From assembly GCA_903834765.1 (NCBI GenBank), contig CAILKE010000007.1, positions 1-36,814 on the forward strand: a stretch of 36,814 bases of DNA. Direction: 5' to 3'. A model generated the notes under the pieces. It saw only the letters and a list, made by a program, of their open reading frames with translations. It ran no database searches and was not told the DNA's origin. Positions 1-36,814 of this stretch are shown one piece after another. The position numbers were made by a program, and so were the translations under genes. The DNA comes from an uncultured Bacteroidota bacterium. Lineage in GTDB: Bacteria; Bacteroidota; Bacteroidia; B-17B0; Aurantibacillaceae. Each line of letters begins with the position of its first letter. Within the stretch, counting starts at the first letter, position 1.

Positions 1-240
1 TCAGAAAACCACAATAAAATTTATATTGGTTATACTTCCAATATAGAGCAGCGATTATTGTCTCATAATGAACTCGGAACAAAAGGTTATACGCTTAGAT
101 ATAGACCATGGAAATTAATTTATACTGAATCTTTTTTATTAAAATCGGATGCAATGAAAAGAGAAAAGCAATTAAAAAGTGCTAAAGGCTTGAAACTTTA
201 TAGTTTCAAGCCTTTATTATTTTTAGGACATCTATGTTAA
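1..240 (+). CDS. GIY-YIG endonuclease domain protein, 3' part only
   Basis: Reading frame 1 is open from the first base of the window to the TAA at 238-240, so the 5' end lies outside. The visible 79 residues start within the GIY-YIG core: the second half of the signature (KIYIGYTSN) is followed by the conserved IEQRL and a SHN segment, then the family's PWKLIYTE strand and the EAMKREKQLKS-like helix (here DAMKREKQLKS). Small stand-alone proteins of this type are common in Bacteroidota and related to the UvrC N-terminal nuclease domain; their cellular role is mostly unknown. After KSAKG the family normally continues with a basic helix, but here the last 19 codons run through a perfect hairpin plus T-run (184-224) and give an unrelated tail. 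The catalytic N-terminal Tyr motif is not visible, so activity cannot be judged. Confidence 0.85.
   Translation, partial: SENHNKIYIGYTSNIEQRLLSHNELGTKGYTLRYRPWKLIYTESFLLKSDAMKREKQLKSAKGLKLYSFKPLLFLGHLC
184..224 (+). terminator. Intrinsic terminator inside the end of the GIY-YIG gene
   Basis: A perfect 14-bp inverted repeat, AAAGGCTTGAAACT (184-197) and AGTTTCAAGCCTTT (202-215), encloses a TTAT loop and is followed by ATTATTTTT. It looks like a Rho-independent terminator, yet it lies before the stop codon of the open frame (238-240), so the coding sequence runs through it. Confidence 0.8.
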
Positions 241-265
241 ATGCCCTTTAGTTTTTTATTACATA

Positions 266-2881
266 TTAAACTCCTACCTCTTTATCTAAGTGCTCTTGAA
301 CGACTTCAATTGCATTAGTAATCACATCGCTTAAAGCTGTTATGAATGTGCCTTCTTTAGCAATATTGATGGCATGTTTGATCGCATCTTTTTCTTTAGA
401 AACAATTTCATAAGTCACATTTTTGTTTTGAGATTTAATGCCTTTTAAAATCAAATTAATAATTTCATCTTCAGTTCTTCCTCTCAAATGTTTTTCTTGT
501 CTGATAATGATGTGATTAAACATACGTGCTGCAATAGCGGCGCATTCTTTAATATCCTCATCTCGTCTATCGCCAACACCTGCAATAATGCCAATTTTAT
601 GGGGTGAATCAACACTCTGTAAAAAATCTTCTATACCTAAATAGCCTGCAGGGTTATGAGCGAAATCAATCATCACTTTAAAGTTTTTAAAGTTAAAAAT
701 ATTCATACGTCCAGGTGTTTGTGCAGCGCTTGGTATAAATGTTTCTAAAGATGATTTAATATCTTCTGTTTTAAACCCCCATAAATAACTTGCTAATGTA
801 GCTGCCAGTACATTGGCAATCATAAATTTAGCTTTACCACCTATAGTTAAAGGAATGTGTGTTACTTTATCGACACGCATTTTCCAATCTCCTTTTTTGA
901 TAGTTACAAATCCGTTTTCGTAAATAGCGGCAATTCCGCCCTTTCTGCAATGATTCACTACCACATCGCAATGTTCGTTCATACTAAAAAAAGCTACTTT
1001 ACAATTCAACTCTTTAGAGATTTCAACGCAGTGTTTATCTTCAGCATTCAGTACAGCCCAACCATCTTTTTTTACACTCTTTACGACAGTACTTTTAACA
1101 CGAGCCAAATCATTCAAATCATGGATATCGCTGATGCCTAAATGATCTTCTTGTATGTTTGTAATAATGCCTATATCACATCTGCTGAAGCCTAAGCCTG
1201 ATCTTAAAATACCGCCACGTGCAGTTTCTAATACTGCGAACTCAACAGTAGGATCTTTTAAAATAAATTCAGCACTGATAGGCCCTGTGGTGTCGCCTTT
1301 TTCGAGCATATGGTTTTGAACATAAATACCATCACTGGTTGTAAACCCAACTTTGAATCCGTTGTTTTTGACAATGTGTGCAATTAATCGCGTTGTGGTT
1401 GTTTTACCATTTGTTCCTGTAACAGCAATGATTGGGATGCTACTTGGTTTTCCGGGAGGATACAACATATCTATAACCGGAGCAGCTACATTCCTTGCTA
1501 AACCTTCGCTTGGCGCTAAATGCATACGGAATCCAGGAGCAGCATTTACTTCTAAAACAACACCTCCTGTTTCTTTTAGTGGTTGTGTTAAATTTTTTGC
1601 CATAATGTCTATACCACATACATCTAGTCCAATAACACGAGCAATACGTTCTGCTAAGAAAATATTTTCAGGGTGTATCATGTCGGTTATATCAATAGAA
1701 GTTCCGCCAGTACTAAGGTTAGCAGTTGATTTTAAATATACAATTTCGCCTTTAGTTGGAACGGTTTCAAGTGTATAATCTTTTTTTGCTAGTAAATCTG
1801 TTGTATCTCTATCAACTGTTATCTCAGTTAACACATTTTCGTGACCATAACCACGACGTGGATCTGTATTTGTGAAATCGATGAGCTGCTGAACGTTATG
1901 CTGCCCATCACCAACAATATTGGCTGGTACACGCTGCGCAGCTGCTACCATTTTATTATCGATGACTAAAATTCGAAAATCATGACCTGTAATAAATTTT
2001 TCTACAATTACTCTGCGACTATATTTTTTAGCGAATTCTAAGCCGGCTAATGCGTCTTCCCATGAATTGACATTGATAGAGGCGCCTTTTCCATGATTTC
2101 CATCTAAAGGTTTTAAAACGATTGGATAACCAATGCGGTTGATGGTTAATTCCAAATCTTCGGCATCTACACATATATCACCTTTAGCAACAGGGATAGA
2201 AGCGTCACCTAACATTTTTTTTGTTTGTTCTTTGTTGCAGGCTAAATCAACAGCAATGTTGCTTGTTTTACAAGTGATAGTGGCTTGAAAACGCATTTGA
2301 TTTATACCGTATCCTAATTGAACCAAAGAATTTGTACCTAATCGAATCCAAGGAATATCGCGCGCTACTGCTTCATCAACAATGCTTCCTGTGCTTGGCC
2401 CTAGTCGAACGTCTTCTCTGATTTCGCGCATTTTTTTGAGATCAGCTTGTAAATCATAATCAACATTATTAATTAATGCTTGAGCAATATTGACAGCACT
2501 TTCAGCAGCAAAAATTCCCACTTTTTCTTCAATATAACTAAATACAACATTATAAATGCCGGGAGTTTTTGTTTCGCGAGTTCTGCCGAAGCCTGTCTCC
2601 ATACCTGCAAGAGTTTGTGTTTCTAATGCAATATGTTCTATCACATGCCCCATCCAAGTTCCTCTTTCAATGCGTTGAAAAAAACCGCCGCGGACTTCTT
2701 CAGAGCAACGATGTTCAATCATTGTAGGAAACATTTTTTCTAAACGTTCTCTGAAGCCTGGTATTTTATTAGTAGGAGATTCCTCCATTTCTTCTAAATC
2801 TAATCGCATTTGGATTAATTTTTTACGATTTACACTCCAGATGTTTGGACCACGAAGTGCTTGTATGCTGAGGATTTTCAT
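266..2881 (-). CDS. cphA: Cyanophycin synthetase (CphA)
   Basis: The 871-residue product has the usual length and the three-part layout of CphA1, which builds the nitrogen-storage polymer multi-L-arginyl-poly-L-aspartate from Asp and Arg with ATP in the cytoplasm. The N domain (about 1-160) carries H79-x-x-E82-H83, an HxxEH motif that I recall being linked to primer production in some CphA1 enzymes. The central ATP-grasp domain shows KPLDGNHGKG near residues 256-265 and a LEVNAAPGFRMHL segment. The C-terminal Mur-ligase-like domain begins at a P-loop GTNGKTTTT near residue 488 and contains ETARGGILRSGLGF, NIQEDHLG and DFAHNPAG. The start is the ATG at 2881. No cyanophycinase or isoaspartyl dipeptidase gene lies nearby, so polymer breakdown must be encoded elsewhere. 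It is divergent from the secreted Ig-repeat gene. Confidence 0.95.
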   Translation of the reverse strand: MKILSIQALRGPNIWSVNRKKLIQMRLDLEEMEESPTNKIPGFRERLEKMFPTMIEHRCSEEVRGGFFQRIERGTWMGHVIEHIALETQTLAGMETGFGRTRETKTPGIYNVVFSYIEEKVGIFAAESAVNIAQALINNVDYDLQADLKKMREIREDVRLGPSTGSIVDEAVARDIPWIRLGTNSLVQLGYGINQMRFQATITCKTSNIAVDLACNKEQTKKMLGDASIPVAKGDICVDAEDLELTINRIGYPIVLKPLDGNHGKGASINVNSWEDALAGLEFAKKYSRRVIVEKFITGHDFRILVIDNKMVAAAQRVPANIVGDGQHNVQQLIDFTNTDPRRGYGHENVLTEITVDRDTTDLLAKKDYTLETVPTKGEIVYLKSTANLSTGGTSIDITDMIHPENIFLAERIARVIGLDVCGIDIMAKNLTQPLKETGGVVLEVNAAPGFRMHLAPSEGLARNVAAPVIDMLYPPGKPSSIPIIAVTGTNGKTTTTRLIAHIVKNNGFKVGFTTSDGIYVQNHMLEKGDTTGPISAEFILKDPTVEFAVLETARGGILRSGLGFSRCDIGIITNIQEDHLGISDIHDLNDLARVKSTVVKSVKKDGWAVLNAEDKHCVEISKELNCKVAFFSMNEHCDVVVNHCRKGGIAAIYENGFVTIKKGDWKMRVDKVTHIPLTIGGKAKFMIANVLAATLASYLWGFKTEDIKSSLETFIPSAAQTPGRMNIFNFKNFKVMIDFAHNPAGYLGIEDFLQSVDSPHKIGIIAGVGDRRDEDIKECAAIAARMFNHIIIRQEKHLRGRTEDEIINLILKGIKSQNKNVTYEIVSKEKDAIKHAINIAKEGTFITALSDVITNAIEVVQEHLDKEVGV

Positions 2882-3131
2882 AGGATAAATGATTTTGACC
2901 GTTTTTTTTAGTTATTAATGCTGTTTTATAAATGTAGAGTATTTAATACATAAAAGAAATATTTTCGTCGATTATTTCATTTTTTAATAGATAGGAGCAT
3001 AATATGATTAATAAATGAGTAAACATCGCGGACTAATGATTAAATAATGAGATTATTTTCATTTGGACTATTATCTTTAAACCATTAAATTTTTTTATTT
3101 AAACAACTATTTTATTAAATAGCATAAGATT
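2882..3131. other. Divergent intergenic region between cphA and the Ig-repeat gene
   Basis: These 250 very AT-rich bases must hold the promoters of both flanking genes. I found no exact TAnnTTTG element in either orientation; the nearest is TATCTTTA around 3070 on the plus strand. No open frame of note, no strong hairpin and no RNA gene were recognised. Confidence 0.4.
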
Positions 3132-6100
3132 ATGAGTAAATTTCTTCCTAAAATTCAGTTATATAATTTTCAATTAATAAGTCTCATAACTATTTTTGTT
3201 TTATTAACTTTTAGTGCAAAAGCTCAAATGGTTGGCACTAATGCATATATTAAAGCAACTAGCGTTGAGGTTGGAATAAATGGAGCAGGAGGATATGAAG
3301 GAGTAGATATTGCGATATCGCCTCCATTAGCGGGGATGCATCCGCGATCAGGTGCTCTAGCAGGAGCTGCTAATTATTTTGGTTTTGTTGCTAATCCATT
3401 ACTTAATGGTTGGGCATCTTACGATGGAGATTTTTTTACACCAGGTACGCCTGAAAATGGTTGGGGTATTCAAATAGGAAATGTATCTGGTGCAGGAGGT
3501 TATAGTAATAATTGTAGTGACCCTCTAGGTTCAGGAACTCCACAAGTTGATATTCCTGGCTCTATAACTAGTTGGTCGCATAATTTAAGCTGCTACTCAA
3601 GTGATTGGCAAGGTAATTTAACAGCCCCAGCCCAAGGAACAAACGCTGCAGTTAATTTACATTTCAAAATAAATTATTTTTTACAACAAAACGATTTATA
3701 TTATACGACTACTATATCTATCACTAATAATGCGCCTACCGCAATACCTGATTTTTATTATTATCGTTCTTTAGATCCTGATAATGATCAAACACTTAAC
3801 ACAAGTTACGCAACTTCTAATACCATTGAAGATCAGCCAGGAAGCGGTGGTTGTGGAAATATAGCCTGTGTTAGCGCTCAACAAAGTACTCCTAATAATT
3901 CTTATTTGGGTTTAGCAGCAGTTGGAGCTAATTTTCGAGTAACATCAGGAGGTTTTGCAAATAGAGATGGCTCCAGTATTTGGAATGCAATTGGTGGTTT
4001 GACAGGAACGGTTGGTTATAATAACGGAACGTTAGACGAGGCTATTTCATTAGCATATCGTATTCAAAATTTTGCTGCTGGTTCCACACAAACATTTAAA
4101 TTTGTGACCATCTTAAAAGCTTCTGATAAGGCTAATGCTATTAATAATTTATTATACTTATCATATCCTAATTCGGCAAATTTACCACCATCTGTTTGTA
4201 CGCCAGGTATAGATACTGTTTCGGCTTGTGGAGGTTCTGTGCCAATTCAAATTTCTGGACCAAATACAGCTGATTTTACATGGGCATGGACTCCAGCTGT
4301 TGGATTATCATCGACGACAGGCACTAATACTGTTGCCTCTCCAACTGGCATTCAAACATACACTTTGATTGGGACACCTACCACAACATGTGTAGTGCCA
4401 GTATCTTATTTTTTTGTAGTGAAGCCAATAACAGGAGCGACATTTGCTACAACAGCTCTTTCAAACTCTCCTTTATGCGCGGGTTCTACGTTAAGCTTAT
4501 CTTCTACGGGAGGCGTTTCATATTCGTGGGCTGGGCCTAACGGTTTTACATCATCTATACAATCTCCTACAATTCCAAACTTACCTCCTTCAGGTATTGG
4601 TATTTATACTGTTACAGTAACTAATGCTGCAGGATGCTCTGTCTCTAATACTGTTGCAGTGACATCAAGTTCAACTCCTTCTTTCACCTTGGGTTCTAAT
4701 GCTCCTTTATGTGTAGGCTCTACCTTAAGTTTAACAGCAACAGGTGGAAGTAGTTATGCGTGGAGTGGTCCAAATGCATTTACATCCAATTCTCAAAATC
4801 CTACTATTGCTAATATAACTACACTTAATAGTGGTATTTATACAGCTACTGTAACAGCAGCAGGCTCAACATGCGCTGGCATCAATACCATAAATATAGT
4901 TGTAAATACTTCGCCAACAGGAACTGCGAGTGCTAACACACCCTTATGTTCTGGTAAGACACTCAGTTTAACTACAACAGCTGGAACTGGGTTTTCTTAT
5001 TCTTGGACTGGACCTAATGCATTTACATCATCCATTCAAAATCCAACCATTGCAAATATTCAAATGCTTGACGCAGGAGTTTATACAGTTGTTACAACTG
5101 CTTCAACTTCTTGTACTCAAACGAATACAATTAGTGTAGTTGTTAATCCAACTCCTACAGTTGTCATAGGTTCTAATTCACCAATTTGTGCAGGAACAAC
5201 ATTAAGTTTGACCTCAACAGGCGGAGGGACTTATGCCTGGAGTGGACCAAATGGATTTACATCCAATTTGCAAAATCCAACGGTATTAAATACTCTTCTT
5301 TCAAATTCAGGAATATATAATTTAACGGTAACAGCCCTAGGGTCATCTTGTTCTACTACTGCCAATATTAGCGTTTCTGTATTACCAACTACAACTATAG
5401 CTATTAATCCATATCCAACTATTTGTAATAACGGAACCATAAATTTAATTGCACCAAGTGGCGGAAACTCTTATACTTGGACTGGTCCAAATGCCTTCTC
5501 TTCCTCTATTCAAAATCCAACTTTGACAAATGTAGGTTCTATTAATCAAGGTGTATATTCATTATCTGTTACAACAGGTGGATGTTTAAATACAGGAACT
5601 GTATCTATTAATATTTTTAACCCACTAGGTTTTTCAATATTGCCAAATAATGCTACTGTATGTGTTGGTAAAACTGGAACATTATCTGCTGCAAGTATTG
5701 GTGGCAGTGGCGCTTATAATTATAACTGGTCTCCTACACAAGGGTTAGCTTCTCCTAACTCTTCAAATACAAGCTTTACAGGTTTAGCAACTACTAATTT
5801 TACAGTAACAGTGATAGATGCTAATTGCCCTGTAACTTCACCAATTACAGCAACTGTAGATGTTATCGTGAATCCAAGTCCTGTGATTACATTTAGCACA
5901 AGTAATGCAAGGGGTTGTGAGCCTTTTTGCACAGATTTAATGAGTACAAGCGTTCCTGCTTCGGCAAATTGTTTTTGGGAGTTTAGTAACAATACAGGTC
6001 TTAACGCATGCAGTACTCCTTCTTTTTGTTTTGGCACCCATGGCATATATAGCGCTTCATTAACTGTAACTGATATCAATGGCTGTGTAGATTCTATTGC

Positions 6101-6680
6101 TCAAAGCTCATTTATATTAGTAGATCCAAAACCTAATCCTAATTTTGATTGGACTCCTAATAATCCAAATATCATTGCTAATGAAGTTTCATTTACAGAT
6201 CAATCAACCATTGGTTTGCCAATGACAGCGTGGCAATGGAACTTTGGCGATAATTATATCGTGTTTCAAAATGATACCTCGCATAAACAAAATCCAGTTC
6301 ATTTATTTAATAACGTAGATAGTTATCCTGTCAAATTAATTGTAACAAACAGTTTTGGTTGTACGGACTCTATAATCAAATTACTACCAATCGAGGACGA
6401 TTATGTTATTTATATTCCTAATTCATTTACCCCTATTAATCAGGATGGAAAAAATGATGTGTTTAATGTACAAGGAATGGGCTTTACGAACGATGGTTTT
6501 GAGATGGCAATTTTTGATAGATGGGGAACATTAGTTTTTAAATCTAATGATGTAAATAAAGGTTGGGATGGAACTATAAAAGGAGCCATTGCTAAACAAG
6601 ATGTCTATGTTTATAAAATAAAAGTTAAAGATTATAAAAATAGAGCGAAAGAGTATGTTGGTCACGTTACCAATCTATAG
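3132..6680 (+). CDS. Secreted Ig/PKD-repeat surface protein with type B T9SS C-terminal domain
   Basis: The 1182-residue product starts with a signal peptide (hydrophobic core LISLITIFVLLTFSAKAQ, cleavage after about residue 32). Residues of about 33-350 form a unique region rich in Gly, Asn and Tyr that I do not recognise. Then come at least five Ig-like repeats of about 79 residues, each starting with N-x-P-L/I-C and holding a Y-x-W-x-GPN-x-F motif, a sixth divergent unit near 5649, and a PKD-like domain (WQWNFGDN, around 6229-6255). The last 85 residues (YIPNSFTPINQDGKNDVF, then FDRWGTLVF and GWDGT) are the gliding-motility-type C-terminal domain that sends proteins through the type IX secretion system. 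It is probably a cell-surface or released adhesin. The ligand is unknown. Paired Cys within the repeats suggest disulfides. Confidence 0.9.
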   Translation: MSKFLPKIQLYNFQLISLITIFVLLTFSAKAQMVGTNAYIKATSVEVGINGAGGYEGVDIAISPPLAGMHPRSGALAGAANYFGFVANPLLNGWASYDGDFFTPGTPENGWGIQIGNVSGAGGYSNNCSDPLGSGTPQVDIPGSITSWSHNLSCYSSDWQGNLTAPAQGTNAAVNLHFKINYFLQQNDLYYTTTISITNNAPTAIPDFYYYRSLDPDNDQTLNTSYATSNTIEDQPGSGGCGNIACVSAQQSTPNNSYLGLAAVGANFRVTSGGFANRDGSSIWNAIGGLTGTVGYNNGTLDEAISLAYRIQNFAAGSTQTFKFVTILKASDKANAINNLLYLSYPNSANLPPSVCTPGIDTVSACGGSVPIQISGPNTADFTWAWTPAVGLSSTTGTNTVASPTGIQTYTLIGTPTTTCVVPVSYFFVVKPITGATFATTALSNSPLCAGSTLSLSSTGGVSYSWAGPNGFTSSIQSPTIPNLPPSGIGIYTVTVTNAAGCSVSNTVAVTSSSTPSFTLGSNAPLCVGSTLSLTATGGSSYAWSGPNAFTSNSQNPTIANITTLNSGIYTATVTAAGSTCAGINTINIVVNTSPTGTASANTPLCSGKTLSLTTTAGTGFSYSWTGPNAFTSSIQNPTIANIQMLDAGVYTVVTTASTSCTQTNTISVVVNPTPTVVIGSNSPICAGTTLSLTSTGGGTYAWSGPNGFTSNLQNPTVLNTLLSNSGIYNLTVTALGSSCSTTANISVSVLPTTTIAINPYPTICNNGTINLIAPSGGNSYTWTGPNAFSSSIQNPTLTNVGSINQGVYSLSVTTGGCLNTGTVSINIFNPLGFSILPNNATVCVGKTGTLSAASIGGSGAYNYNWSPTQGLASPNSSNTSFTGLATTNFTVTVIDANCPVTSPITATVDVIVNPSPVITFSTSNARGCEPFCTDLMSTSVPASANCFWEFSNNTGLNACSTPSFCFGTHGIYSASLTVTDINGCVDSIAQSSFILVDPKPNPNFDWTPNNPNIIANEVSFTDQSTIGLPMTAWQWNFGDNYIVFQNDTSHKQNPVHLFNNVDSYPVKLIVTNSFGCTDSIIKLLPIEDDYVIYIPNSFTPINQDGKNDVFNVQGMGFTNDGFEMAIFDRWGTLVFKSNDVNKGWDGTIKGAIAKQDVYVYKIKVKDYKNRAKEYVGHVTNL
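4464..5640 (+). repeat. Five tandem Ig-like coding repeats, period about 237 bp
   Basis: Unit starts at 4464, 4698, 4935, 5175 and about 5411, spaced 234-240 bp, with a sixth weak unit from 5649. Each unit encodes an N-x-P-x-C start, a TLSL/TINL strand, a tryptophan strand and a GPNxFTS-x-x-QNPT block. The last block is also the best-conserved stretch at DNA level. Confidence 0.85.
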
Positions 6681-6849
6681 CTCTTTTTAAGGCTTAGCAT
6701 CGTATTTTTTTTAATAATAATTTAGTAAACGGCTGTTGAATTTTTTTCGAAAGATTATAGTTCTTGAGGAAAATTTCAAAATGCGCATCTTTATAGTCCA
6801 TTAATAATTTTACAAATAATTTTTAATTGAACGACATAATCTAAAACGA

Positions 6850-7344
6850 TTGATAAACATCCTTCTCATATCTGATACGCATAGTTATTTAGACCCTAAA
6901 TTAATTAAACATATTGAAGAGGCAGATGAAGTGTGGCATGCAGGAGATATTGGTAATGCAGATGTTACAGAGGCGATCAAAAAAATAAAACCTCTAAAAG
7001 CAGTGTATGGTAATATTGATGATCAAGGTGTCAGAAATGAATTTCCAAAGAATTTAATTTTTATGTGTGAGTCAGTGAAAATTTTTATCACGCATATTTG
7101 CGGACAGCCAACTAATTATCTCAAGGAAGTAAAAGATATTATACTTGCAGAAAAGCCACAAGTGTTTATTTGCGGACATTCACATATTTTAAAAGTAATG
7201 TATCAAAAACAATATGACGTATTGCATTTAAACCCTGGCGCTTCTGGTTCTCATGGCTTTCATCAAATTAAAACAGCATTGCGTTTTGTAATTGATCAAG
7301 ACCAAATAAAAGATTTGGCAATTATTGAATTAGGTCCAAGATGA
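6850..7344 (+). CDS. YfcE/MJ0936-type metallophosphoesterase
   Basis: The 164-residue product matches the small calcineurin-like phosphoesterases that hydrolyse phosphodiesters with two metal ions. All metal-ligand motifs are visible: D9-x-H11 (SDTHS), G-D33-I-G-N (GDIGN), G-N55-I-D, T-H82, and G-H110-S-H112. The length is usual for the family (about 160-180). The frame has no ATG near its beginning; an in-frame TAA at 6817 closes the upstream side and the first usable start is TTG at 6850, directly before the INILLISDTH strand. Substrate unknown. It stands alone, convergent with the hydroxybutyrate dehydrogenase gene. Confidence 0.87.
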   Translation: MINILLISDTHSYLDPKLIKHIEEADEVWHAGDIGNADVTEAIKKIKPLKAVYGNIDDQGVRNEFPKNLIFMCESVKIFITHICGQPTNYLKEVKDIILAEKPQVFICGHSHILKVMYQKQYDVLHLNPGASGSHGFHQIKTALRFVIDQDQIKDLAIIELGPR

Positions 7345-7367
7345 ATTTATCATTCAATAATAATGAA

Positions 7368-7401
7368 AGAAGTCGAAACATATTAAAATGTCTCGACTTC
7401 T
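7368..7401. terminator. Hairpin between convergent genes
   Basis: AGAAGTCGAAACAT (7368-7381) and ATGTCTCGACTTCT (7388-7401) pair over 14 bp with one mismatch around a 6-nt loop. It lies between the phosphoesterase (+) and the dehydrogenase (-), where a bidirectional terminator is expected, but neither side has a long T-run, so it may instead be a small repeated palindrome. Confidence 0.5.
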
Positions 7402-7440
7402 GATCAGTTGAAATTTGTATTTATAAATAGAGTTTAAATA

Positions 7441-8211
7441 TTATTGAGCATTCCATCCACCATCAATTGGAAGTGCAGTTCCTGTTAATGTTGCAGCGCT
7501 ATCTGATGCTAAGAACACTGCCATTTGTCCTAATAATTCAACAGGTACAAATTCTTTCACTGCTTGTTTCAATAGCATTACTTTGTTAACTACGTCAGTT
7601 TCGCTCATATTATGAACCTTTGCTTGATCGGCAATTTGTTTATCAACTAGAGGAGTTTTTACATAACCGGGGCAAATTGCGTTAGCTGTAATATTAAAAG
7701 GTGCGCCTTCTAAGGCAATTGTTTTAGTGAAGCCTACGATACCATGTTTACTGGCAACATAAGCACTTTTAAATTCTGAAGCGACTAATCCGTGAGCTGA
7801 TGCAATATTGATGATGCGTCCGAATTGACGTTCTTTCATGCCTTTCCAAACTGCTTTGGTTAAATAAAATGCAGAGGTTAAATTAATGCCTATGATAGCG
7901 GCCCATTTTTCATCAGGAAAATCTTCGATGGGTGATACGTGTTGAATACCAGCATTATTAATCAATACATCAATCTTACCAAATTTACTAATTCCATCCG
8001 CTACCATTTTACGAAGCTCTTCGGGGTTAAGCATATTGGCATTACTATACATGGTTTCAATGCCAAACTCTTTGGCTATACCGTCAGCTATTTCTTGACC
8101 GTTAGGTTCAAGCCCATTAAATACAATATTATATTGTTTTGTTTTTGCAAATTCGTGAGCTATGCCTAAGCCTATGCCACTTGTACTTCCAGTAATTAAG
8201 ATTGTTTTCAT
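7441..8211 (-). CDS. D-3-hydroxybutyrate dehydrogenase (SDR family)
   Basis: The 256-residue short-chain dehydrogenase has the NAD-binding GSTSGIG (residues 8-14), the NNAG motif (85-88) and the catalytic Ser138, Tyr151 and Lys155 (S-A-Y-V-A-S-K). The pattern around the active site (NNAGIQHVSPIE, IASAHGLVAS, SAYVASKHG, NAICPGYV-TPLV) is that of 3-hydroxybutyrate dehydrogenase, which interconverts D-3-hydroxybutyrate and acetoacetate with NAD in the cytoplasm. Length agrees (about 255-260). It follows the crotonase gene by 41 nt on the same strand, which suggests a shared transcript for four-carbon acyl or ketone-body metabolism. No polyhydroxybutyrate synthase gene is in the window. A related SDR specificity cannot be fully excluded. 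Confidence 0.88.
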   Translation of the reverse strand: MKTILITGSTSGIGLGIAHEFAKTKQYNIVFNGLEPNGQEIADGIAKEFGIETMYSNANMLNPEELRKMVADGISKFGKIDVLINNAGIQHVSPIEDFPDEKWAAIIGINLTSAFYLTKAVWKGMKERQFGRIINIASAHGLVASEFKSAYVASKHGIVGFTKTIALEGAPFNITANAICPGYVKTPLVDKQIADQAKVHNMSETDVVNKVMLLKQAVKEFVPVELLGQMAVFLASDSAATLTGTALPIDGGWNAQ

Positions 8212-8252
8212 AATGTAGAATCTATTGATTTTTTTATTAAATGTGGTTGTTT

Positions 8253-9029
8253 TTAATTTCCTTTAAAAATAGGTTTTCTTTTTTCTAAAAAAGCAGCAAT
8301 CCCTTCTTTAGAATCATTGGTCAAAAAACACTTTCCGAATTCGTTTATCTCACTTTCAAATCCTTTTTCGTTAATATCGTAAAAAGAATTTAAGCTTCTT
8401 AAAACGGCAGATATAGTAATTGGTGAATGTTTGATGATATCATTTAATAACTCAATGCTTTTCGCTATTAATTGATCTTTAGGAACGATGTAATTTATTA
8501 AACCAAAATTTAAGGCGTTTTCAGCTGATATGTTTTTACCCGTCAAATGATACTCTGTTGCTTTTGTTTTTCCAATATATTGGATTAATCGTTGTGTCCC
8601 ACCATAACCCGCAATGATGCCAAGTTTAACTTCTGGTTGACCAAATTCGGCATGCTCGCTTGCAATTCTTAAATGACAAGCCATAGCCAGTTCACATCCT
8701 CCACCTAATGCAAATCCATTAACAGCAGCAAGCACTGGCTTTTTACAATTTTCAATTGTTTTAAATGCACTTTGTCCGATGTGTGCCAAATACCTTGCTT
8801 CCGTTTCTGAAAGTCCAATAAACTCTTTAATATCTGCTCCAGCGACAAATGATTTTTCTCCAGAACCAGTTATTATAATCCCTTTAATTAAATTATTTTC
8901 TTGAGCTTTAAGAATACAATCTTCTAATTCAAGAACTGTTTGCCTATTCAAAGCATTAAGATATTTAGGCCTATTAATTATAATGGTTAAAATATAATTA
9001 CTAAGCTCTGTTATTAAGTTTGTATACAT
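8253..9029 (-). CDS. Enoyl-CoA hydratase/isomerase (crotonase) family protein
   Basis: The 258-residue product is a full-length crotonase. The oxyanion-hole segment AGADIKEF (64-71), NGFALGGGCELA with Glu113, and GQPEVKLGI with Glu133 are present. The two glutamates 20 residues apart are those used by true enoyl-CoA hydratases to add water to trans-2-enoyl-CoA, so hydratase activity is likely. The closest pattern is the short-chain (crotonyl-CoA) type found near hydroxybutyrate genes. The gene ends 41 nt before the hydroxybutyrate dehydrogenase and starts 7 nt after the acyltransferase stop, so all three are probably co-transcribed. Confidence 0.88.
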   Translation of the reverse strand: MYTNLITELSNYILTIIINRPKYLNALNRQTVLELEDCILKAQENNLIKGIIITGSGEKSFVAGADIKEFIGLSETEARYLAHIGQSAFKTIENCKKPVLAAVNGFALGGGCELAMACHLRIASEHAEFGQPEVKLGIIAGYGGTQRLIQYIGKTKATEYHLTGKNISAENALNFGLINYIVPKDQLIAKSIELLNDIIKHSPITISAVLRSLNSFYDINEKGFESEINEFGKCFLTNDSKEGIAAFLEKRKPIFKGN

Positions 9030-9036
9030 GAAATTT

Positions 9037-10110
9037 CTATATTTTTAAAGTATTCACTTCAGGATAATATTTATCTCTTAAGATCAAAAACTTTTTCTCA
9101 ACAAATTCATAAAGTAAATAGCTTATGAATATTGATAATAACAAGGCTATTATTGCACTTACAATAATGTTAAGCTTATGATCAAATACGTAGTGAACAA
9201 AAATTAAAGCCATGCCATGAAATAAATAGAGCGCATAAGAGTATTTACTTCCTAAAGTGACAATTTTATTTATGAAGTTTAATTTTTTAATTTTTATTGG
9301 TTGAATTCTGTTTTCAATATACGGTAGCATCATCGCAATTATTAGTGCGCCTATAGAAAATGTAATTGTTCTTGATACTATAAATTCATCAACTCTATCA
9401 TTTGGCCATCGAATTAAAAATATAAAATATATGAAAATAGAAAATAATAATACTCCTAAATAATATAATCGTTTGGTGTTTAGTATATTAAATATAGATT
9501 TGAAGTGCTGTTTGATGTATGCTAAAATGACGCCTATCAATAAAGTATCTTGGTGTAAAACAATATTACTATTAACGCCACTCCATGGTATATTTGTTTT
9601 TATTACCCAAAACCAGCGGAGTATGTTGATGACGATAATTATAATACATAAATAAATTAAAATATTGTTTTTATTAAAGCTAATAAACTTCATGAATATG
9701 TATAGTAATATAGGTGTGCCGAGATAAAACCATTCGTCAATGACTAGCGACCAGGTCTCTTGAAAAAATGATATTCCATAGAAGTTGTTTTGTAAAAACA
9801 GAAGGTAAAAAATAATATTTTTGCCAACCTCTGGGAAGAAAATGAACTTTATTAAAATAGCTAAATAATACATCGGTAAAATCCGAAACCATCTTCTCAT
9901 CATAAATAATTTAACTGTGGAGAAACTTATTGATTCAACTGAATAAAAGCTTTTAATTAAAATTTGCCCTATTAAATACCCACTTACTACAAATAGAAAT
10001 TCAATAGCATAAATACCAAAATTAAAGCCACCTAAAATACCGTAGTGTCTTAACATGACTATTAAAATTGCAACTGTTCGAACTAAATCAATACCAAAAC
10101 TTCTTTTCAT
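9037..10110 (-). CDS. Acyltransferase-3 family integral membrane protein
   Basis: The 357-residue product is hydrophobic, with about ten predicted membrane segments. It starts with the family's signature helix (GIDLVRTVAILIVMLRH, containing Arg21-His22) and has EFLFVVSGYLIG at 37-48 and the RRWFRILPMYYL motif at 72-83. This is the OafA/YrhL-like acyltransferase fold, which moves acyl groups (often O-acetyl) from acyl-CoA to sugars of the cell surface. The target is unknown. It has no SGNH extension. It lies between the LOG gene (55 nt upstream) and the crotonase gene (7 nt downstream). A role linked to the lipid genes next to it is not evident and may only reflect transcript layout. Confidence 0.88.
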   Translation of the reverse strand: MKRSFGIDLVRTVAILIVMLRHYGILGGFNFGIYAIEFLFVVSGYLIGQILIKSFYSVESISFSTVKLFMMRRWFRILPMYYLAILIKFIFFPEVGKNIIFYLLFLQNNFYGISFFQETWSLVIDEWFYLGTPILLYIFMKFISFNKNNILIYLCIIIIVINILRWFWVIKTNIPWSGVNSNIVLHQDTLLIGVILAYIKQHFKSIFNILNTKRLYYLGVLLFSIFIYFIFLIRWPNDRVDEFIVSRTITFSIGALIIAMMLPYIENRIQPIKIKKLNFINKIVTLGSKYSYALYLFHGMALIFVHYVFDHKLNIIVSAIIALLLSIFISYLLYEFVEKKFLILRDKYYPEVNTLKI

Positions 10111-10135
10111 TAAATAACGTTTAATGATTTATATA

Positions 10136-10155
10136 AAAACTAAATATATAGTTTT
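10136..10155 (-). terminator. Weak hairpin between LOG and acyltransferase genes
   Basis: AAAACTA and TAGTTTT pair over 7 bp around a 6-nt loop. On the minus strand the stem is followed by a short run of T. It may partly separate the LOG gene from the three genes below it. Confidence 0.3.
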
Positions 10156-10165
10156 ATTGTTATAA

Positions 10166-10879
10166 TTAGAAATTAGGTTTCAATAAATATTTACTATAGA
10201 AATCAACGATATGTTTTACGGCTTCATCAGCAGTATCAACTATTTTAAATAAGTCTAAGTCAGCTTCGTTGATGTTATGCTCTTCATGAAGCATTGTTTT
10301 TTTGATCCAATCAATTAATCCAGTCCAATAATCTATACCTACTAACACTACAGGGAATTCAGCAATTTTGTGTGTTTGTACTAGAGTTAATGATTCAAAT
10401 AATTCATCAATAGTTCCAAAGCCACCCGGCATGCCAATAAAACCTTGAGAGTATTTTAAAAATACGGTTTTCCGAACAAAGAAATAATTAAAGTCTATGC
10501 TTTTATCTCTATCAATATAATCGTTTGGTTTTTGTTCAAACGGTAAATTAATATTTAGCCCCACTGAATTACCTTTGCCTCGTTTAGCCCCTTTATTAGC
10601 TGCTTCCATAATACCTGGTCCGCCACCTGTAATTACTCCGTAACCTTCTTGCGTCAATTTAAATGCAATTTCTTCAGCTAATAAATAGTATTTATTGTCT
10701 GGTTTTGTTCGTGCTGATCCAAAAATTGAAACACATGGCCCGATTTGTTGCATTCGTTCAAACCCATTTACAAATTCGCTCATGATCTTAAAAATCTTCC
10801 AGCTATCAGAAGCCATCACTTCTCTTGTTTCTTTAGTTGCAAACGCTCTTCTTATTTTATCTTCTCTATCGTGTGTCAT
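10166..10879 (-). CDS. LOG family protein (TIGR00730-type nucleotide phosphoribohydrolase)
   Basis: The 237-residue Rossmann protein has GGGPGIMEAANKGA (85-98), Arg136-Lys137 and PGGFGTIDEL (151-160), the PGGxGTxxE signature of the LOG family. Plant and several bacterial members release the base from cytokinin riboside 5'-monophosphate or other nucleoside monophosphates; many bacterial ones are misannotated as lysine decarboxylases. The first 40 residues form a charged helical extension seen in the longer members. The start ATG at 10879 gives MTHDREDKIRR. No isopentenyl transferase gene is nearby, so a cytokinin role is not supported by context. Confidence 0.9.
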   Translation of the reverse strand: MTHDREDKIRRAFATKETREVMASDSWKIFKIMSEFVNGFERMQQIGPCVSIFGSARTKPDNKYYLLAEEIAFKLTQEGYGVITGGGPGIMEAANKGAKRGKGNSVGLNINLPFEQKPNDYIDRDKSIDFNYFFVRKTVFLKYSQGFIGMPGGFGTIDELFESLTLVQTHKIAEFPVVLVGIDYWTGLIDWIKKTMLHEEHNINEADLDLFKIVDTADEAVKHIVDFYSKYLLKPNF

Positions 10880-10996
10880 ATACTTTCTTATTAAAAAATT
10901 TTAAAGTTTACCAAGTTTAATGAAAATAATAAAAGATAAGAGTTGAGGTATTCTAACTTTTTAACTTTCAAACTTTCATAACCTTTACAGTTTAAT

Positions 10997-13870
10997 TTAA
11001 ATTAGTTCTTTCTTCAAAAATGGCGCCGTATAGCTTTTTTTAATTTTAACGAGTTCTTCTGGAGTGCCTGTAAATAGAATGTTTCCGCCGCCTTTTCCGC
11101 CTTCCATTCCAACATCAATTATATGATCTGCTACTTTTATGATATCCATATTATGCTCTATTACTAATACAGTATTTCCATTTTCAATCAAGCGATTTAA
11201 TACTCCTAATAGAATACGAATGTCTTCAAAGTGAAGACCAGTAGTAGGTTCATCTAATATATATAACGTATTACCAGTATCTCGTTTACTTAATTCAGTT
11301 GAAAGCTTTACGCGTTGAGCTTCGCCACCACTAAGTGTTGTGGCTTGTTGCCCTAAGGTTATATAGCCTAGGCCAACATCTTGTAAGGTTTTTATTTGTC
11401 GGAAAATATTTGGAAGCATTTCAAAAAATTCACATGCTTGATCAATTGTCATGTTTAATACATCCGAAATAGATTTTCCTTTATAGCGTATTTCAATGGT
11501 TTCGCGATTATAACGTTTGCCATTACATACATCGCAATTAACGTATACATCGGGTAAAAAATTCATTTCAATGGTTTTAACACCAGCGCCACCGCATGTT
11601 TCGCAACGGCCCCCTTTTACGTTAAATGAAAAGCGCCCTGGCTTATAACCTCTGATTTTTGATTCTGGTAATTCTGCGAACAAGTTTCTAATATCTGAAA
11701 ACACATTGGTATATGTAGCCGGATTACTTCGGGGTGTTCTTCCTATAGGCGATTGGTCGATGTCAATGACCTTATCAATGTGTTCAAAGCCAGTGAATGA
11801 TTTATAGGGTAGTGGGCGTTTTTCGGATTTATAATAGTAATTACTAAGTATTGGATACAGTGTTTCATTTATTAAACTTGATTTCCCACTACCACTCACT
11901 CCCGTTACACAAATCATTTTACCTAAAGGAATTTCGATATCAACATTTTTTAGATTATGCCCTGCGCAGCCTTTTAATACAAGTTTTTTTCCATTTCCTT
12001 TCCTACGAATTTTTGGCACTTCAATTTTTCGTTTGCCAGTAATATAATCTGCAGTCATGGTATTAAATTTCAACATTTGTTTAGGCGTAGATGCAGCAAC
12101 GACTCTTCCGCCATGCACGCCAGCTCCAGGGCCGATGTCAATGATGTAATCACTTTCCATCATAATATCTTTATCATGTTCTACAACTAATACACTATTT
12201 CCAACATCACGTAAATTTTTAAGGGCCTCTATTAAACGCATATTATCACGTTGATGCAAACCAATACTTGGCTCATCTAAAATATATAACACACCCACTA
12301 ATTGTGATCCAATTTGTGTAGCTAATCTTATACGCTGCGCTTCGCCACCACTCAACGTTTTTGACGAACGATTCAAGGTGACGTAATCTAAACCAACTTC
12401 CAATAAAAATCCAATGCGTGTTCTTATTTCTTTTAATACTTCTTTTGCAATTACATTTTGTGATTTCGTTAAACGCTTTTCTACATCTTTAAACCATTCG
12501 CCTAAAATATTAATATCCATTTCGGATAATTCGGCAATATTTTTACCATCAATTTTAAAGTATAAAGATTCTTTTTTTAATCGTGTGCCTTCACACGTAG
12601 AACAATTAATTTTATTTGTAAAACCTTCTACCCAGCGCAACATTGCAGGAGAGGGATCTTCTTCAGCTTGTTTGGCTATGTGAGTGGCGATGCCGTCAAA
12701 AGAGGTACTATAACCAGTTGAATTGGTATCAGATTTAACCGTAAATAATTCTTCGCTACCATTTAATAAAATATTGATAGCTTCTTCAGGTATATCTTCA
12801 AAAGGAGTATCTAAATTAAATTTATATTTTTCGCCAATGGCTTCAATTTGCTTAAATACCCAAATACCTTTAGCAGGACCGAGTGGCGCAATAGCGCCCT
12901 TACGAATGGACATACTTTGATTAGGTACTATTTTAGAAATATCGACTTCGGATACAACGCCTAAACCATTGCAATTAGGGCAAGCGCCATAAGGCGAGTT
13001 AAAAGAAAATAAATTAGGTGCAGGCTCATCATAAGATATTCCACTAGTAGGGCACATTAAATAGCGAGAAAAGAAGACGGCTTTTTCTAAATCTTCATTT
13101 TTTGAAGCTGATTTTTTTGCAGAAGATTTTTTTTCTATTTTAACTTCTTCATTTAAACCAACAACCATAATCGTTCCCTTTCCTTGTTTCATAGCTGTTT
13201 GAAGGGATTGATATAATCTAGGCTTAATATCTTCGGTGATTTCTAAACGATCAATAACGATTTCAATGTCATGGATTTTATAACGATCGAGTTGCATTTT
13301 TGGAGTAATGTCTACAATTGCGCCATCGATGCGCATTTTAGTAAAACCCTTTTTACGTACTTCTTCAAACAGCTCTCGGTAATGCCCTTTACGGCCTTTG
13401 ACAACTGGTGCTAATAAATTTATTTTTTTTGAATGGTATTTTTCTAAAATTAAATCAATGATTTGATCATCACTGTAACGTACCATTTTTTCACCTGTAA
13501 CATACGAATAAGCATCACCTGCTCGTGCATAGAGTAGGCGCAAGAAGTCGTAAATTTCGGTAATGGTGCCAACGGTAGAGCGAGGGTTTTTATTAACTGT
13601 TTTTTGTTCGATAGAAATAACAGGACTTAATCCTGAAATTTTATCTACATCGGGGCGTTCCATATTACCCAAAAACTGACGGGCATAGCTTGAAAAGCTT
13701 TCAATATAGCGACGCTGTCCTTCTGCATAAATGGTATCAAAGGCTAACGAAGACTTACCGCTACCACTTAAGCCAGTTAATACTACAAGTTTGTTTCGTG
13801 GAATAGTTAAGGATATATCTTTTAGGTTGTGCGCTCGTGCACCAATAATTTCGAGTTGTTCTTCTTCCAT
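10997..13870 (-). CDS. uvrA: UvrABC excinuclease subunit A (UvrA)
   Basis: The 957-residue product is a complete UvrA, the damage-recognition ATPase of nucleotide excision repair that loads UvrB on DNA. The two ABC modules show Walker A motifs GLSGSGKSS (33-41) and GVSGSGKSS (about 655) and signatures LSGGEAQRIRLA (about 505) and LSGGEAQRVKLS (about 845). The UvrB-binding and insertion regions and the C-terminal zinc module (CETCGGAG...CDVCNG) are intact. The N-terminal zinc module reads C273-x2-S276-x20-C297-x2-C300: the second cysteine is serine. I recall this variant in other Bacteroidota, so it is probably lineage-typical. A short Lys/Ser-rich insert (KKSSAKKSASK) precedes this module. 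It is transcribed alone, divergent from tetR. Confidence 0.97.
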   Translation of the reverse strand: MEEEQLEIIGARAHNLKDISLTIPRNKLVVLTGLSGSGKSSLAFDTIYAEGQRRYIESFSSYARQFLGNMERPDVDKISGLSPVISIEQKTVNKNPRSTVGTITEIYDFLRLLYARAGDAYSYVTGEKMVRYSDDQIIDLILEKYHSKKINLLAPVVKGRKGHYRELFEEVRKKGFTKMRIDGAIVDITPKMQLDRYKIHDIEIVIDRLEITEDIKPRLYQSLQTAMKQGKGTIMVVGLNEEVKIEKKSSAKKSASKNEDLEKAVFFSRYLMCPTSGISYDEPAPNLFSFNSPYGACPNCNGLGVVSEVDISKIVPNQSMSIRKGAIAPLGPAKGIWVFKQIEAIGEKYKFNLDTPFEDIPEEAINILLNGSEELFTVKSDTNSTGYSTSFDGIATHIAKQAEEDPSPAMLRWVEGFTNKINCSTCEGTRLKKESLYFKIDGKNIAELSEMDINILGEWFKDVEKRLTKSQNVIAKEVLKEIRTRIGFLLEVGLDYVTLNRSSKTLSGGEAQRIRLATQIGSQLVGVLYILDEPSIGLHQRDNMRLIEALKNLRDVGNSVLVVEHDKDIMMESDYIIDIGPGAGVHGGRVVAASTPKQMLKFNTMTADYITGKRKIEVPKIRRKGNGKKLVLKGCAGHNLKNVDIEIPLGKMICVTGVSGSGKSSLINETLYPILSNYYYKSEKRPLPYKSFTGFEHIDKVIDIDQSPIGRTPRSNPATYTNVFSDIRNLFAELPESKIRGYKPGRFSFNVKGGRCETCGGAGVKTIEMNFLPDVYVNCDVCNGKRYNRETIEIRYKGKSISDVLNMTIDQACEFFEMLPNIFRQIKTLQDVGLGYITLGQQATTLSGGEAQRVKLSTELSKRDTGNTLYILDEPTTGLHFEDIRILLGVLNRLIENGNTVLVIEHNMDIIKVADHIIDVGMEGGKGGGNILFTGTPEELVKIKKSYTAPFLKKELI

Positions 13871-13903
13871 GAGGAATGTTAGTTAGGGCTGTGATGTTAA
13901 TCC

Positions 13904-13921
13904 TTATAATATGTATTATAA
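13904..13921. promoter_or_regulatory. 18-bp perfect palindrome upstream of uvrA
   Basis: TTATAATA, TG, TATTATAA forms a perfect inverted repeat 33 bp before the uvrA start. It could be an operator or just an AT-rich chance palindrome; I know of no matching regulator. Confidence 0.3.
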
Positions 13922-14046
13922 CAAGCTAAGTTTAAGTAGGTTTAAAATTAAAGATTTTATGCTTGCTTAACTCGTTTTTTTTGAACAACTGTGTTAAACT
14001 TTACAAGTCTTATTTTATCATTTAAAAAAAAGTAAAAAAACGTCTT

Positions 14047-14083
14047 GGAAACTTGTAAGTCAAAAAAAGTTTCCATAGTTTTG
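14047..14083 (+). promoter_or_regulatory. Promoter with overlapping TetR-type operator
   Basis: The Bacteroidota promoter elements TTG (14053-14055) and TAGTTTTG (14076-14083, consensus TAnnTTTG) are 20 nt apart. Between and over them lies an inverted repeat, GGAAACTT (14047-14054) and AAGTTTCC (14067-14074), with arm centres 20 bp apart. Binding of a dimer here would block RNA polymerase, which fits self-repression by the TetR protein starting at 14099 and control of the whole efflux operon. Confidence 0.7.
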
Positions 14084-14098
14084 TGCCGCCAAATAAAA

Positions 14099-14716
14099 AT
14101 GGAACCACAAGAAAAAATATTAAAAACGGCTTTAGAGTTATTTTTTAAATTCGGGATAAAACGTGTTACAATGGATGATATAGCCAAAGAATTAGGCATG
14201 TCTAAAAAAACAATTTATCAATTTTATAAAGAAAAGGATGATATTGTGAGTCAACTGTGTGATATAGAAATGTGTAGGCATGAGCAAGAATTTGAGGAAA
14301 CACATCAAAAATCTAAGGATCCTGTGCATGAGATTATGCTTTTGTCGGAACAAATGAGCGATATGATGCAGCATATTAACCCTATTTTCTTTTTGGATAT
14401 GCAAAAATATTATCCTACAGCTTTACAACGTTTTCAGAAGTTTAAAAGAGAATATGCTTTTAATCAAATAAAGCGAAATATCATTAAAGGAAAAGAATCG
14501 GGAGTTTATAGAGAGGATATTGATCCTGATTTTGTTTCTAACTATAGACTCAATCAAATTGACATGTTTATGTTTGGAAAAACAACCTATGCATTTGATA
14601 AAATATCATTTACTAAAGCACATGAGCTGTTATTAGATATGTTTGTTCATGGAGTATGCACCATCAAAGGACATAAACTCATCAATAAATACAAACAAAT
14701 TAAAGAAGAAGATTAA
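14099..14716 (+). CDS. TetR/AcrR family transcriptional regulator of the efflux operon
   Basis: The product has 205 residues when started at the ATG at 14099; a TTG at 14045 would place the start inside the promoter and operator and is rejected. The N-terminal 50 residues are a typical TetR helix-turn-helix: KILKTALELFFKFGIKRVTMDDIA followed in sequence by KELGMSKKTIYQFYKEKDDI, split here only for length. The rest is an all-helical ligand and dimer domain with no recognised specificity. It is the first gene of a run with a TolC-like channel (32 nt downstream), adaptor and RND pump, so it very likely represses them until a toxic compound binds. Confidence 0.92.
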   Translation: MEPQEKILKTALELFFKFGIKRVTMDDIAKELGMSKKTIYQFYKEKDDIVSQLCDIEMCRHEQEFEETHQKSKDPVHEIMLLSEQMSDMMQHINPIFFLDMQKYYPTALQRFQKFKREYAFNQIKRNIIKGKESGVYREDIDPDFVSNYRLNQIDMFMFGKTTYAFDKISFTKAHELLLDMFVHGVCTIKGHKLINKYKQIKEED

Positions 14717-14748
14717 AGAAATTATAAATTATAAATTTTGAATGATAA

Positions 14749-16101
14749 ATGAAAACAAACGTTAATAGTTACATATTGATTTTTTCAATTTCTGTAACGG
14801 GCTTTTTAGCAAAGGCGCAACAAGCATCGAGTAATAATTTTAGCTTACAACAGGCTATTGATTATTCTTTGAAAAATAGTCCCAATTATTTAAATGCAGA
14901 TTTGGATTTGCAAAATGCAGACTATAAGCGCAAAGAAATTACAGGTTTAGGTTTACCGCAAATTAATGGAAGTATTGATTTGAAAGATTATTTAGCAATC
15001 CCAACATCATTATTGCCAGGACAATTTTTTGGTGCACCAGCTGGAACCTATATTCCTGTGAAGTTTGGTACTAAATATAATGCTACTGCTGGTTTTGACG
15101 CATCACAATTATTATTTAGTAGTGATTATATTGTTGGATTAAAAGCTGCAAAAGAATTTATTAATTTATCTAAAATAAATGTTCAACGCAGTAAGGTTGA
15201 TTTAGCTTCAGCTGTTTCTAAAGCATATTATAATGTTTTAGTTAATAGAGAGCGTATTAAATTGTTGGACATTAATATTGTTCGTTTACAAAAATTATAT
15301 AATGATACTAAAGCCCTTAATCAACAAGGGTTTGTAGAACAAATTGATGTAGAGCGCTTAGAAGTTCAACTCAATAATTTGAAAACGGAAAAAGAAAAAA
15401 CGGATCGTTTAATTGGATTATCCGAAAATTTATTAAAGTTTCAAATGGGCTATAAAATTGCAGATGCTATTAGCTTAACAGACTCTTTATCATTTAATAA
15501 TAAAGAAGTGAGTTCACTTAACGCTGGTAAAATAGATGTTTCTAAACGCTCTGATTACCAATTATTGCAAAGCCAACAATCACTTAATAAATTAGATGTT
15601 AAGCGTCAGAAAATGGGATATTTACCAACCTTAGTGGCTTATGGAGCTTTTCAATATAATGCTCAACGACAAGAATTTGATTTTTTTGACGGAAAAAAAG
15701 ATTGGTTTAATGTAGCTTTATTAGGCTTTAAATTAAATGTTAGTGTGTTTGATGGACTACAACGTAATTACCGAGTTCAACAAGCTAAAATTGCTGTATT
15801 AAAAGGTGAAAACACTTTGAAAAATGTTGAAATGGCTGCTGAATTAGAAGCTAATGTTGCTGATATTTCATATACAAATGCTTATGCATCGTTACAAACT
15901 CAAAAGCGAAATATGCTATTAGCACAGCATGTGTTTGATGTTGCTCAGAAAAAATTCACTGAAGGCGTAGGTAGTAATTTAGAAATTACAACAGCTGAAT
16001 CATCCTTAAAAGAAGCTCAAACAAATTATTACAATTCAGTATATGATATGTTAGTAGCAGAAATAGATTATAAAAAAGCAACCGGAACTTTAATTAAATA
16101 A
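14749..16101 (+). CDS. TolC-family outer membrane channel
   Basis: The 450-residue product has a signal peptide (about residues 1-24, ending AKAQ) and the TolC repeat pattern: a first SLQQAIDYSLKNSPNYL helix near residue 29 and long alternating helices such as VDLASAVSKAYYNVLVNRERI and the C-terminal QKKFTEGVGSNLEITTAE. Such proteins form trimeric outer membrane barrels with a periplasmic helical tunnel and are the exit duct of RND pumps. Length (about 430-490) is normal. It lies between the TetR gene and the adaptor gene in the same direction. Confidence 0.93.
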   Translation: MKTNVNSYILIFSISVTGFLAKAQQASSNNFSLQQAIDYSLKNSPNYLNADLDLQNADYKRKEITGLGLPQINGSIDLKDYLAIPTSLLPGQFFGAPAGTYIPVKFGTKYNATAGFDASQLLFSSDYIVGLKAAKEFINLSKINVQRSKVDLASAVSKAYYNVLVNRERIKLLDINIVRLQKLYNDTKALNQQGFVEQIDVERLEVQLNNLKTEKEKTDRLIGLSENLLKFQMGYKIADAISLTDSLSFNNKEVSSLNAGKIDVSKRSDYQLLQSQQSLNKLDVKRQKMGYLPTLVAYGAFQYNAQRQEFDFFDGKKDWFNVALLGFKLNVSVFDGLQRNYRVQQAKIAVLKGENTLKNVEMAAELEANVADISYTNAYASLQTQKRNMLLAQHVFDVAQKKFTEGVGSNLEITTAESSLKEAQTNYYNSVYDMLVAEIDYKKATGTLIK

Positions 16102-16225
16102 CTCAATAAACAATCAATTTAAAATTATAAATAACAAATATGAAATATTCATCATGTAGTTAAGTTAATGCTAACGAAAATGATGGATAAACCATATGAC
16201 AACTAAAAAACAAATAAACAACCAT

Positions 16226-17329
16226 ATGAAAACTAAATTCTTATACATAGCCTTAGCCTCTTTATTAATAGCGTCTTGCGGGACACCTGATAAAAAAGCG
16301 GAACTCGAAAAATTAAGAACTGAAAAAGCAGCGCTTGAAACAAAGATTACTGCATTAGAAGAGGAACTTGCTAAATCAGATACGACAAAACAAAAATTAG
16401 TAGATGTAGTGGCAATGCCATTAGCATTGCAATCGTTTAAAACTTTTATTGAAGTGCAAGGCCGAATTGATGCCGACGAAAACGTATCATTGTCAACGGA
16501 AATGCCTGGAACAATCACTAAGATAAATGTAAAAGTTGGTCAAGAAGTGAGTAAAGGCCAAGTGCTTGCAGAAACTGATGCGCGAACTACACAACAACAA
16601 ATTGCTGATATGCAAACCAATTTAGAATTAGCTACTCAAGTTTATCAAAAACAAAAAAATCTTTGGGATCAAAAAATAGGAACAGAGTTGCAGTATTTAC
16701 AAGCTAAAACAAATAAAGAAAGTTTAGAAAATAAAGTAAATACTATGCAAGAGCAAATTCGCATGAGTAAAGTTATTTCTCCAATAAATGGTACTATTGA
16801 TGCCGTTAACATTAAAGTAGGACAAGCTGTGGCACCAGGAGCTCCAGCTATTTCAGTGATTAATTTTTCTAACTTAAAAGTTAAAGCAGATGTTTCTGAA
16901 TCGTATGCAAACCGCATTAAAATGGGTAATGATGTATTAGTATTATTCCCTGATATGCATGATTCCATTAATGCTAAAGTAAATTATTCTTCACGCGCCA
17001 TTAATAATTTAACACGCACATTTGGCGTAGAAGTTTTATTAGATAACAAAAAAGAATACCATCCTAATATGGTTGCTAAATTAAAAGTAAATGATTACCA
17101 ATCAACTACTCCAAAAATTGTTGTACCTGTAAAGTTTATACAAAAAGGAACAAATGAATCTTTTGTGTTTTTAGCTGAGAATGGAAAAGTTATTAAGAAA
17201 ACGATTTCTATATCTCACGAATACAAAGGTTTGGCAGAGGTTTCAGAAGGTTTGAAGGAAGGTGATTTATTAATAACCGAAGGTTACGATTTAATAAACG
17301 AAGGCGATAACGTTAACGTTAAAAAATAA
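16226..17329 (+). CDS. RND efflux periplasmic adaptor lipoprotein (membrane fusion protein)
   Basis: The 367-residue product starts best at ATG 16226, because this gives a clean lipoprotein signal (KTKFLYIALASLLIASC, lipid Cys18). An ATG at 16196 would put ten polar residues ahead of it. After the Cys there is a short coiled coil (KKAELEKLRTEKAALE and on, about residues 22-60), then the lipoyl half-motif (GTITKINVKVGQEVSKGQVLAETD), a helical hairpin, the second lipoyl half (SPINGTIDAVNIKVGQAV), and a beta-barrel region. It would link the RND pump in the inner membrane with the TolC-like channel. The N-terminal coiled coil is extra compared with AcrA. Confidence 0.92.
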   Translation: MKTKFLYIALASLLIASCGTPDKKAELEKLRTEKAALETKITALEEELAKSDTTKQKLVDVVAMPLALQSFKTFIEVQGRIDADENVSLSTEMPGTITKINVKVGQEVSKGQVLAETDARTTQQQIADMQTNLELATQVYQKQKNLWDQKIGTELQYLQAKTNKESLENKVNTMQEQIRMSKVISPINGTIDAVNIKVGQAVAPGAPAISVINFSNLKVKADVSESYANRIKMGNDVLVLFPDMHDSINAKVNYSSRAINNLTRTFGVEVLLDNKKEYHPNMVAKLKVNDYQSTTPKIVVPVKFIQKGTNESFVFLAENGKVIKKTISISHEYKGLAEVSEGLKEGDLLITEGYDLINEGDNVNVKK

Positions 17330-17388
17330 TTTTCATTTCATTTAATTTTGAAACTTTCTAAACTTGTTAACCTTCTAAATTTAAAAAT

Positions 17389-20300
17389 ATGTTAGATAAA
17401 ATAAAAGAATTTAAACCATCAAGTTGGGCTATAGACAATAAAATGACGGTCTATTTAGTTACCATCTTCATTTGCTTGGCGGGTATTATGGCTTACAACT
17501 CTTTACCAAAAGAGCAGTTTCCTGATATTACTGTGCCAACTATTTATATCAATACAATTAATGGTGGTAATTCCCCAACAAATATTGAAAATACAATTAC
17601 TAAACCAATCGAAAAACGATTGAAAGGTATTTCTGGTATTAAAAAATTCAATAGTACGTCTTTGCAAGATGTATCGGTTATTGTTGTTGAGTTTCTTACG
17701 AATGTAAAAGTTGAAGTTGCTAAACAAAAGGTAAAAGATGCCGTTGACGAAGCGCGTGGTGATATGCCTACAACACTTACCAGAGAGCCAATGATTAAGG
17801 AAATTGCATTTTCCGAAATCCCTATTATGTATATTAATGTAGCTGGTAAATATGATTTAAAGCAACTTAAAAAATATGCTGAAGATTTACAAGATAGAGT
17901 GGAGGGCTTAAAAGAGATTAATGAAGTGAAGTTAGTTGGTGCTTTAGATAGAGAGATTCAAGTAAATATTGATGCATATAAATTGCAAGCAGCTCAATTA
18001 TCGTTAACAGATATACAACGTGCAATTGGTCAAGAAAATTTAACGATCTCTGGCGGTAATATCCCCTTAAATGGTATGAAGCCAACACTTAGTATTAAAA
18101 GTGAATTTAAAGATCCAAAAGAAATTGAAAATATTATTGTAACATCAGCTTCGGGCGCTAAACTATTTATTAAAGATTTTGCTACAGTGGTTGATGGATT
18201 CAAAGAACAAGAAAGTTATTCATCTTCAAATGGGAAAAATGTAATTACATTAAATGTTGTAAAACGTTCGGGAGAAAATTTAATTGATGCTGCAGATAAA
18301 ATCGAAGGAATCATTGCTGAGATGAAAAAATCAGAGTTTCCTCAAGGGCTTGATATTACAATTAGTGGCGATCAAAGTGATAAAACAAAATCATCATTAA
18401 CAGATTTGATTAATACCATTATCATTGGTTTTATTTTAGTAACTGTTGTATTAATGTTTTTCATGGGTGTTACGAATGCACTGTTTGTAGCCCTTTCTGT
18501 TCCTTTATCTATGTTCATTGCCTTTTTGGCAATGCCAAGTATAGGCTTCTCCTTTAATATGATAGTTCTTTTTTCCTTCATACTTGCCCTCGGTATAGTT
18601 GTGGATGATGCCATTGTAGTAATTGAAAATACACACCGACTCTTTGATAATGGAAAACGAGATATTAAAACAGCCGCTAAAATGGCTGTAGGAGAAGTGT
18701 TTATGCCCGTTCTTTCTGGTACAATTACAACCTTAGCACCATTTATTCCTTTAGTATTTTGGCAAGGCATTATTGGAAAGTTCATGTACTTTTTACCGGT
18801 AACATTAATTATCTCTTTAGTAGCATCTTTATTTGTAGCTTATATTATCAATCCAGTATTCGCAGTTGACTTCATGAAATCTCATGAAGAAGAAAGTAAA
18901 GAGCATGGTAAAATTACTAAGAAGGCACGTTTGCAATTAATCGTATATGGCTTAGTTGCTCTATTCTCATATATTACTGGTCATTTTGCTGTTGCTAACT
19001 TCACCGTATTTTTAGCATTTTTCTTAGTATTAAATCGTTTATGGTTATACAAAGCTATAGAAGCTTGGCAATTTAGAATTTGGCCAGGTTTTGTAAAAGG
19101 TTATGTAAAAATATTAGAATGGTTTTTACGTAAACCTTGGAGAACTTTATTATACGTATTACTGCTAATGTTTTTTTCAATTGGTTTGTTCATCGTTCGT
19201 AAACCAAAAGTAGTTTTCTTCCCAAGTGGAGATCCTAATAATGTATACGTGTACGTAAAATTACCTGAAGGTACTGATCCTAAAATTACAAATGATGTTA
19301 TGCGACGAGTAGAAGCAAAAGTGGAAACAGTTTTAGGGAAAGATAATCCTTTAGTTGAATCGATGATAACTAATGTTACCATTGGCACAACAGATCCTCG
19401 TGATGGTGATCAGAACTCGTACCCTAATAGAGGAAAAATAGCGATTGCTTTTGTCAATTTCGAAGAACGGAATGGTGCATCTACCACCACCTATTTACAA
19501 GGCTTGCAATCTTTAAATTGGGATATACCAGGTGCTGATATCGTTGTAAATAAAGAACAGAGTGGACCACCAACTCCTAAGCCCGTGAGTATTGAAATTA
19601 TTGGTGAAGACTTTAAAGACTTAATAAAAAATTCGGATGATTTTAAAAAATTTATCACCGATGCTAAAATTCCTGGCATCGTAAGTTTAAAATCTGACTT
19701 TGTTAGTAATAAACCAGAAATCATATTTGATATTGATAGAGAACGCGCACTCCGCGAAGGTATATCAACGTACCAGTTAGCGATGGAAATTCGTGGAGCT
19801 GTATATGGAGTTGAAGCAACAAAGTTCAGAGATGTGGATGATGAATATCCTGTGCAATTGCGTTACAAATTCGATCAACGTATTGATATAGAAACATTAC
19901 GTAATTTAAAAATCACCTACCGCGATATGAATATGGGCGGAATGGTAAGATCTGTGCCTATTTCTGCAATGTGCGATGTTCGTTATGATTATACGTTCTC
20001 GGGTATTAAACGTAAAAATAACAAACGTGTAATTACTTTATCATCTGATATTAAAGATGGTTTTAATGCAAATGATGTGGTTGCAAAAGTAGAACGCGCC
20101 ATGAAAGATTATAAAAAAACTGGTGACGTGATTATTAAGTTTGCTGGTGATAAAGAAGAACAAACAGAAACTATGCTATTTTTAAGAAATGCTATGCTAT
20201 ATGCCGTTGGTTTAATGTTATTAGTATTAGTTGCTTTATTCAACTCTTTAGGTAAGCCTCTTATTATTTTATCTGAAATTATTTTCAGTATCGTTGGTGT

Positions 20301-20853
20301 ACTTATAGGAGTATCTGTTTTTAAAATGGATATGAGTATAGTGATGACAGGAATTGGTATTATTGCCCTTGGAGGTATTGTAGTTCGTAATGGTATCTTA
20401 TTGGTTGAGTTTGCTGAGTTTGCTCGTGAAGGTGGTATGAGCTTATACGACGCTACTGTGGAGGCTGGACGAACGCGTATGACACCCGTAATTTTAACAG
20501 CAACAGCCGCCATCTTAGGCTTAATACCATTGGCAGTTGGTTTGAATATAAATTTCGAAACGTTATTATCTTCAGGTAATCCGCACATTTTCTTTGGTGG
20601 AGATAACGTGGCGTTCTTCGGGCCATTGAGCTGGACAATGATCTTTGGATTATTATTTGCAACGGTTTTAACTTTAATATTAATACCAGCCATGTATTTA
20701 ATTACTGAGCGTTTAAAACGTAAATCTATAATCATATTGGAGCATTTCGAATTACCTAAAGCGGTAATGTATGTGCCGTTTTTAATTTTAATTCTGAGGT
20801 TAGTATTAGCTATTCAAAAGAAAAAATTAGACTACGGTAATTTAGATAAATAA
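17389..20853 (+). CDS. RND family multidrug efflux pump, inner membrane subunit
   Basis: The 1154-residue product is a full HAE1-type RND transporter. The first membrane helix (MTVYLVTIFICLAGIMAYNSLP) leads to the usual QFPDITVPTI porter start. The proton-relay pair Asp406-Asp407 lies in GIVVDDAIVVIENTH, at the same place as in AcrB. The relay basic residue in the second half appears as Arg in GGIVVRNGILLVEFAEF, where AcrB has Lys. Two large periplasmic loops and 12 membrane helices are visible, with an extra hydrophobic stretch near 18940-19080 making it about 100 residues longer than AcrB. It exports drugs or other toxic amphiphiles using the proton gradient. A terminator follows directly. 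Confidence 0.95.
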   Translation: MLDKIKEFKPSSWAIDNKMTVYLVTIFICLAGIMAYNSLPKEQFPDITVPTIYINTINGGNSPTNIENTITKPIEKRLKGISGIKKFNSTSLQDVSVIVVEFLTNVKVEVAKQKVKDAVDEARGDMPTTLTREPMIKEIAFSEIPIMYINVAGKYDLKQLKKYAEDLQDRVEGLKEINEVKLVGALDREIQVNIDAYKLQAAQLSLTDIQRAIGQENLTISGGNIPLNGMKPTLSIKSEFKDPKEIENIIVTSASGAKLFIKDFATVVDGFKEQESYSSSNGKNVITLNVVKRSGENLIDAADKIEGIIAEMKKSEFPQGLDITISGDQSDKTKSSLTDLINTIIIGFILVTVVLMFFMGVTNALFVALSVPLSMFIAFLAMPSIGFSFNMIVLFSFILALGIVVDDAIVVIENTHRLFDNGKRDIKTAAKMAVGEVFMPVLSGTITTLAPFIPLVFWQGIIGKFMYFLPVTLIISLVASLFVAYIINPVFAVDFMKSHEEESKEHGKITKKARLQLIVYGLVALFSYITGHFAVANFTVFLAFFLVLNRLWLYKAIEAWQFRIWPGFVKGYVKILEWFLRKPWRTLLYVLLLMFFSIGLFIVRKPKVVFFPSGDPNNVYVYVKLPEGTDPKITNDVMRRVEAKVETVLGKDNPLVESMITNVTIGTTDPRDGDQNSYPNRGKIAIAFVNFEERNGASTTTYLQGLQSLNWDIPGADIVVNKEQSGPPTPKPVSIEIIGEDFKDLIKNSDDFKKFITDAKIPGIVSLKSDFVSNKPEIIFDIDRERALREGISTYQLAMEIRGAVYGVEATKFRDVDDEYPVQLRYKFDQRIDIETLRNLKITYRDMNMGGMVRSVPISAMCDVRYDYTFSGIKRKNNKRVITLSSDIKDGFNANDVVAKVERAMKDYKKTGDVIIKFAGDKEEQTETMLFLRNAMLYAVGLMLLVLVALFNSLGKPLIILSEIIFSIVGVLIGVSVFKMDMSIVMTGIGIIALGGIVVRNGILLVEFAEFAREGGMSLYDATVEAGRTRMTPVILTATAAILGLIPLAVGLNINFETLLSSGNPHIFFGGDNVAFFGPLSWTMIFGLLFATVLTLILIPAMYLITERLKRKSIIILEHFELPKAVMYVPFLILILRLVLAIQKKKLDYGNLDK

Positions 20854-20862
20854 TCTTTTTAT

Positions 20863-20891
20863 AAACGGTTCGCTTTTTGCGGACCGTTTTT
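20863..20891 (+). terminator. Terminator of the efflux operon
   Basis: AAACGGTTCGC (20863-20873) pairs with GCGGACCGTTT (20879-20889), with one U-G pair, around a T5 loop, and is followed by a short T-run. It lies 9 nt after the RND stop codon. Confidence 0.85.
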
Positions 20892-20955
20892 GTTTAAAAA
20901 GGTATTTGATTTTATTCTTGTTGAGTCAGTATTATTTTATACTTTTAGTTTTACA

Positions 20956-23814
20956 ATGACTCCATTTCTTAACCTATTAGCGCAATACATTTTTGATCAT
21001 CACGAACATGATACAGAAAAATTATGCATCGTATTACCCAACAAGCGCGGAGCGTTATATTTAAAACAACATCTTGCCAACGTATTTAATAAAACCATTT
21101 GGTTACCAACCATTATTAGTGCGGAAGAATTAGTAGCGCAATTATCAGGTTTGCAACAAGCTGATAGTATTGATTTAATTTGTGACTTATATGTAGCTTA
21201 CACAACTGTTTTAAAAGAAAAAGCCGAACCCTTCGATTCTTTTGCTAAATGGGGTACTTTAATGCTTCAGGACTTTAATGAGGCCGATCGTTATTTAGTA
21301 GATACAAAAATTTTATATCAAGAACTGAAAGAAATTAAACTGATTGAAAACTGGTCGCTTAGTGCTGAAAAGCTAACTACTACACAAGAAGAATATTGTC
21401 AGTTTATGTTCTTGATGGGCACTATTTACGACGTATTCACTCAAAATTTATTACAAAAAAAACAGGCTTATCAGGGTTTAATGTATCGTAAAGCCGTTGA
21501 GCAATATCAGCAATCTACCTATATTGATCAATTTTCAAACATAATCATTGCGGGGTTTAATGCCCTAAACAAAGCGGAAACTATTATATTTTCTGATTTG
21601 GTAAAACAAAAAAAAGCAAACATTATGTGGGATGGTGACACGTATTATGTAAACAATGAAGAGTATGAAGCAGGATTATTTTTACGTAAAAATTTCACTA
21701 ATACGTGGTTAGATACTAAAAATTATATCGGTAGTTATTTTAAGGATATCCCCAAGAATATTGATATAGTGGCCGTTCCAAAGCAGATGGGACAAGCGCA
21801 AGTTGTTGCTCACCAATTACAACAGTGGATATCCCAAGGGAAATCATTAACTAAAACCGCTATAGTGTTGGCAGACGAAAGTTTGTTGTTTCCCATTTTA
21901 AATTTGTTGCCTAAAGAAGTAAAGTTCGTTAATATCACAATGGAATATCCATTACGTTATACGCCAATTTATGACTTGGTGGATAATTTAATTAACCTTC
22001 ATCATTCTACACAAAAAGTAGGAAACTCAAAAAGTTTTTATTTCGCAGATGTTTTTAAGATTTTACAAAACACTTTATTTAAACAATATTACCAAGGCTT
22101 TGAGCCAACTATTAAATTACAAGCAATCATTCAACGTATTATCGATAAAAATTATGTATGGATAAATACGAGTGTATTGGCGACTTTATTTGAAGATAAT
22201 TATAAATACATTGCTCATTTATTTGAGCAATGGAAAAGCTCAGAACAAGGCATACTAGCTATTTCTCAAGTCATAACTGTATTCAATAATTCGGAAGACG
22301 AAGTGCTTACCATTTCTTCAACTGAAAAAGAATACTTGCACGTTTTTACCAAATATTTCAATCGCTTGCGAGCACTCATTACGACGCATCATTATTTAGA
22401 ATCTTTAGTAACACTCAAGAGTTTATACAAACAAATTATTGGAGCTGCTTCTGTTCCTTTTATTGGAGAGCCTTTACAGGGATTGCAAATCATGGGTGTG
22501 TTAGAAACGCGTACACTTGATTTTGAAAACATTATGGTGTTAGGTGTCAACGAAGGGGTATTGCCATCAGGTAAGTCTACCAATTCATTTATCCCTAATG
22601 ATTTAAAACGCTTTCATCAAATGCCTTTGTATGGCGATAAAGACGCTGTATATGCTTATCACTTTTATCGCTTATTGCAAAGAGCTACCAACGTTCTATT
22701 AACTTATAATACAGAACATAGTGCTTTAGGTTCGGGTGAGAAAAGTAGATTTATTACTCAGTTACAATTTGAATTACAAAAATATAATTCTGAGCATACC
22801 ATCTCCGAAAAAATGCTGAGCGGAGGAACACTCCCAGCAAGCATTCGCAACGTTATTGAAATTCCAAAAACGGAAATTAATTTATTTCCCATCATCAAAA
22901 AATTAACAACAAATGATGAATACAATGGGTTGAGCCCTTCTGCATTGATCACTCATAAAGATTGTGCCTTGCGATTTTTTTTCAGATATGGTGCTGGAAT
23001 TAAAGAAGCAGCGGATGTAGAAGAAAATGCAGAAGCAAACACACAAGGTTCTATTTTACATAAGTCTTTAGAAAAGCTTTATATGCCTTACATTGGAAAT
23101 GTTTTGAAAACTGATGATATAAAAAATTGTTTAGCGCAAACAACTGAAACAGTTGATGCGGTATTTCAAACTTTTTTTAGTCAAAAAGAAAGTCAGTTTG
23201 GGAAAAATTACTTGCAACGAAAAGTGTTGTACGAATACGTAAATAAATTATTAAAATCTGATTTAAAATTAATTAGTCAATCTGCCAAAGCAAATGAACT
23301 ATTAAGCATCATTGATTTAGAACGAAACATGAGCGCCACTTTAACCATTGATATAAAGGGAATTCCAACACTTGTTTATATTAAAGGCTCTGCGGATAGA
23401 ATTGATAAATTAGGAAATCATATTCGTGTGATTGATTATAAATCGTCAATAAAAACAACGGATAAATTTAAGTTCATTGATTTTGATTTATTGTTTTCGG
23501 ATAAAGATTATAATAAAATGTTACAATTATTTATGTATGCCTGGTTGGCTGTAAAAAATAACATTGCTAAAGCAGAACAATTAAAGCCCTGCATTATTCC
23601 TTTCAAAAAATTTGAAGAAACGCCTCGGTTTATTTTAGAGAATACAAGTCGAAATGCGGAAATATTAAATTTTACACCTGAGTTATTGGCTGAATTTGAA
23701 GTCCATTTGATTTTGGAAATTCAAAAAATGATTGATAGTAATACCTGTTTCAGTCAGACAGAAGACTTGAAAACCTGCGAATACTGCGCCTATGCTGCTA
23801 TTTGTAATATTTAA
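20956..23814 (+). CDS. AddB-like PD-(D/E)XK nuclease with iron-sulphur cysteines
   Basis: The 952-residue product starts at ATG 20956; a longer frame beginning with TTG at 20890 would start inside the terminator. The N-terminal two thirds resemble a decayed superfamily I helicase (IVLPNKRGALYLKQ where an active enzyme has a Walker A). The C-terminal third is a RecB-type nuclease: His702 (GSILHKSLEKLY), Asp814 (GSADRID), D827-Y-K829 (VIDYKSS) and Q857-x3-Y861. Cys670 together with C941-x2-C944-x5-C950 matches the iron-sulphur staple of AddB. This suggests a subunit that helps process double-strand ends for recombination. The partner AddA-like helicase gene is not in the window. It ends 28 nt from the convergent panB gene. 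Confidence 0.85.
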   Translation: MTPFLNLLAQYIFDHHEHDTEKLCIVLPNKRGALYLKQHLANVFNKTIWLPTIISAEELVAQLSGLQQADSIDLICDLYVAYTTVLKEKAEPFDSFAKWGTLMLQDFNEADRYLVDTKILYQELKEIKLIENWSLSAEKLTTTQEEYCQFMFLMGTIYDVFTQNLLQKKQAYQGLMYRKAVEQYQQSTYIDQFSNIIIAGFNALNKAETIIFSDLVKQKKANIMWDGDTYYVNNEEYEAGLFLRKNFTNTWLDTKNYIGSYFKDIPKNIDIVAVPKQMGQAQVVAHQLQQWISQGKSLTKTAIVLADESLLFPILNLLPKEVKFVNITMEYPLRYTPIYDLVDNLINLHHSTQKVGNSKSFYFADVFKILQNTLFKQYYQGFEPTIKLQAIIQRIIDKNYVWINTSVLATLFEDNYKYIAHLFEQWKSSEQGILAISQVITVFNNSEDEVLTISSTEKEYLHVFTKYFNRLRALITTHHYLESLVTLKSLYKQIIGAASVPFIGEPLQGLQIMGVLETRTLDFENIMVLGVNEGVLPSGKSTNSFIPNDLKRFHQMPLYGDKDAVYAYHFYRLLQRATNVLLTYNTEHSALGSGEKSRFITQLQFELQKYNSEHTISEKMLSGGTLPASIRNVIEIPKTEINLFPIIKKLTTNDEYNGLSPSALITHKDCALRFFFRYGAGIKEAADVEENAEANTQGSILHKSLEKLYMPYIGNVLKTDDIKNCLAQTTETVDAVFQTFFSQKESQFGKNYLQRKVLYEYVNKLLKSDLKLISQSAKANELLSIIDLERNMSATLTIDIKGIPTLVYIKGSADRIDKLGNHIRVIDYKSSIKTTDKFKFIDFDLLFSDKDYNKMLQLFMYAWLAVKNNIAKAEQLKPCIIPFKKFEETPRFILENTSRNAEILNFTPELLAEFEVHLILEIQKMIDSNTCFSQTEDLKTCEYCAYAAICNI

Positions 23815-23842
23815 GTTAAATAATTTTTAGAATCCCCTTAGT

Positions 23843-24658
23843 CTAATACTGCTCAGTATCATTGGGGAAATCCCTACTTTTAACATCTTTGATATATTGC
23901 TGAAAAGCACCTGACATACTTTCGTATAAATTCAAATAGCGGCGTAAAAAACGAGGACTAAATTCATGTGTCATGCCTAGCATATCGTGTGTTACTAATA
24001 CTTGGCCATCAACTCCACCGCCAGCACCAATGCCAATAACAGGTATGGAAATGCTTTTAGCAGTTTGTTCTGCTAATGAAGCAGGTATTTTTTCTAGCAC
24101 CAACGCAAAACAACCGAAGTCTTCTAATAATTTAGCGTCCTCTAATAAGCGTTGTGCTTCTTCTTCCTCTTTTGCTCTAACTGTATAGGTACCGAATTTA
24201 TAAATAGATTGTGGCGTTAATCCCAAATGCCCCATAACAGGGATTCCAGCTGATAAAATTCGTTCTATAGAATCTTTAATTTCTCGTCCACCTTCCATTT
24301 TCACAGCATGTGCGCCACTTTCTTTCATAATTTGTACTGCTGATTCTAACGCTTTTTTTGAATTCCCTTGGTATGAACCAAAAGGTAAATCAACTACAAC
24401 TAAGGCTCTATCTATTGCTCTAATAACAGAAGAAGCATGATAAATCATTTGATCCAATGTTATGGGCAACGTTGTTTCATGGCCAGCCATTACATTACTG
24501 GCGCTATCACCTACTAAAATTACATCAATACCGGCATGGTCAATAATTTTTGCCATTGTATAATCGTATGCTGTTAGCATAGATATTTTTTCGCCTCGGC
24601 GCTTCATTTCCTGCAATTGGTGCGTTGTTACCTTTTTTACTTCTTTATGAACCGACAT
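23843..24658 (-). CDS. panB: 3-methyl-2-oxobutanoate hydroxymethyltransferase (PanB)
   Basis: The 271-residue product is the first enzyme of pantothenate (vitamin B5 and CoA) synthesis, adding a hydroxymethyl group from methylene-tetrahydrofolate to 2-oxoisovalerate. Metal and catalytic residues are all visible: Asp51 ([12 protein letters not shown]), Asp90 (VVDLPFGSY), Glu122 (KMEGG) and Glu189 (LVLEKIP). The glycine loop [15 protein letters not shown] is also present. I chose the ATG at 24658 because it gives the family length (about 265-275). A start at 24850 would add 64 residues and overlap the divergent lipoprotein gene and its promoter. No panC or panD is adjacent. Confidence 0.95.
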
Positions 24659-24688
24659 ATTCGTTAGGATTATTAGAGTTAAGCATAG

Positions 24689-24696
24689 CAAAACTA
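24689..24696 (-). promoter_or_regulatory. -7 element upstream of panB
   Basis: The minus strand reads TAGTTTTG, a perfect TAnnTTTG match, 30 bp before the panB start. I could not find a clear TTG at the -33 spacing. Confidence 0.45.
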
Positions 24697-24704
24697 ATAA
24701 TTTA

Positions 24705-24734
24705 TTTGGAGTTAAGTAAAAATTAGTAAATTTG
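24705..24734 (+). promoter_or_regulatory. Bacteroidota-type promoter of the lipoprotein gene
   Basis: TTTG (24705-24708), 18 nt, then TAAATTTG (24727-24734), an exact TAnnTTTG match. The start codon is 21 nt further on, which leaves a short leader without a Shine-Dalgarno sequence. Confidence 0.7.
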
Positions 24735-24755
24735 GCTTTCTTGTAAAAAATATAA

Positions 24756-25916
24756 ATGAAAAAATCAATCATATCTCTCAGTCTTATAGTGTTTGTGTCG
24801 CTAATAGTTACTTCATGTAAAAATGATTTAACTGTATTAGCTCCAGGCAAAGAAGTTGTTTCTGTTTATGGAATTTTGAATCCAAATGAGCCACTACAAA
24901 GCATTCGTATCAATAAAGTTTTTGCAACTACAGGTGATGCAAATGCAGCAGCTCAAGATGAAAAGATTATTAACTTTGACGCAAATGAACTAGTTGTTAC
25001 TTTAGAACGATATAATACAGGTAGCACAACCCCTCAATTAACGACGGTTGGCAACAGTTTTAAAAAAGAAATAGTATTAACTGAAACAGTTGTAACTACT
25101 GCCGATGGTGCATTTAGCAATCAGCAACGCATTTGGCAAACAACTGATAAATTATTTCATACAGGAGAATATAAACTGGTTATTAAGAAAGCAAGTGATT
25201 TAAATACCACTATTGCCTCAGCACAAACAGTAGTTATTGATAGTGTAAGTACTTCATCTGGTGGAGCATCACCTAATCCATTTTATTACATAAATGGAAC
25301 AGTTACTCCTATGCATGGTGGGGTTTTTCCTTTTCCAATAAGCGATCCTGCTGATAAACCAAAGTATATTAATTACGATGTTTTTACTGTAACTCAATTT
25401 ATTAAATTTAAGTCAACACCAAACGCAAAAACATACGAAGTTGTGATGCGATTTCACTACGTTGACAGTTTAATTGGAGGAGCTACAAGTAATGAGTATG
25501 TTGATTATAATTTCGATTCCCAGCAATCTGCTGCATTAGTAGGTGGCGAATTATTTTTATCATTTAAATTTGTTACAAATGATTTCTATACTAATGTTGC
25601 CAGAGAAATTGCTAAAAAACCAACTGTTAATATCAAAAACAGAAAATCAGATTATATGGAATATATTGTGAATGCAGGAACTGAAAATTTATTTACCTTC
25701 CTTCAAGTAAATGCTCCTTCCTCAACTATCGCTCAAGATAAACCCTATTATTCTAATATTACTGGTGGGGTTGGAATTTTCGCATGTCGCTCTACTTCCA
25801 TCGTTACTAAAGACTTATGGAGCAATTTTGTGGATAAAATAGCATGTAATCCAAGTACTTTTCCTTTATTGTTTTGTGACTATTCAGGTAAGCCAAGAGC
25901 TTCAACCTGCCCTTAA
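24756..25916 (+). CDS. Lipoprotein of unknown function, possibly DUF4249-like
   Basis: The 386-residue product has a lipoprotein signal (SLIVTSC, lipid Cys21) followed by an Asn-Asp pair, so it is likely surface-exposed or periplasmic and membrane-anchored. The rest is beta-rich, beginning with a strand like that of DUF4249 proteins ([19 protein letters not shown]) and ending with [11 protein letters not shown], which also recalls that family; the match is from memory and weak. No enzyme motif is seen. Cysteines near the C-terminus (IACNPS, FCDYSG, STCP) could form disulfides. It has its own promoter and terminator and so appears to be a single-gene unit. Confidence 0.7.
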
Positions 25917-25944
25917 ATCTATATTCTGACAAACATTCCAACTT

Positions 25945-25980
25945 AAACCATCTAAAATGACAAGTTTTAGGTGGTTTTTT
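25945..25980 (+). terminator. Terminator of the lipoprotein gene
   Basis: AAACCATCTAAAA (25945-25957) pairs with TTTTAGGTGGTTT (25965-25977), one G-U pair, 7-nt loop, ending in a T6 run. Confidence 0.85.
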
Positions 25981-26079
25981 GCTGTTTATGTCAGGCTGTC
26001 ATAAAAAAGCTTTCTTTTATTAATGGCATAAACATTGACTACCTAAGGGAAAAAAATCACAATTTAAAACATTAAAACA

Positions 26080-27984
26080 ATGGGAAAAATAATAGGAATA
26101 GATTTAGGTACAACCAATAGCTGCGTGTCGGTTATGGAAGGTAACGAAGCTGTAGTAATTGCAAATAGCGAAGGTAAGCGTACAACGCCCTCTGTAGTGG
26201 CTTTTATTGAAGGTGGCGAACGTAAAGTTGGCGACCCTGCAAAACGTCAAGCAATCACAAATCCAACAAAAACAATATCTTCTATCAAACGTTTTATGGG
26301 AGTTACTTTTGACGAAGCTCAAAAAGAAATTCCTCGTATGACTTATAAAGTAGTTAAAGGCGATAATGGCACTCCACGTGTTGTTATTGATGATAGAAAC
26401 TACTCTGCTCAAGAAATTTCTGCTATCATTTTACAAAAAATGAAAAAAACAGCTGAAGACTTCCTAGGAACAACTGTTGATGAAGCAGTTATTACCGTTC
26501 CAGCTTATTTTAACGATGCTCAGCGTCAAGCAACTAAAGAAGCTGGCGAAATCGCAGGATTAAAAGTAAAACGTATCATTAACGAACCAACTGCTGCTGC
26601 CCTTGCATATGGCATGGACAAAAAAGGAAAAGACATGAAAATAGTAGTGTTTGACTGTGGTGGTGGAACACATGACGTTTCAGTATTAGAATTAGGAGAT
26701 GGTGTATTTGAAGTAAAATCTACCGATGGTGATACTCACTTAGGTGGTGATGACTTTGATCAATTAATCATTGACTGGTTAGCTGACGAATTCAACAAAG
26801 AAGAAGGCATCGATTTACGTAAAGATCCAATGGCTTTGCAACGTTTAAAAGAAGCTGCTGAAAAAGCAAAAATCGAATTATCAAGTACTACAACTTCTGA
26901 AATCAATTTGCCATACATTATGCCAGTAAATGGTATACCAAAACACTTAGTTAAATCGTTAACACGTGCTAAGTTTGAGCAAATGGCAGATAGCCTTATC
27001 AAAAGAACAATTGATCCTTGTAAATCAGCATTGAAAAACGCAGGTTTATCTACTTCTGATATAGATGAAATTATATTAGTAGGTGGTTCAACTCGTATAC
27101 CAGCTGTACAAGAAGCAGTAGAGAAATTCTTTGGAAAAGCGCCAAGTAAAGGTGTTAACCCTGATGAGGTTGTAGCTTTAGGAGCTGCTATCCAAGGTGG
27201 TGTATTAACTGGAGAAGTAAAAGATGTATTATTATTAGATGTAACTCCTTTATCATTAGGTATTGAAACGTATGGTGGTGTGTTTACAAAATTAATTGAA
27301 TCAAATACAACTATTCCTTCTAAGAAAACAGAAACATTCTCTACAGCAAGTGATAACCAACCAAGTGTACAATTACATGTATTACAAGGTGAGCGTCCAA
27401 TGGCTAAAGATAATCGTACTATTGGTCAGTTTAACTTAGATGGTATTATGCCTTCACCTCGTGGTGTGCCTCAAATTGAAGTAACATTTGATATTGATGC
27501 GAATGGTATCTTATCGGTTTCTGCAAAAGATAAAGCAACTGGTAAAGCACAAAACATCCGTATCGAAGCTTCTTCTGGATTAAGCAAAGAAGAAATTGAA
27601 AAAATGAAACGTGAAGCTGAAGCTAATGCTGACGCTGATAAAAAAGCGAAAGAAGAAGCTGATAAAATAAATGCAGCTGATGGTATGATTTTCACTTCTG
27701 AAAAACAATTGAAAGAATACGGAGATAAAATACCAGCAGATAAAAAAGCAGCTATTGAAAGCGCTTTAGCAGGATTAAAAACAGCTCACGATTCTAGAGA
27801 TATCGCTGCAATCGATTCAGCTATGACAAGCATTAATGCTGCATGGGAAGCCGCATCTCAAGATATGAATAATGCGATGAACCAACAAGGTGGCGCTGAC
27901 GCGCAAGGTGGTGCAGAACAACCTAACGCCGATGCTGGTAAATCTGAAAATGTAACTGACGTAGATTACGAAGAAGTAAAATAA
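26080..27984 (+). CDS. dnaK: Chaperone DnaK (Hsp70)
   Basis: The 634-residue product is a full Dna[18 protein letters not shown] (phosphate 1) at the start, [14 protein letters not shown], the adenosine segment [13 protein letters not shown], the beta-sandwich substrate domain ([14 protein letters not shown]) and a helical lid ending in a disordered Gly/Ala/Gln tail and DVDYEEVK. It folds proteins in the cytoplasm in an ATP cycle with DnaJ and GrpE, neither of which is encoded here. The phosphate 2 motif is D192-C-G-G-G-T-H-D199 in place of the usual DLGGGTFD. No CIRCE element lies upstream; a TGTCA direct repeat (25989-25993 and 25997-26001) is the only regular motif seen there, and its role is unknown. 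Confidence 0.97.
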
Positions 27985-28006
27985 GCTTAGTACATAATGA
28001 TAAACT

Positions 28007-28040
28007 AAAAAGCTGTTTGTGTTCACAAACAGCTTTTTTT
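28007..28040. terminator. Strong bidirectional terminator after dnaK
   Basis: AAAAAGCTGTTTGTG (28007-28021) and CACAAACAGCTTTTT (28024-28038) form a perfect 15-bp stem with a T7 run on the plus strand and, read in reverse, a T5 run for transcripts of the CHAT operon. Confidence 0.9.
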
Positions 28041-28087
28041 ATGAATTTAGTTCAACATCTCGAAGGATTTATTTTACTGTGCTTTAG

Positions 28088-28243
28088 ATCCTGAAACAAG
28101 TTCAGGATGAACGTAAAATTAAATGTCAGTTCAAGTATTTTTTGCCTGCCTCTTGCAATCACGCTATAGTGTGAATATCGAGAGCCTTTCTTACAATGAC
28201 TTCTCGATATGCGCTTGAAAAAAGACTCAAGCGCTACTCGAAG
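28088..28243. repeat. Palindrome-rich intergenic element (REP-like)
   Basis: Three inverted repeats sit in the gap between dnaK and the CHAT gene: ATCCTGAA/TTCAGGAT (28088-28095, 28101-28108), ATATCGAGA/TCTCGATAT (28175-28183, 28202-28210), and an imperfect stem with core GCGCTTGA/TCAAGCGC (28211-28218, 28227-28234) extended by CTTCTCGA/CTCGAAG. The wording (CTGAAACAAGTTCAGGATGA and CTACTCGAAGTGACA) is like short dispersed intergenic repeats I recall from Bacteroidota genomes. No open frame is present. Confidence 0.6.
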
Positions 28244-28261
28244 TGACAGTTTAAAAATGAA

Positions 28262-30577
28262 TTATGAAAGTGGCTTATGAGTGCTTTTAAACTTTCGTTT
28301 TTTAAATATTACAAGCAGCATTATAACACAAACAGTTATTATTAAAATTGCTAAATATAAATAAATGTGTGTTGCATCTTTTTTACTTAAATAAAAATCG
28401 CTACCATAATATACATAAGCTCCCCACATAGATGGTGAATAGTTTTGTTTTGCAAAATAAAGTTTTGTTTCATATAATGCATCTGATGAAGCTAATCCTT
28501 GAGCCATAAAAGAATAAAATTTTTCTAAAAATTCAGCATTTTCTTTGTCGTCAATAGGCCACAAACTGCTTATAACAGCGCTTGCATGCTGGTTCATTAA
28601 TTGGTGCGGTAGGCTGTTAGTTTTATCATAACATTCTTGCTTACCCAAATTGCTACTGCAAGCATTTAATAAATAAGAGCTTCCATCCAAATTATTTTTT
28701 AAAACAGTGCTACTACTAATGTAGGCACTATCACTTAATATTAAGAACTGCTCTGTTGAATTGTTATTGGTTTTTGCATGACCTAAAAATTGCATTAATT
28801 TATTTTTTTCAAAAAATGGCGACACATTGGATGTATTTATTTTAGTGATATTAAAAAATCCATAGAGCTTATCTATTAATTTATCACTCGAATGTAATTG
28901 CGAATAATAATTCGAATTATACTCTGGCATCAATACATTTAGTTGATTGTAAGTTAACACTTTGTCGAATGACTGCATTAAATTTTCAGCACTGATAGTA
29001 TAAGTAAATTTATATTTTCTAATTAAGGCCGTCTTTAAAATAGAATTTTTAGTACATGAATCTGTTTGTAATAAGTCGAAATTTAGCCCGTTCCAATTCA
29101 TATCCGGTACAACTACTACATCAGTGATTTTATTTTTTTGAAGCATCGAATCAATTTTTGTAAAAAATAAATCATATAATTCAAATGTTTGTTTTTTAAA
29201 ACGTTTCATATCATTTTTTAATAAATATGAATTTATAACATTGTTTATAGGAAAATACCTTGCTATTTTTCTATTTTTATTATTCGAGCATTCAACTAGC
29301 ATGTTAGTATTTGGCAATGATACAATTGCAATTAAAATATCGGGCCCGCTTGTTACAAAATAGTTGATAGTTGCACAATTTTTTTTCTGACAAATTTTCG
29401 AAATGCTATTTAACTTTTTGGTATTATTAGCTACGCTAAAATCACAATTAGTATTTTTTTCGGTTCTTTTATTTTTTATGAATTCGATTAATCCATAGCA
29501 ATGAGCAATATATATGTTATTATTTGTGGCTTTGTATAATAGGAAATATATTAATATCAACTTTTGGTATGGATTAACGGAATATTGATCATCCATACTT
29601 TTGATGTTGTTTTCTTTAATTTTTTCTAAATATTTTTCCCAGGCAGGTATACTTTGCAATAATGTTTTTTCTGCTGCATAAATAAATTTGATACTATCAG
29701 TTTTATCAAATAAATTGATATAAACTGAAGCTTGCCAAGAGCATATACCCGAATATTCTGAATTCGCTGGTCGTTTCGTTGCACATTGAAGGGCATTTTT
29801 TGCTTTCTCTGCCAATGCTATGGCCTCACGATTATGCCCTATATAGCGTTCTGCTAGCAACCACATTTTGTAAATAGAGGCATGTAAAATACTTTTTTTG
29901 TTGGGATAAATTGTTGTTGCTAATTTTTCGGCAACAGTTGAGTAGCTTATACATTTTTTATAGAATGCTAATACTTTTTTGTCTTTCCATTTTTCTTCTG
30001 AATCAACATTAATACAATCAGTTAAAAATGTAGCGTAACGTTTGTAATGCAAGGCTTTTAAAAATGTGTTATTGCTGTATGCAATAGCCGAATCAAGCAA
30101 ATGCACATCGGCATATAATGTATTGCGAGCGGCATTTCCTAAATAACTATAATAACGTGCGAGCTGCGTGCTATCCTGATTTTTTTTGCAGACTCGTTTA
30201 AAAACTCCTGTTGCTTTAATATAATAATAGTTTGTAGAATCATTCATCAAATATAAAAGCGTATAGTGCGCCACGCGCGCATAATATAGAGCGCTATCTA
30301 ACGAGGTGCTATTTGTTGTTTCAAATAATAGGTGCAAATAATTTAAATTATTTTTAAAGTCGTTATTCTCTAAACTATATTCGGCCATAAAATCATACGC
30401 ATGACCTAATTCTTTTTTAGAAACAATTCCTTTTTTTTCGATGGTTTTTTTTGCCAGTAAAAAAGCACTATCTGTTTTACCACTCCAATGCAATTTAAGC
30501 GGTATGCCTTGAGAAATGCATATTGTGCTATGGAAACATGAAATGATTAACAGTAGGCTTACAGTATATTTAAACAT
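28262..30577 (-). CDS. CHAT-domain (caspase-like) protein with helical N-terminal region and C-terminal membrane anchor
   Basis: The 771-residue product begins with a signal peptide (YTVSLLLIISCFHSTICISQ), continues with an alpha-helical, probably TPR-type region (about 30-400), then a CHAT peptidase domain (about 430-735), and ends with one membrane helix (about 738-758, IYLYLAILIITVCVIMLLVI) and a basic tail FKKRKFKS. The CHAT catalytic pair is visible: His600 in FLGHAKTN and Cys640 in YLLNACSSNLG, followed by the usual AVISSLWPIDD and the closing W-G-A-Y strand. Topology predicts a protease in the periplasm tethered to the inner membrane. It is the third gene of the sigma/TPR/CHAT operon, 43 nt after the TPR gene. 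CHAT enzymes are clan CD cysteine proteases; the substrate here is unknown, and the membrane TPR protein is one guess. Confidence 0.88.
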   Translation of the reverse strand: MFKYTVSLLLIISCFHSTICISQGIPLKLHWSGKTDSAFLLAKKTIEKKGIVSKKELGHAYDFMAEYSLENNDFKNNLNYLHLLFETTNSTSLDSALYYARVAHYTLLYLMNDSTNYYYIKATGVFKRVCKKNQDSTQLARYYSYLGNAARNTLYADVHLLDSAIAYSNNTFLKALHYKRYATFLTDCINVDSEEKWKDKKVLAFYKKCISYSTVAEKLATTIYPNKKSILHASIYKMWLLAERYIGHNREAIALAEKAKNALQCATKRPANSEYSGICSWQASVYINLFDKTDSIKFIYAAEKTLLQSIPAWEKYLEKIKENNIKSMDDQYSVNPYQKLILIYFLLYKATNNNIYIAHCYGLIEFIKNKRTEKNTNCDFSVANNTKKLNSISKICQKKNCATINYFVTSGPDILIAIVSLPNTNMLVECSNNKNRKIARYFPINNVINSYLLKNDMKRFKKQTFELYDLFFTKIDSMLQKNKITDVVVVPDMNWNGLNFDLLQTDSCTKNSILKTALIRKYKFTYTISAENLMQSFDKVLTYNQLNVLMPEYNSNYYSQLHSSDKLIDKLYGFFNITKINTSNVSPFFEKNKLMQFLGHAKTNNNSTEQFLILSDSAYISSSTVLKNNLDGSSYLLNACSSNLGKQECYDKTNSLPHQLMNQHASAVISSLWPIDDKENAEFLEKFYSFMAQGLASSDALYETKLYFAKQNYSPSMWGAYVYYGSDFYLSKKDATHIYLYLAILIITVCVIMLLVIFKKRKFKSTHKPLS

Positions 30578-30620
30578 AAAATATCTTGGGCAAATAAAAT
30601 CATTTAATATTTTTTAATAG

Positions 30621-31334
30621 CTATTGATGTGAGTAGTTTTCGAAATCTTTTAAAATTAGCTTCCTTTTAATTTCCAAATTAATTTGATTAAAAGTACGCT
30701 TACTTAATATTTTATATCCTTCATCTTGTTTGTTATTATATAAATAACACAAGGCTAAATAAAAATACGATTTATTTTTATATACCGATAAGTTAGATAA
30801 TGCTTTTAAATAATGAGTAGCGCTATCCAACTGATTTATTTTTATGTAACAAATACCTGCATAATACTGAGCTGTATCATTTTCGCTAACATTTAAAAAT
30901 TTATTAATGGCTGCATCATAATGTTCACTTTTATAATAACTCATGCCATTGTTTAATGCCATGCTATTATTGGCGGGTCCCATCCAAACTTTAAAACCGG
31001 CATCTTCTATCCAATAATTAGTAATAGTGGATGATTTATCAGATAAAGTAAATTTTACTAAAAGCCCTAAGGAAATTATTAATACTATGCCGGCAGCAAT
31101 TTTATAATAAGTAATAAGAGGTGTTTGTTTTTTAGTTTTAAAATCCAACAATGGTGGTTCGGTAAATTGTTTTAATAATTGTATATTATACTTATTGTTT
31201 TCTAAAAACAATTTCAATCCCGCTAATGCTTCATCATCAAATTGATTATTTTTTATGTAATCACAAAAATAAGTTTGATGGCTTAGTAAACCATTCAACA
31301 CTTCGGTATAGGTATGTTTTTGTTTTGGGTCCAT
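30621..31334 (-). CDS. Single-pass membrane TPR protein, anti-sigma-like
   Basis: With the ATG at 31334 the product has 237 residues; the preceding sigma gene ends in TAATG, sharing one A with this start, a layout typical of translational coupling. An ATG at 31352 would add six residues and is possible. Residues 1-75 are soluble and would be cytoplasmic, 77-98 form one membrane helix (YKIAAGIVLIISLGLLVKF), and about 120-230 are TPR-like helices (NNGMSYYKSEHYDAAINKFL, YYAGICYIKINQLDSATHYL) on the periplasmic side. The layout of short cytoplasmic part, one helix and outer sensor domain, next to an ECF sigma gene, is that of membrane anti-sigma factors, but no known anti-sigma motif is seen, so the role is inferred. 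Confidence 0.8.
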   Translation of the reverse strand: MDPKQKHTYTEVLNGLLSHQTYFCDYIKNNQFDDEALAGLKLFLENNKYNIQLLKQFTEPPLLDFKTKKQTPLITYYKIAAGIVLIISLGLLVKFTLSDKSSTITNYWIEDAGFKVWMGPANNSMALNNGMSYYKSEHYDAAINKFLNVSENDTAQYYAGICYIKINQLDSATHYLKALSNLSVYKNKSYFYLALCYLYNNKQDEGYKILSKRTFNQINLEIKRKLILKDFENYSHQ

Positions 31335-31894
31335 TACATAAAAAGTTGCCATAATTTTTTAATACGTTGTTTGGCATTATGCAACGTATTACGAACGGTA
31401 TTATAACTAATATTTAATTGAACAGCAATTTCTTCATTTTTATAACCTTGCAAATGCAGTTCAATCATTTCTCTTTCACGCTTAGGTAAATTATTTAATA
31501 AGTGTTTAATAGCTTCTAATTCAAAACGAATAAAAGCAGCGTTTGTACTATTAAATGAAATTAAAGTTACTAAATGTTTTTTTATTTCATCCTGCAACTT
31601 GTTTGTTTTTAATCCATCTAAACATTTATTTTTTACTATAGTAACTAAAAATGGATAAATACCTTTTTGAGGATGAAGTATTATTTGCTGGCGTTTTTGA
31701 GCATTAAGCTGTAAGAGTTTCTCGAAAACAGCGCCTACTATATCTCTGCTTTTTTCAGTGTCAGTAGTGTATTTATAGGCAATCATCACCAACGATTGAT
31801 AATGGTGTATATACAATTTACCAAGAGAGTCGTTATTACCATTTAGGTAATTACAACTCAACTCATACTCGCTAATATGATTATTGTTTTCCAA
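31334..31894 (-). CDS. ECF-type sigma-70 family RNA polymerase sigma factor
   Basis: The 186-residue product has sigma region 2 (LGKLYIHHYQSLVMIAYKYT, then a DIVGAVFEKLL segment and the FLVTIVKNKCLDGLK helix) and region 4 (LPKREREMIELHLQGYKNEE, then LNISYNTVRNTLHNAKQRIK). Regions 1 and 3 are missing, as in ECF factors. The first usable start is TTG at 31894; an in-frame stop lies about 30 nt upstream and there is no ATG in between. It heads the operon with the membrane TPR and CHAT genes and would direct RNA polymerase to a regulon, perhaps including its own operon. ECF sigma genes followed by FecR and SusC/D genes are common in Bacteroidota, but that arrangement is absent here. Confidence 0.93.
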   Translation of the reverse strand: MENNNHISEYELSCNYLNGNNDSLGKLYIHHYQSLVMIAYKYTTDTEKSRDIVGAVFEKLLQLNAQKRQQIILHPQKGIYPFLVTIVKNKCLDGLKTNKLQDEIKKHLVTLISFNSTNAAFIRFELEAIKHLLNNLPKREREMIELHLQGYKNEEIAVQLNISYNTVRNTLHNAKQRIKKLWQLFM

Positions 31895-31901
31895 AGCTGC
31901 G

Positions 31902-31937
31902 CAAAAATAAAAAAATATTACTGCTTATTAGTACAAA
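31902..31937 (-). promoter_or_regulatory. Candidate promoter of the sigma/TPR/CHAT operon
   Basis: On the minus strand TTTG (31934-31937), 24 nt, then TATTTTTG (31902-31909), an exact TAnnTTTG match. The spacing is slightly long, and the -7 box ends only 7 nt before the TTG start, which would give a nearly leaderless mRNA. Confidence 0.4.
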
Positions 31938-31978
31938 GTAAAATATTAATCGTTTTACCTATACTGCAACCCCATTTC

Positions 31979-32227
31979 ATGCGCAGGTATTTATTTTGTA
32001 AAGTGGATGTAAGAAAGATTATTCATATTAATAAACTCATTAAGGCACAACGCACAGGCTCACCAAAAGCATTGAGCACGCAATTGGGTATAAGTGAGCG
32101 CACAGCTCATAATTATTTAAGCTTTATGCGTAAAGAATTGAAAGCTCCTATAAAATGGAACTCCTATAAAAACACGTATATATACGAAAACAATGGCGAA
32201 TTTAAATTTGAATGGCAACCGCATTAA
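31979..32227 (+). CDS. Small helix-turn-helix protein
   Basis: An 82-residue product from ATG 31979; the same frame is open back to 31877 but that would overlap the sigma gene and its promoter. The core (HINKLIKAQRTGSPKALSTQ, then LGISERTAHNYLSFMRKELK) is a helix-turn-helix of the kind at the start of DeoR/BirA-type regulators, followed by a wing-like APIKWNSYKNTYIYEN strand pair. I recall similar stand-alone small HTH proteins from Bacteroidota, without an experimentally known role. It is divergent from the sigma operon (84 bp) and upstream of the trypco2 gene, so it may act on either promoter. Confidence 0.72.
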   Translation: MRRYLFCKVDVRKIIHINKLIKAQRTGSPKALSTQLGISERTAHNYLSFMRKELKAPIKWNSYKNTYIYENNGEFKFEWQPH

Positions 32228-32497
32228 AAAGAATAAACGCCGACTGTAAAAAAATGTATTAGTGTTTCAATTTTTTTTATTTCCAATATATGGAAATAAT
32301 GTTGCGATAAACGAAATAAACACAAACTGCAACCTCAATGCGGTACAATGATTTTACTTTGACATATTAATAAACCTTTTTTTTGTTAAAGGTTAAAATA
32401 ACAAAGGCGATACAGGTATCGAAGAATTTAAGTAATCTAAAAGATAAAAACACTAATTAGGTTCGGGAAAATCATTAAAGCACTTTAAAACAAAAAT
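32228..32497. promoter_or_regulatory. Intergenic region with three inverted repeats upstream of the trypco2 gene
   Basis: This 270-bp gap holds TATTTCCA/TGGAAATA (32278-32285, 32291-32298, 5-bp spacer), AACCTTT/AAAGGTT (32373-32379, 32388-32394) and the tight palindrome CGATAC-AG-GTATCG (32408-32421). The first and third look like dimer operators; the second may be a hairpin. No exact TAnnTTTG box and no reading frame were found. Confidence 0.45.
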
Positions 32498-32791
32498 ATG
32501 GAAATAAAAAAATTTATAGCTGACATACTTGATGAATTGCAAGACCTAAAGGATAATGCAAATAAAAAAAGATACAACATTAAAGAATTAGAATTTGAAT
32601 TAAATTTTGTTGCAAAAAAATCAGGGACATTAAGAGCTGGATCTGCACTTTGGGATGTTCTTGTACCTGTTACTGCTGAAGGCAATTACTCTAAAGACCA
32701 AATACAAAAAGTGAAAATCACACTAATTCCAAAAAATGAAAGTAAAAACAACCCTTCAATGAAAATTCCTCTTATAAAAAATAACCTCTAA
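32498..32791 (+). CDS. Trypsin-co-occurring domain 2 (trypco2) protein
   Basis: The 97-residue product starts with an amphipathic helix (MEIKKFIADILDELQDL), then a strand pair (IKELEFELNFVAKKSG), a central W-D-V-L-V-P segment and the final EGNYSKDQIQKVKITLIPK. This helix plus EFE-type strand, central hydrophobic strand and S-x-x-Q-x-x-KV-x-LTP ending is how I recognise trypco2, a small domain named for its association with trypsin-like or caspase-like proteases and predicted conflict systems. Here a caspase-like CHAT gene is 1.9 kb away on the opposite strand. No signal peptide, so it should be cytoplasmic. It is followed after only 11 nt by the giant secreted protein gene and is likely co-transcribed with it. 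The identification is by eye and was not tested. Confidence 0.75.
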   Translation: MEIKKFIADILDELQDLKDNANKKRYNIKELEFELNFVAKKSGTLRAGSALWDVLVPVTAEGNYSKDQIQKVKITLIPKNESKNNPSMKIPLIKNNL

Positions 32792-32802
32792 ACCAAACAA
32801 CC

Positions 32803-35800
32803 ATGAAAAAAATTCTATCTCTCATAATCTTTGCATATTGTATTCAAAACTATTTGGTAGGGCAAACGCTTATTACCAATGGCGCTAATTTTGGGATTAG
32901 TTGTACAAATTCAAAATATAATTTGAGTGCACCTAATGGTGCCATACCATGTTCTACTATGAATGCTGTACAAACATCTATTTTATTTGATGGTGATTGC
33001 GCTTCTAATATAATGTTTAACTGCGCAAGTTGCTCAAGTTCAAGTGTTAATTCTGAAATAATTTTTGATACAAAAAGAAGTGTTCAATTAGCCAAAATTA
33101 TTCTAAAAGGAGGAAGACCAAGTTTGGGATCTGCTACACCTGTTCAATTATTTACATCTTCCTCTCAATTTGGACCTTGGACTCAAATAGGAATAACATT
33201 CAACCAGAATGTACCTGCTGTCGTTTGTGCAATAAATACTAGAGAAATTACCTATACTATATCAAACCCTAAAGTTTCACAATTTTGGAAATTTACAATC
33301 GCTGGAAATCCAGGTGGTTGCGCATTAGGATTTGATTATAATTTTACTTTAGAAATAGCACTCTATGAACTACCATTAATAACAACAAGTGTTGCAAATC
33401 CTTTAATAAATGGGGGATGCACTATCTTAACAGCAAATACGCCCGGTGAAACCTATCAATGGTCAACAGGTGCTACCACACAAACTATTAGTGTGTGCAA
33501 TTCGGGTGTTTATACTTGCACCGTAACCAATACCAGTTTTACGGGTAATCAAGATCATGTGGCCTCTATTGCGGTAACTACCTTGGGTCAACAAGATAAT
33601 TTACCAGGGCCTAATGGCGAGGTGTATGCCATTTACAAAAATGGAAATAATGTATATATAGGTGGAGATTTTAATGCCGTTGGCCCTATTACAGGTAGTG
33701 GTGCACAAATAGATACTACTACGGCTATAGCCAATACGAGTTTGCCACGTGTAGATGGTACTATTAATACAACGATTAGCGATGGCGCTGGTGGTTGGTT
33801 TATTGGTGGTACATTTACCAGAGTTGGTAATTATGTAATTAATAATTTAGCCCATATAAACCCTAACAATACGGTTGATGTAGGTTTTAAACCTGAACCA
33901 AATGGTGCTGTGTTTACTTTAAAATTAGACAATGCGGTATTATATATTGGTGGTGCTTTTACTACCGTAAAAGGTTTAGCTAATAATTACATTGCCAAAT
34001 TAAATAAAATAAATGGCTCGCCTGTTTTTTGGAACGCCAATGCCAATGGCATTGTTAGGTCTATTGCCCAATATGCAGACCAAGTAATTGTTGGTGGAGA
34101 TTTTACGTCATTAGGTGGTGGCGCGCGTAATTATTTAGGAGCTGTAGATAGTATTTTTGTACAATTAAATGCGTGGAATCCTAACCCTAATGCGGCTGTT
34201 TATAAAGTATATGTAAATGGCACAAAATTATATGCTGGTGGCGATTTTACAACTATTGGCGGAGTGAGCAAACAATATGGTTGTGGCTTTACCTTACCTG
34301 CTTTTACTACAGATGGTTATAATATGGGAGCTAATAGCAGAATACACGATTTTGTATTAAATAATAATATATTGTATGCAGCTGGTACTTTTACGCTTAT
34401 TGGTGGTGCAGCTCGTAATTATGTAGCAGGTATGAACTACCTTAATGCATTAGCTAATACCTTTAATGCAACTGCAGATGGCATTGTGTATTCATTGGCA
34501 ATATCAAGTAATAAATTAATGGTTGGGGGTGCGTTTTCAAATATAGGTGGCGCAGCGCGCAACCGCATAGCCACATTAAGTTTAACAAGTGGCACTGCTA
34601 CTGCATGGAATCCTAATGTGATAGGATTAAAAGGTACAACTTCGGTAGTTAACTCAATTGCAACTAATAGTAACAATATATATGCAGGCGGCTATTTTTA
34701 TAGTGTAGGAGCTAGCACCCGAAATAATATTGCATCTTTAGATGCTACAACGGGTTTACTTACAGCCTGGAACCCAAATGCAAACAGTATAGTAAGAGCT
34801 ATTTATGCCGATAATACCAATGTGTATTTAGGCGGAGATTTTACAACAGTAAACGGTAGTATTTTAAAAAACAGAATTGCGCAAATTAATGCAACTACAG
34901 GTACAGCAACCGGTTGGAACCCTAATGCCGACGGGGCAGTTAATGCATTAACGGCAAAGGGCACAACCCTTTTTGTTGGTGGTGCATTTGCAAATATTGG
35001 CGGTGGAGCCAGAGCAAAAATTGCTTCCTTAAGTACTTCAAGTGGTGGAGCTACCGCGTTTAATCCAACTGCTAATGGCGATGTCAATGCCTTATCTATT
35101 GGTGGAGATACGTTATATGTAGGAGGTGCTTTTACAACAATAGGTGGGCAAACTCGAAATAGAGTAGCGGCTTATGGTATTACCTCAAGCGCGTTATTGG
35201 CTACAAACCCTAATGCTAACAATACCGTTAATGCGCTTTCTTTTGCAAATAATAAATTATACATAGCCGGTACATTTACAAATATTGCTGCTGCTAATAG
35301 AACTTATTTAGCGGAGTATGATGTAGTAGGTAATGCATTAACTAGTTTAGATGCTTCCTTTGTTACATCATCAGGTATTAACGCGTTGTTTTCATCTGAT
35401 GTTTCTTTGTATCAAGGTGGTGGTTACAACTTTGCCAATCAAGGGCAGCCAATCAATAATTTATCAGCCATTAATACGGCAAGTGCTGCAGTTGGCTATT
35501 GGCAGCCGCAACCTGATGATATTATTAGAACTATTTTTGCAGCTACTGATAAAGTTTATGTGGGTGGCAGATTTAAAACGATTACCAGTCGTTACCAACC
35601 TTATTTTGCAAGCACGGATTTGTTTGTTAGTTCAAACAGTAAACCAATCTTAACATCATTATCTTCAAACACAATATGCGTAGGAGATACTATTAAAGTA
35701 AATGGTTCTGGTTTTATAGGCGTTTCAGCTGTTAAAATTGGAACAACAGTAATGACGTATAGCGTTATTTCAAGTAACTTAATAAAGGTTTTTACAACAA

Positions 35801-36814
35801 CTAATATTACAGGTATTTTATCAGTTACTAATCCAATTGGTACAACAACTATAAGTCCATCAGTAACGGTTAGCGCATTACCAAGCGCAAGTATTACATC
35901 AGTTGGTTCCACTTCTGTTTGTCAAGGGTCTAGTGCATTATTAAATGCAAATACGGGCGCTGGTTTAACTTACCTATGGAGTTTAAATGGAACAACTATT
36001 AGCGGTGCAACAGCCGCAACCTATTCGGCAATAGCTGCAGGTATTTATTCGGTTTCAGTAAAAAATGCAGGCGGTTGTTCAAAACAATCAAATGGTATAA
36101 CGGTTACAGTTAATGCAGCTCCAACAGCAAGTATTTCAGCTGTTGGTTCAACTAGCATTTGTCAAGGCTCAAACTCTGTATTAAATGCTAACACAGGCAC
36201 TGGTTTATCTTACCAATGGACACAAAATGGTGCAAATATTAGCGGAGCAACAGCAGCATCTTATTCTGCCACTGCAGCAGGCAGTTATGCAGTAGTGGTT
36301 ACAAATACATTAAATTGTAATGCAACATCAAATACAGCAAGTGTAACAGTAAATACGTTACCGGTTGTAACTGCTAATGCAACAAGTACTGTTGTTTGTA
36401 CTGGGCAATCAATTACCTTAACAGGTGGTGGTGCAACTACTTATGCATGGTCGGGTGGAGTTACTAATGGTGTATCTTTTGCGCCAACAGTAAATGCTAC
36501 TTACACAGTAACAGGAACCGCAGCAACAGGTTGTACTAACACAGCAACTAAAGCAATTACAGTAAATACGTTACCTGTTGTAACAGCCAATGCAACAAGC
36601 TCTGCCGTTTGTTTAGGTCAAACAACAACCTTATCAGGTGGTGGTGCAAATACATATGCATGGTCAGGCGGTGTTACTAATGGTGTAGCTTTTGCACCAA
36701 CAGTAAATGCTACTTACACAGTAACAGGTACAGCAGCAACAGGCTGCACAAACACAGCAACTAAACAAATTACAGTAAATAATTTACCAACAGTTACAGC
36801 AAACGCAACAAGCA
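32803..36814 (+). CDS. Giant secreted beta-propeller and Ig-repeat protein, 3' end outside window
   Basis: The frame is open from ATG 32803 to the last base, 1337 codons with no stop seen at any point checked. A signal peptide (KKILSLIIFAYCIQNYLVGQ) comes first. A beta-sandwich, possibly F5/8-type, covers about residues 22-190, then one Ig-like unit (YQWSTGATTQTISV). From 33652 to 35570, 14 repeats of about 48 residues each carry a Y-x-GG-x-FT-x-x-G motif, resembling DUF5122-type propeller blades. An IPT/TIG-like domain (about 35640-35880) follows, then Ig-like repeats of 80 and 71 residues running off the end. A T9SS sorting domain is expected beyond the window but not visible. It is probably a surface or released binding protein. 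It starts 11 nt after the trypco2 gene. Confidence 0.88.
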   Translation, partial: MKKILSLIIFAYCIQNYLVGQTLITNGANFGISCTNSKYNLSAPNGAIPCSTMNAVQTSILFDGDCASNIMFNCASCSSSSVNSEIIFDTKRSVQLAKIILKGGRPSLGSATPVQLFTSSSQFGPWTQIGITFNQNVPAVVCAINTREITYTISNPKVSQFWKFTIAGNPGGCALGFDYNFTLEIALYELPLITTSVANPLINGGCTILTANTPGETYQWSTGATTQTISVCNSGVYTCTVTNTSFTGNQDHVASIAVTTLGQQDNLPGPNGEVYAIYKNGNNVYIGGDFNAVGPITGSGAQIDTTTAIANTSLPRVDGTINTTISDGAGGWFIGGTFTRVGNYVINNLAHINPNNTVDVGFKPEPNGAVFTLKLDNAVLYIGGAFTTVKGLANNYIAKLNKINGSPVFWNANANGIVRSIAQYADQVIVGGDFTSLGGGARNYLGAVDSIFVQLNAWNPNPNAAVYKVYVNGTKLYAGGDFTTIGGVSKQYGCGFTLPAFTTDGYNMGANSRIHDFVLNNNILYAAGTFTLIGGAARNYVAGMNYLNALANTFNATADGIVYSLAISSNKLMVGGAFSNIGGAARNRIATLSLTSGTATAWNPNVIGLKGTTSVVNSIATNSNNIYAGGYFYSVGASTRNNIASLDATTGLLTAWNPNANSIVRAIYADNTNVYLGGDFTTVNGSILKNRIAQINATTGTATGWNPNADGAVNALTAKGTTLFVGGAFANIGGGARAKIASLSTSSGGATAFNPTANGDVNALSIGGDTLYVGGAFTTIGGQTRNRVAAYGITSSALLATNPNANNTVNALSFANNKLYIAGTFTNIAAANRTYLAEYDVVGNALTSLDASFVTSSGINALFSSDVSLYQGGGYNFANQGQPINNLSAINTASAAVGYWQPQPDDIIRTIFAATDKVYVGGRFKTITSRYQPYFASTDLFVSSNSKPILTSLSSNTICVGDTIKVNGSGFIGVSAVKIGTTVMTYSVISSNLIKVFTTTNITGILSVTNPIGTTTISPSVTVSALPSASITSVGSTSVCQGSSALLNANTGAGLTYLWSLNGTTISGATAATYSAIAAGIYSVSVKNAGGCSKQSNGITVTVNAAPTASISAVGSTSICQGSNSVLNANTGTGLSYQWTQNGANISGATAASYSATAAGSYAVVVTNTLNCNATSNTASVTVNTLPVVTANATSTVVCTGQSITLTGGGATTYAWSGGVTNGVSFAPTVNATYTVTGTAATGCTNTATKAITVNTLPVVTANATSSAVCLGQTTTLSGGGANTYAWSGGVTNGVAFAPTVNATYTVTGTAATGCTNTATKQITVNNLPTVTANATS
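33652..35570 (+). repeat. Fourteen propeller-type coding repeats, period about 144 bp
   Basis: The Y-x-GG-x-FT motif recurs near 33652, 33796, 33940, 34085, 34229, 34372, 34516, 34677, 34822, 34969, 35113, 35257, 35403 and 35554. Most steps are 143-147 bp, with 161 between units 7 and 8. Confidence 0.85.
35887..36345 (+). repeat. Two Ig-like coding repeats, period 240 bp
   Basis: Units begin at 35887 and 36127 and encode GSTS-V/I-CQGS, LNANTG-x-GL-x-Y-x-W and ISGATAA-x-YSA in the same places. Confidence 0.85.
36346..36814 (+). repeat. Nearly identical 213-bp Ig-like repeats reaching the window end
   Basis: Units start with ACAGTAAAT at 36346, 36559 and 36772, exactly 213 bp apart; the first two differ mainly at third codon positions. 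Each encodes TANATS, a C-x-GQ strand, YAWSGGVTNGV and NATYTVTGTAATGCTNTATK. Confidence 0.9.

Follow-up and report, generated by a model that had tools for sequence, protein, structure and literature searches.

Sigma factor, membrane TPR protein and CHAT protease genes kept together in Bacteroidota: a candidate caspase-type route for envelope signaling

What would a caspase-like CHAT protein do beside the genes of an ECF sigma factor and a membrane TPR protein? The question arises from a locus of an uncultured Bacteroidota bacterium, located in a 36,814-nucleotide stretch (contig CAILKE010000007.1, assembly GCA_903834765.1), hereafter called the window. The original prediction described three minus-strand genes in tight order and proposed that the CHAT protease could cleave the TPR protein to release the sigma factor. 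A check of the open reading frames (ORFs) recovered all three at the positions given, together with the TAATG overlap (base 31334 serves both as the A of the TPR start codon and as the final A of the sigma stop codon) and the 43 nt between the TPR stop codon and the CHAT ATG. An in-frame ATG at 31352, six codons earlier, is an alternative start of the TPR protein. The features are as follows.

31334-31894, minus strand: ECF sigma factor gene, 186 aa, TTG start (Pfam and TIGR02985 matches)
30621-31334, minus strand: membrane TPR protein, proposed anti-sigma factor, 237 aa (family profile and AF2 model)
31161-31328, minus strand: predicted cytoplasmic, helical, anti-sigma-like N-terminal domain, residues 3-58 (AF2 helices, profile comparison)
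31044-31100, minus strand: predicted single membrane helix, about residues 79-97, with a near-invariant Ala-Ala (hydrophobicity, charge)
30630-30974, minus strand: TPR helices, residues 121-235, proposed to be periplasmic (weak Pfam matches below cut-offs, AF2, Foldseek)
28262-30577, minus strand: predicted exported, C-terminally anchored TPR-CHAT caspase-like protease, 771 aa (Pfam, AF2, Foldseek/VIA)
30509-30577, minus strand: predicted signal peptide, residues 1 to about 23 (hydrophobic signal-like stretch)
28400-29182, minus strand: CHAT domain, residues 466-726 (PF12770, 5.3e-18)
28304-28360, minus strand: predicted C-terminal membrane helix, residues 740-758, followed by a K/R-rich tail of net charge +6 (hydrophobicity, charge)

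The sigma factor has the composition of an ECF protein, comprising regions 2 and 4 without region 3 (Pfam: Sigma70_r4_2, 3.6e-15; Sigma70_r2, 3.1e-5; Sigma70_r3, only 0.08). It matches TIGR02985 with 4.3e-27, yet stays under the cut-off of that model, and its family profile matches solved ECF sigma factors (SigW, 1.1e-17).

The TPR protein is found by its family profile, of which it is itself a member, with 5.3e-55. Its AF2 model (pLDDT 87.7) comprises N-terminal helices at residues 3-13, 20-29, 35-46 and 51-58, a long helix at 74-105, and TPR helices at 121-235. The latter resemble the designed TPR 1na0 (Foldseek E 9e-4), and a fold search with the whole model returned mainly TPRs. The membrane helix has a hydrophobicity of 2.4 and a net positive N side, and alanine occupies two of its columns in 140/145 and 136/146 rows of the family. 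In profile comparison, the N-terminus of the family resembled the N-termini of RskA-type anti-sigma factors (three rows; probability 95.3, E 2e-8) and FecR-type ones (five rows; probability 69, E 4e-5), the comparison sets coming from 11 loci minus L182, L186, L188 and L189, which gave no ORF, with E. coli FecR added. None of 100 column shuffles reached either score, and two unrelated control profiles gave 0.7 and 0.2. This significant relatedness supports the proposal that the TPR protein is a membrane anti-sigma factor. Among 35 family members, Pfam gave one zf-HC2 match (0.0043). Against solved structures, the same domain was topped by engineered protein A three-helix bundles (E 3.5e-4), with no single stretch passing; the only anti-sigma factor among the matches was 3hug (RslA; E 1.5). 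The TPR gene directly follows its sigma gene, and the two adjoin in 39 of 40 loci chosen with the TPR profile. The TPR protein most likely holds the sigma factor inactive.

The CHAT protein carries the signal-like stretch, His600 (CAT, 28778-28780), Cys640 (TGC, 28658-28660) and the C-terminal helix, as had been described; a lipobox-like IISC at residues 11-14 is also possible. Its AF2 model has a pLDDT of 79.9. The His/Cys dyad is invariant in 16/16 and 27/27 aligned CHAT rows (the latter being alignment A5), and it is retained in 37/37 closely linked CHATs, in 46/47 unlinked ones and in 117 of the 124 CHAT ORFs overall. By sequence, the window protein is thus a predicted clan CD, caspase-like protease. 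Among the closely linked, untruncated relatives, 75/82 have a signal-like stretch (called by a crude, liberal rule), 78/82 a C-terminal helix and 72/82 both, so the export and anchoring signals of the original prediction are conserved. The C-terminal helix is also commoner in linked (59/77) than in unlinked (19/47) CHATs (p = 1e-4, uncorrected for relatedness). Hydrophobicity, charge and the model predict that the CHAT domain and the TPR part face the periplasm.

Rarity of the gene association had been named as grounds for rejecting the idea. CHAT relatives were taken from the best 80 regions of the CHAT match list, by E-value down to 2.4e-6, and the named loci lean towards the subfamily of alignment A8. 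A sigma-TPR pair was carried by 61 of the 79 named loci chosen by their CHAT gene and by none of 10 random loci; counted by ORF, 40 of 86 CHATs in 81 loci were linked. In the opposite direction, 30 of the 40 TPR-chosen loci carry a CHAT gene, an upper-side estimate, since the TPR profile was built on CHAT-linked members, and the other 10 have no CHAT nearby (alignment A4 covers 35 of the 39 TPR proteins available when it was made). Linkage was also found in 7 of 10 more distant loci from outside the class, and the full set is present in named genomes of Flavobacterium (L193), Aquimarina (L224), Bizionia (L231) and Maribacter (L263). The association is therefore conserved, and the proposal withstands the test that had been set for it.

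The window locus itself is a deep, divergent member: apart from G164, its TPR protein shares 13-28% identity and its CHAT protein 13-20% with aligned relatives. The closest CHAT, in G164 (73-74% identity), lies at a contig end; in that assembly a TPR partner was not found, and the sigma matches were all weak. This could speak for chance neighbors in one genome, an explanation that is refuted by how often the genes are linked, in different families and also outside the class, and to which we give practically no credence. On the supporting side, genome G020 has a decayed CHAT copy, with three in-frame stops and Cys replaced by Ser, and yielded nothing that matched the window TPR protein.

The gene layout departs from what had been assumed. 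An operon is not the essential form, as most linked relatives have the CHAT gene convergent or divergent to the sigma-TPR pair: of 124 CHATs, 29 are convergent, 27 divergent, 15 co-directional downstream, 6 upstream and 47 unlinked. Linkage that persists in several layouts cannot reflect inherited co-transcription only. In the convergent layout, the 3' ends of the CHAT and sigma-TPR genes touch or overlap, with -59 to +43 nt between the CHAT and anti-sigma genes in 25/29 cases. In a tree of 115 of the 124 CHATs, made by a quick method after dropping nine with <70% of domain columns, the window CHAT falls outside the main co-directional clade (14 rows), though long branches were flagged and its placement is unsure.

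These layouts also bear on a different role for the protease. The pair might sense the envelope by other means and the anchored CHAT be one of its target genes, processing surface or periplasmic proteins. A convergent CHAT gene must have its own promoter, and the genes lying between CHAT and the pair in seven divergent loci that were inspected (subtilase in two, secreted or T9SS-type in four, aminopeptidase P in one) fit such an output too. A subtilase gene precedes CHAT in L041, L046 and L113, as does a secreted PKD, DUF7619 or T9SS-type gene in L040, L097, L111 and L121. Moreover, in six of nine loci with the pair and no CHAT (L126, L145, L149, L153, L159, L171), a secreted, surface or outer-membrane gene lies near the pair, the other three having HD or SHMT enzymes (L125, L148, L158). 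However, in the convergent cases it is the anti-sigma gene itself that CHAT touches, and anti-sigma cleavage has a precedent for the CHAT fold in Csx29. We consider this output role unlikely, while regarding it as the most serious competitor.

Coevolution was assessed by mutual information for 143 sigma and TPR protein pairs and 87 CHAT and TPR protein pairs, and in both sets it gave no decisive contact signal. Couplings of sigma to the N-terminal domain were no stronger than in permuted pairings (143 pairs). The juxtamembrane linker of the TPR protein was enriched with both sigma and CHAT, as would also result from a clade effect. The linker signal with CHAT does not separate cutting from binding, and both proteins have TPR arrays, predicted on the same side of the membrane; they might form a sensory complex in which CHAT regulates the anti-sigma factor, in the manner of RseB, either by binding it or through control over another site-1 protease, with its own proteolysis incidental. 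The retention of both His and Cys in every closely linked CHAT would be needless for a pure scaffold, and we regard such a complex as improbable.

We lean, by a modest margin over doubt, towards a transmembrane signaling unit of sigma factor, TPR anti-sigma factor and CHAT, with CHAT as a dedicated site-1 protease followed by RseP. The side-by-side genes in many Bacteroidota suggest that CHAT cuts the TPR protein and so passes signals from outside to genes. The cytoplasmic N-terminal helices of the TPR protein would hold the sigma factor, while its periplasmic TPR part would receive the signal. CHAT, exported and anchored by its C-terminal helix, would respond to an envelope signal by cutting the anti-sigma factor in the periplasm, at a point that probably separates the TPRs from the membrane helix. 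What is left of the protein could then be cleaved within the membrane by RseP, a housekeeping enzyme, close to the conserved Ala-Ala, so that the sigma factor is freed for its putative regulon. An RseP gene is present in the genome of the window (match 1.3e-57).

The regulon might also consist of anti-phage genes, as in a defense regulator resembling type III-E CRISPR or the DdvS/DdvA island. The closest folds include Csx29 and DdvA, and DdvS controls a CBASS/CRISPR island (PMC12288465). Against this, the flanks showed no enrichment in defense families over random loci, with two PADLOC families of one member each in 76 proteins, versus six families (three of them RtcR models) in 72 control proteins, and flanking genes include MarC, DUF3109 and OmpA. 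The sigma regulon may lie elsewhere, so the flanks weigh little; even so, we hold a defense role to be very unlikely. A scan of the window with the Bacteroidota promoter consensus gave no more matches than shuffled sequence and none at the sigma gene; the near-consensus TATTTTTG just 5' of that gene carries no evidential weight.

If the site-1 role is true, many Bacteroidota sigma factors would gain a known trigger, caspase-like control of transcription would reach beyond CRISPR systems into the cell envelope, and a single logic would connect Craspase with the one-chain DdvA.

The original prediction knew of no characterized example, a statement that two systems overturn. In the first, the type III-E TPR-CHAT protease Csx29 cuts Csx30, the inhibitor of the ECF-like CASP-sigma, and protease, inhibitor and sigma are likewise encoded by neighboring genes (PMC10028731). 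In structure comparison, no protein matched the window CHAT better than Csx29 (Foldseek 2.9e-13; VIA Z 29.9, on a par with 29.4 for yeast separase). Csx29 operates together with Cas7-11 in a complex, and target RNA turns it on, whereas the window CHAT bears a predicted signal peptide and anchor, with a membrane TPR protein as its putative inhibitor. Ten more window ORFs, lying to either side of the module (among them Hsp70, ketopantoate transferase, a DUF5122 propeller and AcrB), gave no Cas family, and positions 23000-36814 hold no CRISPR-like repeat array. With neither Cas7-11 nor a CRISPR array around the module in the window, assignment to the type III-E Csx29 system was rejected.

In the second system, Myxococcus xanthus DdvA/DdvS (8rot, 8rw5), a membrane anti-sigma factor with a TPR-CHAT fold is likewise partnered with an ECF sigma factor. 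Structural comparison of the window CHAT found 8rot_A (Foldseek 6.4e-11, Z 22.0), and a search with the CHAT-family profile found 8rot_B (4.3e-8). DdvA joins anti-sigma factor and CHAT in one chain, whereas the window has two separate ORFs and a complete His/Cys dyad, so a DdvA-type protein was set aside. Reportedly, in work by Bernal-Bernal from 2024, DdvA has an incomplete active site and a zinc anti-sigma domain, and autoproteolysis before RseP was proposed. Profiles of the TPR protein and CHAT revealed no DdvA-type fusion among all ORFs of the fetched loci; one ORF, in L254, matched both, through its TPR repeats only.

Three further systems invite comparison. E. coli RseA/DegS/RseP and FecR/RseP share a one-pass anti-sigma factor, a periplasmic first cut and RseP as the second enzyme, but the first cut is made by DegS in the case of RseA, no site-1 enzyme is known for FecR, and neither anti-sigma factor has a TPR part. 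RseP cuts RseA between Ala108 and Cys109 (PMC4597795), and the Ala-Ala of the TPR protein resembles the small residues of the RseA helix (...GVAACVSLAV...). In the type III CRISPR system CalpL/CalpT/CalpS, a protease also cuts the anti-sigma factor of an ECF sigma (PMC11417357), but CalpL is of the Lon type, carries a SAVED domain and is activated by cA4. ECF54, compared by description, has CHAT, subtilase and carboxypeptidase domains in its gene context, but is proposed to act without an anti-sigma factor (PMC8999054). A two-protein, envelope version of the CHAT/anti-sigma pairing was not found in the literature searched. On balance, we give even weight for and against a widespread and dedicated caspase-type form of regulated intramembrane proteolysis in Bacteroidota, in which an anchored periplasmic CHAT, most often encoded tail-to-tail, would be the site-1 enzyme for a TPR anti-sigma factor, a split counterpart of DdvA and an envelope counterpart of Csx29-Csx30.

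The sigma-TPR-CHAT set is real and conserved, and suggestive as to mechanism. The original prediction of three minus-strand genes, joined by a TAATG overlap and a 43-nt gap, was borne out by the coordinates re-read in the window, where the set and the genes beside it are as follows:

31334-31894, minus strand: ECF sigma factor, with ECF sigma regions by Pfam and NCBIfam
ATG at 31334, minus strand: TPR protein, the start overlapping the sigma stop (TAATG), with weak TPRs by Pfam/NCBIfam
28262-30577, minus strand: CHAT protein, with a CHAT domain by Pfam/NCBIfam, 43 nt after the TPR gene
31877-32227, plus strand: ORF oriented divergently to sigma, whose 5' end it overlaps; weak HTH (HTH_11, 1.9e-4, below the cut-off)
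32498-32791, plus strand: 97-aa protein with Trypsin-co-occurring domain 2 (Trypco2; PF19631, 6.1e-10), beside the module
32803-36813, plus strand, running off the window end: large gene for a DUF5122 propeller protein with a signal-like start (DUF5122 repeats, 7.7e-17)

The true start of the 31877-32227 ORF probably lies further downstream. The DUF5122 gene is reminiscent of the genes for secreted proteins that lie close to some sigma-TPR pairs lacking a CHAT. Other neighbours are Hsp70 (DnaK), ketopantoate hydroxymethyltransferase and an RND efflux set; neither Cas families among the window neighbours nor a CRISPR-like array near the module was found. The whole source genome holds one CHAT match.

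The proposed gene association was recovered in homologous loci from both sides. In a BLAST search, the window CHAT had matches in 88 of the 295 genomes of the class, and the 80 regions fetched around the better matches were scanned, all ORFs included, with profiles of the three proteins. Across 81 loci, window included, the pair shared the locus of 40 of 86 CHAT ORFs (18 convergent, 11 co-directional downstream, 11 divergent) and was absent for 46. Named GTDB genomes, scanned separately using a CHAT alignment from one subfamily, yielded 79 loci. Of these, 61 contain the pair, in convergent (51), divergent (6) or co-directional (4) order, and 18 lack it, 8 of the latter having short flanks. From the TPR side, a profile of 35 TPR proteins matched 392 of 395 phylum genomes at 1e-5; since most of these matches were presumed to be generic TPRs, only strong ones were used. 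Among the best 40 unfetched matches, sigma adjoined the TPR gene in 39 and CHAT lay within the locus in 30; ten weaker matches from outside the class gave 9 and 7, respectively. Ten arbitrary control regions from the same genome sets contained no sigma-TPR pair and one CHAT.

The proposed operon was not supported as the form behind this linkage. The 124 CHAT ORFs comprised 29 convergent, 27 divergent, 15 co-directional downstream, 6 upstream and 47 unlinked cases, which makes the tail-to-head order of the window a minority form; the genes are kept together by something other than shared transcription. The window also falls outside the main co-directional clade of the CHAT tree (115 rows). The distance from CHAT to the TPR gene was -59 to +43 nt in 25 of 29 convergent cases; such genes often overlap at their 3' ends, by up to ~60 nt (L034, L044, L047, L193 and other loci). 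In eight loci examined, the genes separating the pair from CHAT encode a subtilase (L041 and L113, divergent; L046, co-directional), secreted PKD, DUF7619 or T9SS-type proteins (L040, L097, L111, L121) or aminopeptidase P (L064). A subtilase also lies near a CHAT-less pair in L159, and the subtilases of these four loci may act as an additional protease in the pathway. CHAT could be an output of the sigma/anti-sigma system instead of its trigger. Secreted or protease genes as neighbours, pairs without CHAT and CHATs without a pair, and an ambiguous coevolution signal all weigh against the trigger role. Among the nearest relatives, a CHAT 74% identical to that of the window (G164) is cut by the contig start, and its assembly gave no TPR match and weak sigma matches only. 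In G020 the CHAT copy is broken and no TPR match was found, which fits a CHAT that serves no purpose once its partners are missing, though this is a single case and an empty search result alone shows little.

His600 and Cys640 were invariant in 16/16 and 27/27 alignment rows, and the dyad was present in 117 of 124 CHAT ORFs (37/37 closely linked, 34/40 linked further off, 46/47 unlinked); its presence in unlinked CHATs means that it marks active CHATs generally, not linked ones alone. The seven exceptions are five ORFs cut by the locus end, an alignment gap (L072) and a decayed copy with Ser (L033). By a crude hydrophobicity rule, with the best start picked per CHAT, a signal-like start was scored in 75 of 82 closely linked, untruncated CHATs, a C-terminal helix in 78 and both features in 72. 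In the set of 124 CHAT ORFs, the tail was net positive in 73 of 78 helix-bearing ones. The signal stretch of the window CHAT (28262-30577, minus strand) contains a lipobox-like IISC; such a motif occurs in 5 of the 82.

In the AF2 model of the TPR protein, four short helices precede a long membrane helix, and TPRs follow it. The family consensus, from an alignment of 150 pairs, opens ...IEKYLEGELSEEEKEEFEKLLETDPEF..., and the family profile matched the N-termini of RskA-type proteins from the same class (prob 95.3, E 2e-8; a small set of three rows) and FecR-type N-termini (prob 69, E 4e-5; a small set of five rows). No column shuffle reached the observed score (0/100 for each type), and unrelated control profiles gave 0.7 (sigma) and 0.2 (CHAT). 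Two neighbouring membrane-helix columns are Ala in 140/145 and 136/146 rows; at the corresponding position, E. coli RseA has GVAACVSLAV, which RseP cleaves between Ala108 and Cys109 (PMC4597795). The source genome carries an RseP gene.

Most simply, the set would work by regulated intramembrane proteolysis, CHAT serving as the site-1 protease and RseP as the site-2 protease; the TPR protein would bind sigma and, upon a putative signal, would receive its first cut from CHAT. What favours CHAT as the trigger over an output role is its linkage to the anti-sigma gene itself, the conserved His/Cys dyad, the predicted location of both proteins on the same membrane side, and two precedents.

No account of the Bacteroidota set was found in the open-access literature searched for CHAT together with sigma or anti-sigma factors, although a mention in the ECF classification paper (Casas-Pastor 2021) is possible. 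CHAT is mentioned in the ECF54 context (PMC8999054, section 3.3), and ECF sigma and TPR genes are mentioned as neighbours of EACC2-caspase systems (PMC8195603). Csx29 was shown to cleave Csx30, a CASP-sigma inhibitor (Strecker 2022, PMC10028731), and DdvA/DdvS is treated in PMC12288465 and PMC4374960. The CHAT AF2 model (pLDDT 79.9) resembles Csx29 (Foldseek 2.9e-13, Z 29.9), tied with yeast separase (Z 29.4), and DdvA (Z 22.0); the CHAT-family sequence profile matches Csx29-type proteins (2e-10) and DdvA (4.3e-8).
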